Assembly (NCBI RefSeq): GCF_937951745.1
Contig: NZ_CALFBQ010000018.1
Span: 62,001 to 126,000, forward strand
DNA: 64,000 bases
Source of the DNA: an uncultured Chloroflexus sp.
GTDB taxonomy: Bacteria > Chloroflexota > Chloroflexia > Chloroflexales > Chloroflexaceae
Direction of reading: 5' to 3'
Shown here: positions 1 to 64,000 of the stretch, piece by piece
Layout: the number at the start of each line of letters is the position of its first letter
Numbering within the stretch: the first letter of the stretch is position 1
The notes under the pieces: model-generated
Database searches by the model: none
What the model was told of the DNA's origin: nothing
Seen by the model: only the letters and a program-made list of their open reading frames with translations
Position numbers and translations under genes: made by a program

Positions 1-860
1 GCCTGATGGTGCAACGCACCTAGCGCCTCGCGCTGTTCGCGCAGCGCAACGCGGCGGGCCTGCACCGCCGCTGCCGCTTCAGCCTGCACCGCGCGCCGGC
101 GAGCCAGCTCGTCATCGGCCTGTTGCGCCTGCGCTTGCGCCTGTTGGGCTTGGGCTTGGGCCTCGCGCCACTGGGCATGGTGCCAGTGGGCCAACAACGT
201 CTGCAATTCGGCCTGCCACTCGCGGTACTGGCGAGCTTGACCGGCCTGCCGGCGCAACGCGCGCAAGCGCGGCTCCAGCTCGGCCAGCAAATCGGTCACG
301 CGCTGCAAATTGGTCTCGCTCTCGCGCAAACGGCGGAGGGCCTCGGCCTTGCGCAGCTCATAGCCGCCGATTTCTGCCGCGTCTTCAAACAGGCGACGGC
401 GCTCAGCGGGGCGTAGGGTGAGGGCAGCGTCAACCAACCCCTGATTGATAATCGTATACGAACCGCCGAGTGGCTCGATTGCAGCCAGCAAATCGCGCAG
501 ACGGACGCGAGCGCGGTTGATGAAATACTCATTGTCACCGGTGCGGGTGACGCGGCGGGTGATTGTCACCTCATCAAAATCGAGCGGCAGCAAGCGGTCG
601 GTATTGTCAATCGTCAGCGCGACTTCGGCCAGACCGGCGGGCGGGCGACGGCCACCGCCGGCAAACAGCAGCTCGCTGGCCTGTTTGCAGCGCAGCGTCG
701 CCATACTCTGCTCGCCCAGTACCCAACGCACCGCGTCGGCCAAATTTGACTTGCCGCTACCGTTCGGGCCAACCACGGCAGTAATCCCCGGTTGAAACTC
801 GAACACGGTGCGGGCAGCGAAAGTTTTAAAGCCTTGGATTTCGAGCCGTTTGAGATACAT
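1..860 (-). CDS. smc: Chromosome segregation protein SMC, N-terminal part (open at window edge)
   Basis: Reverse strand from CAT at 858-860 reads MYLKRLEIQGFKTFAARTVFEFQPGITAVVGPNGSGKSNLADAVRWVLGEQS: SMC N-terminus with Walker A, then coiled coil. Not in the supplied ORF track because it runs off the edge. Confidence 0.93.
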   Translation of the reverse strand, partial: MYLKRLEIQGFKTFAARTVFEFQPGITAVVGPNGSGKSNLADAVRWVLGEQSMATLRCKQASELLFAGGGRRPPAGLAEVALTIDNTDRLLPLDFDEVTITRRVTRTGDNEYFINRARVRLRDLLAAIEPLGGSYTIINQGLVDAALTLRPAERRRLFEDAAEIGGYELRKAEALRRLRESETNLQRVTDLLAELEPRLRALRRQAGQARQYREWQAELQTLLAHWHHAQWREAQAQAQQAQAQAQQADDELARRRAVQAEAAAAVQARRVALREQREALGALHHQ

Positions 861-1139
861 CTGGGCTAACCGTAACGGTTAGGAACGCCGCAGAGCGTTC
901 CTACATTTGCGCATTGCAGTGATAGTGCCAAGCGTACCGGCTCATTATTGTACCCTAGACCGGTGCAGTGGTAAAGCGAAAACCTGCTTGATCGGCCTCT
1001 TATGAGCGGCTATAATACAGCGTGCAAGAGAATTGCAATGGTCATGAACTGATCAACGATCAAGTGAGTATCATTATCTGGCGGGCAATCAATGAATTCC
1101 CGCGCAAGGCGCATCGCCAGCCTAGCCTGACGGCGCGCA

Positions 1140-1910
1140 ATGGCGACCAGATCCATGCGAGAGCGAGTCTATCGCAGTGAAGCGGTGATCCTTCGCCGCA
1201 GCGATGTGGCTGAAGCCGACCGCCTGTTACTCATTGCTACGCCAACCGGGAAGCGATGGGTCATCGCCAAAGGCGCGCGCAAGATGAAGAGCCGGCTCGC
1301 AGGCCATATCGAACTCTTCACCCACGCGCAGATGATGCTTGCCGTCGGGCGTAATCTTGATATTGTCACTCAGAGTCAAATTGTGAATACCTTTCCGGTG
1401 CTGCGCACCGATTTAACGCGGCTTGGGTGCGGCTATTACGTCGCCGAATTGTACGATCGCCTCACCACTGAAGCGGAGGAGAATCCGCCGCTGTTCCAAT
1501 TGTTAGTTGAGGCGTTCGGATCGCTCGATCGTAGTCCTCTGCCTGAGCTAGCGCTGCGCAGTTTCGAGTTGCACCTACTGCACTTGCTTGGCTATCGCCC
1601 ACAACTCCACCGCTGTGTGGTGTGCGATGAACTGCTCACCCCTGAAGCCGATCGCTACAGTCCGGCGCTTGGCGGTGTGCTCTGCCCGCGTGATCGAGCG
1701 GCTGACCCGGCTGCCTTGCCGATGAGCGAAGCGACCTTTCGCCTCTTACGCTACCTTCAGGCCCAACCAGTCGCCGCTAGTGAAGAATTGCGCATCTCGG
1801 CAGCGACACGCCGGGAAGCAGCCGAGTTGCTGCGCGCCAGTTTGCGCCATCTGCTGGAACGCGATCTCAAATCTGCTGATTTTCTCGATCGTCTACTTTC
1901 GTCGCGGTAG
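1140..1910 (+). CDS. recO: DNA repair protein RecO
   Basis: RecO N-terminal OB-like region (YRSEAVILRRSDVAEADRLLLIATPTGKRWVIAKGARKMKSRLAGHIELF) and C-terminal Cys cluster. Confidence 0.92.
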   Translation: MATRSMRERVYRSEAVILRRSDVAEADRLLLIATPTGKRWVIAKGARKMKSRLAGHIELFTHAQMMLAVGRNLDIVTQSQIVNTFPVLRTDLTRLGCGYYVAELYDRLTTEAEENPPLFQLLVEAFGSLDRSPLPELALRSFELHLLHLLGYRPQLHRCVVCDELLTPEADRYSPALGGVLCPRDRAADPAALPMSEATFRLLRYLQAQPVAASEELRISAATRREAAELLRASLRHLLERDLKSADFLDRLLSSR

Positions 1911-1954
1911 GATAGTATGACTACAACGTTGCCAACAACAGAGGAGGGCGGGCC

Positions 1955-2644
1955 ATGAACTACGTAGAAAGCCTGCTCGGGCGGGGAGAACAAATCCTAT
2001 ACGTTGCCCGCCAGCACATTTATGTGCTTATTGTCAACATTTTGGCCGAACTCACATTAATTGCCATATTGGTTGCGGCTGGCGTCGCCTCAAATATGGC
2101 GTTTCGCGATAACCCAACGGCGATGATTGGCGGGATTAGTATCAGTAATTTGATCCTGCTGATTTGCATCGTGATCAGCATTATTGTGCTCATTAGCGGA
2201 TTCATCGACTTTCTACGCTGGAATTCCGAGCAGATCATCATTACTGATCGGCGGGTCTTGCAAGTGCGCGGTGTGTTTAATAAGCGAGTGATCGATTCAT
2301 CGCTCGAAAAGATCAACGACATCGAGCTACGCCAGAGCATTTTGGGGCGTATCTTCAATTTTGGTACGATTGAAATCTTGACCGCATCAGGCAGCGAGGG
2401 CGCCAACGTGATGGATCGCATTGAAGCGCCGGTTGAATTCAAGCGAATGCTGCTCGAAGCTAAGCATAACCTCGATCGCGGCTATGGCTATCTTGATACC
2501 GATGGGTACACTCCCAGCCGTCAATCCGGTCGGGCGATCGATATCCAGCGCACACTGGAAGAACTGGCTCACCTCCGCGATCGTGGCATTCTTTCCCCCG
2601 AAGAGTTTGAGGCCAAGAAGCGCGATCTGTTGAGCCGGATTTAG
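1955..2644 (+). CDS. Membrane protein with bacterial PH domain and C-terminal SHOCT domain
   Basis: Two TM segments, IIITDRRVLQVRGVFNKRVIDSSLEKINDIELRQSILGRIFNFGTIEI (bPH2-like), then LRDRGILSPEEFEAKKRDLLSRI (SHOCT). Confidence 0.85.
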   Translation: MNYVESLLGRGEQILYVARQHIYVLIVNILAELTLIAILVAAGVASNMAFRDNPTAMIGGISISNLILLICIVISIIVLISGFIDFLRWNSEQIIITDRRVLQVRGVFNKRVIDSSLEKINDIELRQSILGRIFNFGTIEILTASGSEGANVMDRIEAPVEFKRMLLEAKHNLDRGYGYLDTDGYTPSRQSGRAIDIQRTLEELAHLRDRGILSPEEFEAKKRDLLSRI

Positions 2645-2660
2645 TCGTTGGTCAACCCGG

Positions 2661-2698
2661 TTGTCATTGCGCGGGGGCGCAGCCCCCGAAGCAATCGC
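2661..2698. repeat. Dispersed repeat fragment (TTGTCATTGCGCGGGGGC..GCAATCGC family)
   Basis: Shares ttgtcattgcgcgggggc and gcaatcgc with the element at 46452-46584. Confidence 0.7.
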
Positions 2699-2889
2699 CT
2701 GTTTTAGCGTCAGGGATGCCTGAGCGGATAGATTCCGTGCTCGCAGGGCGGCATCGCCGCGCGGGGAGAGAGCATCGCACTGTCCCTACGCACGGCGATG
2801 CGATGAACAACGAGGAGCGCCAGCGCAATAGCAATCAACTCGAGAAACCGTTATAGTCCTTGTACGTTGAATAACCAAGTAGGTGTCGC

Positions 2890-3708
2890 ATGTATAACGA
2901 TATCGAACAGGCTCGCGCTGCGATTGCGCCGCGCCTGCGCCACATACCGCGGGTTGGCTTGATCCTTGGTTCTGGTCTGAGTGCGCTGGCAGATGAAATG
3001 GATGACGCAGCGGTGATCCCGTACCGCGATATTCCCGGTTTCCACGAGCCAAAGGTGATTGGCCATCGCGGCGAGCTGGCGGTTGGGTTATTGGCCGGAC
3101 AGCCGGTGGCGGTGATGCGTGGGCGCTTTCACTTTTACGAGGGTTACAGCATGCAAGAGGTGACCTTCCCGGTGCGGGTGTTGCGCGCGCTCGGCTGTGA
3201 TACATTGATTGTCACGAATGCCGCCGGCGGGTTATGCCCCGATTGGCAGGTCGGCGATATTATGCGGATTAGTGACCAGATCTTTTTGCCGGGGATGGCT
3301 GGCCACCATCCGCTGCGCGGGCCGAATGACGAGCGGCTAGGGCCGCGGTTTCCAGCTATGGTAGGTGCGTTTGATAATGAACTGGTACCGTTGGCCCGCG
3401 CCGTTGCCGCCGATCTCAACATCACGTTGCGCGAAGGGGTCTACTGCATGTTAAGCGGTCCGCATTTCGAGAGCGCCGCCGAGATTCGGATGGTGCGCAT
3501 GCTGGGAGCTGACGCCGTAGGGATGTCTACCGCGCCAGAGATTATCGTTGCTATTCACGGCGGGATGCGTGTGCTTGGTTTTTCGCTGATTACCAACCTT
3601 GCCCTGCCCGATGGGCCGCCGGCGAATCACATTGAGGTGATCGAAGCCGGTGAGGCGGCCAAGCCGCGATTTGCAGCGTTGTTGCGCGGAATCTTGGCAC
3701 GAATGTGA
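2890..3708 (+). CDS. Purine nucleoside phosphorylase
   Basis: PNP/MTAP family: GLILGSGLSALAD, VMRGRFHFYEGYSMQEVTFPVRVL, TNAAGG, MSTAPEIIVAIHGGMRVLGFSLITNLA. Confidence 0.93.
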   Translation: MYNDIEQARAAIAPRLRHIPRVGLILGSGLSALADEMDDAAVIPYRDIPGFHEPKVIGHRGELAVGLLAGQPVAVMRGRFHFYEGYSMQEVTFPVRVLRALGCDTLIVTNAAGGLCPDWQVGDIMRISDQIFLPGMAGHHPLRGPNDERLGPRFPAMVGAFDNELVPLARAVAADLNITLREGVYCMLSGPHFESAAEIRMVRMLGADAVGMSTAPEIIVAIHGGMRVLGFSLITNLALPDGPPANHIEVIEAGEAAKPRFAALLRGILARM

Positions 3709-3713
3709 ATGGA

Positions 3714-3858
3714 GGAAGGCGCAAAGCCGCAGAGGATGATAAACGCAACGATGCGAAGGTTCTTAGAGGATGGTATAAGCGCGCTTGTGTGCAACATCTC
3801 AAACCCTTTGCGCCCTTCGCGTCGTTGCGTTCAAACCTTTTGCACTCTTTGCGTTCCA
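3714..3858. repeat. REP-like palindromic element
   Basis: aacgcaacgatgcgaag (3742-3758) pairs with cttcgcgtcgttgcgtt (3815-3831), one mismatch; outer ggaaggcgcaaag / ctttgcgttcc also roughly pair. Confidence 0.8.
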
Positions 3859-3869
3859 AGGAGATTGTT

Positions 3870-6665
3870 ATGCGCACCCTGACCCCGCTGACCGAAGTAG
3901 CCGCGATAGATGAAGCGACCCGCACAGCCTTGGCCGCCTATTGGATTACCAGCGTCGAAGAGTTGGTGGCGACTGCGCGGTCGAGCAATACCGGCTTGGG
4001 CAGCGGGCTGGCTGCGCTGGCGCAGGCGCTGGGCCGCAGCGATGACGACGTGCGGGCTATGGTGATGGCGGCGCTCGAGGTCGTGCCTGATGCTAGCTCG
4101 TTCAGCGTTGATGTGGCGATGGAACCGGTCGGCACTGGCGCGATTTTCGACGATCTGCCCGAAGTTGATGCCGCTGCCTTTAGCCCGCCGGTCGGTCTGC
4201 CGAGCGAAGTACCGCCGCTGATGACCCTGCCGCCACCGGTCAGCCAAGGGCCGCGCAATACTTGTGTCGCGTTTACTATCGCGGCTATGGTGCAGACGCT
4301 GAGCAACGATCCCACCGATCTCTCCGAGCAGTTTATCTATTGGATCAGCAAGGAACGTGACCGTATTCCCGGCGATGTCGGCACAAACCCGCTGGTAGCG
4401 CTGCGCGCGGTTGCCGAATTGGGGGTCTGCCGCGAAGAGACGTGGCCGTACCGACCAGAACCGGTTGACCATACTAATCCCGGCCACGAACGACCCAGCG
4501 ATGTTGCCTTCCGCGAGGCCAAGCAGCGCCGGATTGCCGGCATCGATCAGTTGCCGGCCCGCGATGTCAATCAGATCAAGGCGGCGTTGGCCGCTGGTAA
4601 GCCGGTGCTGATCGGGTTGATGATCGGTGAGCATTGGACGAGCAGCGGCCAAGTGCGCCGGATCGGACGGGTGCGCCGCGCCTTGCCCGGCGAGCAGCGG
4701 TTGGGTGGGCATGCAATGTGCGCTTTGGGCTACCGCGATGACCCTTCCGCCCCCGGTGGCGGCTATTTCATTGTGCGCAATTCGTGGGGGAGTGACTGGG
4801 CGAACGAGAACCCAGATGGCCCCGGCTATTGTTATGTGCCATACCAACTAATCTTCGATGAAGGGTTGGCAGCGTTGATCGCCACTGGGGTGATCGTTGA
4901 ACAGCCGAAGGTGGCAACGCCGGCATTAGACGCTGCTTCCGGTGAAACCTTAGCCGCTATCCTTGCCGAAGTGCAGGCCATCCGTACACGCCTCGACACG
5001 CTAATCGAGCGGATCGGTGCGTTAGCTGGCGGCCAGCCGCAATCAGTGGCGCCGGTTGAGGTAGCGCCAGTAACGCCGGAACCAATCCTGTCGCCAGTAG
5101 TCGCCGGTTATAGTGGCCCGCTCATCTTGATTGCCAATGAACAGAGCACCGACGAACTCTACCCCAACGGGATTGATGGCCGGCGCGGCGAGCCGTTGTT
5201 GCGGATTGACGCTAAAACCGCCAGCGATCTCGCTCAACGCAGCGAAGATCCGAAAGAGTTGCAGACTCTGCATAAGACTCGTAACGAGGCCGAAGAGAAG
5301 CATTTCGGCGTGGTTGCTGATGTCGATCAAGAGGATTTGGCTCAAGCGCGCTGGGCATTAGTGGTTAGCGCCACCGATGACGCTCGCCTGATCGAGGCGC
5401 TGTGGCCGTTGATCGATCATCGTGCCCAGCAACAAGGCATTTCCTTGCCGGCAGTCACCTTCCGCCCCGGCGAAACCTGCGCCGAATGGGCCAGCCGCTA
5501 CGCCGACATCCGCCAGCCGTGGGAACAGCGCGTGCCGGTGCTGGTGTGCCGTCCAAACGAGCGGGTTAATGGTTGGTTAGCCCGCCACGGCACAATGGCC
5601 GGTCCGGTCAAACCGAGCCAAGGCGTGCCGTTCTACCTGCTGATCGCGGCCCGGCCCGGCCCGCTGGCGCCGAACGATCAAGCCTTCATCAGCTTCAACT
5701 TCCAGTATGAACTCGATATCTTCTGGGGGGTGGGAAGAGTTTGCTTTACCGATGAACGCGGCCAGCATCGCTATGCTGATTACACGACCTACGCCCAACG
5801 GCTGGTTGACTACGAGCGACGCAAGGCGAACGAGATACGCTTACGCCGTGAAATTGTCTATTTCGGCACCCGCCACGACCTTGATAAATCGACCGAGCGC
5901 AGCGCGATTGAGCTAGTGACGCCACTTTCGCGTTGGCATGACCAAAGCCTGCCGCAGCGGTTGGGGTATGGCAAACGGCTGTTGCTGGCCAACGATGCTA
6001 CTCGCAGCAACCTTGAACAGGCGCTGCGTGAGGATAATCAGCCGCCAGCCATCCTCTTCAGTGCCACCCATGGCCTTGGCCTGCCGGCCAACGACCGCGA
6101 ACTGATCCCATACCAAGGCGCCCTAGTGACGCAAGACTGGACAGGCTTCGGTGGAATCAAGCGCGAGCATTGGTTTGCTGCCGAAGACCTGCCAAGCACC
6201 CTCTCGCTCGAAGGGATGGTGGCGCTGCTGTTTGCCTGCTATGGTGCCGGTTGTCCGCGGCAAGACGAATTTATCTTCGATCCCAACAGAGGCCGCCCGC
6301 TGATCGCGCCCTTCACCTTCGTTGCCCAACTGCCGCAGCAGATACTGCTGCGCGGCGCGCTCGGCGTGGTTGGCCATGTCGAACGCGCATGGACGTATGG
6401 CTTCAGCATGGATGGCGCGCGCAGCCAGACCCAAAGCTTTGAAGATGTGATTGGGCGGCTGATCACCGGCAAACGGCTCGGCAGTGCGACCGATCAATTC
6501 AACATCATTCAAGCCGCTCGCTCGATGACACTCGCCGAAGAGTTAGAGAACATCAAATTTGGCAAGCAACCCGAACCGCGCGAGTTATCCACGCTGTGGA
6601 TGGCGCGCAATGACGCCCGCAACTATATGCTGCTCGGCGATCCGGCGGCCCGGTTGGCGCTTTAA
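3870..6665 (+). CDS. Papain-like (C1) peptidase fused to a caspase/CHAT-like domain
   Basis: C1 motifs QGPRNTCVAFTIA, GGHAMCALGY, FIVRNSWGSDWANENPDGPGYCYVPY; C-terminal AILFSATHGLG and LLFACYGAGCP His/Cys dyad. Start placed at 3870 (aaggag RBS) because the 55-aa extension in the track is the REP-like element. Confidence 0.85.
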   Translation: MRTLTPLTEVAAIDEATRTALAAYWITSVEELVATARSSNTGLGSGLAALAQALGRSDDDVRAMVMAALEVVPDASSFSVDVAMEPVGTGAIFDDLPEVDAAAFSPPVGLPSEVPPLMTLPPPVSQGPRNTCVAFTIAAMVQTLSNDPTDLSEQFIYWISKERDRIPGDVGTNPLVALRAVAELGVCREETWPYRPEPVDHTNPGHERPSDVAFREAKQRRIAGIDQLPARDVNQIKAALAAGKPVLIGLMIGEHWTSSGQVRRIGRVRRALPGEQRLGGHAMCALGYRDDPSAPGGGYFIVRNSWGSDWANENPDGPGYCYVPYQLIFDEGLAALIATGVIVEQPKVATPALDAASGETLAAILAEVQAIRTRLDTLIERIGALAGGQPQSVAPVEVAPVTPEPILSPVVAGYSGPLILIANEQSTDELYPNGIDGRRGEPLLRIDAKTASDLAQRSEDPKELQTLHKTRNEAEEKHFGVVADVDQEDLAQARWALVVSATDDARLIEALWPLIDHRAQQQGISLPAVTFRPGETCAEWASRYADIRQPWEQRVPVLVCRPNERVNGWLARHGTMAGPVKPSQGVPFYLLIAARPGPLAPNDQAFISFNFQYELDIFWGVGRVCFTDERGQHRYADYTTYAQRLVDYERRKANEIRLRREIVYFGTRHDLDKSTERSAIELVTPLSRWHDQSLPQRLGYGKRLLLANDATRSNLEQALREDNQPPAILFSATHGLGLPANDRELIPYQGALVTQDWTGFGGIKREHWFAAEDLPSTLSLEGMVALLFACYGAGCPRQDEFIFDPNRGRPLIAPFTFVAQLPQQILLRGALGVVGHVERAWTYGFSMDGARSQTQSFEDVIGRLITGKRLGSATDQFNIIQAARSMTLAEELENIKFGKQPEPRELSTLWMARNDARNYMLLGDPAARLAL

Positions 6666-7315
6666 CTCACCAACTCCCGCAATTCCGCCACCGAGCGGGC
6701 CAGCGCTAACGGCGCGGCCCGATAAAGGTCGTGGTAGGCACCGTAGCCGTAGGTGACGGCAATGCATGGCATCCGGTGTGTCCGCGCGCCGGCAATGTCG
6801 TAGGTGGTGTCGCCAACCATTACGGCCCATGCCCGGTCGGTGCCGAGCCGGGGCAGCAGGGTGGCGATGACCATTGCCTTGTTGCTGTTGCGGTCGTCGG
6901 GGTCAACGGCGGCGATGGCCTCGAAGTAGGCTTGCAACCCGAAGTGGGCCAAGATCCGTTCGGTGGGCGGGCGAATCTTGGAAGTGGCGACGAATAGCCG
7001 TACCCCAGCCGCGTGCAGGTCGCGCAAGAGGTCGGGAATGCCGGGAAAGACCGCATTCTCGAACATCCCAATTTCCCAGTAGCGTTGTCGGTAATGGGCA
7101 ACCGCCTGATCGGCCAGCGCCGGATCGCCAAGCAATTGCTCGAATGACGCATGCAGCGGCGGCCCGATCCAGCCGCGCAGTTCGTCATCGGGTAGCGGCG
7201 GGTGACCGATCTGTGCCAGCGCGTAGTTAACGCTGCGGGCAATACCGGTGAAAGGGTCGGTCAGTGTGCCGTCAAGGTCGAATAAGATGGCACGAAATGG
7301 TCGTTGTCTGCTCAT
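6662..7315 (-). CDS. HAD-superfamily hydrolase (phosphoglycolate phosphatase-like)
   Basis: RAILFDLDGTLTDPFTGI, FVATSKI, VMVGDTTYDIAGARTHRMPCIAVTYGYG. Confidence 0.9.
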   Translation of the reverse strand: MSRQRPFRAILFDLDGTLTDPFTGIARSVNYALAQIGHPPLPDDELRGWIGPPLHASFEQLLGDPALADQAVAHYRQRYWEIGMFENAVFPGIPDLLRDLHAAGVRLFVATSKIRPPTERILAHFGLQAYFEAIAAVDPDDRNSNKAMVIATLLPRLGTDRAWAVMVGDTTYDIAGARTHRMPCIAVTYGYGAYHDLYRAAPLALARSVAELRELVS

Positions 7316-7553
7316 GCAGTTAGTATACCGCAAGAGTGATGGCCGGTTTGCGCCAAGAAACGGTGCTATAATGAAAATATCCAATTAATGGTGCAGGGTC
7401 ATGAAACAGGAGATTCCTGCGGGTAAGTTGGGTGGCGCAGTGCAACCATTGGCTCGATGAAACTCCTCTTGCTGCGCTTGCTAGTTGCGATGTTTGTGGC
7501 TACGTATATGTGCCATCCTTCACGTCGTTACTCATCACAGAAAGGCCCCCGGC

Positions 7554-8543
7554 ATGCTCAATTCAATGGCCGATGTGCGTGAAATGTTGGGGCGACACAA
7601 TTATATCGCCTCTGATGAGATCAGCACTGCAATCTTCCTTGCCGAACGGCTAGGCAAGCCGTTGCTCGCCGAAGGACCTGCTGGCGTCGGCAAGACCGAG
7701 CTGGCCAAAGCGTGGGCCGCGGCGCAGGGCCGCGAGCTCATTCGCCTTCAGTGTTACGAAGGTCTCGATGAGACCAAGGCGTTGTACGAGTGGGAATACG
7801 CGAAGCAGTTGCTCTATACCCAACTGTTGCGCGAGAAGTTATCCGAGATGCTCGGCGATGCGCAAAGTCTGCGCGAAGCCGCCGATCGGCTCGCTGCGCA
7901 GGAGGATGTCTTCTTTTCTGAGCGTTTCTTGCTGCCACGCCCGTTGTTGCGCGCCATTACCAGCGATCAACCAGTGGTGCTGCTGATCGATGAGATCGAT
8001 CGGGCTGACGCCGAGTTTGAAGCCTTCCTGCTTGAAGTGCTGAGCGATTTTCAAGTTTCGGTGCCGGAATTGGGCACGCTCAGGGCCAAGCATATTCCGA
8101 CCGTTATTCTCACTTCGAATAATACCCGTGAGCTGAGCGAGGCGCTCAAGCGCCGTTGCCTCTACATTCACATCGATTACCCCGACCTCGAGGCTGAGTT
8201 GCGGGTGGTGCAGTTGAAGGTGCCCGGCCTTGCGCCCAAGCTGGCCCGCGAGGCCGTAGCGCTGGTGCAGCGCCTGCGCACGCTTGACCTCAAGAAGCAT
8301 CCCAGCGTCTCCGAGACGCTCGATTGGGCACGGGCGCTGGTCGAATTGAACGCTCGCCAGCTTGATAAGGCGACCCTTGATACCACGCTCAACGTGCTGC
8401 TCAAGTACGAGAGCGATTTGCAACGGGCGCGCCGGCTGTTGCAGCAGGGCGACCGACCTGACCGCCCTGACCGTCCGGATCGGCCCGACCGGCCCGACCG
8501 TCCGCGCGGCGGTTATCGTGGCGGTGATTGGAGCAATAACTAG
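7554..8543 (+). CDS. MoxR-family AAA+ ATPase with low-complexity DRP-repeat/RGG tail
   Basis: LLAEGPAGVGKTELAKAWA, VVLLIDEIDRADAEFEAFLLEVLSDFQVSVPELGT, TSNNTRELSEALKRRCLY; C-terminus DRPDRPDRPDRPDRPDRPRGGYRGG. Confidence 0.92.
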   Translation: MLNSMADVREMLGRHNYIASDEISTAIFLAERLGKPLLAEGPAGVGKTELAKAWAAAQGRELIRLQCYEGLDETKALYEWEYAKQLLYTQLLREKLSEMLGDAQSLREAADRLAAQEDVFFSERFLLPRPLLRAITSDQPVVLLIDEIDRADAEFEAFLLEVLSDFQVSVPELGTLRAKHIPTVILTSNNTRELSEALKRRCLYIHIDYPDLEAELRVVQLKVPGLAPKLAREAVALVQRLRTLDLKKHPSVSETLDWARALVELNARQLDKATLDTTLNVLLKYESDLQRARRLLQQGDRPDRPDRPDRPDRPDRPRGGYRGGDWSNN

Positions 8544-8553
8544 CGGAGCAAGT

Positions 8554-9984
8554 ATGGAGCGACGGATTACCGAGTTTATTGCCGGGTTGCGTGCGGCTGG
8601 CGTGCGGATCAGCGTGGCCGAGTCGGCTGATGCCTTGCGGGCGATTGAGCAGGCCGGCATTAGCGATCGCAATATCTTCCGGCTGGCATTGCAGGCGGCG
8701 TTGATTAAAGAGCGGCAGGATCAGGCGATTTTTAACGATCTCTTTCCGCTCTATTTTGGCAAAGATGCGCCGCCGGCGATGCAGCAACCCGGCGGCGGCC
8801 AGCTCTCGCCCGAAGAGCAGCAGCAGCTCTTGCGCCAGTTGCAGCAACTGCTCGCCCAATTCCCACCTAGCCCGCTCGGCCAGCTCTTTCAGAGCATGGT
8901 CAGCGGCCAACCGCTCAGCAATCAGCAAATCCGCGCAATGCTGGCTAACGTCTCGCCGCCGCACCTCACCAACCCGCGCTACCGCGATTGGATGGCGCGG
9001 CAGGCAATGCGCGAATTGCAGATGAACCGGTTGCAGCAGATGCTGCGCCAATTGCTTGAGCAACTGCGTGAGCAAGGCATGCGCGAAGAGGCGCTGCGCG
9101 CGATCGAGCAGGCGGCGCGCGAAAATCTCGCGGCGCTTGAGCAGCAGATCGGCCAGCAAGTGTCCCAGCAGATGCAAGAGCAGGCGCAAGGGCAAGGGCC
9201 TCGCCAAGGTCAAGGTCGGCCCAGCGAGCGCGAGCTGCTCGATATGCCGCTCGAGCGGATCGATGAGAGCCTATTGCCGGAAATGCGCACACTGGTGCGC
9301 AAATTGGCCGCGCGCCTGCGCACTCGGTTGGCGTTACGCCAGCGCCGCGGCAAGACCGGCACGCTCGACGCTAAGGCAACCATCCGCACCAACCAGCGTT
9401 TTGGTGGTGTGCCGATGCTCGTGCGCCACCGTAAACGCCATCTCAAGCCGAAGCTGGTCATCTTGTGTGACCGCAGCGTCAGTACGCAACAGGTGATGTC
9501 GTGCATGCTGCTGATGATCTATGCGCTGCACGATCAGGTTAGTCGCACCCGTTCTTTTGCCTTCATCGACCGGCTCTACGATATGTCTCACTACTTCGCC
9601 GAATCGCGCCCCGAACAGGCGATTGCGCAGGTGTTGGCCGAAATCCGGCCTACCCGCAGCTATAGCACCGATTTGGGGAATGCCCTCGGCGAGTTTTGCC
9701 GCGATCAGTTGCATCTGGTTGACGGGCGCACGACGGTGATTGTGCTCGGCGATGGCCGCAACAACGAGAATGATCCCAATTTGCCAGCCTTCGAGCAGAT
9801 TCGCCGTCGTGCCCGCCGCATCGTCTGGTTTGCGACTGAAGAGCGCGCGAAGTGGGGGGTCTACGATCCCGGTTCGCTGAGTAGCGATATCTATAAGTAT
9901 GCGCCGATGTGCGATGCAATGCATGAGGTGACGACGTTGCGCCAATTGGCGACAGCGATTGACCGGTTGTTTTTGCATCCGTAG
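8554..9984 (+). CDS. vWA domain protein (CoxE-like), MoxR partner
   Basis: Immediately follows the MoxR gene; LKPKLVILCDRSVSTQQVM, RTTVIVLGDGRNNENDPN. ATG at 8554 preferred over the track's upstream start, which overlaps the MoxR tail. Confidence 0.87.
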   Translation: MERRITEFIAGLRAAGVRISVAESADALRAIEQAGISDRNIFRLALQAALIKERQDQAIFNDLFPLYFGKDAPPAMQQPGGGQLSPEEQQQLLRQLQQLLAQFPPSPLGQLFQSMVSGQPLSNQQIRAMLANVSPPHLTNPRYRDWMARQAMRELQMNRLQQMLRQLLEQLREQGMREEALRAIEQAARENLAALEQQIGQQVSQQMQEQAQGQGPRQGQGRPSERELLDMPLERIDESLLPEMRTLVRKLAARLRTRLALRQRRGKTGTLDAKATIRTNQRFGGVPMLVRHRKRHLKPKLVILCDRSVSTQQVMSCMLLMIYALHDQVSRTRSFAFIDRLYDMSHYFAESRPEQAIAQVLAEIRPTRSYSTDLGNALGEFCRDQLHLVDGRTTVIVLGDGRNNENDPNLPAFEQIRRRARRIVWFATEERAKWGVYDPGSLSSDIYKYAPMCDAMHEVTTLRQLATAIDRLFLHP

Positions 9985-10017
9985 CAGGGAATGTTTTGCT
10001 GCCGCGTATCAAACCCT

Positions 10018-10276
10018 TTTGCTCGGCACGGGTTAAGCGCTATTCTAGCGTGCGGCTGCTGCACTCTGCATCAGGTTGAACGCCGGCGGCTTTGTTGCCG
10101 GCGAGAGTTTGAGCAGTGCGCTGGTTGGCTGTATCATTGCCTAGCATGCTCTTGTTCGGCACGAGTTCATAGAGTGCGGCAATGCGGCTGCTGCACTCTA
10201 CATAATAAGGAATGATGCGTAATGCGGGTTGTGATTCGGGAAGTGTTGAATGTCGGCGGCTTTTTTGCTGGCGAGA
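10018..10276 (+). repeat. Imperfect direct duplication upstream of and into the 10222 gene
   Basis: Copy A (about 10018-10105) and copy B (about 10151-10276) share gttcggcacgrgtt, cggctgctgcactct and gttgaaygycggcggcttttttgctggcgag-like blocks in the same order. Confidence 0.75.
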
Positions 10277-10614
10277 CGGTGACGTTGGCGGCGCAGCCGT
10301 GGCCGGATGGTGGTCCTGAGCAGACGGTGACGATCGACGATGCGGCGCTAACCAATGTGATTGCGCGCCACCTGCTGGTACCGGGGATGATCCTTGAGTT
10401 GCAGTTTGCCGGTGATCGAGTCGAGCATGCGACCTTGCTCGGTGCGCCTTATTATGCCAGTCTACGCACGGCGTGGCGGCAACCGCCGATTCTGCCTACG
10501 CCAACGCCGCGTGTACTCAGTTTTCGCTGCCCAGCTTGCAACGTGTGGGCGGTGGCAACCGGCGATCCGCTAGTATGTGCGGTTTGCGGCGCCACCGCCC
10601 CTACAGTTAACTGA
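10222..10614 (+). CDS. Hypothetical protein with C-terminal zinc ribbon
   Basis: ORF with C-terminal CPACNVWAVATGDPLVCAVCGA. Confidence 0.7.
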   Translation: MRVVIREVLNVGGFFAGETVTLAAQPWPDGGPEQTVTIDDAALTNVIARHLLVPGMILELQFAGDRVEHATLLGAPYYASLRTAWRQPPILPTPTPRVLSFRCPACNVWAVATGDPLVCAVCGATAPTVN

Positions 10615-12031
10615 TCCGGAAGGTTGCCACCAATCGCCCGAATTGCAATTTTGTGCCATCACTAATCGGGGTTGGCGTTTGCGGTTCGATCCGCGTGCCG
10701 TTCACCCGTGTGTGGTTGGTGCTGTTGAGATCAACGATACTCCACTGATCGCCGGTATGTACGATTTTGGCATGCTGGCGACTCACGCCACCCGACTCGC
10801 CACCGTAAGAGGTCAAGTCAATTTCGGGAAAGATGTTGCTCACCGGGTCCTCGCGTCCAATCACGTACTCGTGTTTGCCCGGCTCAAGGATAATCTCACT
10901 GCCATCAGCTAGCTCCAACCGGGCTACCGCTGGCGGTGGGGTTGGGATAGGGGTAGCAATGGGGGTTGGGACTGCCGGATGGGCGGCTACTGGCTCAGCC
11001 GGCGCTGCCGCAGGTGCCGCTGGCGTTGGGGTGCTGCCGGTCAGGGCAACGAGTTCGGCCTCAGTCTTGGCTAGTTCGGCCCGCGCTGCATCGAGACCGG
11101 CAGTGATGAATGCTGGCACGCTGCCGGCGGGATAGCGGGCAGCCATCTGCGCGTATTGAGCAATGGTGTCGCGGTGCGCCGCCAATAATGCTTCGAGCCG
11201 AGCAACCTCTGCCGGATCAGGGCCGGTGGGGAGCGCCGCCAATTCCGCCTCGGTCTTGGCCAGTTCGGCCCGTGCCGCATCGAGCCCAGCGGTGATGAAC
11301 GTCGGTACGCTGCCGGCGGGATAGCGGGCAGCCATCTGTTCGTATTGGGCGACTGTGTCCCGGTGTGCAGCCAGCAACGCTTCCAGCCGGGCACGCTCGG
11401 CTATTAGATCGATAGGTGCAACTGCTGGGGCGGCTGACGTAGCAGGCGGCGCGGGTGGTTCGGCCACTGGCGGTGCGGGTGATTCGGCCACTGGCGGCGC
11501 GGGTGATTCGGCCACTGGCGGCGCGACCATGGTTGGCCCTTCTGCCGGGATGGCTGGCGTAGGAGCTGGTGCTTCGCTTGCCGGTGGCGTATGGACGGCA
11601 ACAGGCTCTTCTACCGGCGGCGGGGCAATGACGGTAGGCGTGTCAGCGGCGGGCGGCGGGGCAAACAACCTGCTCAGGTCAGCGCCGCAATTGTCGCAGA
11701 ACCGTTCGCCGGGCAACACCGGATCGCCGCAATCAGGGCAGAAGAGTTGCGGTGCGCTAGGTGGCGCGAGCAACGTTGCCTGATCAGGTGTTATTGGCGA
11801 TGCAACTGGTGTTGCCAGCAAGTCGGCGCCGCAATTGTCACAGAACCGTTCACCGGGGAGTACCGTCGCGCCGCACACCGGGCAGGATGGCGCGAGAGCG
11901 GTAGGTTGATCGGGCGAGACGGCTGTGGGCGCGGGAGCGGTTGGCGCTGCGCCGGTTAAGCGGGTGCCGCACTGATCGCAGAAGCGGTTGGTAGGCTCAT
12001 TCTGCGCTCCACAGGAAGGACAGATGATCAT
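10607..12031 (-). CDS. Triple zinc-ribbon / FHA-domain protein with internal repeats
   Basis: Three CPxCG..FCDxCG ribbons, PPVAESPA repeats, two ~60-aa ARLEALLAAHRDTVAQYEQMAARYPAGSVP repeats, C-terminal FHA (YVIGREDP..VSRQHAKI..WSIVDLNSTNHTRVNG). Confidence 0.9.
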   Translation of the reverse strand: MIICPSCGAQNEPTNRFCDQCGTRLTGAAPTAPAPTAVSPDQPTALAPSCPVCGATVLPGERFCDNCGADLLATPVASPITPDQATLLAPPSAPQLFCPDCGDPVLPGERFCDNCGADLSRLFAPPPAADTPTVIAPPPVEEPVAVHTPPASEAPAPTPAIPAEGPTMVAPPVAESPAPPVAESPAPPVAEPPAPPATSAAPAVAPIDLIAERARLEALLAAHRDTVAQYEQMAARYPAGSVPTFITAGLDAARAELAKTEAELAALPTGPDPAEVARLEALLAAHRDTIAQYAQMAARYPAGSVPAFITAGLDAARAELAKTEAELVALTGSTPTPAAPAAAPAEPVAAHPAVPTPIATPIPTPPPAVARLELADGSEIILEPGKHEYVIGREDPVSNIFPEIDLTSYGGESGGVSRQHAKIVHTGDQWSIVDLNSTNHTRVNGTRIEPQTPTPISDGTKLQFGRLVATFRIS

Positions 12032-12099
12032 AGTCGTTCCTCACCTTGGCAAGCAATCGCTCCCGAATGGCGATTGCGCGATTCCATCGCATCGTTTGC

Positions 12100-13347
12100 T
12101 TACTCATCTTCCAGCCGCTGCGTCAGCCGTCGAGTCGCATAGCGTAGCTCTTTCTGCGCTGCGGCGCTTAGTTGTTGGCCCTGTTCGAGCGCTGCCGCTT
12201 GTTGGTTAGTCTTTTCAGCTAGCTCCAGTTCCCCTAAATCAAGCAAGCGCGTCGCTGCGGCGCGTAATTTCTGGGTTGCGCCGGCGACGTTGCCGCTAGC
12301 CGCTTCACTCAACGCGCGCGTTTGCAGCTTAAACGCTGTCACACGCTCGACCAGATTCATCACGGTAGGATTGTAACTCTCTGGCCCGGCCTGATCGGCT
12401 ACCTCAAGCAGTACGTCTTGTTTGATGATCATTTCAGCCGTTTGGTCCACCGGCGTTAGGTGCAATTCGGCCTGCGCCAGCCGAAACCGGCCACTAGCTC
12501 GTGGCGGCAGCATCAGGTCAAGCAGCACGGCTGCCGGTTGGCCGCCTGCCAGATCGCCTAACCGCACAGCCACCGCAGTGTCACCAATGGGCTGGTATCC
12601 CAGATTGGCAATGACCGGTTTGACCCGATAGACTGCGCGTGGCGTAACATCACGGACGAACCGCAGCAATAGGCGAGCATCGGTGGCGACGGTCGCTTGT
12701 GCCGCTTCCACTGCCTGTTGGAAGAAGGTCGTGATCTGTTCCGGCTCGGCTATGTAATCAGAGTGACCATCGCTAGCAGCGGCAATATCATCGAGCAACT
12801 GCTCGTTCCACTCGGCCCCCAGCCCCAGCGCCGTGATCCGCACGCCAGCCTTGCCAAGTTCTTGAGCCAAATCGCGGCAGAGCAGTTCGTCACCCCATGT
12901 CTGGCCATCGGTGAGCAATACCATACGACTGATGCGATCGGGACCGAGATACTTTTGCAGCTCGGTTTGTCCGGCCTGCATCCCAAGCGACAGCGCCGTG
13001 CCACCGGCTTCGGTGATAGTATCAACGGCGGTTAGCAACGCCGCTTTATCGCCAACCGGCGCTGCTGGCACCAGTGTCTGCACCGTATCGTCGAAGATCA
13101 CGATGGCTGCGACATCGTGGGGACGGAGCAGTTCGATTACCCGGCGAGTGGCGGCTTTCATGCTGGCGAGTTTGGCGCCCTGCATCGAGCCTGAGCGATC
13201 GAGCACAAAACAGAGATTGAGCGGCATTGCCGTTGCCGGCGAAGCCGGCGCCAAAGCCTCGACCAGCAAATAGCCGACTTGCGGCGTAGCGCTAGCTGGG
13301 ATTGGCGCGCGGCCCCACTGGCAGGTGAGCGTGATCTGCAGAGACAT
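12100..13347 (-). CDS. vWA-domain protein
   Basis: LCFVLDRSGSMQGAKL (MIDAS), LLTDGQTWGDE; C-terminal AFKLQTRAL..ATQKLRAAATRLL shared with the 52419-53678 protein. Confidence 0.9.
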   Translation of the reverse strand: MSLQITLTCQWGRAPIPASATPQVGYLLVEALAPASPATAMPLNLCFVLDRSGSMQGAKLASMKAATRRVIELLRPHDVAAIVIFDDTVQTLVPAAPVGDKAALLTAVDTITEAGGTALSLGMQAGQTELQKYLGPDRISRMVLLTDGQTWGDELLCRDLAQELGKAGVRITALGLGAEWNEQLLDDIAAASDGHSDYIAEPEQITTFFQQAVEAAQATVATDARLLLRFVRDVTPRAVYRVKPVIANLGYQPIGDTAVAVRLGDLAGGQPAAVLLDLMLPPRASGRFRLAQAELHLTPVDQTAEMIIKQDVLLEVADQAGPESYNPTVMNLVERVTAFKLQTRALSEAASGNVAGATQKLRAAATRLLDLGELELAEKTNQQAAALEQGQQLSAAAQKELRYATRRLTQRLEDE

Positions 13348-13400
13348 ACGCAACATCCTTGTATAGCATCGAACGCAACGTCGGCGACATATCCGCCTAG

Positions 13401-14696
13401 CTACGCAATGAAAAACCCCAACACACAACAAAGCAGGTACGCGCCGGCGCTGGCGGCGAACCCGATCGCGGCATCACGGCGGCCATGCACGGTTTGGGCC
13501 GTATTCGGACTCACGAGAGCGATCAGACTCAGGATGCCGCTAATGACAGCGAACAGAGCGGCGCCTATCGCAATCAACACGCCCAAACCAGCCAATATAT
13601 CATTACTTTCAAGGGCCGGATCAAGACCAACCATTCCCAATGCAATCACCATCAGCACCGTGCTGATAATCCCAATCCAGAGTCCGGCGGTTGCCAAGCC
13701 AGTGCTTGCCGCCCTCATCGCCGGTGCGGGGGCCATCGCTTCAACGCGCGCCGCTTGCGCTACCGGGGGCAGGCCGGCTTGTCGGTTTACCAAATTGCTG
13801 CTTCCGAACAGGGCCTGTTGCAACTCGATCAGGCTAGCGAACCGCTTGGCAGGATCGTTGTCAGTGGCGCGCGTAATGGCAGCCGCGATATATGGCGGAA
13901 CTGAGGGATTGAGTTGGTTGACCGGTGGCAGCCGGAACGGAGTGGTGCTTGGATCGTGGCCGGTCAGCAGATGGTGCATCAACACGCCGAGACTATAAAT
14001 GTCAGATCGTGGATCGGTCTGACCGCGACCGTACTGTTCGGGGGCGCTGTAACCGGGGGTGCCGAAGGCTTGGGTGTCGCGTTCTTTGCCCGGTTTGAAC
14101 AGGCGAGCGATGCCAAAATCAACCAACTTGATTGTGCCGTCAGGCGTAATCATCACGTTGGTTGGTTTGAGATCGCGAAAGATAATCGGCGGCTGTTGCG
14201 CGTGCAGGTAAGCAAGCACCTCGCAGATTTGCGCTGTCCAGCGTAAAACTTCATGCAGGGGCCGGGGCAAACCGACACGATTGGTGTAATCGCGCAAGTT
14301 CTCGCCGGGCACAAACTCCATGACTAAATAGTGGCGGCCATTCTCTTCAAAGTGGTCGGTCACGCGCGGCAAATAGGGATGGTTGAGTTTAGCCAGCAAC
14401 TCCGCCTCTTGCCGGAAGGCCGCTTGAGCTTGTTGGCGCTCAAGCGGTGAAGTGATCGACATGTCGCTCATTTCCTTCACCGCCCATTGAGCCGTTGTGA
14501 GCCGGCGATCAGTCGCCAGATAGACCGATCCCATGCCACCGGCACCTAGCCGGCGGCGTAATTCATACCGGCCCTGCAACACCTGCAACGGTGGCGCTGC
14601 GTTCGCTAGCTGGCCGCTGGTGGGTATGCGCGCGCCGCATTCAGGGCAGAAAAGTACGTCATTATGGATCGTTGCACCGCATTGTGGACAGTTCAT
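13401..14696 (-). CDS. Zinc-ribbon Ser/Thr protein kinase with C-terminal TM segments
   Basis: MNCPQCGA..FCPECGA, GAGGMGSVYLA, FRDLKPTNVMI, LVDFGIARLF, GTPGYSAPEQYG. Confidence 0.95.
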   Translation of the reverse strand: MNCPQCGATIHNDVLFCPECGARIPTSGQLANAAPPLQVLQGRYELRRRLGAGGMGSVYLATDRRLTTAQWAVKEMSDMSITSPLERQQAQAAFRQEAELLAKLNHPYLPRVTDHFEENGRHYLVMEFVPGENLRDYTNRVGLPRPLHEVLRWTAQICEVLAYLHAQQPPIIFRDLKPTNVMITPDGTIKLVDFGIARLFKPGKERDTQAFGTPGYSAPEQYGRGQTDPRSDIYSLGVLMHHLLTGHDPSTTPFRLPPVNQLNPSVPPYIAAAITRATDNDPAKRFASLIELQQALFGSSNLVNRQAGLPPVAQAARVEAMAPAPAMRAASTGLATAGLWIGIISTVLMVIALGMVGLDPALESNDILAGLGVLIAIGAALFAVISGILSLIALVSPNTAQTVHGRRDAAIGFAASAGAYLLCCVLGFFIA

Positions 14697-16417
14697 AGTG
14701 TCATTCTCACCAGAATCACTGCGATATTGTCCTCGCCACCAGCCCGATTAGCCGCGGCGACTAGCGCGGCGCTGGCCCGTTGCGGATCGGGTTCTTCGGT
14801 TATAATCCGTTCCATCTCCGAATCGCGCGTCATCTCCCATTGGCCGTCGGAACAGAGCAAGAGCGCATCGCCGGGGAGCAATCGTAGACTAAAGAGATCA
14901 ACTTCTGGCTCAGCTCGATCACCGAGCGAACGGAGCACCGCATTGCGTTGCGGGTGGGTGTAGATGTCCTCTTCGCGCAGATGGCCAAGCTCCACTAGCC
15001 GCATCACCAACGAGTGGTCTTTGCTAATCCGGCGCAGCTTATCATCGCGAAATAGATAGGTGCGGCTATCGCCAACATTTGCGATCACAGCCCGATCGCC
15101 TATGACTAACGCCATGGTCAACGTCGATCCCATATCGTTCGCTTGGACACGGCTCGCGTGATAGATAGCCTCGTTAGCGGATAACACTGCTTGCCGCACC
15201 AGTTCGCGTATCTCAGTCTCGTGATACGGACGCGATCCAGCGATCATTTGTTGCAGATAGTTGTCAATGATTACACGCGCCGCTGTGCGTACTGCCATCC
15301 CGCTCGCGACTTCGCCAGCGGCATGGCCGCCCATACCGTCGGCGACAATGTACACGCCGCAGCTCTGGCGCTGGCCATTGTTTTCGAGGCAAAGGGTCAG
15401 CGTAAACAGGCTATCTTCGTTGTGATCGCGCACGCGCCCGACATCGGTATACGAACCGGCGAGTTGGAAGAGAGGCACGGGATGGGTACGTTCATCGCGT
15501 AAGGCGGTCAAGCGGGCTGCGACTGCGGCAGCATCACGCAGCTCACCGGTGCGGATCTGGCGTAAGACCACCCCTAAGCCATCGGGTATCTGTTCAACGT
15601 CCGCCACCGTTTCTTCACTCAACCGTTGGGTCGTGCGCGGGATGGCGGTCAGCCGTTCCAGCGCTTCCGCCAACGCCAACAAGTCGGCCTGAAACGCAGC
15701 TTCACGCTCGGTGTCACTGACTAACCGTAGCTGGTTGGCCTGCCGCAAGCAGACCGTTGCCGGCCCGCTCAAGCCGAGATCATCGATCGTGAGCGAGCCA
15801 AGAGTGATACCCGAGCCATGCAGATTCACCAGCAATTGGGCAAGCGAGGCGCCAATCGTCAACGCTGTTGTCTCATCGAGCGGTGTCGCCAAGGGCGTCA
15901 ACTCCGTATCGGCTAGCACCGTCAGTTGCATGCCATTCAAATCGCACTGTTCGACAATGTCGGGTAAGATAGCGCGGGCCAGCGGGTCGGCCAGCCGGTC
16001 AATCAAAGCTGGGCCAGACGGCTCATCGCGTTGCGAGAGGAAAGCGGGGTAGACACGCCCTTCCAGCGCGGCGCCACAATCGATGCAGTACGACTCGTTG
16101 GCGTCGTTAGCGGTTGAGCCACAGGCCCAACAGCGTTGCCACGGTGCCAGATCGCGTACTTTGAGCGGGCCAACCGGCCATGGTTCGGTGAGAGGATAGA
16201 GCGGCGCAAACCGGTTGGCAAAGAGTGGCAAGTTGGTCTCCATCGTTTCCTCCTCGCCGGCATACAGTGATGTTGGTGGCGCAATCGCTTGGGTGAGCAT
16301 CTCGCTCAGCAACCCCTCGCTGGCTGGCAATGGCTGGCGTCCCGGCAATGGCTGGCCGCAGACAGCGCAGCAACGAGCGTGCGCGCGATTTTCCGCCCCA
16401 CATATAGAACAACGCAT
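14693..16417 (-). CDS. PP2C-family phosphatase with two zinc ribbons and a degenerate kinase-like middle region
   Basis: Start MRCSICGAENRAHARCC; PP2C motifs DVGRVRDHNEDSLFT, VADGMGGHAAGEVAS, IANVGDSRTYLF, LLLCSDGQWE, GGEDNIAVILV. Confidence 0.9.
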   Translation of the reverse strand: MRCSICGAENRAHARCCAVCGQPLPGRQPLPASEGLLSEMLTQAIAPPTSLYAGEEETMETNLPLFANRFAPLYPLTEPWPVGPLKVRDLAPWQRCWACGSTANDANESYCIDCGAALEGRVYPAFLSQRDEPSGPALIDRLADPLARAILPDIVEQCDLNGMQLTVLADTELTPLATPLDETTALTIGASLAQLLVNLHGSGITLGSLTIDDLGLSGPATVCLRQANQLRLVSDTEREAAFQADLLALAEALERLTAIPRTTQRLSEETVADVEQIPDGLGVVLRQIRTGELRDAAAVAARLTALRDERTHPVPLFQLAGSYTDVGRVRDHNEDSLFTLTLCLENNGQRQSCGVYIVADGMGGHAAGEVASGMAVRTAARVIIDNYLQQMIAGSRPYHETEIRELVRQAVLSANEAIYHASRVQANDMGSTLTMALVIGDRAVIANVGDSRTYLFRDDKLRRISKDHSLVMRLVELGHLREEDIYTHPQRNAVLRSLGDRAEPEVDLFSLRLLPGDALLLCSDGQWEMTRDSEMERIITEEPDPQRASAALVAAANRAGGEDNIAVILVRMTL

Positions 16418-16427
16418 AAACCTTAGC

Positions 16428-17687
16428 CTAAGTTGCAGATCGGTTCGTAAAGCGAGCGATCGCGACTGAGATATTATCTTGGCCGCCACGCTGGTTGGCG
16501 AGTTCGATCAAGGACGTAGCAGCCCGATCTGGTGACTGGCTGACGGCCAAGCGGGCCAGCTCATCATCGCTGACGTGATTGTACAACCCATCAGAGCAGA
16601 GTAGCAAAATATCGCCGGATGCCAGTGGTTGGGCGCGCGTATCGGCTGCTAATGGTTGGTCGGCCCCGAGCGAACGGTAAAGGATGTGGCGTTGCGGGTG
16701 CGTGCGCGCTGCTGCTGGGCTGAGTTGACCAATATCAACCAAGCGCGCTACGATCGTATGATCGGTAGTTAGTTGTTGCCACGCTGGCGGTTCGCCAGAG
16801 CTGCCCGGCGTGATCAGGTAGGCCCGGCTATCACCGACGTGGGCGAGATACGCCCGCCGGCCAATCGCAAGCGCAACCGTCAACGTGGTGCCCATCCCGG
16901 CCCGGCGCTGATCAATGCGAGCCGCCGCTGCGACCTGTTCGTGCGCAGTTTGCGCCGCTGCCTGCAACAGCGCCAGCCAGCCATCATCATGATCGGGCAA
17001 GGCTTGATTCAATGCCTGTTGCAAGCTGGTTTTGACCGTCTCGGCGGCGATCTGTGAAGCAATCTCACCGGCAGCCGCGCCACCCATGCCGTCGGCGACC
17101 AACAACAATGCGCCAAACGGTTCATCGCCGCGGCTCAGGGTGCCGGCATATACCGTATCTTCGTTGACCGCACGCACCTGACCAATGTGGCTACGCACGG
17201 CAATTTGGGCTTGCAGCGGCGGTGGCGGGACGCCAGCCCGCCGCGATGGTTGCAGCGCCGCGCCGCACGAGACGCAAAACCGCGCTTGGGCACGGTTGCC
17301 GCGCCCGCAGAGCGGGCAGGCAAGCGGGTAACGGCGCTGGACGGGAAGGCGAGTGGTGATTTGCACTGTCTCGCGCCCTTGCGCGATCTGTTGGGCAAGG
17401 CTGGCGAGCATTTGCGACAATTCATGCAGCGCATACGCTGCCTGCTCGCGCGCCACCCCGGTGGAACTCTCGTAGCGCCGCCGCCAGAACGCAACCCCCG
17501 CTTCCACAAGCGCTACCAAATCATGTAAGCTGATGGTGTCGGTGGTAAGGGCTAATTGCCGTTCGCCGGTTACGATTACTCGTTCGGGGAAGGGATCCAG
17601 CGGTGCGCCGCAGTGTGGACAAACCTGCTGGGCTGTCCCGGTTGCTTTGCCGCAAACTCTGCATCGCCCGATATCTTGTGTTGCCAC
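16428..17687 (-). CDS. PP2C-family phosphatase with zinc ribbons
   Basis: CRVCGKATGTAQQVCPHCGA, CPLCGRGNRAQARFCVSCGA, then QVRAVNEDTVYAG, VADGMGGAAAGEIAS, LAHVGDSRAYL, CSDGLYNHVSD, GGQDNISVAI. Confidence 0.93.
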   Translation of the reverse strand: MATQDIGRCRVCGKATGTAQQVCPHCGAPLDPFPERVIVTGERQLALTTDTISLHDLVALVEAGVAFWRRRYESSTGVAREQAAYALHELSQMLASLAQQIAQGRETVQITTRLPVQRRYPLACPLCGRGNRAQARFCVSCGAALQPSRRAGVPPPPLQAQIAVRSHIGQVRAVNEDTVYAGTLSRGDEPFGALLLVADGMGGAAAGEIASQIAAETVKTSLQQALNQALPDHDDGWLALLQAAAQTAHEQVAAAARIDQRRAGMGTTLTVALAIGRRAYLAHVGDSRAYLITPGSSGEPPAWQQLTTDHTIVARLVDIGQLSPAAARTHPQRHILYRSLGADQPLAADTRAQPLASGDILLLCSDGLYNHVSDDELARLAVSQSPDRAATSLIELANQRGGQDNISVAIARFTNRSAT

Positions 17688-17933
17688 CGCTGATCCTTGT
17701 CGCTGCCGAGATGCGTTACGCTGCCTGCGTGATATGACGTTCAGAAAAAGAGACGGGATGCAATGAGGTTCAGGTAACGAGGCCTACCCTCTTGCAACTT
17801 GCCCGACCCTCCCAAAGCGCGTTTCATAGTGGATAGCCGCAACGGTTGGGGCGCATCTAGTTGCAAATCATGGTAATCTGTGCTATCACAAGATCGGTTC
17901 GAACGCCTCGCATTATAGCATAGGAGCCGTCCT

Positions 17934-20525
17934 GTGGCGATTGCCCAGCCGCCGTTGTGCCCGTTTTGCCAAGCCCCGCTGGCCCGCGCTGACGCTCGCT
18001 TCTGCCCGTCGTGCGGGAGGTCGTTGCCCGCGTCAGCGGCTTATACACCAGCGACAATTATCGCTGCCGGCAGTGCGGTGTTGCATATCAGCGAACCTAG
18101 CGTCGAACGTGATGTGGTCTTAGGCGCGCAACCGGTTACGCTTGGGCGCGCCCCGGATAATGATCTAGTCTTGCAGTCGCGTTTTGTCAGTGCTCGCCAT
18201 GCCCGGATTGAGCCGGATGGTCAAGGCCACCGGATTGTTGATGTGGGCAGCCGCAATGGTCTGCTCTTTGCTGGCCAGCGTGTCACCGAGCGCGTGTTGG
18301 CCGATGGCGATGTGATCCGGATTGGCGATCCGGCGACCGGCAATTTTGTCTCATTGACCTACCGCAATGCGGCGTTAGCAACGGCGGATGCGCTGCGTGC
18401 GGCTCCGACCCAATTTCCGCTCGATCCTAACGATCCAGAAATAACCATTGGCCGGGTGGGATGTGACATCATTCTCGATAATCCGCAAGTGTCGCGCTTT
18501 CATGCCCAGCTTGATCGCACTCCCGGCGGCGTTGTTCTGCGCGATATGGGCAGCACCAATGGCACGTTTGTCAATGGCCAGCGCGTGATGACGCCAGTGT
18601 CGCTCAAGGCCGGTGATGTGATCCAGATCGGTGCGTTCAAGCTTGTGTACAACGTTACCAGTCTTGATCGCTACGATCAACAAGGGGTATTGCGCATTGA
18701 TGCGCGCAATCTGTCGCGGGTCGTTACCCGTAACGGTGTGCAGCGGGTGATTCTCAACGATGTCTCGCTCTCGATTGCGCCGCGCGAATTTGTCGCGATT
18801 GTCGGCGGTTCCGGTACCGGCAAAAGTACTCTGATGAAAGCGCTCTGCGGTTATGCTCCCGCCGAGCGGGGGCAGGTACTGGTCAATGGCGATGATTTTT
18901 ACCGCAATTTTGCGGCTTATCAGGCGGTATTAGGTTACGTGCCGCAAGACGATATTCTCCATCGGGTGTTGCCGGTGCAGCGGGCCTTGGAATATGCCGC
19001 ACGGCTGCGGTTGCCGGCGGACACTGCCGATAGCGAGGTGAAGACGCGGATCGAGCGCGTGCTCGACGATGTGGAAATGGCGCCGCACCGTGACAAGCCG
19101 ATTGAGGCGCTATCGGGCGGCCAGCGCAAGCGGGTGAGCATTGGCGCGGAGCTGCTTGCTGACCCTAGCCTCTTCTTCCTTGATGAGCCGACCAGTGGCC
19201 TCGATCCCGGTCTCGAAAAGAAGATGATGTATACTCTGCGCCGATTGGCCGACAGTGGGCGCACGGTGGTGCTGGTAACGCACGCTACCGCCAATATCAC
19301 GCAGTGCGACCACGTGATTTTTATGGCTGGCAACGGGCGCATGGTCTTCTTTGGCCCGCCGGCTGAGGCGCTGCGCTTCTTTCAAATTACCAGCGGCGAT
19401 TTTGCTGATATCTACACCAAGATCGAGGGAGTGGCCGCTGCCGATCATCCAGTGGTGCAACAAGATCTGCGGGCTGAATATGAGGGGTGGCGAGCGGCCC
19501 ATCCGGCAGCGCAGACGCCGCCTAGTTTGGCCGAATTATGGGAGATCCGCTATCGTCATTCGCCGTTGTACCAGCAATATGTCGCCAACCGGCTGGCGAC
19601 AACGCCAAGCGGGCCGCCGGTGCAGAGCAACGCTACCGTGCAGTCGCCGCAGCGCGTGTCGGCGTGGCGGCAGTTTGTCTTGCTCACCCGGCGCTATTTT
19701 GACCTGATGCTGCAAGATCGGCGGAACCTACTAATCTTGTTGCTGCAAGCGCCTATCATTGCGTTGCTGCTGCTGTTGGTGGCGCGCAGCGATGCGCTGA
19801 CTGGTGTGCAGGCCCAAGACCTCATCCAGCGCGGTGAGGCCAAGAAGCTGCTTTTTATGCTGGCAACGGTGAGTGTCTGGTTTGGTATCATTAACGCGGC
19901 GCGCGAAATTACGAAAGAACAAGCCGTGTACCGGCGTGAACGGTTGGTGAATCTGCGTATCGGTCCGTACCTCCTCTCGAAAGTGACGGTGCTGAGCGCG
20001 CTGGTATTGGTGCAGACGATCGTCTTGCTCGGCATGGTGTTGCTGAAAGTGGCATTGCCGGGTGAGGCCGGCATTCTGTTGCCGCCGCTCATTGAAACGT
20101 TTCTCACGCTGGTCTTGTCTTCCAGCGCGGGTATGGCGCTGGGATTAGCTATTAGTGCGGCCTCGGCGACGCCTGATCGGGCGATTAGTCTGGTGCCGTT
20201 TGCGCTAATCCCCCAGATTTTGTTTGCCGGCCTCATCTTCACGATCGAAGGGCTAGCTACCCCGCTCTCGTGGTTGACGATCAGCCGTTGGGCGATGGAT
20301 GCGCTGGGCGCGAGCCTAGATCTTAATCAGTTGTGTAATTTGCCGAATACGGATGATCAGGGTAGTATTCCGTCCGGTTGCACACCGGCTTTTCTCGAAA
20401 CGGAAGCCGCGTTCAGCCACGATCCAGTGCATCTGGTCGGGCGCTGGTTGGCCTTGATCGGGTATGCGATCGGTTGTTTGGCGATTGCAGCATGGGTGCT
20501 GCGCCGTCGTGATCGGATGGTATAA
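17934..20525 (+). CDS. Zinc ribbon - FHA - FHA - ABC transporter ATPase/permease (ABCG-like)
   Basis: CPFCQAPLARADARFCPSCGR; two FHA motifs (SARHARIEPDG, VSRFHAQLDRT..NGTFVNGQ); GGSGTGKSTLMKAL, LSGGQRKRVSIGAELLADPSLFFLDEPTSGLD; C-terminal TM permease. GTG start. Confidence 0.92.
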   Translation: MAIAQPPLCPFCQAPLARADARFCPSCGRSLPASAAYTPATIIAAGSAVLHISEPSVERDVVLGAQPVTLGRAPDNDLVLQSRFVSARHARIEPDGQGHRIVDVGSRNGLLFAGQRVTERVLADGDVIRIGDPATGNFVSLTYRNAALATADALRAAPTQFPLDPNDPEITIGRVGCDIILDNPQVSRFHAQLDRTPGGVVLRDMGSTNGTFVNGQRVMTPVSLKAGDVIQIGAFKLVYNVTSLDRYDQQGVLRIDARNLSRVVTRNGVQRVILNDVSLSIAPREFVAIVGGSGTGKSTLMKALCGYAPAERGQVLVNGDDFYRNFAAYQAVLGYVPQDDILHRVLPVQRALEYAARLRLPADTADSEVKTRIERVLDDVEMAPHRDKPIEALSGGQRKRVSIGAELLADPSLFFLDEPTSGLDPGLEKKMMYTLRRLADSGRTVVLVTHATANITQCDHVIFMAGNGRMVFFGPPAEALRFFQITSGDFADIYTKIEGVAAADHPVVQQDLRAEYEGWRAAHPAAQTPPSLAELWEIRYRHSPLYQQYVANRLATTPSGPPVQSNATVQSPQRVSAWRQFVLLTRRYFDLMLQDRRNLLILLLQAPIIALLLLLVARSDALTGVQAQDLIQRGEAKKLLFMLATVSVWFGIINAAREITKEQAVYRRERLVNLRIGPYLLSKVTVLSALVLVQTIVLLGMVLLKVALPGEAGILLPPLIETFLTLVLSSSAGMALGLAISAASATPDRAISLVPFALIPQILFAGLIFTIEGLATPLSWLTISRWAMDALGASLDLNQLCNLPNTDDQGSIPSGCTPAFLETEAAFSHDPVHLVGRWLALIGYAIGCLAIAAWVLRRRDRMV

Positions 20526-20636
20526 TTATCCATCGCATGAACTAATACGTCATTTACATTAATGAAACCTGTGCATTTTTTGCGTCATCCTGCTTTAATA
20601 TCGTCTAAACCTTTGCTATTACCCCTGTGCAACACC

Positions 20637-20665
20637 TTGACGTAAGGCTACCGTTGGCGTATAAT
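20637..20665 (+). promoter_or_regulatory. Sigma70-type promoter TTGACG-N17-TATAAT
   Basis: ttgacg 20637-20642, 17-nt spacer, tataat 20660-20665, upstream of the XRE-cupin gene. Confidence 0.75.
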
Positions 20666-20756
20666 CACAATTGACAAATTGAAACAGTTGAGATCATGGC
20701 AACCGTAGAGCGCGCCGGTTGTGTGCGCTTACTTTTGTATTATTTCGAGATAGTGT

Positions 20757-21302
20757 ATGTCACTCGGACAAAAGATCGGGCGATTGCGTCAGGAGCGTGG
20801 TCTGACGCTGCAAGAGGTGTCTGAAGGATCGGGGTTGACCCCATCATTCCTCAGCCGCCTCGAACGTGATAAAGTCAATATTTCGGTGGCTAATCTGCGC
20901 AAACTGGCGCAGTTTTTCAGCGTGCAGATGACCCATTTCTTCGAGGGTGAAGATAATCAGCAAGTTGGTCAGATCGTGCGGCCTGCCGATCGGGTGCGCT
21001 TGTCGCTTGATGATGCGCCGGTGCAAGTCTTTTCATTGCTGCCACCTAATAGCGATCTTGATGCGCGCTTGATCGAGGCCTATCCCGGTAGCAGCCAGCA
21101 GGGTTTCTCATCGCGGGGCAGCCAGATGGTATATGTGCTGGCCGGCAATGTGCGGTATACTTTAGGTGAAGAGCAATATGACCTCGCCGCTGGCGATACG
21201 CTCTTCTTTCGTGATGATACGGCCTATAGCTGGACAAATACCGGCAATTCGATCGCAACGATGTTGACGGTCAGTACGTTGAACCCACGTGATGAACGCT
21301 GA
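20757..21302 (+). CDS. XRE-family regulator with cupin domain
   Basis: HTH IGRLRQERGLTLQEVSEGSGLTPSFLSRLERDKVNISVANLRKLA, C-terminal cupin. Confidence 0.9.
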   Translation: MSLGQKIGRLRQERGLTLQEVSEGSGLTPSFLSRLERDKVNISVANLRKLAQFFSVQMTHFFEGEDNQQVGQIVRPADRVRLSLDDAPVQVFSLLPPNSDLDARLIEAYPGSSQQGFSSRGSQMVYVLAGNVRYTLGEEQYDLAAGDTLFFRDDTAYSWTNTGNSIATMLTVSTLNPRDER

Positions 21303-21342
21303 TGCTCGATCGATGCCAAGCCGGTAGTGTTGTAGAGGTTGC

Positions 21343-22605
21343 ATGAACTTCTTCACCCCTGAACGGATCCGTCTTGGTGCGCGCTGGCTGTTAGTCGCTG
21401 GTTCGCTCTATCTCATTAGTTGGCTCGTGAGCAACGCCGCCTCGGCGATTACACCGTTTATTTTTGGTGGGGTGCTCGCTTATCTCTTCTTGCCGTTAGT
21501 GAATTGTTTTGAGCGGTGGCTGCCGCGCTGGCTGGCAATTCTGTCGGTCTATGTGGTTATCTTCGGCGTTATTGTCGCTGCGATTGCGTTTGTGGTGCCG
21601 CCGCTCATTGCCCAGATCGCCGAATTGATCCGCGCGTTGCCGGATATTGCGACGATTCAGCGCGAAGCCAACCGGCTGATTGATGAGTACGAACAGTTGC
21701 TGGCTAGCTTGCCGCCACCCGTGCAGGCGGAAGTGCAGAATGCCATTGCCTCAGCCACTGCTGAGGGGTTGAGCACGCTGCGGGCTAATTTCGTGGGCTA
21801 CTTGCAAGGAATTGGCCAGTTTTTGATCAATAGCGTGCTCTCGGTCTTCAATACTGTGACCTTCCTGCTTGGCTTCTTTCTTGTCCCGTTTTGGCTTTTC
21901 TATGTCTTGATGGATGCCCGCGCCGGGCGCGAGTATTTCAACAACTTGATCCACCCGCGCTTGCGAGCTGATGTGTGGGCGATGCTCTCGATCATCAATC
22001 ACGACCTCAGCGGCTACCTACGCGGCCAGTTGATCCTTGGCACCTCGGTCGGTCTCGCCTCGTGGATTGGGCTTACGGCACTCAACATGGCGGGAATGAA
22101 GATTCCGTATACTGTTCTGTTGGCCGTCGTTGCTGGTATCACCGAGTTGGTGCCAGTGATCGGCCCGATTATCGGCGCGATTCCGGCGATCTTGCTGGGG
22201 TTGGCTGATTCGCCGACCACCGCGCTGGCGGTGACGATCCTCTACATCGCGATCCAGCAGCTTGAAAATCATATTCTGGTGCCGCGCATCATTGGCGAGA
22301 GCGTCGGTGTGCATCCGGCCATCCTGATGGTGGTGTTGGTCGTTTGCTCGCAGGTCTTTGGTCTGCTGGGCGCTATTCTCTCGGCTCCGCTCAGCGCGAT
22401 GGCGCGCGATCTGTTCTTGTATCTGTATGGGCGGCTCAGCGACCCGCCGAGCCCGGCCGGTGTGTTGCCGGCCCGTTTGCGTCCGGTGGCGGCGTTGGCT
22501 GAAGTGATAGCTGAAACTGCTCTGTCGACAGATCAACCGGCTCAAGACGCCCCCCGCTCGCCTCTAGCTGACGAGGTATCTGTCGAGCGATCAAGCAGCG
22601 ATTGA
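21343..22605 (+). CDS. AI-2E family transporter
   Basis: Multi-TM protein; LRGQLILGTSVGLASWIGL..ELVPVIGPIIGAIPAILLGL..QQLENHILVPRIIGESVGVHP. Confidence 0.9.
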   Translation: MNFFTPERIRLGARWLLVAGSLYLISWLVSNAASAITPFIFGGVLAYLFLPLVNCFERWLPRWLAILSVYVVIFGVIVAAIAFVVPPLIAQIAELIRALPDIATIQREANRLIDEYEQLLASLPPPVQAEVQNAIASATAEGLSTLRANFVGYLQGIGQFLINSVLSVFNTVTFLLGFFLVPFWLFYVLMDARAGREYFNNLIHPRLRADVWAMLSIINHDLSGYLRGQLILGTSVGLASWIGLTALNMAGMKIPYTVLLAVVAGITELVPVIGPIIGAIPAILLGLADSPTTALAVTILYIAIQQLENHILVPRIIGESVGVHPAILMVVLVVCSQVFGLLGAILSAPLSAMARDLFLYLYGRLSDPPSPAGVLPARLRPVAALAEVIAETALSTDQPAQDAPRSPLADEVSVERSSSD

Positions 22606-22736
22606 TGCGCGTGCCGTCGATCACGCTCTGCTTGCGTTTGCTGCGAGTGTTGGCGGGGTATCGGTTCGGCATAAATGAGCGACAGGCAATGGCGCCTGTC
22701 ACTCGTTGTATGAGCCGGTTGGTAGCGGGGCAATTG

Positions 22737-23303
22737 CTAATGTACCTGCGGTGTTTGGCCGCTCAAGCGCCAACGCGACAAACTGGTGCGCCCAAGCCGG
22801 CGCCATAACGAACTGATCAGCCGGCGGCGACGACGGCGAGCGTAACGGGCAGCGTAGAAGGGGTCACTCTGGCAAAGCTGTCGGCGCACGCGCAGGCTGT
22901 GCCCCGATAAAAGGCCACTAACAAATGCCCCTAGATCGGCGAGTGATGCCAGTTTATCCGCCACCGCTAATACCCAGCCTTCCCGTGTGGTTGGACGCGG
23001 CCCGAAGGGGTACATATGGCTAATGATCGCGGCAGAAACCTCGGCTGGCTCACCGAGTTCGGCAGCAACTCGTGCGGCGATTGCGCCGTGCGTGGTCAGC
23101 GTGCCATACCGTGAGTCAAGATCATGGAGGAGGGCGGCGCGCGCGCACGTCACCTGATCGGCACCAAAAAAAGGCGCTAGATAATATGAAAAGTGAACCG
23201 AGCGGAGCAGATGATCATGCTTGGGAACACTGTGGTGCATGTGGTGGCGTGTCTCAACAACCCGTGGGTGGTGTAGTAGATCTGCGATTGTCTCCCAGTA
23301 CAT
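22737..23303 (-). CDS. HD-domain phosphohydrolase-like protein
   Basis: KHDHLLRSVHFSYY..CARAALLHDLDSRYG..AIISHMYP..VLAVADKLASLAD. Confidence 0.8.
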   Translation of the reverse strand: MYWETIADLLHHPRVVETRHHMHHSVPKHDHLLRSVHFSYYLAPFFGADQVTCARAALLHDLDSRYGTLTTHGAIAARVAAELGEPAEVSAAIISHMYPFGPRPTTREGWVLAVADKLASLADLGAFVSGLLSGHSLRVRRQLCQSDPFYAARYARRRRRRLISSLWRRLGRTSLSRWRLSGQTPQVH

Positions 23304-23493
23304 TGCGCCCCTTCTCCTGATGTCGTCATGCCTGTTAAGTTATACCACTTCTTGTTCGCCAACGCAATGGTAGCGCAATGATTCTACCACGGCATTACCA
23401 TCCTGTTCTGCTGAAAAGGTCTATATTTCAGATATTCCTCAGGTATAATACCTATGGAGCCGTTGTGATGTGGTGATGATCGGAGAAGACACT

Positions 23494-24213
23494 ATGAAAT
23501 TGAAAGGGCGCGTTGTCATTATTACCGGCGCTTCGAGCGGGGTGGGTTACGCGGCTGCTCGTCTCTTCGCGCGCGAAGGTGCAACCGTGATCGCTGCTGC
23601 CCGGCGGCGTGATCGGCTCGAACATCTGGTCAGTATGATTACGACCGAAGGCTACAATGCCTTCGCCATTCCCACCGATATTACGGTGCCAGCGCAGGTG
23701 CAGTATCTCGTTGACTCGACCGTGCAGATGTTAGGCCGGATCGATATCGTCCTCAATTGCGCTGGCAATGTCGAGAAGATCGCTCCGCTTGAGCAGTTTA
23801 CCGATGCCGAATGGCAGGCGGTGATGGATGTTAATCTGAACGGCGTGTTCTACCTGATGCGAGCAGTCGCGCCGTATATGAAGCGCCAGCGTAGTGGGAC
23901 GATCGTGAATCTCGGTTCACGGGTCGGCAAAATTGGGGTTGCGAATATCGCACCCTTCTGTGCGGCGAAGTTCGCCCTGTCGGGCTTGTCGCAGGCACTA
24001 GCCCAAGAGTTGCGCCCGTACAATGTCTTCGTCACCACTGTCTTCTCTGGCATGATCGACGCTGATATTGCCCCGCTCAACCCGGCCGAAGAATTACGCA
24101 AACGTTTGATGACGGTCGATGATGTGGCGCAGGCGCTGCTGTGGGTCTGCACCTTGCCGCCAAGTCTGCGAGTTGATGAATTACCCATTATGCCGCGCAC
24201 TGTCGATCTGTAA
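23494..24213 (+). CDS. Short-chain dehydrogenase/reductase
   Basis: VVIITGASSGVGYAAARLF, NCAGN, FCAAKFALSGLSQAL. ATG at 23494 follows ggagaag. Confidence 0.9.
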   Translation: MKLKGRVVIITGASSGVGYAAARLFAREGATVIAAARRRDRLEHLVSMITTEGYNAFAIPTDITVPAQVQYLVDSTVQMLGRIDIVLNCAGNVEKIAPLEQFTDAEWQAVMDVNLNGVFYLMRAVAPYMKRQRSGTIVNLGSRVGKIGVANIAPFCAAKFALSGLSQALAQELRPYNVFVTTVFSGMIDADIAPLNPAEELRKRLMTVDDVAQALLWVCTLPPSLRVDELPIMPRTVDL

Positions 24214-24230
24214 TTGCGTCGGGAGCTGCT

Positions 24231-25046
24231 ATGGCCGAACAGGCGTCGCGTGAGTGGTGGGAAGAGCTGCTGCAAGTCTATGAGTTTGCCCACTATCGCC
24301 AGTATGCCGATGAGTTGACCCGCCGCGAAGTCGATTTTCTGATCGATGCCCTTGGGTTGCAAGGAGTTGAGACGATTCTCGATGTGGCTTGCGGCGGTGG
24401 GCGCCATAGCTTGGCATTGGCGGCGCGCGGGTGGACGGTCACCGGCCTTGATGCTGCGGCGCCGGTGATCGACCATGCCCGTGCGGTTGCCGCCGAACGT
24501 GGGTTGAACGTGGAGTTTGTCACCGGCGATATGCGGGATTTGCCGTACCGCGAGCGGTTTGATGTGGTGCTACTCATGAATAGCAGTCTTGGCTTTTTCG
24601 ACGATGCCACGAACCAAGCGGTGCTCAACGGCATTGCCCGCGCGCTCGTGTATGGCGGCAAGCTGGTGGTGCAGTGCCTGAATCCGTACCAGATTAGCCG
24701 TTATCTGCACGATTTTCGCAGTGGTTGGTATCCGATCGGCAGTGGGTTTGTCTTGCGTGAGGCGCGTTTTGATCCGCGGCGCGCGACGCTCGAAATCGAT
24801 TATCGCTATGTTGATGCCAGTCGCGGGATTGATGTCACCCATCCCGGTGATCAGATCCGGCTCTACGGCTTCCCTGAATTGACGGCAATGCTGCGCGCCG
24901 CTGGCCTTCGTCCCCTGAGCGTTTTTGGTGATGCGGCCTTGCCGCCGGTGCCCTTTGCGGAAGAGAGTATTTGGCAGGTGGTGATCGCAACTCGCGACCG
25001 GCCGGTCATGAGGGAGGCAGAGGATGCAGATCACGCTGATCGGTGA
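24231..25046 (+). CDS. SAM-dependent methyltransferase
   Basis: ILDVACGGGRHSLALAARGWTVTGLDAA, VEFVTGDMRDLPYRERFDVVLLMNSSLGFF. Confidence 0.9.
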   Translation: MAEQASREWWEELLQVYEFAHYRQYADELTRREVDFLIDALGLQGVETILDVACGGGRHSLALAARGWTVTGLDAAAPVIDHARAVAAERGLNVEFVTGDMRDLPYRERFDVVLLMNSSLGFFDDATNQAVLNGIARALVYGGKLVVQCLNPYQISRYLHDFRSGWYPIGSGFVLREARFDPRRATLEIDYRYVDASRGIDVTHPGDQIRLYGFPELTAMLRAAGLRPLSVFGDAALPPVPFAEESIWQVVIATRDRPVMREAEDADHADR

Positions 25047-25347
25047 ATTTGAAGCGGCTTACCATCCTGAGGCGACGCCAGCGTTGATATTGCATCATCT
25101 CATTCGCGGGTATGATGCAGTTGTGCTCAATGCCGATGAGGTAGCGGTGTTGCGCGAATTGCTCGGCGCGGTGCAGAAGCGGATTCGCGAACTCGGCGGC
25201 TACCGGTTAATCCTTGGCGCCAGTGGTGATCTCACGTTTTACACCGCGACCGGTCAACGCAGCGCGTATCTGACTGCCGATCAGATGCGCCAATTGGCCC
25301 GCCTCATTGGTGCATCTCCGCCGCAGCCGGCTGAGGTTCACCAGTAG
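25024..25347 (+). CDS. Hypothetical protein
   Basis: Intact ORF overlapping the methyltransferase end. Confidence 0.6.
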   Translation: MQITLIGEFEAAYHPEATPALILHHLIRGYDAVVLNADEVAVLRELLGAVQKRIRELGGYRLILGASGDLTFYTATGQRSAYLTADQMRQLARLIGASPPQPAEVHQ

Positions 25348-26276
25348 CTGATCGCAACCTGAGGCAACAGCCCGTCAACAACTGCACGATTAATCGCGCC
25401 GGGCGCTAACGTTTGCGCGTCAGCGACGGCACAGGCGGTTGCGATCCGCAAGGCCTCAGCGAGCGATTCGCCGGTGCTTATCGCTGCCGCAAACCCGGCA
25501 AAGAACGAGTCGCCACACCCGATCGGATTATGGGCAGTGATGGGTGGCGGGATTGCGAGTACACCGCCCTCTTTGTCAATGCCCACTGCACCGTGTGCGC
25601 CAAGCGTCACTACGACTCTGCTGATACCTTGCCTGTACACATGTTCGACTGCGCGTTGCGCTATCGCTACATTGTCAATGCTCACGTCGAGCAATGAACC
25701 CAATTCTGCCCCGTTGACCTTTACCACATCCGGTTTGGCGGCAACTGCCGCCGCTAGCGCCGGGCCGCTAGTGTCAACCATCACTCGGCGACCGCACCGA
25801 TGCAAGACTTCAATCAGATAGCTAAGCACTGTAGGTGGCGGCCCCGGCGGTAGACTGCCGCAGATGAGATACCAAGCGGTAGGTATGGCCAAAATTCGAT
25901 CTACGTATTCGCGCCACTCGGATTCACTTACGCACGGTCCAACCTCATTAAGCACCGTTACTCGCTCGGTGGTTGGATCGATCAGCAATGTGCAGATACG
26001 GGTTTCGCCACCGATGGTCACCGTATGCATCGGCAGACCCTCTTGCGCGGCAAGCCATGCTACCTGCTGACCGGTTAAACCGCCAAGCGGTGCGCAAACC
26101 ACGGCATTGACCTCTATTGCTTGCGCTGCACGAGTGACGTTGAAGCCTTTGCCACCAGCAGCAACCTGAACGTCTGACACGCGCCGAATGGTACCGGGTT
26201 GTAGTTCCGGTACAATCAAGATCCGATCAAGTGCCGGATTAGGGGTAATAACACAGAGAGTTGATGGTTGAGGCAT
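25338..26276 (-). CDS. PfkB-family carbohydrate kinase (1-phosphofructokinase-like)
   Basis: TPNPALDRILIV, VAAGGKGFNVTRAA, NPIGCGDSFFAGFAAAI. Confidence 0.9.
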   Translation of the reverse strand: MPQPSTLCVITPNPALDRILIVPELQPGTIRRVSDVQVAAGGKGFNVTRAAQAIEVNAVVCAPLGGLTGQQVAWLAAQEGLPMHTVTIGGETRICTLLIDPTTERVTVLNEVGPCVSESEWREYVDRILAIPTAWYLICGSLPPGPPPTVLSYLIEVLHRCGRRVMVDTSGPALAAAVAAKPDVVKVNGAELGSLLDVSIDNVAIAQRAVEHVYRQGISRVVVTLGAHGAVGIDKEGGVLAIPPPITAHNPIGCGDSFFAGFAAAISTGESLAEALRIATACAVADAQTLAPGAINRAVVDGLLPQVAISYW

Positions 26277-26365
26277 ACCATGTTCACTTAGCGATGAGCA
26301 GCGTGTTCATCCAAAGAGCGTTTTCAGTAGTATACCAAAACCGTGTAAGAGGGCTAGTGGGGGTG

Positions 26366-26389
26366 ACCCGTCGGGGCTGCCCGACGGGT
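26366..26389 (-). terminator. Stem-loop downstream of the SulP gene
   Basis: acccgtcggg-gctg-cccgacgggt, perfect 10-bp stem; no clear U-tract. Confidence 0.5.
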
Positions 26390-26466
26390 TCTGGCGCATG
26401 GTTGTTTGTCGGGTGATGAATCGGGGGAGGGGTGACCCGTCGGCTGGCCCCGACTAATAGTTGAGC

Positions 26467-28251
26467 CTAACCCACCTGCTTTGATGGCTCAGCCGCAGGC
26501 GTGGGCGGATTCGTCAGTTGCCCGGCCAGTCGCGCGCGTGCCATCTGCAACACTTGGCAACTCTCGCTATGGGCGTGGCAGCGCGGGCAACCGGCGACCA
26601 GCCGCTTTTCGTGCAACTCGATAATCGCGTCCGCCGAACTCCAGTAGATATTGCGTGCGCCGACCAAATCAAACAGACCCGTGCGCCGGAACATCTCGAG
26701 CACATTAGGTTGAAGCGCAGTGAAAATCACTTCGCCGCCGCGGGCATGGTGCTCTTCCACGATCTGGTGCAGCGCCTGAATGCCCATCGCATCAACGAGT
26801 GGCACACCGCGCATGCTAATGATAATTGTGTGATAATCGCTGGCGGTCTCAAATGCTTCGAGCACCGTTGTCACACTGCCAAAAAAGACTGGCCCGGTCA
26901 AGTAGTAAACGTGAATGCTGGGGCAGGTAGCGGTGATCGGCGTTCCTTGCACTTGCAACTGTTGGGGATTAATTGGTGCGCTCGTTACAACGGTGCTAGT
27001 GGCCGACTGGCGTAGGTAGATGACTGCCGAAATCGCAATCCCGATCAAGATGGCTTGGGTCAGATCGAGCGCAGCCGTCGCCAGCATCGTGATGAAAAAG
27101 CCAGCCAGTGCGTGGCGCAGGCGGGTATTGACGAAGAAGTGAATGCTCTCCCATTCATTCATCCGCCACGCCGTGACCAAGAGTACGCCTCCCAGTGCTG
27201 CCAGTGGTACGTAGCGAATAATTGGCCCCAATGCCAACGCACTCGCGAGTAAAAGCAGGGAGTGGATAATACTAGTCAGTCGGGTGACTGCCCCACTTTT
27301 GATTGCCACACTGGTGCGTGCAATGGCAGCGGTGGCCGGTACTCCACCGAAGAAAGGGATAAGCAAATTGCCGACCCCTTGTGCGACCAGCTCTTGATTG
27401 CTGTCGAACGGTTTGCCGCTCATCGTTGAACCGACGGCGCCGCAGAGCAGGCTCTCGATCGCGCCGAGCGCGGCAATCGAGACGGCTGGTGCCAAGATGT
27501 CGCTTAGATGTTCCCACGGAATATGCTCCCATGTTAAGCGATGCTCGAGCAAAATGGTTCGTGGAATATCACCAATAATCGGTACATTCCAGCCTAACCC
27601 AACACTCACTACAGTTGCAACGACAATCCCTGCCAACGACGCAGGGATAGTTTTGTTGAAACGGGGCAAGACAAGCATCACCGCAATCACAATACCGGCA
27701 ATCAGCACAGTGTGCCAATCAGGCATCAGCGGGTGGGTGAAATAGTGCAGCAGTTTTTCGAGGGCATTTTCAGCTTTAGGAGTCTGAATGCCAAGCACAT
27801 TATCAAGCTGGCCGATCGCGATGATCAGCGCAATGCCGCTGGTAAATCCGGCAATAACCGGTGAGGGGATAAACGCGATGTAGCGTCCTAACCGGGCAAT
27901 GCCGAGTGCAATCATCATAAGTCCGGCCAGCAAGGTGGCAACCCATACTCCTTCGATCCCGTAGCGCGCTGAAATTGCGATCAAGATCGCCGACATCGCG
28001 CCGGTTGGGCCGCTGATCTGGTATGCTGCACCACCTAGACCGCCAATGATCAGACCGGCTAGAATAGCGGTGACGAGACCAGCCGGTGCATCGGCGCCAG
28101 AGGCGACACCAAAAGCGAGGGCAAGTGGCAGAGCGACTGCACCGGTGGTGAGACCGGCTAGCACATCGGCACGTAGTGCATTGCCTGAATAACCGGCAAA
28201 TTCGCGCCGCAAGATGGAGAACAATGGGATTCGATTGAGCGTGCTGTTCAT
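26467..28251 (-). CDS. SulP-family anion transporter with STAS domain
   Basis: Multi-TM sulfate permease signature and C-terminal STAS (TIIISMRGVPLVDAMGIQALHQIVEEHHARGGEVIFTALQ). Confidence 0.93.
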   Translation of the reverse strand: MNSTLNRIPLFSILRREFAGYSGNALRADVLAGLTTGAVALPLALAFGVASGADAPAGLVTAILAGLIIGGLGGAAYQISGPTGAMSAILIAISARYGIEGVWVATLLAGLMMIALGIARLGRYIAFIPSPVIAGFTSGIALIIAIGQLDNVLGIQTPKAENALEKLLHYFTHPLMPDWHTVLIAGIVIAVMLVLPRFNKTIPASLAGIVVATVVSVGLGWNVPIIGDIPRTILLEHRLTWEHIPWEHLSDILAPAVSIAALGAIESLLCGAVGSTMSGKPFDSNQELVAQGVGNLLIPFFGGVPATAAIARTSVAIKSGAVTRLTSIIHSLLLLASALALGPIIRYVPLAALGGVLLVTAWRMNEWESIHFFVNTRLRHALAGFFITMLATAALDLTQAILIGIAISAVIYLRQSATSTVVTSAPINPQQLQVQGTPITATCPSIHVYYLTGPVFFGSVTTVLEAFETASDYHTIIISMRGVPLVDAMGIQALHQIVEEHHARGGEVIFTALQPNVLEMFRRTGLFDLVGARNIYWSSADAIIELHEKRLVAGCPRCHAHSESCQVLQMARARLAGQLTNPPTPAAEPSKQVG

Positions 28252-28267
28252 GATGATGCCTTAATCA

Positions 28268-28299
28268 AAATATGATAATACTTGCATATTATCATATTT
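28268..28299. promoter_or_regulatory. Putative ArsR-family operator upstream of the SulP gene
   Basis: Perfect 13-bp inverted repeat aaatatgataata-cttgca-tattatcatattt, just upstream of the SulP start. Confidence 0.7.
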
Positions 28300-28649
28300 G
28301 CGAAGTATAGCACTGTTGCCAAGGGCTGTCAACGGGATAACTAGGCGGATTGGAACGAGATGGCTGTTATGGTAGAGCAGCGGAAATTTGCAAGACAGTA
28401 GCTCATCTGGCGTAGTTGGTATGCGCTCGCGTTGTCGTATGTCATTGCGAAGGCGGTTTTGGTAAGGCAGCGCCTTGCCAAAACTGGCTGAAGCCATCTC
28501 TTGAGCGCGGAGCAATCGCTACGGCGGTCGGCAACTCCACTGAGCGCCCGTTGCCACGCAGAGCTATTTGGTGCAGCGTTCTATCTGGTCTCGTCGTGGG
28601 GATACCTTCTCTATCTTGACGGTTGCACACTTTTATGTTACAAGTATCT

Positions 28650-28665
28650 AAATATTAGAATATTT
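28650..28665. promoter_or_regulatory. Putative autoregulatory operator of the ArsR gene
   Basis: aaatatt-ag-aatattt inverted repeat ending 13 nt before the ArsR ATG. Confidence 0.55.
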
Positions 28666-28678
28666 GAAGAGGTATCCT

Positions 28679-29002
28679 ATGCCGCTGCATCGCTTCAAAG
28701 CCGAGTTCTTCAAGGCCCTTGGCCATCCCACCCGGCTCGCCATTCTCGATCAACTGCGCACTGGCGAGCGGAGCGTGCAGGAATTGCAGCAGGCGCTGGC
28801 GATCGAGCAATCGAATGTGTCGCAGCAGCTCGCTGTGCTGCGCAATAAGAATATCGTTGATTCGCGTAAAGAGGGTACCACTGTCTACTATCGCGTGCGC
28901 GATCCGATGATCTTTCAGTTGCTTGACGTGGCCCGGCAGATTTTCAACAACCATCTGATTGATACCCAAGAAATGTTAGCAACCTTGAGTGAAGAGACGT
29001 AA
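28679..29002 (+). CDS. ArsR-family transcriptional regulator
   Basis: FFKALGHPTRLAILDQLRTGERSVQELQQALAIEQSNVSQQLAVLRNKNIVDSRKEGTTVYYRVRDP. Confidence 0.92.
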   Translation: MPLHRFKAEFFKALGHPTRLAILDQLRTGERSVQELQQALAIEQSNVSQQLAVLRNKNIVDSRKEGTTVYYRVRDPMIFQLLDVARQIFNNHLIDTQEMLATLSEET

Positions 29003-29008
29003 TCCTAT

Positions 29009-29105
29009 GGTAGAGACGTTGCACGGCAACGTCTCTCGGCAACATCTCTCGGCAACATCTTTCAACAACGTCTCTCGGCAACGTCTCTCCTGCAACGGTC
29101 TCTAT
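29009..29105. repeat. Clustered GTAGAGACGTTGC/GCAACGTCTCT palindromic repeats
   Basis: gtagagacgttgcacggcaacgtctct followed by several degenerate (g)caacatctctcgg units. Confidence 0.8.
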
Positions 29106-30352
29106 TCACCCTCCCACCAATTCGGGTCATACGCCGGCAATTCGCAGCGTAGGTTGGGATACTTACGGTAGCCCATCACGAAATCCGCCTGCAACAGCTC
29201 TTGCAGCTCACGGGTGCCTTCGTAGATGATCGCGCCGCGCGCATTGCGCAGATACCGCTCAACCGGATACTCGTCGGCGTAGCCATACGCGCCGTGGATT
29301 TGGATGGCGTCGTCGGCAGCTTCAAAGCTGCTCACGGTCGCGTGCCATTTAGCCAGCGTCGTCTCGCGGGTGTTGCGCAAACCCTTGTTTTTCATCCAGC
29401 CGGCCCGGTACACCAGCAGCCGCGAGGTGTCGAGTTTGCGCACCATGTGGCTAATCATCCGCTTGACAAGCTGGTGTTCGCCGATCGGCACGCCGAAGGT
29501 CTGCCGCTCGCGGGCATAACGGATGCTGGCTTCGAGACTAGCTTGGATCAGGCCGGTTGCTCCGGCAGCCACCGTGTAGCGACCATTGTCGAGCGCAGCC
29601 ATCGCGATCTTGAACCCCTCCCCCTCTTCACCCAATCGATTCGCGAGCGGCACCCGCACGTCTTGGAAGACGACGCCGCCGGTGTTGCCGGCGCGCACGC
29701 CGAGTTTGCCGTGAATCGGGTAGCTGCTCACGCCGGGCATTGTGCGTTCGACGATGAATGCGGTGATGCCGCGTGGGCCTGCTGTCGGGTCGGTCTTGGC
29801 AAAGACAAGAAAATTGTCGGCCAGATCGGCCAGACTGATCCATATCTTTTCACCGTTAAGAACGTAGTAATCGCCGTCGCGGCGGGCGGTGGCTTGCATT
29901 GCGGCGGCATCGGTGCCGCTGTTCGGTTCGGTGAGACAGTAGGCGGCCAGTTTTTCGCCGCGGGCCTGTGGTGCGAGGAAGCGTTGTTTCTGCTCTTCGG
30001 TGCCCCATTGCAGCAGTGAGAGCGAGTTGAGGCCGGTATGCACGCTCATCACCACGCGCAGAAAGCTATCGACTCGCTCCAACTCTTCACATACCACCGC
30101 CAAAGCGAGATAATCCATCCCGGCCCCGCCGTACCGTTGCGGAATGCAGATACCGAGTAGCCCTAGCTCTCCCATTCGTTTCAGCACCGGACGCAGATGC
30201 GGGCGATCTTCCGGCCCTTCAGCTTTCGCGCCGCTGCGATCCCATTCGCGGATGTGAGGCGCTACCTCGCGCTCGGCGAAGTTGCGCACCGTCTGACGCA
30301 GCATGTCGTGTTCAGGGCCGAGAAACATGTCGTAGTTTGCCGTCAAATCCAT
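29102..30352 (-). CDS. Acyl-CoA dehydrogenase
   Basis: YCLTEPNSGTDAAAMQATA, ERQTFGVPIGEHQLVKRMI, IQIHGAYGYADEYPVERYLRNARGAIIYEGTRELQ. Confidence 0.95.
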   Translation of the reverse strand: MDLTANYDMFLGPEHDMLRQTVRNFAEREVAPHIREWDRSGAKAEGPEDRPHLRPVLKRMGELGLLGICIPQRYGGAGMDYLALAVVCEELERVDSFLRVVMSVHTGLNSLSLLQWGTEEQKQRFLAPQARGEKLAAYCLTEPNSGTDAAAMQATARRDGDYYVLNGEKIWISLADLADNFLVFAKTDPTAGPRGITAFIVERTMPGVSSYPIHGKLGVRAGNTGGVVFQDVRVPLANRLGEEGEGFKIAMAALDNGRYTVAAGATGLIQASLEASIRYARERQTFGVPIGEHQLVKRMISHMVRKLDTSRLLVYRAGWMKNKGLRNTRETTLAKWHATVSSFEAADDAIQIHGAYGYADEYPVERYLRNARGAIIYEGTRELQELLQADFVMGYRKYPNLRCELPAYDPNWWEGE

Positions 30353-30621
30353 TGCGATACTCCTTTATATCGGGCCGAGCGGGTCAGCCGCGCTTGCCGC
30401 TACACGAATACCTTGATTATACCGTGAGTGGCGATGATGCGTGCCAAGCGGGGCAGTGCAGCAGATGGTGTTTCATTTGGGCGTTTTTTGCGGCTATTCT
30501 TCTTTGATCATCGGCAGGCTACCTTTTGACGCAATGTGCACATTGTATTACACTTCAAGGCAATCACGCCGTGTTACTGTCCCACATGTTCGCAATTTAC
30601 TTACCAGAAAGGAGAGGGCTT

Positions 30622-31809
30622 ATGATGCCGCCACGAGAGTTTATCATGCCCGCGCAGATGGTGATCGGTTCGGGTGCCGTTGAGCAGACCGGCGCGCAGT
30701 GCGCCAAACGGGGATGGAAAAAGGCGCTGATTGTCACCGATCAGATTATGCAGAAGATCGGTGTTGTTGGGCAGGTAGAGCAGAATCTGGCCAATCATGG
30801 GATTGCCAGCGTCGTGTATGCCGGTGTCAATACCGAACCGGTGGTTGAGTATGTGCAAGAGGCGTTAGCTGCCTATCACGAGGGCGGGTGTGATTTCGTT
30901 TTGGCGGTGGGTGGCGGCAGTCCGATCGACACTGCCAAGGCGGTGGCGGTGCTAGTGACCAACCCCGGCTCGATTGAGCAGTACAAGGGGATCGGCAAGA
31001 TTGCCAATCCCGGTGTGCCGTTGGTCGCTATTCCGACTACCGCCGGCACTGGCAGCGAAGCAACTATTTATACGGTGATTACCGATCAAAAAACCGATGT
31101 TAAAATGCTCATCGGCAGCCCGCACCTGATGCCGACGATTGCAATTGTTGATCCCATGTTGACCGTTTCGTCGCCGCCAAGCGTGACAGCAGCTACCGGT
31201 GTTGATGCGTTGGTGCATGCGATCGAAGCCTACGTTTCGGTCAAGCGGCAGCCCATGACCGATGTGCTGTGTTTGTCGGCGATAGAGTTAATTTCTAGCA
31301 ACATCCGGCAGGCGTGGGCAAATGGCAACAACATTGAGGCACGCGAGAAAATGATGCTCGGCGCGACGCAAGCTGGTATTGCGTTCAGCAACTCGTCGGT
31401 GGCGCTTGTGCATGGCATGTCGCGCCCGATTGGTGCCTACTTCCACATTGCCCACGGTGTCTCGAATGCGGCCTTGTTAGCAGTGGTGACGGAGTTCAGT
31501 CTAGTGGGTGATCCGAAGCGCTACGCCGATATTGCGCGGGCAATGGGTGAGCCGATTGATGGCCTATCGCTGATGGAAGCAGCCGATCGTGCCGTCGTTG
31601 CGATCCGCCGACTGGTGCGTGATATCAAGATCCCGTCGCTGCGCCAGTTGGGTGTTGAACGTGAGCGGCTGATGGAGTTAGCGCCGGCGATGGCGGATGC
31701 GGCGATCGATAGCGGTAGCCCGGCTAATAATCCGCGCAAGCCAACCAAGCAAGAGATCATCGAATTGTACGCCAAAGCCTACGACGAAGGCGATCGCATA
31801 GCCGTCTAG
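30622..31809 (+). CDS. Iron-containing alcohol dehydrogenase
   Basis: FVLAVGGGSPIDTAKAVAVL, PTTAGTGSEATIYTVI, ALVHGMSRPIGAYFHIAHGVSNA; aaaggag RBS before 30622. Confidence 0.94.
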   Translation: MMPPREFIMPAQMVIGSGAVEQTGAQCAKRGWKKALIVTDQIMQKIGVVGQVEQNLANHGIASVVYAGVNTEPVVEYVQEALAAYHEGGCDFVLAVGGGSPIDTAKAVAVLVTNPGSIEQYKGIGKIANPGVPLVAIPTTAGTGSEATIYTVITDQKTDVKMLIGSPHLMPTIAIVDPMLTVSSPPSVTAATGVDALVHAIEAYVSVKRQPMTDVLCLSAIELISSNIRQAWANGNNIEAREKMMLGATQAGIAFSNSSVALVHGMSRPIGAYFHIAHGVSNAALLAVVTEFSLVGDPKRYADIARAMGEPIDGLSLMEAADRAVVAIRRLVRDIKIPSLRQLGVERERLMELAPAMADAAIDSGSPANNPRKPTKQEIIELYAKAYDEGDRIAV

Positions 31810-31844
31810 TAATAGCGGAGGGGCACCGCAGTCGCGGCGCCCCT

Positions 31845-32261
31845 CTACGTGCGCCACTTCCGGCAAACAATCGTTGTCCCAACGCCTTCTTTCGACTTAA
31901 TATCAAATTCGTCCATCAACCGTTTAGCGCCGGGCAACCCCATCCCCATGCCGCGCGAGGTACTATAGCCATCTTGCATCACCAGATCAATATTCGGGAT
32001 GCCGGGGCCTTGATCCTCGCAGATAATCTCGATCCCCTTGCGCGACCCCTTCTCAATATCACGTACCGTAACATTGCCAGTACCAGCGTAGAGGAAGATA
32101 TTGCGCGCCAGCTCGCTTACGGCAGTTGCGATGCGCGCTTGATCAATCGGCCCGAAGCCAAGCGCCTTGGCCATATCGCGAGCCATGGTGCGCGCGATGA
32201 CAATATCAAGGTCGCTTCGAATGACAGCAGTCTTACTCTGCGCCATCGTCGCTCTCCTCAT
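31845..32261 (-). CDS. RsbT-like anti-sigma-factor kinase (HATPase)
   Basis: ARIATAVSELARNIFLYAGTG, IICEDQGPGIPNID, GMGMGLPGAKRLMDEF. Confidence 0.88.
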   Translation of the reverse strand: MRRATMAQSKTAVIRSDLDIVIARTMARDMAKALGFGPIDQARIATAVSELARNIFLYAGTGNVTVRDIEKGSRKGIEIICEDQGPGIPNIDLVMQDGYSTSRGMGMGLPGAKRLMDEFDIKSKEGVGTTIVCRKWRT

Positions 32262-32619
32262 TGGTCAGTCGCTGCATCATGGCCAACCCCTTTTCGAGGT
32301 TGAGCGCCGTGAGCACCCGCGGTAATTCAAGCCCTAGCTCGACCAACGTAATCGCGACCGCCGGCTGCAAGCCGGTAAGCACGACCCGCGCTCCCATCAG
32401 GCCGGCCATCGCCGCGATGTCGGCGATGAGACGCCCGATGAAACTGTCAACGACATCGAGCGCCGTCAGATCGATAATCACCCCGCGAGCGCGCGTGTCA
32501 TGGATCTTTTGCAAAAGATCGTCTTTAAATTGTACTGCGGAGGCATCATGGAGAGCTACCTGAATCGAGGCGATCAGGATGTCTCCAATTTTCAAGATCG
32601 GGATGCGAAGATTATCCAA
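32233..32619 (-). CDS. RsbS-like STAS-domain antagonist
   Basis: IPILKIGDILIASIQVALHDASA..GVIIDLTALDVVDSFIGRLIADIAAMAGLMGARVVLTGLQPAVAITLVELG. Confidence 0.87.
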   Translation of the reverse strand: MDNLRIPILKIGDILIASIQVALHDASAVQFKDDLLQKIHDTRARGVIIDLTALDVVDSFIGRLIADIAAMAGLMGARVVLTGLQPAVAITLVELGLELPRVLTALNLEKGLAMMQRLTNEESDDGAE

Positions 32620-32668
32620 GACGCGCTCCTCATCTCATTCCAGCGAGCGTTGTATGTTCGCCCTCATA

Positions 32669-33382
32669 TTATCGCATACCTGCAAGCACTCCGGCAATGA
32701 CCGCCCCAGCTAACAATGGCACACTCAGATTGTCGGTGCCGTGTGGTGAGACTCCTTCGGCAACCGTTGCAACGAATGCCGCGGCCACGCTTGCCGCAAG
32801 GGCCACCCCCGCCCCGATCGGCGCGCTCTGTGGGCTGAGTGCCGACCCCGGCACCAGCAGCAGGGTGAGGAACATTGCGATCGCACTCGCTGCAAACATT
32901 GCAGCCGAGCCTTCAAACGAGCGTCGCCCACGCCCGACTTGGTAGTGATGGCGGCCCCAGCGCTTGCCGATGATTGCGGCGAGAGCGTCGCCCCACGTCA
33001 TTGCCATTGTGCCGGCGGCGGCAATATATCCACGATCGTCTGGTGAATTGGTGCGCCAGAAGATCAGAAACAAGATCGTGATTGACAAGGCAAAATAGAC
33101 CGTTCCCGGTGTGCTGTCAGGCGCGTCAACCGCTTCGAGCAGCCGGAAACGGTAAAAAATGAAATTGAGTACGATAAAGGTGGCAAAGGGAATGATGCCG
33201 ATCGTCCAGTTCTCAAAGAGGGCTAGTACGCCAAACACCCACATTCCAGCGCCAATGTGAACGAACTTGCGGGTGAAATCTTGCGGATAGCCGCGCCAGC
33301 GGCGGATGACTTCGGCTATGATAAGAAGACCAAAGGCGTACCCGAACGAGACAAGTAGGCCAATCAGATCGCGTGTACTCAT
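32669..33382 (-). CDS. Dolichol/phytol kinase-like (phosphatidate cytidylyltransferase family) membrane protein
   Basis: DFTRKFVHIGAGMWVFG..MTWGDALAAIIGKRWGRHHYQVGRGRRSFEGSAAMF. Confidence 0.8.
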   Translation of the reverse strand: MSTRDLIGLLVSFGYAFGLLIIAEVIRRWRGYPQDFTRKFVHIGAGMWVFGVLALFENWTIGIIPFATFIVLNFIFYRFRLLEAVDAPDSTPGTVYFALSITILFLIFWRTNSPDDRGYIAAAGTMAMTWGDALAAIIGKRWGRHHYQVGRGRRSFEGSAAMFAASAIAMFLTLLLVPGSALSPQSAPIGAGVALAASVAAAFVATVAEGVSPHGTDNLSVPLLAGAVIAGVLAGMR

Positions 33383-33797
33383 AGTGGCGCCGGTGCTATC
33401 GATGGCGAAACTTGCCTCTTATTCTATCCGTAGGCAGGCAAATCGTCAATTGATGACCGGTAGTGGGTATTGTGAATGTTTAATGACAAAAACGAATGAA
33501 CGAATGGTCACGGGTGATCTCGTGCCGCAGATAGGAGCGCCGCGCGGCGCTGCGGCTCAACCATCACCCGCACGCCGCACGCCACCCGTACAGTCGCGCG
33601 TCAGTGCGGCTCCAATTCTGCACGGCAGTGCGGCTCAACCATCAAATGCACCAATATTCCTGCTTTAGAGGCTCAGATAGACTATTAAACCCCCGTTTCT
33701 TCTGATAAAATAATGTCTAGATCTCAGCAGATTGAGCTGTACCATTGTATTGTTCAGCGTGAAACGCGAACGAGCCAAGCGTAAGGGGTGGCGTTCT

Positions 33798-33890
33798 ATG
33801 CCTGACCGCATTCTCCTGCATGTACTGCGGTTAGCTGCAGAGAGCGAGGATCTTGAACCGACTGCTGTAGTAGTTAATATGACTAATTAA
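33798..33890 (+). CDS. Candidate 30-aa small ORF upstream of the caspase-NACHT gene
   Basis: ATG preceded by aaggggtgg; MPDRILLHVLRLAAESEDLEPTAVVVNMTN; stop 17 nt before the 33908 ATG. Confidence 0.3.
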   Translation: MPDRILLHVLRLAAESEDLEPTAVVVNMTN

Positions 33891-33907
33891 ACCTAGCTTA
33901 CAGTCGT

Positions 33908-36900
33908 ATGACTAGCCGTCCAAGCCTGCCTGATCGCTGCTTTGCCGTTTGTGTTGGCGTGAATGAGTACAATCATGTCTCCGGGCTAAGCGCACTGCGC
34001 TACGCCGAGAACGATGCGCGCGCCATGGATGCGCTGCTCAACGATCTGGGCGTACCACCAGAGCATCGTCGCCTCCTTTGTGGCACCGAGGCGACACTGG
34101 CCAATGTCACCGCTGCCCTTGATGAGCTATTCGTTGACCGTGCTGGCGTCAATGATTTTCTAGTGTTCTACTTTGCCGGTCACGGCGTACCGGTCAGTTT
34201 CGATGATGGTGACCCAGAGGTCTTCCTTGCCTCGTGGGATTTTGACTACGCCCAATTACAGAAAAAGTCGTTTCGAATCAATCAGTCGCTGAGTTTACAA
34301 CGTCTGCGCAGGGATTATTTTGAGGGTGAAGGCGCGCGTAAGCGACTATTCATCCTCGATAGTTGCTACAGCGGCGATTTTCTTGGTCCCGGTTATCGTG
34401 ACAACGGGGTAACGCTGGTGCTAAGTGAGGTGAGGCGTCTGCTGCCCGGCAATGCCACTGGGCGGGCGGCGTTGGCTGCTTGCCTACCAAACAAACTGGC
34501 TCGTGAAGACGATCAGCTCCGGCACGGTCGCATGACCTACTATGTGCTGCAGGCGCTGTATGGCCACGCTCCTGATGCTCGCGAGCCAGACGGCTGGGTG
34601 ACGATACAGAGCCTGCATAGTTACCTTGATCGCAACCTCGCGCCATTTCAGCGTCCGGTGCTTAGCGGGCAATTCACGCGCATGCCACTGGTGCACTTTG
34701 AACCGCCAGCTCAGTCTACTCCGCTGCCACCGCTTGATCGTGGTGCGTATCTGCAACGGCTTATCGAACTCAACCAGCAGATTGATCTGCGTGGTTTGGG
34801 CGGGCCGGTGCAGAAACTGCCGCTTGAACGAGTCTATGTGGCGCTGAAAGCGGATGCTGCGCCGCCTGCTGAACGACGCGCCGCTGCCGGCTATGTCGAG
34901 CAACTGGTTTTGTCGCGGGCACCCGATACGTCTGATCCGTACCTCCAGCGGGCATTGATTCGCCAAACGCTGGCCCGTGGTGATCCAATCGCACTCAACC
35001 TGCTGCGCCGTTCTGTTGATGGTGACGCTACGTCGCCTGATGGTCGGCCTTCCCGTCTGAACCTCGGCGAGTTGCTGGCGCGCGAGCGGTGGGCAGTACT
35101 GCTTGGCGATCCCGGCGCCGGCAAGACCACTCTGTTGCGCTGGACGGCGCTTACCTTTGCGCAGGCATTGTTGGCGGGGCGTGAGCGGGTCGTTGTGCCT
35201 GCGGTACAGGTGTACGCTGATGAAGAGAATCCCGATCAGAAGCCAGATGTCGATCTTGGGGCTGCGCGTCTGCCGGTGCTCTTGCGCCTTGCCGACTACG
35301 AAGCGGCGCGCTGGGCGGATGGACGAGATACCAGCTTGACCATTGCTGCGTTTCTAGGCCGTCAGCCTTGGCTAGGCCAGCCGCTGTTCGCTCATGCCGA
35401 GCAGGGGGAACGGCTCTTGCACCAAGCACTGACTCACGGTCAGGCGCTGATCCTGTGTGATGGTCTCGATGAGATTGCCGATCAGACCCGGCGTGGGCGG
35501 GTGGTAGATGCGCTGACCGCATTTATCCACGAGTATGTACGTGATCCGGTGAGTGGCTACTGTCCGGTTGATGAGGATCGAAACACCGATTGGACGCTAC
35601 CGGCCGAACACGGCGGCAACCAAATTCTTATTACCAGCCGCATCGTTGGTTATTATCTGGCCCCCCTGCCCGCCACTATTCCGCATTATACCGTCGCCGA
35701 GCTAAGCGAGGTGGCTATCCGGCGCTTCTGCACAGCGTGGGGGAGTGCAGTGGCCGTAGCAACCGGTGATGCTGACCTACCGGCGCGTGTTGCGACCCTC
35801 GCGCAAGCGCTCGTTGATCGGCAGCGTCCCGATTTGCGCGAATTAGCCGGTAACCCACTCTTGCTGACCGCTTTGATCGCCCAATACGGTGCAGCGCCGA
35901 CCGATCTGCCCCGCCGCCGGGTTGAACTGTACGACCGGGTGACCGATGCCTTTTTGCGGCACCGCCCTGATGCGCTCGTCGCAATCGGGATGAAACACTA
36001 TGAACTGCGCTATGCGCTGGCACAGGTGGCGCTACGGTTGCACGCCGATGCTGACCATCCCACCGGTTTCGTTTCCTACGACGAGTTGCATGACTGGTTG
36101 ACCACGGCGCTGAAAGCGATTGCACCTTCACCGGAAAGGCAGCGGCGTGCGCGGATCGATGCTGAAGCAATCATCACGTATGTGCGTGAGGCGGCCGGGT
36201 TGTTTATGGAGCGTTGTGAAGGTATCTACGCCTTCCTCCACCGCAGTTTTCAAGAATATTTTGCAGCGCTAGCGTTGAGTTGGGACGATACCGAGGCAGC
36301 ACAGGCGATTACTGCTCGTCTCGATGACCCGGCGTGGCATGAGGTGCTGATCCTTGCCATTGCTAATCTTAGCCGTACTAAGCAAAAGCTGACAACACTA
36401 ATGCGGGCACTGATTAACGCGCCTGAACCGGCGCCGGGAATCTTGCCACGCAATGCACTGTTCATCGCTCGCTGTGTTGGTGAGCTGATCACTCCGCCGC
36501 CAGCAGAAGTCGTTGCCGAAGCGGTAGTACAGTTGGTGACTGCCTGTGCTCCCCATACATGGCCTGCCACGATCGCTGACGATACGCCCGCACCGTTGCG
36601 TGCAGCAGTGGTGACAGCATTAAAACAACTGTGGTCGCAATCCGGCGCTGTGAAAGGCATGGTTCAGGTGATGACCGATCCTGATCCAGCTCGCCGCTTC
36701 GCTGCCATTGATCTTCTGCTGGAATGTGAGCTGACACACCCTGATCTTGTACCGGTGCTGATTGTTGCAGGCCGTGATTTCGTCGAACCGACAGCAATCT
36801 TGCTCAAGGCTATCGAGCGGTATGCCGAGGTATATCCCACTGCCTTCACCCCAGCATTGCTACCGGTGCGTCGCTGGCTGCACGCCGGAGACGACGGGAT

Positions 36901-39718
36901 TGATCCGGCGTGGCGCATGCTGATCCGTGCCGTCTATAGCTTGGGATGGCGTGCGCCAGATGTGCCGCTGAACGCCGCTGAGGTGATGCTTGACTCGCCG
37001 CTCACCCCGCTGCTCGAACCGCTCTGGCAGCGGCGGGCCGCGCCGGCAGATCTGATCACGGCATTGGAAACTTACCGTGCGTCTACAACTGATCACGCGC
37101 TGATGCGTGATGTGGCTTTGGCGTTGAGTATCCTCACGGGTGCTGATTGGCGCGATCTACCGCTGCCGGTGCAACGCGCTGTTGCAGGACGCATTATTCA
37201 GCGTTGGCTTACTACTATCGCACGCCTAGAGGAACCTCTTTTCCATACCCTTTATCTTAATCTCAATCTCGACCTCGTCCGCACTCGCGATCGCGCTACT
37301 GATTTCGACCTCAGCCTCGACTTTGCCCGCTCTCGTGCCTACGCCCTTTCCCATGCTCCTAGCCGCTATGTTCGTGTCCCCGATCGTCCCTATGTTCGCA
37401 CCTACGCTTTCGCCCGTGCCTATGCCTGCGCCGCTGCTCGCGCTCGTATCCGGGCCGCTGCTCGCGCTCGTATCCGGGCCGCTGCTCGCGCTCGTGTCCG
37501 GGCCGCTGCTCGCGCTCGTATCCGGGCCCGTGCTATTGCCCACACTCTCGTCCGTTTTCACGCCATTGTCCTCGCCTTTAGCCGTGCCATCGACCGCGCT
37601 CGCACCCTCGACGGCGATCTCGATCATGCCCTTGCTCGTGTCCGCATTCGTGCTCATACCCGCGCACAAGCCCTTATCCTCGCGCGCACACGTGCCCGTG
37701 CTCTTGCCCGTACTCGTGTGCGTACTCGTGCCCGTGGGCGGGCCCGTGCCCTTGCCCGTATCCTTATCCTTACCCGCGTCCGTGCTCATGTGCGTGCCCG
37801 CGCTCGCAACCTGCTGAATACGATATGTGTTCTGATCGGTCAGTATTTAGATCGGGCTTTAGTAGAAACAGGCGTCGATCACGTATCGATTGCTCAGGCG
37901 CAGGCAGCGTTGCCCGATGTGCGCGCATTGGTAAATGAACATGGAGTGAGCGAGTGGCAGTTGGCGGTGGATGTGTTGGCAAATCAATTGGTGCAGCCTG
38001 ATGGTGCGGTGTTTGATGGTCGACGAAGGCTGACTCTGTCGGCAGATGTGACCTTGCCGTTAACAACCGAGCAGCATGCAGCCTTAGCACTGCCGAATGA
38101 GGTAAAGAAGCGGCGTGCTGTGCTGGCGCAGGTACGTGGCTGGCTTACGAGTGCCGATCCGGTCGCGCGCGCGAGTGCCAGTCTGCTGCTGCTTGAAGCC
38201 GGTGAGCGCACACCGGAATCGGTTGCTGCCGCATTAGATCTGTTGACCAGCCCACATGATCTGTTCCGCTACCGGGCGTATCGGGTGCTCGTGCGTGATA
38301 GTAACGCCGATGAGTGGTCGTTGTCAGCAATCGAGCGGCTAGCACAGGTGGCGCAGGAAGGGCATACGATTCTTGAGGGACATCTGCGCACGATGTATGC
38401 CGGCTGGGCGTTGCAGCGGATTGAGTATACGGACGCTGCTTGGATCACCGACTGGATCGCGCGGTCTGATGCGGGTGATCGGGTCAGTCGCTACATACTC
38501 GGCTCGATCCATCGCCTTGCTGAGGGGTGCTGGCCCCCACTACTAGACAATTTGCGCATCGCAAGTCCCGACACGCAGGCGGCAATTCTCACTTCGCTCT
38601 ACTGGCTCTTGCAGGCCACACCGCCTCGGCATCCGCACCTATCGGCTACGGTGGATGTTCTGCTTGGCCTGAGTGCCGCGCCGTCGCCGGTTAGCGCGAT
38701 GGCGCTGCGAGCATTAGGCTCTGCCCGCGCTCTTAGTGCAGACCAGACGGCACAGCTCTGTCAATTGGTGGAGCTGTCTGAACCGCCAGCGGCGCTGTGG
38801 GCAACGTTGGCTCGGTTGAGTAGCTTGCCCAACACTGACACTATTGCCGTTACTCTCGCTGCTGCGCCGGACATACCGGCCGTGCGTGCTGCGCGGGTAC
38901 GACGGGCGGTGCAGCAGGGTATTGCGGCAAAACGGCAAGCTATCTCGTTGGCGGAACTGACTGCAATTGTTCCTAAACCTGCTGATTGCCTTGCAGCGTT
39001 GCTGGCAGCGGGGGCTGATGAAGACCGGTGGAGTGATTACCATGAGCGGATTGCCGACGCCATTCGCGACCTGCTCGCTATCCATGACTGCCTCTTACCA
39101 GAGCTGCTTGCCCGGTTGCGAAATACTGACGCCGGATGGCCTTCGCAACGGATTGCATTGGCAGCGTTGGCACGCTGTGCAACCGCGATGCCTGAGTGGT
39201 TCAACGCGCTGGCCGCCAGTTCTGATCTGGTGTCACTATTGCTGAGCAGCGCCGTGAGTCAGGTGAGTTTCGATGCGCGTCGCTTTGCTATCACTGCCCT
39301 TGCCGCGCTACGCGAAATAACCGGTGAAGTGCTGACGGCACTCTTCCGACTCGTCGGTGACATTGTGGAATTGCAAAATGATATCATCGATGCAGCACGG
39401 CGCTTCAATCGGCTGCACCGCGACCTCGGCGAGCGGTTGCCAGACGAGTTGGTACAGGCGCTTACCGGCGAAAGCGCCGTTCGTGCCTATGTTGCCGCAC
39501 AAGTGCTCGAGGCGCTTGGCACGTCAACGGCCACTATGATCACACCCGGTCTACGCCGCCAGATCGTTGCACTGTTGGCCGATGCCCTACGTGATCCACG
39601 CAGTCGGCGCAGTGTCTGGCGTTGGAATGGGAGTGACATTGAAGAAGCTGGCACGCTCAATCAGTCCTTCTACCGCGCATTGCTGCGTGTAGCAGGATTC
39701 AAAGTAGAGAAGGAATGA
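33908..39718 (+). CDS. Caspase-like (C14) - NACHT NTPase - HEAT-like repeat protein (NLR-like STAND)
   Basis: H92/C153 dyad in VFYFAGHG and FILDSCYSGDF; Walker A LLGDPGAGKTTLLRW; Walker B LILCDGLDEIAD; NACHT FLHRSFQEYFAALAL; C-terminal HEAT-like helices. Confidence 0.93.
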   Translation: MTSRPSLPDRCFAVCVGVNEYNHVSGLSALRYAENDARAMDALLNDLGVPPEHRRLLCGTEATLANVTAALDELFVDRAGVNDFLVFYFAGHGVPVSFDDGDPEVFLASWDFDYAQLQKKSFRINQSLSLQRLRRDYFEGEGARKRLFILDSCYSGDFLGPGYRDNGVTLVLSEVRRLLPGNATGRAALAACLPNKLAREDDQLRHGRMTYYVLQALYGHAPDAREPDGWVTIQSLHSYLDRNLAPFQRPVLSGQFTRMPLVHFEPPAQSTPLPPLDRGAYLQRLIELNQQIDLRGLGGPVQKLPLERVYVALKADAAPPAERRAAAGYVEQLVLSRAPDTSDPYLQRALIRQTLARGDPIALNLLRRSVDGDATSPDGRPSRLNLGELLARERWAVLLGDPGAGKTTLLRWTALTFAQALLAGRERVVVPAVQVYADEENPDQKPDVDLGAARLPVLLRLADYEAARWADGRDTSLTIAAFLGRQPWLGQPLFAHAEQGERLLHQALTHGQALILCDGLDEIADQTRRGRVVDALTAFIHEYVRDPVSGYCPVDEDRNTDWTLPAEHGGNQILITSRIVGYYLAPLPATIPHYTVAELSEVAIRRFCTAWGSAVAVATGDADLPARVATLAQALVDRQRPDLRELAGNPLLLTALIAQYGAAPTDLPRRRVELYDRVTDAFLRHRPDALVAIGMKHYELRYALAQVALRLHADADHPTGFVSYDELHDWLTTALKAIAPSPERQRRARIDAEAIITYVREAAGLFMERCEGIYAFLHRSFQEYFAALALSWDDTEAAQAITARLDDPAWHEVLILAIANLSRTKQKLTTLMRALINAPEPAPGILPRNALFIARCVGELITPPPAEVVAEAVVQLVTACAPHTWPATIADDTPAPLRAAVVTALKQLWSQSGAVKGMVQVMTDPDPARRFAAIDLLLECELTHPDLVPVLIVAGRDFVEPTAILLKAIERYAEVYPTAFTPALLPVRRWLHAGDDGIDPAWRMLIRAVYSLGWRAPDVPLNAAEVMLDSPLTPLLEPLWQRRAAPADLITALETYRASTTDHALMRDVALALSILTGADWRDLPLPVQRAVAGRIIQRWLTTIARLEEPLFHTLYLNLNLDLVRTRDRATDFDLSLDFARSRAYALSHAPSRYVRVPDRPYVRTYAFARAYACAAARARIRAAARARIRAAARARVRAAARARIRARAIAHTLVRFHAIVLAFSRAIDRARTLDGDLDHALARVRIRAHTRAQALILARTRARALARTRVRTRARGRARALARILILTRVRAHVRARARNLLNTICVLIGQYLDRALVETGVDHVSIAQAQAALPDVRALVNEHGVSEWQLAVDVLANQLVQPDGAVFDGRRRLTLSADVTLPLTTEQHAALALPNEVKKRRAVLAQVRGWLTSADPVARASASLLLLEAGERTPESVAAALDLLTSPHDLFRYRAYRVLVRDSNADEWSLSAIERLAQVAQEGHTILEGHLRTMYAGWALQRIEYTDAAWITDWIARSDAGDRVSRYILGSIHRLAEGCWPPLLDNLRIASPDTQAAILTSLYWLLQATPPRHPHLSATVDVLLGLSAAPSPVSAMALRALGSARALSADQTAQLCQLVELSEPPAALWATLARLSSLPNTDTIAVTLAAAPDIPAVRAARVRRAVQQGIAAKRQAISLAELTAIVPKPADCLAALLAAGADEDRWSDYHERIADAIRDLLAIHDCLLPELLARLRNTDAGWPSQRIALAALARCATAMPEWFNALAASSDLVSLLLSSAVSQVSFDARRFAITALAALREITGEVLTALFRLVGDIVELQNDIIDAARRFNRLHRDLGERLPDELVQALTGESAVRAYVAAQVLEALGTSTATMITPGLRRQIVALLADALRDPRSRRSVWRWNGSDIEEAGTLNQSFYRALLRVAGFKVEKE
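37240..37810 (+). repeat. Degenerate hexanucleotide-periodic low-complexity tract inside the caspase-NACHT gene
   Basis: Runs of 6-mers such as cccgtg/ctcttg/cccgta/ctcgtg; almost all codons end in pyrimidine; encodes alternating X-(L/R/F/Y/H) dipeptides. Confidence 0.9.
37430..37525 (+). repeat. Four tandem 24-bp repeats (gccgctgctcgcgctcgtatccgg)
   Basis: 37430-37453, 37454-37477, 37478-37501 (one substitution), 37502-37525; in frame, AAARAR[IV]R x4. Confidence 0.97.
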
Positions 39719-39888
39719 ATACTGTGCATGGAGACTGCTCGTGGGTCAAGTCCATGAGGGGCGCTCCTTTATGTGTGTTCCAGCAGGTGGTCTCTCGTTT
39801 CGGACGATAGGGTTGCTTGTCGGGGGTATATCGCCCATACACGCGGCAAGGTGCTACTATCAGGTCAAGTATCGTCAAGGAGTGTCTA

Positions 39889-41160
39889 ATGCTTATTGCC
39901 GAATCGACTGCTGCTGTCACCGCCGCGTTTCACGCTGATGGGTACGTTCGCCCATTGTACGACACCTTCGGTTTTGCCCGGATTCCAGCGACGATTGAGC
40001 ACCTGTTAACCGGTGCTGACACAAATGGTTTGCCGTCGGTTGCCTTAGCAGGTTTGCCGGAACATCCCCAGACGGTGGTGCTCGTGTTGCTCGACTCGTT
40101 TGGCTGGGAGTTTTTTCATCGCTTTGTCGAGCATGCGCCGTTTTTGCGTCGGTTCCTGCACGAAGGGCGGATCAGTCAATTAACCAGTGCGTTTCCCTCA
40201 ACAACTGCGGTGCATGTCACCCTACTGCATACCGGCTTAGCCGCCGATCAGAGTGGCATCTACGAATGGCATATCTTCGTGCCTGATTTGCAAGCGGTGA
40301 TCGGTTCACTCCTCTTTTCGCCGGTGTTTGCCCGCGAGCCTGATGGCTTAGCCGCGTATGGCGTTGATCCAGCGCTGGTCTATCCAACCGAACGGTTTTA
40401 TCGCCGTCTGAGCGCTGCTGGAGTAACGAGCACAGTGTTGTTGCCGGCACCACTGGCCCATTCCGTCTACACACGTACTATGTGCAACGGCGCGCTGGTT
40501 GTGCCATTTCAACATCTCGCCGATGCAGCGACGCGGTTGCAGTATTTGTTTGCTCATCAGCACGGGCCAACATTCTATTCACTCTATATCGATTCGATTG
40601 ATGCAGCAATGCATGAACACGGGCCGGAGTCGGCAACGGCGATGGCTACCATCGAGACGGTGCTAGCTCATCTTGAACAACATCTGCTGTCTGCGCTACG
40701 TACCGCGCCACAACCGGCATTACTCTTGCTGACCGCCGATCATGGTCAGATCGCCGTCGATCCGCAGCAGGCGATTGTACTCAATCAACGGTGGCCCAAG
40801 CTCGAACAGTACCTGCGCCGTGGCGGGGATCATCACCCACTACCGCCGTCTGGGTCGCCCCGAGTGACGATGCTTCACGTGCAGCCGGGAGCAGTGGCCG
40901 AGGTGCAAGCGCAATTGCAACAGCGTCTCGCCGATAGTGCTACTGTGTTGCCGACCGCCGATCTGCTAGCGGCTGGCTATTTTGGCCCGCAACCGGGTGA
41001 ACGGTTGCGATCGCGCTTGGGTGAACTGACAATCTTGCCAGCGCCCGGTAAGGCAATTATCTGGGAATATCCCCGCGCGCAGCCCTTTGCACTGCGTGGC
41101 TTGCACGGCGGCTTGACGCCGGTTGAGATGTTGACTGAGTTGGCGGCACTGGCGTTGTAG
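39889..41160 (+). CDS. Alkaline phosphatase-superfamily (nucleotide pyrophosphatase/PDE-like) protein
   Basis: VVLVLLDSFGWEFFHRFVEHAPFLRRF, FPSTTAVHVTLLHTGLA, LYIDSIDAAMHEHGPES, LLLTADHGQIAVDP; aaggag RBS before 39889. Confidence 0.85.
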   Translation: MLIAESTAAVTAAFHADGYVRPLYDTFGFARIPATIEHLLTGADTNGLPSVALAGLPEHPQTVVLVLLDSFGWEFFHRFVEHAPFLRRFLHEGRISQLTSAFPSTTAVHVTLLHTGLAADQSGIYEWHIFVPDLQAVIGSLLFSPVFAREPDGLAAYGVDPALVYPTERFYRRLSAAGVTSTVLLPAPLAHSVYTRTMCNGALVVPFQHLADAATRLQYLFAHQHGPTFYSLYIDSIDAAMHEHGPESATAMATIETVLAHLEQHLLSALRTAPQPALLLLTADHGQIAVDPQQAIVLNQRWPKLEQYLRRGGDHHPLPPSGSPRVTMLHVQPGAVAEVQAQLQQRLADSATVLPTADLLAAGYFGPQPGERLRSRLGELTILPAPGKAIIWEYPRAQPFALRGLHGGLTPVEMLTELAALAL

Positions 41161-41224
41161 TATGCCTCTTGCGCAAGTGTGATAAGATAACGAGAGATGT
41201 TTCTATGTTAGCGGAGGATCTTTC

Positions 41225-42826
41225 GTGTCTGAGATTGAACCATCACCGCCGCCATCGTCGCCAGCGCCCCGCTTAAACCGCGATACGCTGCTCTTGATTG
41301 GTGCATTAGCACTACTTGCACTTGGCGTTGCGCTGACCTTTCTCTTTTCACCTACGACTGATGATATAGGTGCGCCAACATCGATTGCGACCAGTGAACG
41401 TCCACCAACGCAAGCTGCGCCGTATCCTGTCCAAACGTCGCCCATGCCGGCTGGAAGTGTGGCAACCGCTGGGCCTACTTATCCGGTGGCACAACCAACA
41501 GTTGATATTGCTCAGACCCAAACCAGCATTGTGCAGGAAATTACTGCCTTGGCGGCTACGGTGCAGGCTGAAACGGTCTCGGCAACGACAACGGTACCGG
41601 CTTATCCAGTGCCAGAGGGGACTCCACCGGCCCAACCGACCATTCCAACTCCACCAACGGTGGCGCCACCACCGCCGCCGACAGTAGCACCGCCGCCGAC
41701 AGTTGCGGTACCGCGTCCGACCTCGCCGCCACCGCCTACGCCAACTCGTTCTGATCTTGTGATCGATGATAGTCCGACAGTATCACCACCGCCAAAAGCG
41801 ACCCCTGTACCGACGGCTACCGCTGCCCCTACCCCAATTCCGGCGTTAGTGCTGCGTGGCAGCACGCGCTGGGCGGCGGGCCAAGGGCCGATTGTGCTCA
41901 ACCGCGATGTACAAATCCCGCCCGGGAGCGAGTTGATCATCGAGCCGGGGGTTGAAGTGCGCCTAGGGCCGGCTGTGTCGATCTATATTGATGGTGGTCG
42001 CATGATTGCGCTCGGTCAGCCCGAACGGCCGGTACGTTTCGTTGGCGCGACCGGTACACGGTGGAGCGGTATCTTTGGTCGTCCCGGCGGTTTTATCGCG
42101 CTTGAGCATACCGAAATCCGTGGCGGCGGTCTCGGCGGGACAGTGTTAGTCAGTGAAGAGGGTGGTTTGGTGATGCGCTTCAGCCGGATTACCGATAACG
42201 GCGGCGGCGTACTTGTGGTCGATTCGCAGCTCGAGATGACGCAGAGTGAAATTGCCGGCAATGATGTACCGTTTGGCGCTGCTCTCGACGCGGCGTATAG
42301 CCGCGGTAATTTCGTCACACTCTCCGGCAATCGGATTGGCGGCAATATTCTTAGTTCGGGTGCGCCGATGGTACGAGTGGCGAATCAAAATGCACGTGAT
42401 ACGCTCAACCTCACAATTGAAGGGAATCTTTTCCGTGGTGGGAGCGCCAATGTACAGCTCACCACCAATGGTATGTTGCAGGGTACCATCGTCTGCAATG
42501 CCTTGATTGGCGACAATTTGGGGCTGAGTTTGCGCAGTGAGACGTTACAAGTGAATCCTGATGGCAGCTTCTTGATGCCATTGCGGATCGAGCAGAACCT
42601 CATTGAGGGCCACACGCCGGTGATTAGGCCAACCTACCTTACCTTTGGTATTGGCCGTGGTGCTGCGAGCGAGATCGCGCTCGACATGCGCAACAATTGG
42701 TGGGGGCATGCTTCTGGGCCGTATGAGCCTGATGCGAACCCGCAAGGGATTGGCGAGGCGGTAGGTAGCAATATCACATTTGCCCCGTGGTTGACTGCGC
42801 CGCCGGCGTGTGCTCCTTCCCGGTAG
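41225..42826 (+). CDS. Membrane-anchored, Pro/Thr-rich protein with right-handed beta-helix domain
   Basis: N-terminal TM, PPPPTVAPPPTVAVP linker, beta-helix-like repeats (ALEHTEIRGGGLGG..MRFSRITDNGGGVLVVDS). GTG start. Confidence 0.8.
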   Translation: MSEIEPSPPPSSPAPRLNRDTLLLIGALALLALGVALTFLFSPTTDDIGAPTSIATSERPPTQAAPYPVQTSPMPAGSVATAGPTYPVAQPTVDIAQTQTSIVQEITALAATVQAETVSATTTVPAYPVPEGTPPAQPTIPTPPTVAPPPPPTVAPPPTVAVPRPTSPPPPTPTRSDLVIDDSPTVSPPPKATPVPTATAAPTPIPALVLRGSTRWAAGQGPIVLNRDVQIPPGSELIIEPGVEVRLGPAVSIYIDGGRMIALGQPERPVRFVGATGTRWSGIFGRPGGFIALEHTEIRGGGLGGTVLVSEEGGLVMRFSRITDNGGGVLVVDSQLEMTQSEIAGNDVPFGAALDAAYSRGNFVTLSGNRIGGNILSSGAPMVRVANQNARDTLNLTIEGNLFRGGSANVQLTTNGMLQGTIVCNALIGDNLGLSLRSETLQVNPDGSFLMPLRIEQNLIEGHTPVIRPTYLTFGIGRGAASEIALDMRNNWWGHASGPYEPDANPQGIGEAVGSNITFAPWLTAPPACAPSR

Positions 42827-44045
42827 GGGCGCGCCGCTCGACCAGCACCACGAATACCCAACCGATCACTGCACTACTGGCGACGACCAACGGCACGTTG
42901 CCAGTTAGTTCGGCAATGCTGCCGGCTAGCATGCCACCCAATGGGCTCAAACCCATCAGCATTAGGGTAAACACGCTCATCACTCGCCCGCGTAGCTCGT
43001 CGGGCACGATCAGTTGAATGAGCGTATTGGTCAATGCCATGGTGGTAACGCCGGCCCAGCCACACAATCCGATCAACACAAGGGCGAGCGGCACGTTGCG
43101 CACTTGGGTAAAGGCGATCAGCAGCGGCGCATAGAGCAGCGCCGCCGCTGTCAGCAGCTTATCGCGGGGCGCATCATCACGTAACTGGGCCAACATCAAC
43201 GCGGCAACCAGCGATCCCAACCCGCTCGCCGCCGACAGCCAGCCGAGGCCGGCGGCGCCAATGTGTAGAATATCGCGAGCAAAGATCGGCAACAGCGGCA
43301 AATGCACGAAGCAAAAGAAACTGACCGCACCGGCGCGGAACAACAAAGCTCGCACATTGGGTTCAGTCACGATATACCGCAAGCCGGCTTGCAGCATCCC
43401 ACCGCGGCGCGGGCCAGCCGCAAGCTGGGCATCAAGCCGCATCAGCAGCAGGCTCGTCAACACTGCTCCAAAACTCAACGCATTAAACAGAAACGCTGGC
43501 CCCTCGCCAATCCATGCCACTACCATACCGGCCACGGCTGGCCCCATTGTGCGCGCACCGTTAAAGATGGACGAATTGAGCGCAATCGCATTCAGCAAAT
43601 CCTCGCGCCCGACCATCTCGACGGTAAACGCCTGCCGGGCCGGTGCGTCGAACGCATTCACGACACCCAAAAGCAATGCTAAGCTCAGCACGTGCTCAAT
43701 GCGCACAAGATTGCTGAGCGTGAGTACGGCGAGGATCGCTGCCAACACCATCGCCATTGATTGAGTAATGAGCAGGATGCGTCGTTTGGGAAAGCGGTCA
43801 GCAATGGTGCCGGCAAAGAGGGAAAACAAAAGCACCGGTAGCGAATTAGCAGCCGCCACCAAACCAAGCAAAAAAGGCGAGTCAGATAATCGTAACACCA
43901 GCCAGCCTTGCGCCACACTCTGCATCCACGTGCCGGTCAGCGAAATCAGTTGCCCGCTGAAGAAGAGGCGATAGTTGCGATGGCGTAAGGCGCGAAACAT
44001 CGCCGGCCAATGGTCAACGTCCGCAAGAGCGTGGCTTGTGCGCAT
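42774..44045 (-). CDS. MFS transporter (efflux-type)
   Basis: NYRLFFSGQLISLTGTWMQSVAQGWLVLRLSDSPFLLGLV..ADRFPKRRILLITQ. Confidence 0.92.
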   Translation of the reverse strand: MRTSHALADVDHWPAMFRALRHRNYRLFFSGQLISLTGTWMQSVAQGWLVLRLSDSPFLLGLVAAANSLPVLLFSLFAGTIADRFPKRRILLITQSMAMVLAAILAVLTLSNLVRIEHVLSLALLLGVVNAFDAPARQAFTVEMVGREDLLNAIALNSSIFNGARTMGPAVAGMVVAWIGEGPAFLFNALSFGAVLTSLLLMRLDAQLAAGPRRGGMLQAGLRYIVTEPNVRALLFRAGAVSFFCFVHLPLLPIFARDILHIGAAGLGWLSAASGLGSLVAALMLAQLRDDAPRDKLLTAAALLYAPLLIAFTQVRNVPLALVLIGLCGWAGVTTMALTNTLIQLIVPDELRGRVMSVFTLMLMGLSPLGGMLAGSIAELTGNVPLVVASSAVIGWVFVVLVERRAPTGKEHTPAAQSTTGQM

Positions 44046-44050
44046 AGATG

Positions 44051-44515
44051 TTACTCAGTATCTTCGCGATCGCGATGGGTCTGTAATGCCTCATACAGAT
44101 GCTGCATCGCGTGATGGAAGGCGGCTAACTCTTCTGGGGAAAGGTAGCTCAAACGTTGTTCAACCAAACGCCGATGACGTGGACGCAATTCATCGATTAG
44201 CGCCTTGCCGGCAGGCGTCAACTGCACGAGCGTCACCCGCCGGTCGCGTGGGTCGGTAGCACGTTGCACCAAGCCACGCCGCTCAAGCCGGTCAACCAGC
44301 CGGGTGAGGTTGGAATTATCAGCCAGCATCTCGTTACAGATATAGCTGAGCGGTACCCCCTCTTCGGTCGCGTAGAAGAGAATAGCGTATTGTGGGGTCG
44401 AGAGGTCATACGGACGAAACTCATCACGGTTCAGCTCCTGAAAGCGGCGATGCAGCTTCAGGAAAAGGCGATAGGCTTCGATTTGCGGCGAGTCGCAGGT
44501 ACTAATTTCAGGCAT
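44051..44515 (-). CDS. MarR-family transcriptional regulator
   Basis: LSTPQYAILFYATEEGVPLSYICNEMLADNSNLTRLVDRLERRGLVQRATDPRDRRVTLVQLTPAGKALI. Confidence 0.92.
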   Translation of the reverse strand: MPEISTCDSPQIEAYRLFLKLHRRFQELNRDEFRPYDLSTPQYAILFYATEEGVPLSYICNEMLADNSNLTRLVDRLERRGLVQRATDPRDRRVTLVQLTPAGKALIDELRPRHRRLVEQRLSYLSPEELAAFHHAMQHLYEALQTHRDREDTE

Positions 44516-44575
44516 AATCCTACCCTAGACTTATCAACTATTGTATCAAAATTATTGGATTTAGCAAGTAAGAAT

Positions 44576-44610
44576 TGCGCCTGACCCCAAGCGTATCGGC
44601 GTCAGGCGCA
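44576..44610 (-). terminator. Stem-loop downstream of the small membrane protein
   Basis: tgcgcctgac..gtcaggcgca, perfect 10-bp arms, 15-nt loop. Confidence 0.55.
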
Positions 44611-44625
44611 GCGGCTGCGGCGTGC

Positions 44626-44739
44626 TCACCAGTAGAATGCGAACAGCCAGACCATCAGCAGAAACGCGACCGCTCCGGTCAGAGTAATGGCGAAAAAGAC
44701 GGGCTTGACCTCAGGATCGCCGCTCCACTCGGGCTGCAT
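44626..44739 (-). CDS. 37-aa single-TM small membrane protein
   Basis: MQPEWSGDPEVKPVFFAITLTGAVAFLLMVWLFAFYW, preceded by ggaaaggagagag RBS and followed by a stem-loop. Confidence 0.65.
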   Translation of the reverse strand: MQPEWSGDPEVKPVFFAITLTGAVAFLLMVWLFAFYW

Positions 44740-44902
44740 ACCTCTCTCCTTTCCGGCGCTGAGCGCCGACACGGCCTTATGTGACACATTGTACCGCGTT
44801 TTGGCCGAGTGTGTGACAAGACAAGGAGAGAGCGACCCGATAGTTTGCACCTTATGGCGTGGCGCGCAAGAAATGGCCCGCGAAGCTCTCTTTGCGATAT
44901 AC

Positions 44903-44931
44903 TTGCATAGTTCGCGCAACAACTATATAAT
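44903..44931 (+). promoter_or_regulatory. Sigma70-type promoter TTGCAT-N17-TATAAT
   Basis: ttgcat 44903-44908, tataat 44926-44931, upstream of the sugar ABC operon. Confidence 0.65.
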
Positions 44932-45062
44932 GCGCACACCACGCAATGCACCTGTTACACGCAGTGTTGCGCTCATGGCGGCACGCCCCGTTAATGGCGA
45001 GCCTGCGTGATGGCGTCGTAGTGCGTGGTAAGGATATTCTGTTGAGAAAGGATCTAGCAACG

Positions 45063-46382
45063 ATGCTACGGAAACACACCCTGTCGTGGATTGCGCTAGT
45101 TGCATTGTTCGCAACGTTGCTCGCGGCTTGTGGCGGCGGGCAACCGACTACCGGCGGCGGTAGTGGCGGTAGTGGCAGCAATGTGACCACTGGCGGCCAG
45201 CCGGTAACGATTCGCTGGCGTACCCGCCCCGGCGATGCTGCCGAGCAGCGGGTCTATGAAGAGCTAAACACTTTAGTGAACGAGAAGCTGAAGGACAAGG
45301 GTATTACGGCGGTCTATGATCCAGCGCCTAATCAGGGGTACTTCGAGAAGTTGAAGACTGAGTTGGCAGCCGGTAATGCACCCGATATCTTTTGGATCGG
45401 CGGTGTTGAGTTAGCAGATTTTGTGAATACCGGTCAGATTCTTGATCTCAAGCCGATCATCGATGCCGATAGCAGCTTCCAGTTGGGTAACTTCTACCCC
45501 AACGTGATCGAGCAGTTGACGCGCGATGGCAAGATTTACGGCTTGCCGCGCGACATTTCGACCATGGTCGTCTACTTCAACGAAGACCTGTTCAAGGCAG
45601 CGGGCCTGAAGACGCCCAAAGAACTGGCGGCTGAGGGCAATTGGAACTGGGACACCATGCTGGAGGCGGCGCGCAAGTTGACCGACCCGGCGAACCAGCA
45701 GTACGGTCTCGGCTTTGGCAACTGGTGGGGGCCGGGTTGGGGCTATTTCATCAACGCTGCTGGCGGCAGTCCCTTCACCCCCGATCGGCGCGGCTGCGCG
45801 CTGAATACCCCAGAGGCGATTTCCGGTGCGACGATGGTGCGCATGCTCTACGACGAGAAGCTGTTGCCGGCCGGTGATGCCGATGGCGAGGCGCTTTTTA
45901 ATGCCGGCAAGGTCGCTATGTACTTCAATGGGCGCTGGTTTACCCCCGGCGTGCGCACGAATGCTACGTTTAATTGGGACGTGGCGGTGATGCCGGAGGG
46001 CAAGGTCAAGAGTACGTGGCTCTTCTGGGGGCCGTATCTCGTCAGCGCCAAGACGGCTAACTCGCAGGCGGCATGGGAGGTGCTGAAGGTGCTGACCAGC
46101 GCCGAGGCAACGGCAAAGGTGGCCGCGCTCGGTACCAACATCCCGCCGCGCAGCGATCAAGAGGCGGTGAGTGCCTTCCTCGCTTCGACCCCACCGGCCA
46201 ACAATCAGGCCTTCCTCGATGGCATTCCTTACGCTGCGTTGGAAGCGCCGGTATGGGATGGTAACTGGGCCGATTTTAGCGGTATCGTCCAGAGCTTGTG
46301 GGATCAGATGATCGCCGGCCAGATCACGCCTGAGCAGTTCGGTCAGCGGGCTTGTGAGCAGACGGCTAATACCTTCAAGTAG
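45063..46382 (+). CDS. Sugar ABC transporter substrate-binding lipoprotein
   Basis: Lipobox ALFATLLAACGGG; SBP family 1 features (APDIFWIGGVELADF, LPRDISTMVVYFNEDLFKAAGLKTPKEL). Confidence 0.93.
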   Translation: MLRKHTLSWIALVALFATLLAACGGGQPTTGGGSGGSGSNVTTGGQPVTIRWRTRPGDAAEQRVYEELNTLVNEKLKDKGITAVYDPAPNQGYFEKLKTELAAGNAPDIFWIGGVELADFVNTGQILDLKPIIDADSSFQLGNFYPNVIEQLTRDGKIYGLPRDISTMVVYFNEDLFKAAGLKTPKELAAEGNWNWDTMLEAARKLTDPANQQYGLGFGNWWGPGWGYFINAAGGSPFTPDRRGCALNTPEAISGATMVRMLYDEKLLPAGDADGEALFNAGKVAMYFNGRWFTPGVRTNATFNWDVAVMPEGKVKSTWLFWGPYLVSAKTANSQAAWEVLKVLTSAEATAKVAALGTNIPPRSDQEAVSAFLASTPPANNQAFLDGIPYAALEAPVWDGNWADFSGIVQSLWDQMIAGQITPEQFGQRACEQTANTFK

Positions 46383-46451
46383 ATGCTGTCGATAGGCGAG
46401 CGGTGGGCGTGCGCCGGTTCGCCTGATCGGCAATATCCTTGGGAGAACGTG

Positions 46452-46584
46452 CCCGCTTGTCATTGCGCGGGGGCAAAGCGCCCGCAGCAATCGCCCGCTG
46501 CGGCGAGCGCGAACCCACAGTGGGTTACTCGCGTGGTCAGGAAGATTGCTGCGCCGCCTGTGGTGGCTCGCCATGACAAGCGGG
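46452..46584. repeat. 133-bp MITE/BIME-like element with 12-bp perfect terminal inverted repeats
   Basis: cccgcttgtcat (46452-46463) / atgacaagcggg (46573-46584), with internal aaccca-cag-tgggtt hairpin. Confidence 0.8.
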
Positions 46585-46626
46585 GTATCAGATTGAAGCG
46601 CAGCAATAGTTTCCCGGAGGTACACC

Positions 46627-47568
46627 ATGGCCAACCAAGCGCCGGCCGCTCTGCCTGCACCAACCGCGCGCCATCTGAGCGGGCGGCGTGTGCGGCAATG
46701 GATCGACGCTTTCGGCATGCTGTTGCCGACTATTTTGGGTGTTTTGATCTTCTTCTTAGTGCCGCTTGCTATCTCGTTTTACCTGAGCTTTACCGATGCA
46801 CGCCTTTTCGGTGACCCGAATCTGGTTGGTTTGAGCAATTATCAGCGCGCCTTGTCTGACCCGACCTTCTACCGGGCAATGTGGAATACGGCGGCATTTT
46901 CGCTGGTGACGTTAGTTGTTTCGACGGTGCCGGCCTTGCTGCTGGCCGTGATCCTGAACGAGCGAATCGCTGGTCGTACCTTCTTTCGCGCCGTCTTCTT
47001 CATTCCGGTGGTGGCGTCAGTGGTTGGCGTGACCTTGCTCTGGCGCTATCTGCTCAATGTCGATTTTGGTTTCGTCAATTATGCCATTCGTCTGCTTGGC
47101 TTCGAGCCGATCCCGTGGCTGACGCGCCCAGAATGGGGGTTGGCCAGCGTGATACTGGTCTTCTCGTGGAAGACGATAGGCTACAATATGGTGATCTTTT
47201 TGGCTGGCTTGCAGGGGGTGCCGCCGCAGCTCTACGAGGCGGCTAGTCTTGATGGAGCCAGTCGCTGGCAGCAGTTTCTCTACATCACTGTGCCAATGCT
47301 TTCACCAACCACCTTCTTTGTGTTGGTGACAACGTTAATCAATTGTCTGCAAGTGTTTGATGTGCCGATTGCGCTCGGTTTGACCCGCTCGAATACGGTT
47401 GGCCCAGCCGACTCGATGTTGACGATTGTGCCGTTGCTCTGGCGCGAGGCCTTTATTGGCGGACGCATGGGCTACGCTTCGGCGCTGGCATGGTTGCTGT
47501 TTGTGATTATTCTGCTGCTGACCTTCATCCAGTTCCGGCTGTCGCGGCGATGGGTGCATTACGAGTAA
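46627..47568 (+). CDS. Sugar ABC transporter permease
   Basis: MalF/UgpA-type: LLPTILGVLIFFLVPLAISFYLSFTD..EAASLDGASRWQQFLYITVPMLSPT. Confidence 0.94.
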   Translation: MANQAPAALPAPTARHLSGRRVRQWIDAFGMLLPTILGVLIFFLVPLAISFYLSFTDARLFGDPNLVGLSNYQRALSDPTFYRAMWNTAAFSLVTLVVSTVPALLLAVILNERIAGRTFFRAVFFIPVVASVVGVTLLWRYLLNVDFGFVNYAIRLLGFEPIPWLTRPEWGLASVILVFSWKTIGYNMVIFLAGLQGVPPQLYEAASLDGASRWQQFLYITVPMLSPTTFFVLVTTLINCLQVFDVPIALGLTRSNTVGPADSMLTIVPLLWREAFIGGRMGYASALAWLLFVIILLLTFIQFRLSRRWVHYE

Positions 47569-47581
47569 GCGAGGAGGGCTG

Positions 47582-48421
47582 ATGGCAAGCTTAATTTTAC
47601 GCCGGCCATGGGAAAAATTGCTGGCCTACGCGGTGCTCAGCGTGACCGGCTTTGTGATGGTCTTTCCCTTTATCTATATGGTGCTCTCCTCGCTCAAGCC
47701 CTCGACCGAAGTGGTGCAGGTGCCGCCAACGCTGTGGCCAAGCGAGATTCGATGGTCAAATTACTTAGAAGTACTAAATATTGTTCCGCTCGGTACCCAA
47801 TTGCTCAATACCGTGATCGTCACGGCGTTGGTAGTGCTTGGTTGGGTGATTACTTCGGTGCTGGCCGGCTACGCCTTTGCCCGGCTCGAATTTCCCGGAC
47901 GCGAGTTTTGGTTTGGTGCTTACCTCGCTACGTTGATGGTGCCGTTTGCAGTGCTGATTGTGCCGATGTATCGTTTGATGCTGGTCTTTGGTTGGGTTGA
48001 TCGGCTGGAAGCGTTGATTATCCCGTGGCTATTCACAGCTTATGGCACCTTTCTGCTCCGCCAATTTTTCATGAGTGTGCCAAAAGATTTAGAAGATGCG
48101 GCGCTGATCGATGGAGCGTCGCATTGGGGCATTCTCTTCCGCATCTTCCTGCCGCTAGCTCGCCCGGCGATTGCGACGCTAGCGACGTTTGCGTTCCTTT
48201 ATGCGTGGAATAGCTTCCTCTGGCCGCTAATCATCATCAGCAGTCCATCGCGCAAGGTGGTGACGCAGGGTCTGGTTGATCTACAGGCGCTCTACGCTGC
48301 GCGCGTCGATCTGATTATGGCCGGCTCGACGCTGGCCATTTTGCCGACGCTGATCGTCTTTTTGTTCGCCCAACGCTACTTCATCGAGGGTATCGCTACG
48401 TCTGGGTTAGCCGGACGCTGA
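47582..48421 (+). CDS. Sugar ABC transporter permease
   Basis: MalG/UgpE-type: [45 protein letters not shown]. Confidence 0.94.
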
Positions 48422-48435
48422 GCGAGGAAGGTGCT

Positions 48436-49482
48436 ATGCATCATCACGATCTCTTCAGTCGACCGCATCGCCGGCTTAACCAGCTCACCGGCGAGTGGGT
48501 GTTGGTATCGCCCCACCGCACCCAGCGCCCGTGGTTGGGTCAGGTCGAGACGTTGCCACCCACCGAGTTGCCGGCCTACGATCCGACCTGCTACCTCTGC
48601 CCCGGCAACACGCGGGCGAATGGGGCGCAGAACCCAGCCTACACCGAGACGTTTGTGTTCGAGAACGATTTTGCCGCTTTGCTGCCAGATATTCCGCTCG
48701 AGCGGGTGAGTATCCGCTTGCCGGCTGCTGATGGCGAGATTGGCCCGGTGCTGTTACACGCCGAAGCCGAGCGCGGCATTTGCCGGGTGGTCTGCTTCTC
48801 GCCGCGCCACGATTTGACGCTGGCGCAGATGTCGCAGGCTGAGGTGCGGCGGGTGATTGAAGTTTGGGCTGAGCAATATCGCGAATTGGGCGCAATCGAT
48901 TGGGTACAGTCGGTGTTGATCTTCGAGAACCGCGGCGCGATGATGGGGGCGTCGAACCCGCATCCGCACGGTCAGATTTGGGCTAACGAGCAGTTGCCGA
49001 ACGAGATGCGGAAAGAGCTAGCGACGCAGACGGCTTACTGGCACGAGCACAACCGCTGCCTGCTCTGCGACTATCTGGCGCTTGAGCTGGACGCCGGTGA
49101 GCGGATCGTCTGCGCCAACGAGACATGGGTAGCACTGGTGCCGTTTTGGGCGGTATGGCCGTTCGAGACGCTGGTACTGCCGCGCAACCATACCGGGGCG
49201 ATTCCCGATCTCGATGATGCTGGGCGAGAGGGGTTAGCCGCCATCTTGCGCGATGTGACCAGACGTTACGACCGGCTGTTCAACATTTCATTTCCTTACA
49301 GCATGGGCTTTCACCAGCGACCAACCGATGGATTGCCGCACGATGGTTGGCACTTACATGCCCATTTTTATCCGCCGCTGTTACGTTCGGCAACGGTGCG
49401 GAAGTTTATGGTCGGCTACGAGATGCTGGGTCAGCCCCAACGCGATCTGACACCCGAACAGGCAGCGGAGCGGTTACGCTGA
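48436..49482 (+). CDS. galT: Galactose-1-phosphate uridylyltransferase
   Basis: [66 protein letters not shown]. Confidence 0.95.
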
Positions 49483-50553
49483 AACCGGAAAGAGCGTCTC
49501 TACCACTTCTAATCCGTGATCGGCGCAGCGCAGCTCGTTGGTAGCGCGCAGATCGCTCACGCTGCGTCGGCCCAGCAAAAGCGCTGACAGCCCACTATTG
49601 CTGAGCTGCCATACGTTAATATCGGCAATGCCAGTTCCGACGCTGATATGCACTCTACCGGCGCGGCATTCAATGCGCATTGCCCCCCACTCGCCGCTCA
49701 ACGCTACGCTGCCATACCAATCAGCATACCGCGAAGCGGCAATCCTAACCCTGAACGCCGCTTGATGAGCACGCAATGCTGTCAGCGGGTCGATCACAAT
49801 CCACACCGGAAGGATGCCATCGGCTGGTGGAAGATGGAGCATCAGGGTGGCTCCCAACTCAAGCGCTGCCTGCGCCAGTGGATGATCGGGCGTAAGCCAC
49901 AGTTCGTGCGTTGAGTGGGGCAGTCGGCACAGCAAATCGCGTGCCGCCCCTGCATCGACGGCGCGACCTTCAATCACGTGTTCATCGCGCAGCAGGACAT
50001 AGCCGACAATGCGGCCAAGTTGGTCGTGCGCCACTAACGGCGGCTGATCCCTCATCTGCCAGCGCCAATCAGGTTCGTAACGTAGGGGTGTCACGCAACG
50101 CGGCGTAGGCGCGTGCTGATCCAGCGCCACGAGATCGGCCACATCGGCAAGTGTAGCCGGTATCAGCGTACCATCCCCGCCATGCCACGTGATCCGACTG
50201 TGCAGGGTTGCCGGGATCATGCCCCATTGGCCGGCTATGCTCAACGGCAACGCGCAGCGCAACCATGCTATGCCGGCGGCGACGGCAGTCTCGGCAGCCG
50301 CAGCCAGCAGCGTTTCCGTCACGTCAAAATGAGCGCTGCCAAACAATTCCACCTCTCCTACCTCAAACTGGGCGAGCTGGCGTCGCCAACGAGTATGGGT
50401 AACGAGACCGATAGCCTGATCACCACGATCGGTTGTGGCGAACAGATGCAAGGCAGGTTGGTAGCGTGGGTGGCGTTGCCGGTGCGCCAACAGCGCTGGA
50501 TCGATCAGAGCGGGTATCGCAGTGGATAGTGGGCTAATGGTTACGTTACTCAT
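49474..50553 (-). CDS. GNAT-family acetyltransferase-like protein
   Basis: Weak GNAT pattern ([32 protein letters not shown]) and C-terminal SCP2-like segment. Confidence 0.55.
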
Positions 50554-50793
50554 TCAACGATTATCCTGTCGCTAAACTATGCAAGTGGCTCATTCGTTGC
50601 ATCATTGCGCAACAAAGCTGCTACGATTTTTAACCTTATTTGTCATCTCTTGCTCATCTTGCATACTTCTCGATTGCGGCGCAACTTCCTACAATGCAGC
50701 GCAGAGGGACATAAACCAAGCGATCGTGTCGCCGGTTGTTTCAGCCACCGAGGCGCGAAGCGGAGACATTGAGCATACGAAACGAGGAAATCG

Positions 50794-51552
50794 ATGATTG
50801 CGCCTACAATGACCACCTTGAACTCACCGGCAACGTTGCATGCGTCAGTCGTGGGCGATGAAGCGGCGACCGGCCTTGCCACGATAGACGTGGAAGAGTT
50901 AGCCCGTCGTTGTGCGATTGAGAGTGAGCGGTTCTACCGCGGCCAGTCGCACGACTCGCGCTACAGCTATGAGTTATTCCGGCGGGCGCTGGTCGAGCGT
51001 GATGAAACCGCGTGGAATTACCTCTTTCAACATTATAGCCCGTTGGTTGAGGGATGGATCCGGCGCAGCGGCGCATTTGTCAGCAGCGGCGAAAGTAGCG
51101 AATATTTTGTCGTGGGTGCGTTCGCGAAGTTTTGGCGCGCGGTGACTCCCGAACGTTTCGCTTCGTTCCCCAATCTGGCTTCGCTGTTGCAATACTTGCA
51201 ACTGTGCGCCTCAAGCGTCGTGATCGACTCAGTACGGGCTCAGTCGTGGGCCGAGATGATGCCGGAAGATCGGATCAGCGAGCAGCGAGTGCCGCGCCTC
51301 TCGCCTGATGAAGAAGCGATGCAGCGCGTCGATCGGCAAGAGTTCTGGCGGTTTATTGATAGCCAATTGCACAGCGAGAGCGAACGGGTGGTGGTCTATG
51401 GTTCGTTTGTGCTCGGTTTGACGCCACGAGCAATCTTTGAGCGTTATACCACGCTGTTCGAGAGCGTCTACGATGTGTACAACGTCAAGCGCAACGTTTT
51501 GAGCCGACTCAGCCGTAATAGCCATCTGCGGACGTTGTTTGGGCAGGCGTGA
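50794..51552 (+). CDS. Divergent RNA polymerase sigma-70-like protein
   Basis: RDETAWNYLFQHYSPLVEGWIR..AFAKFWRAVTPERFASFPNLASLLQYLQLCASSVVIDSVRAQ, an ECF sigma2-like pattern. Confidence 0.7.
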   Translation: MIAPTMTTLNSPATLHASVVGDEAATGLATIDVEELARRCAIESERFYRGQSHDSRYSYELFRRALVERDETAWNYLFQHYSPLVEGWIRRSGAFVSSGESSEYFVVGAFAKFWRAVTPERFASFPNLASLLQYLQLCASSVVIDSVRAQSWAEMMPEDRISEQRVPRLSPDEEAMQRVDRQEFWRFIDSQLHSESERVVVYGSFVLGLTPRAIFERYTTLFESVYDVYNVKRNVLSRLSRNSHLRTLFGQA

Positions 51553-51625
51553 ACGCAGAAGGGCGCAGCGGATTCAAACGTAAAGGCGCAGAGTGCGCCG
51601 AGCACGCAAAGGCGTCAATGCAGCG
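51550..51625. repeat. Degenerate copy of the AACGCAAxGGCGCA REP-like family
   Basis: gaacgcagaagggcgcag..gtaaaggcgcagag..gcacgcaaaggcgtc resembles the 3714-3858 element. Confidence 0.5.
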
Positions 51626-51745
51626 CGAACAGTACAAGGATCGACATGGGTGCAATAGTATCGATACGGATCAGATAGAGGTGTTGATAGATATTCGCAA
51701 GTTGTCATAGTCATTGCAAAAGAAGTAACAAAAATCTTGTACCGG

Positions 51746-51768
51746 CGGGAACGTGAAAAACGTTCCCG
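51746..51768 (+). terminator. Stem-loop between sigma-like and anti-sigma-like genes
   Basis: cgggaacgt-gaaaa-acgttcccg followed by tttgcgtttctttc. Confidence 0.65.
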
Positions 51769-51840
51769 TTTGCGTTTCTTTCAACAGGAAACGCTTGCAG
51801 GTTCACCTGTTGATCTGGTTGCTCACGGAGGTGCGCCGGT

Positions 51841-52224
51841 ATGGAAGAAGAACAATTGAGCGACGGCGCAATCCATCTTTCCGGCCCTGAACTTATTGCG
51901 GCTGCTGACGGCGAGGCTAGTGAAGGTATTGTGTCTCACCTGCGTCAGTGTGCGTTGTGTCGCCAACGAGTCACCACCTTGCGCAATGTGCAACAAGCGT
52001 TGCGCTATCGCTTATACCGCGCTCTTTGCCCTTCCACTGATCAGTTAATTGATTACTGTCAAGGTCTCCTCTCTCCTGCTCAACACGCTCTCGTTGCCCG
52101 CCATATTGCTTCTTGCCCCTACTGTAGCGCCGAAATTGAGTTATTGATGCAGCGCGATCCCCTGATCGACCGATTATTGCTCAGCGATTTGCTTAACCAA
52201 CGCGTGCTGCGGTATCTGCGGTAA
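51841..52224 (+). CDS. Anti-sigma-factor-like protein with two zinc-finger motifs
   Basis: HLRQCALCRQRV and HIASCPYCSAEI (HxxxCxxC, ZAS-like). Confidence 0.75.
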   Translation: MEEEQLSDGAIHLSGPELIAAADGEASEGIVSHLRQCALCRQRVTTLRNVQQALRYRLYRALCPSTDQLIDYCQGLLSPAQHALVARHIASCPYCSAEIELLMQRDPLIDRLLLSDLLNQRVLRYLR

Positions 52225-52418
52225 TCACGTAGAGCTACACGACGGTGTGCAGGCTGCATCGCTAAGGGAGAGCCACAGGCCGTGCGGCTGTACAGGAGTG
52301 CGATCTTTGGTAGGGTGCGGTACAATACGATTAATTGCAACCGTCGCCACTGTCGCATCGTCGCATACGTCGAGGCCGTTCGCCAACCGGGCGAGCCGGT
52401 TACGACGAGGAGTTGGCT

Positions 52419-53678
52419 ATGGCAGGAGAAGTGAATCTGCGCGCCGCGCTGGCGCGTCCCTTTTTGGCGGCCACGACAACGCCACAGGTAGCATACATCT
52501 TGCTCGAAGTTCAGCCGGCGCCCCAGATGACGCAGGTACGCATACCGGTCAACGTTTGTTTCGTGCTTGACCGTAGTGGTTCGATGAAGGGGGAGAAAAT
52601 TGAGCGGCTGCGGCAGGCGGTTGTCAAGGCAATCGAGCAGCTTGACCAGCAAGACAACATCGCCATCGTTATTTTCGATCACCGCACCGAAGTGATTGTG
52701 CCAGCCCAGCCGGTGCGCAATCGGGCCACCATTCTCGATCTCGTCCACCGCATCCGCGATGCTGGCGGCACCCGCATTGCGCCGGCGGTCGAGAAGGGGT
52801 TGAACGAGTTGCAAAAGATGCCGACCGGTGTGCGCCGCTTAATCCTGCTGACTGACGGCCAAACCGAGCACGAGAAGGAGTGTCTGCTGCGGGCTGACGA
52901 TGCTGGCCGGCTAGGCATTCCGATCACTGCGCTTGGCATTGGCAAAGATTGGAATGAAGATCTGCTGATCGAGATGGCAAATCGCTCGAAAGGAGTGGCC
53001 GACTACATCGCCCAACCGAGCGAAATCGTCAACTACTTCCAGCACACCGTGCAACGCGCCCAACAGACCGTCATTCAGAACAGTGTGCTAACCTTACGGC
53101 TGGTACAAGGCGTCACACCGCGCGCCGTCTGGCAGGTGACACCACTGATCGACAATCTCGGCTACCAGCCGATCAGTGATCGCGCCGTCAGTGTCAATCT
53201 CGGTGAACTCGAAAGTTCCCAAGCGCGCGCGCTGTTGATTGAACTCCTGATCGACCCTCGGCCAATCGGTACATACCGCGTTGGGCAGGTCGAGCTGAGC
53301 TATGACGCGCCGGCGTTGCAGTTGGTTAGTGAAAAGGCGCGGATTGACATTATGCTGACCTTCACGACCGATGCGGCTCAGTTGCAGCAGCTTAATCCGG
53401 CGGTGATGAATATTGTTGAAAAAGTGAGCGCGTTCAAGCTCCAGACCCGCGCACTGCAAGACCTTGCCAGCGGTGATGTGAGGAGCGCGACGCAGAAGCT
53501 GAAGAGCGCGGTGACACGTTTGCTCAATCAGGGTGAAGTTGAGTTAGCGGCGACGATGCAGCAAGAGATTGCCAATCTCGAACAACAAGGCCACATGTCA
53601 AGCGAGGGCCAAAAGACGATCAAGTTTCAGGGGCGCAAGACGGTGCGCCTGACCGATATTGAATTGCCGAAGGAATAA
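52419..53678 (+). CDS. vWA-domain protein
   Basis: CFVLDRSGSMKGEKI, LLTDGQTEHEKE; paralogous in full length to the 12100-13347 protein. Confidence 0.92.
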   Translation: MAGEVNLRAALARPFLAATTTPQVAYILLEVQPAPQMTQVRIPVNVCFVLDRSGSMKGEKIERLRQAVVKAIEQLDQQDNIAIVIFDHRTEVIVPAQPVRNRATILDLVHRIRDAGGTRIAPAVEKGLNELQKMPTGVRRLILLTDGQTEHEKECLLRADDAGRLGIPITALGIGKDWNEDLLIEMANRSKGVADYIAQPSEIVNYFQHTVQRAQQTVIQNSVLTLRLVQGVTPRAVWQVTPLIDNLGYQPISDRAVSVNLGELESSQARALLIELLIDPRPIGTYRVGQVELSYDAPALQLVSEKARIDIMLTFTTDAAQLQQLNPAVMNIVEKVSAFKLQTRALQDLASGDVRSATQKLKSAVTRLLNQGEVELAATMQQEIANLEQQGHMSSEGQKTIKFQGRKTVRLTDIELPKE

Positions 53679-53679
53679 T

Positions 53680-54438
53680 ATGTACATTCTAGTCACCAAC
53701 GACGATGGCTACCAAAGTCCGGGCTTAGCGGCGTTGCGAGCCGTACTCAGCGAGATTGGCGAAGTGGCAGTAGTTGTCCCCGACCGCAACTGGAGCGCCG
53801 CTGGACATTACCGCAAGCTCTTTGACCCGCTGCGGGCGTGGGAGGGAACACTCAGCGACGGTTCACCTGCGCTGATCTGTGATGGTACACCGGCTGATTG
53901 TGTCGCGCTCGCGGTGATGGGTCTACTCGACCGCAAACCCGATCTAGTAGTGTCGGGCATCAATCTTGGGGCCAACCTTGGTACCGACCTGCTCTACTCT
54001 GGCACCGTAGCGGCTGCTATGGAGGGCATCGTTTTCGGGGTGCCGGGGTTAGCGGTCTCGCAAGTGCGGCCCAAAGACGGTCAATGGGATTTTCGCGCCG
54101 CGCAGGTGGCTGTGCGACGGTTGGTAACGACTATCCGTGAACGAGGTCTGCCATCAGAGATATTGCTGAATCTGAATATTCCGGTGGTTGCCCCCAACGA
54201 GTTACGTGGCATCAAAGTTAGCCGACTTGGCCGTCGCGTCTATCGCGACGAGCTAGTAGTACGTTACGATCCCCGTGGGCGACCCTACTATTGGATCGAT
54301 GGGGCCGAGCCGGAAGATCACTACGAAGAGGGTACTGATATTGCCGCCATCAGTGAAGGCTACGCCAGCCTTACCCCGGTGCAGATGGATTTGACCAGTC
54401 ATCGCTGGCTGGAAGAGCTGCGGCAATGGAAGTTATAG
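53680..54438 (+). CDS. surE: 5'-nucleotidase SurE
   Basis: MYILVTNDDGYQSPGLAALR, VVVPDRNWSAAGH, GTPADCVALA, VSGINLGANLGTDLLYSGTVAAAMEG. Confidence 0.95.
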   Translation: MYILVTNDDGYQSPGLAALRAVLSEIGEVAVVVPDRNWSAAGHYRKLFDPLRAWEGTLSDGSPALICDGTPADCVALAVMGLLDRKPDLVVSGINLGANLGTDLLYSGTVAAAMEGIVFGVPGLAVSQVRPKDGQWDFRAAQVAVRRLVTTIRERGLPSEILLNLNIPVVAPNELRGIKVSRLGRRVYRDELVVRYDPRGRPYYWIDGAEPEDHYEEGTDIAAISEGYASLTPVQMDLTSHRWLEELRQWKL

Positions 54439-54467
54439 CGGAATGTAGAGACGACATATAGCGTAGT

Positions 54468-54492
54468 AGAGACGTAGCATTGCTACGTCTCT
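54468..54492. repeat. Perfect palindrome agagacgtagca-t-tgctacgtctct
   Basis: 12-bp arms around one base; same GTAGAGACG family as 29009-29105 and 55356-55385. Confidence 0.85.
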
Positions 54493-54602
54493 AGGTCGGG
54501 GCACGGCATGCGGTGCCCGTACCACATGGGCACGGGGGAGGGGAACGGCGGGAGGCACGCCACGGTGGGTACAGCGGGTCATCCTACGGGGCGCATGGTG
54601 TG

Positions 54603-55343
54603 TCACACCACGCCGTGGCTGAGCACGACCTCTAACCACTGTGCGTCGTCGCACGGCTGCAACCCCCACCACAACCGTCCGGTTGGCCGCACAACCGCGT
54701 ACTGGTTGTCGATCCAGATCACGATGCTCAGTGGGCCGCGTGGTGAGGGAGCGTGCAAAATAGGTGTGCCGTCAACACGCAAGACGCTTTCTTTGGTGCC
54801 CCAGTGGATTTCGTAGTCGTGCCATTGGGTGAGATCAACGGGTACGAGGGCTTCGGCGATACCAGCGGCGTGCTGGATGCGTGGCCACAGTCGGCGGTAG
54901 AGTGGCGGTAGGTTGAGGAGCGGCACAATGATCGGCGCGATCGGTAGCCACGCTAGCGCCGCCAAACGCCCGGTGTCAACCGTCGCTGCTTTCCAGCCGT
55001 GGCCGGGAATGTTCATCGCGAGTGGCATGTCGTGTGGTGGTGCGCCGAAGAAGAACCAGACTGCTTGCGGCATACGCGGCGGCCATGCCCATGGGTAGTT
55101 CCATAGGCCAAAGCCGGCAGTACCGATGAGGCGATCTGCCCGATGCGACATCCGCGCACGAAGGCACAAGGTGTACGGTGCGTGTAACGCGCGTGGCGGG
55201 CCGGGCCGCCGGCCCAAGTCGTCGAGTTGGGCGTTGCGGTAGTGGTCGGCGGGGCCGGGTGGACGGATGAGACGCAAACCGGTGGCGGTTTGTATGACTC
55301 CGGCTCCGCCGCTGCACCGTGGTTTGAGGTGCAATTCGCGCAT
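54603..55343 (-). CDS. Concanavalin-like/GH16-like domain protein
   Basis: VDLTQWHDYEIHWGTKESVLRVDGTPILHAPSPRGPLSIVIWIDNQYA. Confidence 0.6.
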   Translation of the reverse strand: MRELHLKPRCSGGAGVIQTATGLRLIRPPGPADHYRNAQLDDLGRRPGPPRALHAPYTLCLRARMSHRADRLIGTAGFGLWNYPWAWPPRMPQAVWFFFGAPPHDMPLAMNIPGHGWKAATVDTGRLAALAWLPIAPIIVPLLNLPPLYRRLWPRIQHAAGIAEALVPVDLTQWHDYEIHWGTKESVLRVDGTPILHAPSPRGPLSIVIWIDNQYAVVRPTGRLWWGLQPCDDAQWLEVVLSHGVV

Positions 55344-55355
55344 AGTGCTGAATTC

Positions 55356-55385
55356 GGTAGAGACGTTGCAATGCAAGTCGCTACC
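55356..55385. repeat. GTAGAGACGTTGC palindromic repeat overlapping the ileS stop codon
   Basis: ggtagagacgttgcaatgcaagtcgctacc. Confidence 0.7.
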
Positions 55386-58300
55386 GCGCAACGACAATCC
55401 CCACGGTCACCGTGCCGTCGCCGAATTCGTTGGTCTCGGTGTAGGCGTCGTCCGGCGGCGTACCAATGTCTAACGCGACGGCAAGAGTCTCGTTTTTGAC
55501 ATAATCGCCGTATTTCGCCAGTGTCGCCGTTAGCAGATCGGCTTCGTCGGCACTGGTGAGGAAGAGGTGGATGCGATCACTGATCGCTAGTCCGGCGCTC
55601 TTACGGGCTTCTTGGATGTAGCGCACGAGATCGCGAGCCGCGCCTTCGAGCCGCAGTTCTTCCGTCACCGTCGTGTTCAACGCCACCAGCATGCCATCGG
55701 CCTCAGCTACCGCATAGCCTTCTGGCGCGCTACTCTCGACCAGCACCTCTTCGGCCAGCAACTCGATCTCTTGGCCATCAACCGGCAGGCGCACCGGCTG
55801 GCCGGCTTCCACCGCCTGCGCCGCTGCGCGCGCGGTATCGCCGCTCAAATCGCGCAGCGCCGCTGTCAGCGCCGGTACCAGCTTGCCAAACTTCTTGCCG
55901 ACGAGGCGGAGGTTCGGTTTCAGGCGGTACTCGACCACGGCGCTATTGGCGTCGAGGTAACGCACCGCTTTGACGTTCAGCTCATCGCGCAGCTCGGCCT
56001 CGAAGCGGCGCACGCCATTGAGTAGCGCCGGCGTGCTGGCCCGCAGCCAGAGTTCACTCAGCGGTTGGCGCACCTTCAGGTTAGCCTGCTTGCGCGCTGC
56101 CCGTCCTAGCGAAACCGCGGTCAGCAAGGCTTCGGTGTCGGCGACCAGTTGATCGTCGAGCAAGGCACGATCCACGTGCGGCCAGCGCGCCAAGTGAACG
56201 CTCTCTGGCGCGCTGGCGTCGTGTTCGGCGACCAGATTACGATAGATCACTTCGCTAACGAACGGGGTGAACGGCGCAGCCAACTTCGCCACCGTTACCA
56301 GACAGGTGTAGAGCGTCTGATAGGCGGCCTCTTTATCGGCGTCGCTTTCGCTCTTCCAGAACCGGCGGCGATTGCGGCGCACGTACCAGTTCGACAGCTC
56401 ATCAACGAAATGCTCGATCGCGTTGGCGGCGGTATAGACATCGTACTCCTCGAACGCATCGGTCACGTTTTGCACGAGCTGGTTGAGCGCCGCTAGCGCC
56501 CAGCGGTCGATCGGCTGTACTTCAGCGGTGCGCCCGCTGTTGGGTTGCCACTGGTCGAGATTGGCATACGTGACGAAGAAGGCATACGTGTTCCAGAGTG
56601 TGAGCAGGAACTTGCGCATGCTCTCGCTGACCAGATCCATGCTAAAGCGGCGGGCATTGCCGGGAGGCGCAGCGGTGAACAGGTACCAGCGCAAAGCATC
56701 GACGCCGTAGGCGTTGATCACCTCTTGCGGCTCGATCACGTTGCCCCGGCTCTTACTCATCTTTTGGCCGTCTTTGTCGAGAATGTGACCGAGACAGATC
56801 ACGTTCTTGAACGCTGGCCGGTCAAAGAGCAGGGTGCTTACTGCGTGCAAGGTGTAGAACCAGCCGCGCGTTTGGTCAACCGCCTCGCAGATGTAGTCGG
56901 CGGGATGGGCCATCTCGAACACGTCGCGATTCTCGAACGGATAGTGCCACTGGGCCACCGGCATTGAACCGCTGTCGAACCAGCAGTCGGCCACATCGGG
57001 GATCCGGCGCATCAAGCCATGGTTAGGGTCTTCCCAGACCACTTCGTCGATATAGGGCCGGTGCAGGTCGATATCGCGCAGCGAGCGGCCAACCTTTTCT
57101 TCTAGCTCGGCCAGCGAACCGATGCAGACCATGTGCGAGCCGTCGGCATTCGTCCAGATTGGGATCGGCGTGCCCCAATACCGCTCGCGGCTGATGGCCC
57201 AGTCGATGTTGTTTTCCAGCCAGTTGCCGAAGCGGCCATCACGGATATGTTCGGGCACCCAGTGGATCTGCTGGTTGTTGGCGACGAGATCGGCCTTAAA
57301 GGCAGTGGTGCGGATGTACCACGAACGCTTGGCGTAGTACAGCAACGGCGTGCTGCAACGCCAGCAGAAGGGATAGTAGTGGCGCACGCGCCCGCTGCGC
57401 AAGAGCAGGCCACGCGATTTGAGGTTGCGGGTGATGTCGGGATCGGCCTCTTTGAAGAATTTGCCGGCGAAGCCCAATTCGGCAAATTCGGGCAACACGC
57501 GGCCATCCAACCCCACCGAGAAGAGGGTGGGTAGGCCATGCTTGCGCCCGACTTCAAGATCGCCGTAGGCTGGCGCGATATGGACAATGCCGGTGCCATC
57601 GTCGAGACTGACAATCTCATCGGCGATCACGCGGTAGGCCGTCTCCCAATCGACCGTATCGCCGGTGCCGGGTACGCCGCGGAAGAGCGGTTCGTAGCGG
57701 AGGCCGACCAGATCGTTGCCACGGAACCGGCGCAGCACCGTAAAGCTCTCGGCAGGCAAGACCTGATCGACCAGCGCTGCCGCCATCACTAGCCGTTCAC
57801 CGTTGTGCTCGACTTCAACATACTCGGCGTCGTGCTTCACGGCCAGCGCCACGTTGGCCGGCAACGTCCATGGGGTTGTTGTCCACGCCACCAGAAAGGC
57901 ATCATTGAGCGTACCGTCAACCGCCGGCGGCGGTGCGGTTGTTCCCTTCACGCGGAACTTGATATAGACGCTCGGATCATCGACATCATCGCGCGCACCG
58001 AGGCTCACCTCGTGGTCGCTGAGGCTGGTGCCGCAGCGCGGGCAGTGCATCGTCACCTTGTAATCGCGGAAGAGCAAGCCACGATCCCACAACTGGCGGA
58101 AGATCCACCATGTCGACTCGATATAGTCGTTCTCGTAGGTGATATATGCGTCTTCGCTGAGCCAGAACGCGATGCGCTTGGTAAATGCCTTCCACTCTTG
58201 GATATACTCCCAGACGCTTTCGCGGCAGAGACGATTAAATTCAGCGATGCCAAACCGCTCGATGTCGGGCTTGCCGCTGAACCCAAGCTTCTTCTCGATC

Positions 58301-58581
58301 TCGATCTCAACCGGCAGGCCGTGGGTGTCCCATCCCTCCCGGCGACCAATAATGCGATAGCCCTGCATCGAGCGATAGCGTAAGATCACATCTTTGAAGC
58401 TGCGCGAGATGGTATGGTGTAAACCGGGGCGGCCATTCGCGGTCGGCGGCCCCTCGTAGAAGACGAACGGCTTCTCGCCAGCGGTCAACGACTTGGCGAC
58501 AATGTCATTGGCCTCCCACCACGCCAGCACATCCTCTTCGAGTTGGGGGAACTTGACATTCGGATCAACCGGTTTAAACAT
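55381..58581 (-). CDS. ileS: Isoleucyl-tRNA synthetase
   Basis: FYEGPPTANGRPGLHH (HIGH region), REGWDTHGLPVEIEIEKKLG, KMSKSRGNVIEP (KMSKS). ATG at 58579-58581 with ggaggttgc RBS. Confidence 0.97.
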   Translation of the reverse strand: MFKPVDPNVKFPQLEEDVLAWWEANDIVAKSLTAGEKPFVFYEGPPTANGRPGLHHTISRSFKDVILRYRSMQGYRIIGRREGWDTHGLPVEIEIEKKLGFSGKPDIERFGIAEFNRLCRESVWEYIQEWKAFTKRIAFWLSEDAYITYENDYIESTWWIFRQLWDRGLLFRDYKVTMHCPRCGTSLSDHEVSLGARDDVDDPSVYIKFRVKGTTAPPPAVDGTLNDAFLVAWTTTPWTLPANVALAVKHDAEYVEVEHNGERLVMAAALVDQVLPAESFTVLRRFRGNDLVGLRYEPLFRGVPGTGDTVDWETAYRVIADEIVSLDDGTGIVHIAPAYGDLEVGRKHGLPTLFSVGLDGRVLPEFAELGFAGKFFKEADPDITRNLKSRGLLLRSGRVRHYYPFCWRCSTPLLYYAKRSWYIRTTAFKADLVANNQQIHWVPEHIRDGRFGNWLENNIDWAISRERYWGTPIPIWTNADGSHMVCIGSLAELEEKVGRSLRDIDLHRPYIDEVVWEDPNHGLMRRIPDVADCWFDSGSMPVAQWHYPFENRDVFEMAHPADYICEAVDQTRGWFYTLHAVSTLLFDRPAFKNVICLGHILDKDGQKMSKSRGNVIEPQEVINAYGVDALRWYLFTAAPPGNARRFSMDLVSESMRKFLLTLWNTYAFFVTYANLDQWQPNSGRTAEVQPIDRWALAALNQLVQNVTDAFEEYDVYTAANAIEHFVDELSNWYVRRNRRRFWKSESDADKEAAYQTLYTCLVTVAKLAAPFTPFVSEVIYRNLVAEHDASAPESVHLARWPHVDRALLDDQLVADTEALLTAVSLGRAARKQANLKVRQPLSELWLRASTPALLNGVRRFEAELRDELNVKAVRYLDANSAVVEYRLKPNLRLVGKKFGKLVPALTAALRDLSGDTARAAAQAVEAGQPVRLPVDGQEIELLAEEVLVESSAPEGYAVAEADGMLVALNTTVTEELRLEGAARDLVRYIQEARKSAGLAISDRIHLFLTSADEADLLTATLAKYGDYVKNETLAVALDIGTPPDDAYTETNEFGDGTVTVGIVVAR

Positions 58582-58603
58582 GCAACCTCCGTGCGCGTCA
58601 ATG

Positions 58604-58905
58604 TAAAAAAGCCTCATCCCCGAAAGGGGACGAGGCTGATTAACCCCGCGGTACCACCCCATTTCGACGGCGCACACAATCGAGCGCGCGTCGCACTCAG
58701 TGAGCGTCAAGTAACGCTCTGCCCCGCTAACGGTGGGCATTCCGGGCGCGGCTACTGCGCGTGTCGATTAACCACGCGGTTCACCTGCCAGCTCAGGGGT
58801 GATTTTCACTGCCACCGGTTCCACCCGGCTTCCACCATCCCGGGCTCGCTGGCGGGCAAGCGGCAGCTACTCTTCCCCGTCATTGCCATTGAGCAACAGT
58901 ATACG
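58604..58905 (-). promoter_or_regulatory. T-box leader of ileS
   Basis: Reverse strand ggggtggtaccgcgggg (58644-58660, T-box core), gaaaATCacccctgagc with candidate Ile specifier ATC (58801-58803), then terminator hairpin. The 5' limit is approximate. Confidence 0.93.
58605..58636 (-). terminator. T-box intrinsic terminator
   Basis: gcctcgtccccTTTCggggatgaggc followed by TTTTTT on the minus strand. Confidence 0.9.
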
Positions 58906-58974
58906 TCGGGACGTGCGCCGCGTCAAGGCGCACAGCCGTCCTCTTTCACCAACGAATGATTGCAGGCTCTAGCG

Positions 58975-60774
58975 CTACACGGCTGGGCGGCTTAAACAAC
59001 AAAGAGAAAATGAATGACGGGGGAGGGGCCGGGGGTGGGGGGAAGACCCCTCTTGCCCCCTCACCCCCCTAGCCCTCCTCTCCCACGAGGGGAGAGGGGG
59101 GATACATCCTTCCCCCCTGCATAGGGGAGGGGCCGGGGGTGGGGGATGCACCCCTTGCCCCCCTATGATCGCATTGATCCACCCAATACGAATCTCTCCC
59201 ATCCCGCTCCACCGGTCGTATTCATCATCGATCACTACCGCGTGTAAGGTCAACGGCCAATCAGGTCGCCCATTGCCGCTGCCGGCGATCCGTTCGTACT
59301 GCGCCGGACGGCGACTGAGCGGTGTGATGAGAGTCTGCCATGCTGGGGGGCCAACCACGCCGGCGGTCACACTGAACACTTCGCCTTCACGGTCGCACAG
59401 CCAGAGCCGCAGCCGGTGGCCGTTGCCGTCGCCGTAGAGCTGGATGACCAGCGCAGTTGTTTCAGCGGGTAAGGGGATGGGTTCGCTGAGTTCAAACGCG
59501 ACATAATCATTCTCGCGGGTCGTGAAGCGGTAGGTGAGGCGAAGGAAGCCAGCAGTGCGCTGGAGTGAGCCGTTGGGTTGGGCCGGTCGTTGCCATTGGA
59601 TTGACTGGGTACCGTCGAGTAATCGTGTTGCGTTGGTTGGGTGCGCTGTGGGTAATGTAAGGGTCGTTGTCAAGTGGCGCATCGCCTCCGCCACCGGCTT
59701 AGGATGGCTAAAATCGGCCCGCCCGCTACCATACGCAAACAAGCCGTAAGGATTGTGCGGATCGTCTTTGAGCATATACCAAAAGACGTGACTGATGCCG
59801 CCTTGCCAGAGGGCGCGATAGGCGCGGGCAAGGTAGTCTGCCTGTTGGTCGGCATTGGTCAAACCAAGTGCGTCGCGGTCACCGGGGCCACTGGCCCATC
59901 CCACCTCAGTGGCCCAGATCGGCTTGGGGCCGTAGCGAGCCGCCACTGCCCGTACCCCATCGGCGGCGGCGATCAGGTTGCCCTCCTCTGGGTTGAGTGG
60001 ATCGACGTAGGGGTGAATGGCGATAACATCAAAGGTATTCCAGCCGCCATGTTCAGCGATGGTACGCAGAAAAGCGGTATCGAACGGGTTGATTCCGCCG
60101 AGTACGATAATGGCGGTGGGGTCAATCGCGCGAATTGCCTGAGCCGTTTTGATCAAGAGTTGGGTGTAGCGGGCCGGGTCAGGGGCTGGCCGCCAGAAGA
60201 GTGTCTGATCCGGTTCGTTCCAGATTTGCCAGTGCTTGACGAGATGGTGATAGCGTGTGACCACCGCTTCGGCATAAGCGACAAACGCTGCTTCATCAGG
60301 CGGCGCGAACGAAATCAGGTTGGGATGATCGGTAGGGTCGGGTGTGGCCCAACCCACTGCCGGCCCCAGCACGCCAAGCACCTGCAAGCGCTGCCGGTGT
60401 AAGGCATAGAGGGCAGCATCGGTGAAGACCCAATCCCAGACGCCGGGTTGGGGTTGGATGCGGTGCCAATGTAAGTCTTCGCGCACCCATTGCACGCCGA
60501 GATCGGCGACAATCGCCGCCGGGATAGGCATAGTTGCCGCGTCGGGATAGCGGGTGGCGAGATGGCTGTTGATCCCGATTGCCAGTGGCCCAGTTGGCGT
60601 GCGTACTGCAATCGGCGCCGTGATCAACCAGCGCGGGGCCGGCGCATCCCCGGCCAATATCCCCGCCACGACGATCATGATCACGATAACGCAATATCGT
60701 ACAGATGCATCACCGTGCGTCTTGGTTGGAGACACACCGCCGTGCGTCTCTCCCATTTCACCATTCCACTGCAT
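58975..60774 (-). CDS. Glycoside hydrolase-like (clan A TIM-barrel) secreted protein
   Basis: N-terminal signal anchor, HWQIWNEPDQTLFWRPAPDP (acid/base NEP), PIWATEVGWASG; C-terminus runs into a GC-rich repeat. Confidence 0.8.
   Translation of the reverse strand: MQWNGEMGETHGGVSPTKTHGDASVRYCVIVIMIVVAGILAGDAPAPRWLITAPIAVRTPTGPLAIGINSHLATRYPDAATMPIPAAIVADLGVQWVREDLHWHRIQPQPGVWDWVFTDAALYALHRQRLQVLGVLGPAVGWATPDPTDHPNLISFAPPDEAAFVAYAEAVVTRYHHLVKHWQIWNEPDQTLFWRPAPDPARYTQLLIKTAQAIRAIDPTAIIVLGGINPFDTAFLRTIAEHGGWNTFDVIAIHPYVDPLNPEEGNLIAAADGVRAVAARYGPKPIWATEVGWASGPGDRDALGLTNADQQADYLARAYRALWQGGISHVFWYMLKDDPHNPYGLFAYGSGRADFSHPKPVAEAMRHLTTTLTLPTAHPTNATRLLDGTQSIQWQRPAQPNGSLQRTAGFLRLTYRFTTRENDYVAFELSEPIPLPAETTALVIQLYGDGNGHRLRLWLCDREGEVFSVTAGVVGPPAWQTLITPLSRRPAQYERIAGSGNGRPDWPLTLHAVVIDDEYDRWSGMGEIRIGWINAIIGGQGVHPPPPAPPLCRGEGCIPPLPSWERRARGVRGQEGSSPHPRPLPRHSFSLCCLSRPAV
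59012..59165. repeat. GC-rich ggggaggggccgggggtgggg repeat at the 3' end of the GH-like gene
   Basis: Two copies of ggggaggggccgggggtgggg flanking cctcctctcccacgaggggagaggggg. Confidence 0.85.
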
Positions 60775-61306
60775 AGACCTGATGTTCCACCCACCCCAAC
60801 CCAATCCGCCGCCAGCACGTCACCCCTGCCAACGGCTGAAATCCGCACCTTTCAGCCAGCCGGCAGGCAGCCGTATGCGCCGGTGCGATCAATGCCTCTA
60901 ACCGGCGCAGGCCTAATGTGGTGTTGCTAAATCCGATCACGGCGGTTAAAGCCTCGCGCATATACCCTTTCCGGCTCGAACGCTCTTCCATCCGGCATTC
61001 GATGATCGCTGTGTGGCGTATCGTTCGTTCAATGTTGTCGATCCAGATATCACCGCAAATCCGCTCGAGCGGGTCATCGCGCCGCACCAAGAACAGGCGT
61101 AGGCTGTGCCCGGCGTAGCGGGCCTCTTCTTCTGCCGCCAACCGGCGACGCTGGCCTTGCAAGGTGAAAAAGTCATCGGGCGGTATCGGCAACCAATCTT
61201 CGCCGAACGTCCATGCGCGGCGAAAGTATCCCCGCACCGCTTCATTGTCACGTGGCGCCATGACCCGCAGCCAGAGCCGTTCGGTGGTAAGGATGGTCGT
61301 GTTCAT
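60758..61306 (-). CDS. GNAT acetyltransferase (RimJ/RimL-like)
   Basis: TERLWLRVMAPRDNEAV..REALTAVIGFSNTTLGLRRLEALIAPAHTAACRLAERCGFQ. Confidence 0.9.
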   Translation of the reverse strand: MNTTILTTERLWLRVMAPRDNEAVRGYFRRAWTFGEDWLPIPPDDFFTLQGQRRRLAAEEEARYAGHSLRLFLVRRDDPLERICGDIWIDNIERTIRHTAIIECRMEERSSRKGYMREALTAVIGFSNTTLGLRRLEALIAPAHTAACRLAERCGFQPLAGVTCWRRIGLGWVEHQVYAVEW

Positions 61307-61376
61307 TTCATCACGCTTCCCGCACTCGCGGGGTTATGCCTGCAGTGCGGCAGGGTGCGTCGCTCGCGATGCCCGC

Positions 61377-64000
61377 TTACCGGATCATTGGTTCAATCGT
61401 GATAGTCTCTTGCGCGAACACTACGACTGGCGCAACATCGCTGCCCGGCGCCGTGATCACCACCGGTGGGATCGCAAAGACTCCCGCTGTGGTCGTTTGC
61501 GCAGTGATCGTTACGCGATAGACGCCGGGGTCGAGATAAGCCCCGCCGATCTGCACCTGTCGCCATTCGCGGTCAATCTGTTGGTAGGTGAAACCCTCTC
61601 CAGCATTAATTTTGACCGGCATAAGCCCGGCTGGCAGCGGAATGGCAGCCTCTAACCGGAAGATGGGCTTGCTCACGATTAGCAGCAGCTCAATGTCAAC
61701 TGGTTGATCAATGATGTTTGGCTCCGTTGCAGTTCGATACCATAGCCGTACTCGCACCTCTCCCGGCTGGCCGGCGCTGCTAACTGAGTTGCGCGTGGCA
61801 ATCAGCGCCGTGCCATTAGTTGGCTCAACGCGGAACGTGCCACCATCAAGCCGGAACCGTTCGACGCCGCTGATTGGCCGTTCGGCAGTGAGATGAGCAG
61901 TATTGTGCGTTACCCTCACGCTGGTGTCACTGGTGAGTAAGGTTGGGCCGAGCGCCAGCGCCACCCGTGCCGCTTCGTAGGGTGTTGACCAGCCGTCTCC
62001 TTGCCAGTGCCGCAAGAGCGCTGTGCGCCACGTGGATAACCGCGGGTCAGCCGGACGTTCAGCGGCTAACGCTTGCACCACAGTGGCGCTTACCGCCAGT
62101 GCACTGGGTGGCATCCCGTCTGCGCCGGCCCACGGCAAGCCGCTGCTCGCCGTGTTCCAGAACGGCGCAAGAAGCGCGTTCCGCCCACTCGTGGCGCGCA
62201 ACGCAGTGAAGGCGCGTCCGGCAGGGCCGGCGCCGGCAGGGAGGGCTGGCTGCCCTGTTTCTTCACCATGGATTGACATGACATAATCAGAATACGCTTG
62301 CGCATCAGCGGGTTGGGCTAGTCGGTGCCGGCGCAAGTACGCCAGCGCCGGTTCGCTCAGCTCGCGCAACCGGGTTGCGGGTTCGGTTTGACCAATCGCC
62401 TCAAGCACAAAGGTCGTCACAAACGGGTCTGAGCTGTTACCCGGCCACCAACTCCACCCGCCATCGCTGTTGTGCAGTGCGTGCAGTTGGGTAAGCGCGC
62501 TGTCGATCAGCGTGCGCCACTCATCCGCTTCCGCATTGGTGGGCGCTGTGCGTTCCAGTGTGCGGCCAATGATCACTGCCGCAGCCAGCGCCTCAGCCGT
62601 TAGCGGCGTCGTTTGCAACAGTCGTTGCGCCTGATCGGCTAAGGCTGCCCGTGCGCTAGCCGCGATAACCACTTCGTTGTCGCCGTCAGGCAGGGTGAGC
62701 TCAATGGCGCTAGCTGTCACCCGTGTTTGCACCGTCACTGGTAGCTGCGCCTCTCGTCGCACTGGCACGGCGTATTCAATGGGCGGCAGGCTGACAGTAT
62801 CAATTACTTCGTAGCGCAACCCAATGATCGAAGCATGCGCTTGCGCTTGCACCCGCCAGAGCACCGGCGCTGTTGCGCCAGCCGGCACGCGCACGATTTG
62901 CTCGAACGGATCGAGCAACACGCCGCCGCTGAGCCATAGCCGTGCGCGGATCGTGCGCTCTTGCCCATCAACGTTCCGCAGTATCAAGGTCGCAATCGCG
63001 GTATCGGCTGGCCGCAATACTGGTAACGGCGTCGCAATCGCCTCCACCGGCTGGCTGGTATCGATCAACGTGCTAGCGCTGCTAGCGATGCCGGCAGGAT
63101 CGATCGCTATCACCTCAAGTCGCCAGCGGCCCTGCTGGTTGGGTAGGCGCACGGTGATTTCGTGTTGGTTGTTGGAAGATTGCACGCCAGCAAGGACATT
63201 GATACCGGGTAAGCTACCGGGTGTCCCCAGTGCCGGTTGCCCCGGCAAGAGCACTCTATTCCAGCGATCCAGACTCGCTGGCGGTGCGTGAATAGGCGTC
63301 AGCGTCACCAGTAGATCATCGGTAGCCGCCGTGACCGTCAGGGGGATGGTCGCGCCGGGCAAGACTTCGCGCTGGTTGAGGTTGATGACCGGCGCTGGCG
63401 GCGGGTCGATCTGGATCGTGGTTGCGGTCGTCCAAACACGCACGCCGTCATCGATCAGGGCGGTGATCGCCGTAACCGGCGCCATCTCAGCGCTGATCGG
63501 TATGATCATGATATTGCCGGGGCGGACATTCTCTTGCCTGACCAGCGCGTTTTCGCCTTGCCCCACGATCACCAGCGCAGTTCCGCCGCCGCTTGGCCCG
63601 GTAAGCAAAAGGCGGGCGACGTCGCCAGCGGTATAGGCTGGACGATCAGCAATGATTCGCGGTTCAGCGGTGCCGATGCTCGATCCTGCTACCCACAGCT
63701 CTTTGCGGGTGAGAGCTGTTCCGGCCCGCGCCGTGAGTTCATACCGGCCCGGTGCTAAGGTGACAAGTTCGGTAGTAGCCTGCCCATCGGCTCCAGTGCG
63801 TACCCGGCGGATCAGCAGCGGCGGTTCGGCAGCGTTGCGCCGGAGGTCGATTTCGATTAGGGTATTGGTGATAGGTTGCCCATCAGCCGCACGTAACGTT
63901 GCCGTTACGCTTGCCCGTTCGTTGCGCTCGATCACAGCGGGCATCGTGATCGCTAAGCGGGGACTGCGCGGCGTGATCACCCCCTCGGTTATGCGTTCGA
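61377..64000 (-). CDS. Alpha-2-macroglobulin-like / MG-domain protein (5' end beyond the window)
   Basis: MG2-like segments, LHALHNSDGGWSWWPGNSSDPFVTTFVLEAIGQ as in bacterial A2M; frame stays open upstream of the called GTG. Confidence 0.75.
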   Translation of the reverse strand, partial: ERITEGVITPRSPRLAITMPAVIERNERASVTATLRAADGQPITNTLIEIDLRRNAAEPPLLIRRVRTGADGQATTELVTLAPGRYELTARAGTALTRKELWVAGSSIGTAEPRIIADRPAYTAGDVARLLLTGPSGGGTALVIVGQGENALVRQENVRPGNIMIIPISAEMAPVTAITALIDDGVRVWTTATTIQIDPPPAPVINLNQREVLPGATIPLTVTAATDDLLVTLTPIHAPPASLDRWNRVLLPGQPALGTPGSLPGINVLAGVQSSNNQHEITVRLPNQQGRWRLEVIAIDPAGIASSASTLIDTSQPVEAIATPLPVLRPADTAIATLILRNVDGQERTIRARLWLSGGVLLDPFEQIVRVPAGATAPVLWRVQAQAHASIIGLRYEVIDTVSLPPIEYAVPVRREAQLPVTVQTRVTASAIELTLPDGDNEVVIAASARAALADQAQRLLQTTPLTAEALAAAVIIGRTLERTAPTNAEADEWRTLIDSALTQLHALHNSDGGWSWWPGNSSDPFVTTFVLEAIGQTEPATRLRELSEPALAYLRRHRLAQPADAQAYSDYVMSIHGEETGQPALPAGAGPAGRAFTALRATSGRNALLAPFWNTASSGLPWAGADGMPPSALAVSATVVQALAAERPADPRLSTWRTALLRHWQGDGWSTPYEAARVALALGPTLLTSDTSVRVTHNTAHLTAERPISGVERFRLDGGTFRVEPTNGTALIATRNSVSSAGQPGEVRVRLWYRTATEPNIIDQPVDIELLLIVSKPIFRLEAAIPLPAGLMPVKINAGEGFTYQQIDREWRQVQIGGAYLDPGVYRVTITAQTTTAGVFAIPPVVITAPGSDVAPVVVFAQETITIEPMIR

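What the first reader, a model, noticed from the sequence alone, without database searches (positions are those of the whole stretch)
37240..37810. Hexanucleotide-periodic, Arg-rich insert inside a caspase-NACHT (NLR-like) protein
Seen: about 190 codons of the 1936-aa gene lie in a degenerate 6-bp periodic tract (e.g. cccgtg ctcttg cccgta ctcgtg tgcgta ctcgtg). It encodes an alternating X-(L/R/F/Y/H) pattern grading into (A/T/V/I)-R dipeptides such as ARTRARALARTRVRTRARGRARALAR. Ordinary HEAT-like sequence resumes after it without a frameshift. Because the period is two codons, expansion or contraction keeps the frame. Inference: it may be a slippage-driven diversification region in an immune-type receptor, or a highly basic nucleic-acid-binding segment.
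Basis: partly seen in the sequence, partly recalled or inferred. Interest (0 to 1): 0.88.

Follow-up and report, generated by a model that had tools for sequence, protein, structure and literature searches.

The report
Fast-reshuffling repeat inside bacterial immune-like receptor
A bacterial protein built like an animal or plant intracellular immune receptor carries, after its molecular switch, a stretch coded by a degenerate six-letter DNA repeat; relatives keep the repeat at the same place but reshuffle its length and order, which suggests a quickly changing recognition or control surface.

Summary
The tract is real: 37250-37810, about 187 codons, open in the 1936-aa frame, with strong 6-bp periodicity (z about 7-10 against codon shuffles). 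It lies after the NACHT module of a caspase-NACHT protein. Three orthologues and one fragment carry a tract at the same position. Across these orthologues the flanks align at 34-65% identity, but tract lengths differ (88-187 aa) and unit order shows no homology beyond composition. Two alleles 91% identical upstream differ at the tract start by exactly 24 bp (four hexamers). Similar (A/D)(L/R) arrays, always in the same codon phase, sit in NACHT proteins of at least three architectures in Chloroflexota, Cyanobacteria and a gammaproteobacterium. They are almost uniform at synonymous third positions and two-state at second codon positions (A or C; G or T), the reverse of ordinary coding conservation. 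The window copy is a decayed array with a fresh 4 x 24-bp expansion. Most likely it is a concertedly evolving, predicted-helical segment that diversifies a receptor surface, like high-internal-conservation repeats of fungal NLRs but with a two-residue unit. Function is untested. Unexpectedly, one phage protein family carries the same array.

The parts
33908..39718 (+). Host gene, 1936 aa: caspase - NACHT - helical region - tract - helical C-terminal region
   Evidence: Single open frame; Pfam and PADLOC matches
33938..34681 (+). Caspase (Peptidase_C14) domain, aa 11-258, with AGHG (H92) and DSCYSG (C153) motifs
   Evidence: Pfam PF00656 E=1.2e-10; NCBIfam caspase_w_EACC1 80.5 bits, below its cut-off of 140; motifs
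35105..35473 (+). NACHT NTPase core: Walker A GDPGAGKTT (aa 400-408) and Walker B-like DGLDE (aa 518-522)
   Evidence: Motif positions; Pfam NACHT 20 bits in this copy, below cut-off, 31.2 bits in orthologue L032
37250..37810 (+). Degenerate hexanucleotide tract, aa 1115-1301, alternating small (A/T/V/I/D) and R/L/other residues; Y at 95% of third positions
37430..37528 (+). Recent expansion inside the tract: 4.1 copies of a 24-bp unit (AAARARIR), 97% match
   Evidence: TRF; copies printed
37691..37760 (+). Degenerate 6/12/24-bp repeats in the 3' part of the tract
   Evidence: TRF
37811..39715 (+). C-terminal region after the tract, conserved in orthologues (70% in G048, 51% in G063, 48% in G006)
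   Evidence: the genome search with aa 1366-1936
37226..37789 (-). 187-aa antisense ORF; by-product of the periodicity, not a gene
   Evidence: an array of the form (NMC NKC)n reads GMN GKN on the other strand, which cannot make a stop codon (from the sequence)

Best explanation
The tract is a concertedly evolving, in-frame hexanucleotide array in the region after the NACHT switch of an NLR-related protein. Tandem duplication and deletion of blocks of 6 bp (slippage or unequal recombination) keep replacing it, so order and length change while flanks are conserved. SHOWN: presence, same position in orthologues, loss of order homology, a 24-bp length difference between close alleles, uniform third positions with variable second positions, same codon phase in all mixed arrays. 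INFERRED: selection keeps a mix of small/acidic and L/R residues that forms a helical, solvent-exposed surface; reshuffling that surface diversifies what the receptor binds or how easily it is triggered; a bound ligand would release NACHT oligomerisation and the caspase. In this genome the array is old (third positions half C, half T; second positions diverged) with one recent 24-bp x 4 expansion.
For: Orthologues L031, L032 and L158, and fragment L035, carry tracts at the same position. Flank identity is 34-65%, while tract alignment is no better than with dipeptides permuted (z -0.6 to 1.0, six pairs). Alleles G006 and G054 are 90.7% identical over 900 nt upstream, then differ by 24 bp at the tract start and diverge again 30 bp later. 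In ten NACHT-NCH2 pairs, nine give z between -1.3 and 1.9 and one gives 3.6. In 25 arrays with 1009 hexamers, minor alleles by position are 69, 401, 47, 55, 377, 62: second codon positions vary about seven times more than third positions, and almost only as A/C and G/T. Third-position C is 0.83-1.0 in most tracts against 0.13-0.54 in the same genes. Eight of the ten long mixed arrays found in the genome sample, and all five Chloroflexota genomes hit, are NACHT or NCH2 genes.
Against: No within-species length polymorphism of a NACHT array was seen; the closest pair is 91% identical, and the G054 contig ends inside its tract. No ligand or phenotype is known. Some NACHT-NCH2 homologues have a non-repetitive segment at this place, so the array is not essential to the architecture. 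A composition-constrained spacer would also reshuffle. AlphaFold models are poor (mean pLDDT 50), so helix and surface are guesses. One similar array lies in a non-NACHT protein beside mobilisation genes (L086).
Confidence: 0.5

Rival explanations
1. Length-tolerant helical spacer: the array only separates the NACHT arm from the C-terminal domain. Turnover is real but neutral, and selection keeps just solubility and helix content.
For: Wide length range (31-187 aa) and loss of order; tract-free homologues with ordinary sequence at the same place exist; helices predicted with low confidence.
Against: Under neutral turnover second codon positions should be homogenised as much as third positions; they stay two-state in every array. 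The same residue alphabet recurs in different architectures and phyla.
Confidence: 0.33
2. Selfish or decaying microsatellite: a slippage-prone simple repeat that happens to be tolerated in large STAND genes, with no role for the protein.
For: Pure (GAYCGY)n and similar microsatellites occur in many unrelated bacterial ORFs and in different frames. The window copy looks decayed, and orthologue L031 is split by a stop.
Against: Mixed four-residue arrays are in one codon phase only and are concentrated in NACHT genes; no stop codons; composition is kept while order is lost.
Confidence: 0.1
3. Basic nucleic-acid-binding segment.
For: About 47 Arg in about 190 aa; net charge about +36 in the window copy.
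Against: Orthologous tracts carry +10, +6 and -2, others down to -17. The positive charge is peculiar to this decayed copy.
Confidence: 0.05
4. Targeted mutagenesis by a diversity-generating retroelement or similar template-based mutator.
For: Variation limited to particular positions, two bases each; DGRs diversify sensors linked to NACHT systems in other bacteria (PMC10907252).
Against: No second copy of the tract that could serve as template in the genome. The changes are A/C and G/T, not adenine to any base. Length changes in blocks of 6 bp are not a DGR trait.
Confidence: 0.02

Closest known systems
Fungal HNWD NLRs (Podospora het-d/het-e) with high-internal-conservation WD40 repeats (PMC12222747; PMC4986451)
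   Same: NACHT receptor; repeats homogenised by concerted evolution with a few hypervariable sites; unit gain and loss changes alleles
   Different: Repeat unit here is 2 residues, not a folded WD40 blade; here the array is followed by a further conserved region; ligand unknown; selection inferred only from positions within arrays
Bacterial NLR-related NACHT proteins (bNACHT; PMC12169576) and prokaryotic caspase-STAND proteins
   Same: NACHT with Walker motifs, N-terminal effector, C-terminal sensing region; NCH2-type relatives carry the same array
   Different: No tested bNACHT was found described with such an array in the reports read
DGR-diversified sensors linked to NACHT defences (PMC10907252)
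   Same: Rapid diversification of a putative sensor in multicellular bacteria
   Different: Mutagenic retrohoming at adenines of a C-type lectin fold; no template copy found here
In-frame simple sequence repeats in bacterial genes
   Same: Short-period tandem DNA with length change
   Different: Period of two codons keeps the frame, so no on/off switching; unit positions are degenerate in a fixed pattern
Phage proteins with (A/D)(L/R) and (W/R/G)(D/A)AA arrays
   Same: Same hexanucleotide rule in one small phage family; same uniform synonymous and variable nonsynonymous positions
   Different: Small proteins of unknown function without NACHT

Membership tests
NACHT/STAND NLR-related protein | Walker A and Walker B motifs | tested here: met
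   GDPGAGKTT at aa 400, DGLDE at aa 518
NACHT/STAND NLR-related protein | Match to NACHT profile above curated cut-off | tested here: inconclusive
   Window copy 20 bits vs 26.7; orthologue L032 31.2 bits, above cut-off
NACHT/STAND NLR-related protein | Defence or cell-death activity | not testable with these tools
   No experiment possible
Prokaryotic caspase (C14) | Profile match and His-Cys dyad | tested here: met
   PF00656 E=1.2e-10, 41.9 bits vs cut-off 21.4; AGHG and DSCYSG
High-internal-conservation NLR repeats (fungal type) | Near-identical tandem repeats in the receptor's C-terminal region | tested here: met
   Fresh arrays in orthologues nearly uniform at positions 1, 3, 4, 6; the window copy only partly (4 x 24 bp)
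High-internal-conservation NLR repeats (fungal type) | Repeats are WD40, ANK or TPR units | tested here: not met
   Unit is a dipeptide; no such Pfam match on the tract
High-internal-conservation NLR repeats (fungal type) | Length polymorphism among alleles | tested here: met
   24-bp difference between 90.7% identical alleles; between genomes of different families, not within one species
DGR variable region | Template repeat elsewhere in the genome | tested here: not met
   Only self match in own genome; assembly 99.4% complete in 94 contigs
DGR variable region | Adenine-directed changes | tested here: not met
   Changes are A/C at position 2 and G/T at position 5
Phase-variable contingency repeat | Unit change shifts the reading frame | tested here: not met
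   Unit 6 bp, indel 24 bp, frame kept
HEAT-repeat protein | HEAT profile match | tested here: not met
   No HEAT family at E<=0.1; divergent helical repeats not excluded

The most novel reading that the evidence does not exclude
Bacterial NACHT receptors and a phage protein family share one array-based diversification scheme: recombination shuffles two-state codons of a hexanucleotide array, giving a combinatorial helical surface on both sides of an arms race, with the phage protein acting as ligand or decoy for the matching receptor segment.
Probability: 0.1. Interest if true: 0.95.

Novelty: new variant of a known kind. Interest (0 to 1): 0.72.

Why it matters
NLR-like receptors in animals, plants and fungi owe much of their specificity to rapidly evolving repeats. 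A dipeptide array that is homogenised at silent sites yet variable at amino-acid-changing sites would be among the simplest such repeats, and in bacteria. It can be tested directly by long-read sequencing of clones and by swapping arrays. The same array in a phage protein family offers a candidate partner. It also warns that assemblies break or collapse at these loci.

Tried and rejected
Pattern GMNCKN x5 in the own genome found nothing, because the window tract is too decayed. Pfam family NCH2 searched through Chloroflexota gave no hit anywhere, controls included, so nothing can be concluded from it. Near-identical plasmid alleles of array-bearing Nostoc genes: none found. Tolypothrix and Leptolyngbya strain pairs were identical, but their genes have no array. 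Structure prediction with 2-4 sequences was too poor for a fold search, so none was run. No PDB relative of an array-bearing NACHT-NCH2 protein beyond a weak N-terminal match. Literature searches for hexanucleotide arrays in NACHT proteins and for the peptide motifs gave nothing relevant. Nucleic-acid binding rejected on the charge of relatives; DGR rejected for lack of a template copy.

Full report
Observation. The gene 33908-39718 encodes 1936 aa without interruption. Its tract 37250-37810 has identity 0.48 at lag 6, 0.52 at lag 12 and 0.55 at lag 24, but only 0.20 at lag 3; the rest of the gene shows 0.265 at lag 6. Shuffling the tract's own codons gives z = 6.8 for lag 6 and z = 9.9 for lag 6 minus lag 3. 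A 24-bp unit is repeated 4.1 times at 97% in 37430-37528.

Host protein. The N-terminus is a caspase with AGHG and DSCYSG motifs. The NTPase has Walker A and B; the NACHT profile is below cut-off here and above it in orthologue L032. No HEAT family matches, so 'HEAT-like' stays an impression. The tract follows the NACHT module by several hundred residues, and about 635 residues follow it.

Orthologues. In the 61 genomes of the first search (own plus 60 relatives) the nearest is G048 (72% before and 65% after the tract), then G006 and a truncated G054. A search with the C-terminal part adds G063, whose 863-aa frame and coordinates match locus L158 of an uncultured Oscillochloris, and remnants in G004. 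All complete ones carry a tract at the same place: 187 aa in the window, 88 in L031, 122 in L032, 100 in L158. Flanks align at 34-65% in the six pairs. Tract alignment scores do not exceed those with permuted dipeptides (z -0.6 to 1.0), so order is not conserved. G006 and G054 are 90.7% identical over 900 nt upstream. G054 then lacks the first 24 bp of the G006 array, shares the next 30 bp, and differs after that; its contig ends inside the array. These two genomes belong to different families, so this gene has probably moved horizontally.

Wider family. Eight of the ten are in NACHT or NCH2 genes: Oscillochloris L158 (orthologue of the window gene), Promineifilum L087, Chloroflexi L122, Phormidesmis L153 and L172, Pseudanabaena L090, Leptolyngbyaceae L100, Thiotrichaceae L126. 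The other two are L086 (Saccharothrix, beside mobilisation genes) and L119. In 400 Chloroflexota genomes an anchored pattern hit five, all NACHT genes. Architectures: NACHT-array-NCH2, NACHT-FGE-array, caspase-NACHT-array. Nostoc and Allocoleopsis plasmid genes carry longer arrays with S, T, F, I, V and G as well. The general rule read from them is NMC NKC. Related genes without array have an ordinary segment there.

Substitution pattern. In 25 arrays (1009 hexamers) minor alleles at positions 1-6 number 69, 401, 47, 55, 377, 62. Position 2 is C or A, position 5 is T or G. Third positions are almost always C, even in genes whose other codons for the same residues end in C at 13-30%. Normal codon evolution would do the opposite. 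Fast homogenisation from a small seed explains the silent uniformity; lasting two-state variation at second positions suggests selection for residue mixture, but a mixed seed spread by recombination can also contribute. The window copy has C 46% and T 49% at third positions and diverged second positions, as expected from a C-ending array aged by transitions and partly re-expanded.

Phages. The anchored pattern found only ten IMG/VR contigs; most carry it in one small protein family with the motif C-[ML]-E-A-x-A-x-x-A-G-E. Other members carry 12-bp arrays (W/R/G)(D/A)AA with almost no silent variation, a type found on several unrelated phage proteins. Two phage genes otherwise identical differ by one 12-bp unit; another pair, 96% identical at the start, differs by 36 bp. 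This shows unit gain and loss in the 12-bp class directly; it does not prove it for the NACHT arrays.

Interpretation. Turnover is well supported. What it is for is inferred. The closest working model is the fungal HNWD receptors, whose WD40 repeats are kept alike by concerted evolution with a few hypervariable sites under diversifying selection (PMC12222747). A neutral spacer is the main rival. Nucleic-acid binding is not supported because the charge is not conserved. A DGR is not supported because no template copy exists in the genome and the base changes do not fit.

Limits. No within-species data for NACHT arrays; structure models are poor; the literature library is open access only, so absence of reports is weak evidence of novelty.

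Noticed in passing
L223-L232 (IMG/VR contigs): A small phage protein family of unknown function (weak match to phrog_13065) carries the same (A/D)(L/R) hexanucleotide array between conserved N- and C-terminal parts.
   Followed up: partly
L236-L257, L258-L377 (IMG/VR contigs): 12-bp arrays (W/R/G)(D/A)AA with almost no synonymous variation sit on several unrelated phage N-terminal domains; L260 and L343 are identical except for one 12-bp unit.
   Followed up: partly
L086:1199-2659: Saccharothrix protein with a 136-aa (A/D)(L/R/H) array next to mobilisation and relaxase-like genes, no NACHT visible.
   Followed up: partly
L032 and L035 (G006, G054): The NACHT gene is 90.7% identical in DNA upstream of the tract between genomes of two different families, suggesting recent horizontal transfer.
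   Followed up: no
G054:C41, G210:C21, G210:C103 (=L087), L122: Assembly contigs end inside the arrays, so such genes are probably under-counted and often split.
   Followed up: no
L031 (G048): The closest orthologue is split into two open frames (614 and 1226 aa): pseudogene or assembly error.
   Followed up: no
window 11445-11525: 24-bp tandem repeat, 3.4 copies at 94%, elsewhere in the window.
   Followed up: no

Follow-up and report, generated by a model that had tools for sequence, protein, structure and literature searches.

A hexamer-coded, variable tract with a near-identical 24-bp tandem array in a caspase-NACHT gene of a Chloroflexus species

Bacterial NACHT (bNACHT) proteins protect against phage (PMC12169576), and in multicellular bacteria, filamentous chloroflexi included, sensors linked to STAND/NACHT proteins are diversified by diversity-generating retroelements (DGRs) (PMC10907252). 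In Podospora anserina, het-d and het-e contain near-identical WD40 repeats that are thought to undergo unequal crossing-over and that show length polymorphism (PMC12222747). Satellites have also been described in prokaryotic genes with amino-acid repeats (PMC6749651).

The gene considered here lies in a 64-kb stretch of DNA from an uncultured Chloroflexus sp., the whole of which was analyzed and is termed the window. Like the bNACHT anti-phage proteins, its product has an N-terminal effector, a central NACHT region and a variable C-terminal part, as predicted from sequence, and it contains a tract encoded by degenerate hexanucleotide repeats (hexamers), a feature that is not described in the bNACHT literature searched. 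Its hypervariable part is on a STAND/NACHT protein, as in the DGR-diversified sensors (PMC10907252), although the tract appears to change in steps of one or more complete hexamers rather than through adenine-directed substitution. Like the fungal het-d and het-e NLRs, it carries near-identical repeats in the C-terminal part of an NLR-type receptor, but there the unit is an entire WD40 repeat and here, in one genome, it is an eight-residue dipeptide block without a known fold. The array of these blocks is head-to-tail, near-identical, in frame and a multiple of three in length, as are bacterial coding minisatellites and VNTRs, and unlike them it is placed within a longer, two-position hexamer code common to the NACHT genes of distant taxa. 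Among open-licence papers, no report was found of NACHT proteins with hexanucleotide or dipeptide tracts, and a hexamer-coded tract of NACHT proteins in two phyla, conserved in position and variable in content, appears to be undescribed.

The host gene and its 24-bp array

The features of the locus are collected in Table 1. The N-terminal effector domain of this NLR-related NACHT protein is a caspase domain, which is recognized by both Pfam (1.2e-10) and PADLOC (6.7e-15) and in which the caspase His and Cys motifs, FAGHG and DSCYSG, are both present. The NACHT region of the window protein gives a Pfam match (E 6.6e-4, 20 bits) that is under the cut-off of 26.7, and is identified as a NACHT NTPase by this weak match together with its motifs (Walker A GDPGAGKTT, and ILCDGLDEIAD) and the tblastn alignment of relatives over residues ~385-845; the G006 homologue scores over the cut-off (31.2 bits). 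The C-terminal half beyond the tract is 70, 51, and 48% identical to its counterparts in G036, G063, and G006, respectively, and contains no Pfam repeat domain at E 0.001. Judged from a dN of about 0.17-0.23 against a dS of about 1.1-1.4 in comparison with the G036 homologue, tract excluded, the gene is under purifying selection. This closest homologue (G036, locus L021) reads TAG in frame at codon 614, within its NACHT region, and yet retains the tract. Two other ORFs that overlap the window tract, of 164 (+) and 187 (-) amino acids, are regarded as by-products of its stop-poor composition.

Table 1. Coordinates of the caspase-NACHT gene, its domains and its repeats within the window
Feature	Position	Strand	Basis
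Caspase-NACHT (NLR-like) gene, 1936 aa	33908..39718	+	ORF, Pfam, PADLOC, dN/dS
Caspase-like effector domain	33938..34681	+	Pfam Peptidase_C14, residues 11-258
NACHT NTPase region, ~residues 396-831	35093..36400	+	Weak Pfam match, tblastn to relatives
Hexamer / alternating-dipeptide tract, 564 bp	37250..37813	+	Period-6 signal, codon use
Four 24-bp tandem units, AAARAR[IV]R	37430..37525	+	Sequence, Tandem Repeats Finder, shuffles
A to G, Ile to Val, unit 3	37496	+	Unit comparison
Second, more degenerate array	37691..37759	+	Tandem Repeats Finder periods 6, 12, 24; 65-73% matches
C-terminal half beyond tract	37814..39715	+	Conserved in G036, G063, G006

The initial annotation described four near-identical, in-frame 24-bp units within the tract, and these are real, with the positions, the single A-to-G change and the encoded motif all as it gave them. 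The units start at 37430, 37454, 37478, and 37502. Units 1, 2, and 4 have the same sequence, GCCGCTGCTCGCGCTCGTATCCGG, and the substitution in unit 3 is the sole difference between units, such that in the frame of the gene the array reads AAARARIR / AAARARIR / AAARARVR / AAARARIR. Tandem Repeats Finder reports it at 37430-37528 with a period of 24, 4.1 copies, 97% matches and no indels, and its score of 191 is the highest in the window. Each unit corresponds to four hexamers and keeps the phase of the period-6 signal around it. The longest run of identity at lag 24 in the tract, with up to two mismatches allowed, is 75 bases, compared with a maximum of 31 when the tract's in-phase hexamers were shuffled 20,000 times and of 36 when hexamers from outside the array were resampled (20,000 draws). 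Hence the array far exceeds chance, even against the tract's own hexamers, and as a set of tandem, near-identical, in-frame units it is by itself an ordinary coding minisatellite.

Two other tandem repeats of the window were recorded. At 11445-11525, a 24-bp repeat (3.4 copies, 94%) encodes VAESPAPP in frame within the minus-strand ORF 10607-12031, whose 474-residue product has zinc-ribbon-like and FHA-like parts, and at 29024-29103 a 13-bp unit is repeated six times (CGGCAACGTCTCT, 83%) beside the minus-strand ORF 29102-30352.

That the expansion is recent, as had been suggested, is supported relative to the surroundings, given one substitution in the array against ~50% identity at lag 6 in the neighboring hexamers. 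This near-identity is the sole basis for recency, and homogenization by gene conversion would look alike. By exact search the core of the unit was found four times in its own genome, the 40 relatives searched lack it, and the complete unit is absent from the viral contigs searched. When the tract was used as a DNA query, its own genome gave the tract itself and chance-level matches; matches to the array within the genus were weak, lay outside comparable tracts and were not counted. The copy number of four, which may reflect an assembly error, comes from one genome of the species, and genomes of this species or close to it may be absent from the contig scans.

The hexamer tract and its occurrence in NACHT genes

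Outside the array, identity within the window tract is 0.48-0.53 at lags of 6, 12, 18, and 24 and drops to about 0.18-0.34 at lags not divisible by six. Codon usage in the tract is also distinctive, since 93% of its codons end in a pyrimidine compared with 52% of the gene's other codons, as do 19 of its 20 Leu codons compared with 69 of 247 elsewhere (p 2e-9), and the third base of its Ala codons differs similarly from that in the rest of the gene (p 4e-12). The window tract is more degenerate than those of its relatives and includes Pro, Gly, and His, and for this tract a strict helix constraint fails.

The tract is found in the same place in the homologues from G036 (protein 70% identical) and G006 (41%), where it has about 88 and 123 codons, respectively, compared with about 184 in the window, and its sequences in these two genomes cannot be aligned with that of the window tract. 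It is also in the same place in G063, with both flanks conserved and again with a different length and a sequence that cannot be aligned, while a contig of G054 (L038) stops within the tract directly after flanks that are very like those of G006. What is left in G004 is a decayed C-terminal remnant without a tract of any length; the gene beside this remnant (L023, ~2803-4400, minus strand) is of NACHT type and contains numerous WD40 repeats that closely resemble one another, which is a different instance of high internal conservation. Contigs that stop inside a hexamer tract were observed in both G054 (L038 and L180) and G210 (L204). Such ends are expected if short-read assembly fails there and suggest that these assemblies can break inside the tracts, in which case the number and length of hexamer tracts may be underestimated.

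Tracts in other genomes were recognized with the hexamer pattern GMYCKY, which replaced a looser one (RNYCNY) that matched many unrelated repeats and for which the control was about as rich. In G006, G063, G020, and G210, positions 1, 3, 4, and 6 of the hexamer are almost fixed as G, C, C, and C, while position 2 is A or C and position 5 is G or T, and the pattern in G369 is nearly the same. Each hexamer then encodes a dipeptide with Asp or Ala first and Leu or Arg second. Mixed [A/D][L/R] tracts across the Chloroflexota fall in NACHT genes, directly seen in seven cases (G006, G036, G054, G020, G064, G369, and G210) and assigned by family in an eighth (G063), whose contig starts past the NACHT region. 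No long mixed tract was seen outside NACHT genes in these scans, a link that applies to long mixed tracts only and is based on few cases, as simple Ala-Leu or Arg-Asp runs elsewhere match the pattern. Such simple runs outside NACHT genes were observed in L181 (G062, Ala-Leu) and L182 (G079, Asp-Arg). The Ala-Leu run in G062 is in a different protein, the hit in G034 has another frame and codon pattern, and the run in G208 is Arg-Asp-rich, and none is a tract of this kind; G354, G365, and G079 were set aside as no matching long ORF was found. One of the tract proteins, L177 (G020), has an FGE-sulfatase domain in addition to NACHT, and folds of that kind are diversified by retroelements in other bacteria.

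Some tract proteins end with an NCH2 domain, and in the cyanobacterial locus L227 the order is NACHT, tract, NCH2. Among 30 cyanobacterial loci with NCH2, RNY/YNY alternation reaches a score of 20 or more out of 30 in 10, each of which outscores 30 codon shuffles of its own gene. The NCH2 profile found no match across 121 Chloroflexota genomes, yet hmmscan gives one in L203 (G369), which the profile search misses, and the negative result hence does not show absence. That hexamer tracts recur among NACHT proteins is the larger finding and is not mentioned in the initial annotation.

In the tract of the cyanobacterial locus L239 all 19 Leu codons are CTC, and in the lower-GC cyanobacterial genes CTC predominates within the tract while TTG, TTA, and CTG are used freely in the rest of the gene. 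Because codon choice departs in this way from the rest of each gene, the sequences argue that the tract spread as DNA, and the codon choice is explained by DNA-level copying but not by selection on the protein alone. Selection on the protein seems to act as well, since residues are restricted to A/D and L/R when the same hexamer frame could encode Gly/Val or Pro/His, although this restriction may instead be a founder effect.

The initial annotation had also proposed that one mechanism may generate repeats at both scales. In favor of this, block duplications beyond those in shuffles were found with a period of eight hexamers (48 bp) in the G036 tract (p 0.005) and of ten hexamers (60 bp) in the G210 tract (p 0.002), and the result for the G064 tract is marginal (0.028). 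Over all lags, however, block duplication is not significant in four of the eight tracts tested (G006, G020, G063, and G369). A single process acting at two scales is plausible, therefore, but is not general on present evidence.

Origin of the array and possible role of the tract

The array probably arose when a block of four hexamers was duplicated locally and in tandem, inside a tract that is hexamer-coded and fast-changing and lies in the C-terminal half of the caspase-NACHT protein. Such a tract would gain and lose single hexamers and blocks by replication slippage or by unequal recombination between degenerate repeats, and changes in its length would be tolerated because six bases, or multiples of six, never break the frame. 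Its instability is suggested by the comparisons between species. Selection would then retain mostly helix-suited residues, which in the best-preserved tracts are A, D, L, and R, and the predicted product is a long, mostly helical segment whose length and charge vary. Placed in what is putatively the sensor half of the protein, this segment might act as a spacer or provide a binding surface that can change. A single-sequence AlphaFold2 model of residues 1080-1400 contains, over the tract, a 99-residue helix (~1165-1263) that includes the array and has pLDDT mostly 60-82, in a model of low overall confidence (mean pLDDT 53.6, pTM 0.28). Ala-rich sequence tends to be modelled as helix.

It is possible, if rather doubtful, that the tract is an ordinary coding minisatellite without a role, where the tract is tolerated padding and the array arose by neutral slippage. 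In its sequence the array alone does resemble a coding tandem repeat, the window tract is degenerate enough to admit Pro, Gly, and His, and an unrelated gene of the window also contains an in-frame 24-bp repeat (11445-11525). Neutral slippage does not predict, however, that the hexamer grammar recurs at corresponding sites in the NACHT genes of two phyla, nor on its own does it predict that well-preserved tracts are restricted to A/D and L/R. That restriction, seen in G006, G063, G020, and G210, would be accounted for, as would the long helix of the AlphaFold2 model, if selection at the protein level favored an alternating helix or helical-repeat surface and the hexamers simply followed from the amino acids with no spread at the DNA level. 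This is very improbable, as third positions, which should then be free, are almost all pyrimidine, unlike in the rest of the gene, and are so in lower-GC cyanobacterial genes as well, and the exact 24-bp copies need copying of DNA. It is scarcely credible that the tract is written by a targeted diversification system such as a DGR, even though these elements act on STAND/NACHT-linked sensors in filamentous chloroflexi and the FGE-sulfatase domain in the G020 tract protein is a fold that they use. DGRs make substitutions at template adenines in a variable repeat (PMC10907252), whereas the tract varies in length, has two-state positions that are A/C and G/T, and displays neither adenine-directed substitution nor a variable repeat of set length.

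Local duplication within a fast-changing tract, which is the preferred reading of the array, can be extended only tentatively to the wider and, as presently judged, unlikely proposition that a variable, hexamer-coded element is common to the NACHT receptors of Chloroflexota and Cyanobacteria. This element would be a DNA repeat, fixed at four positions and two-state at the other two, which grows, shrinks and reshuffles in frame and diversifies the receptors without a dedicated mutator enzyme by means of helical segments that vary in length and charge. If such an element exists, the 24-bp array would capture a recent event within it. Turnover of whole hexamers, if true, would provide bacterial NLR-like receptors with a simple and frame-safe way to vary a part of their putative sensor half, and it would stand beside retroelement-driven hypermutation.
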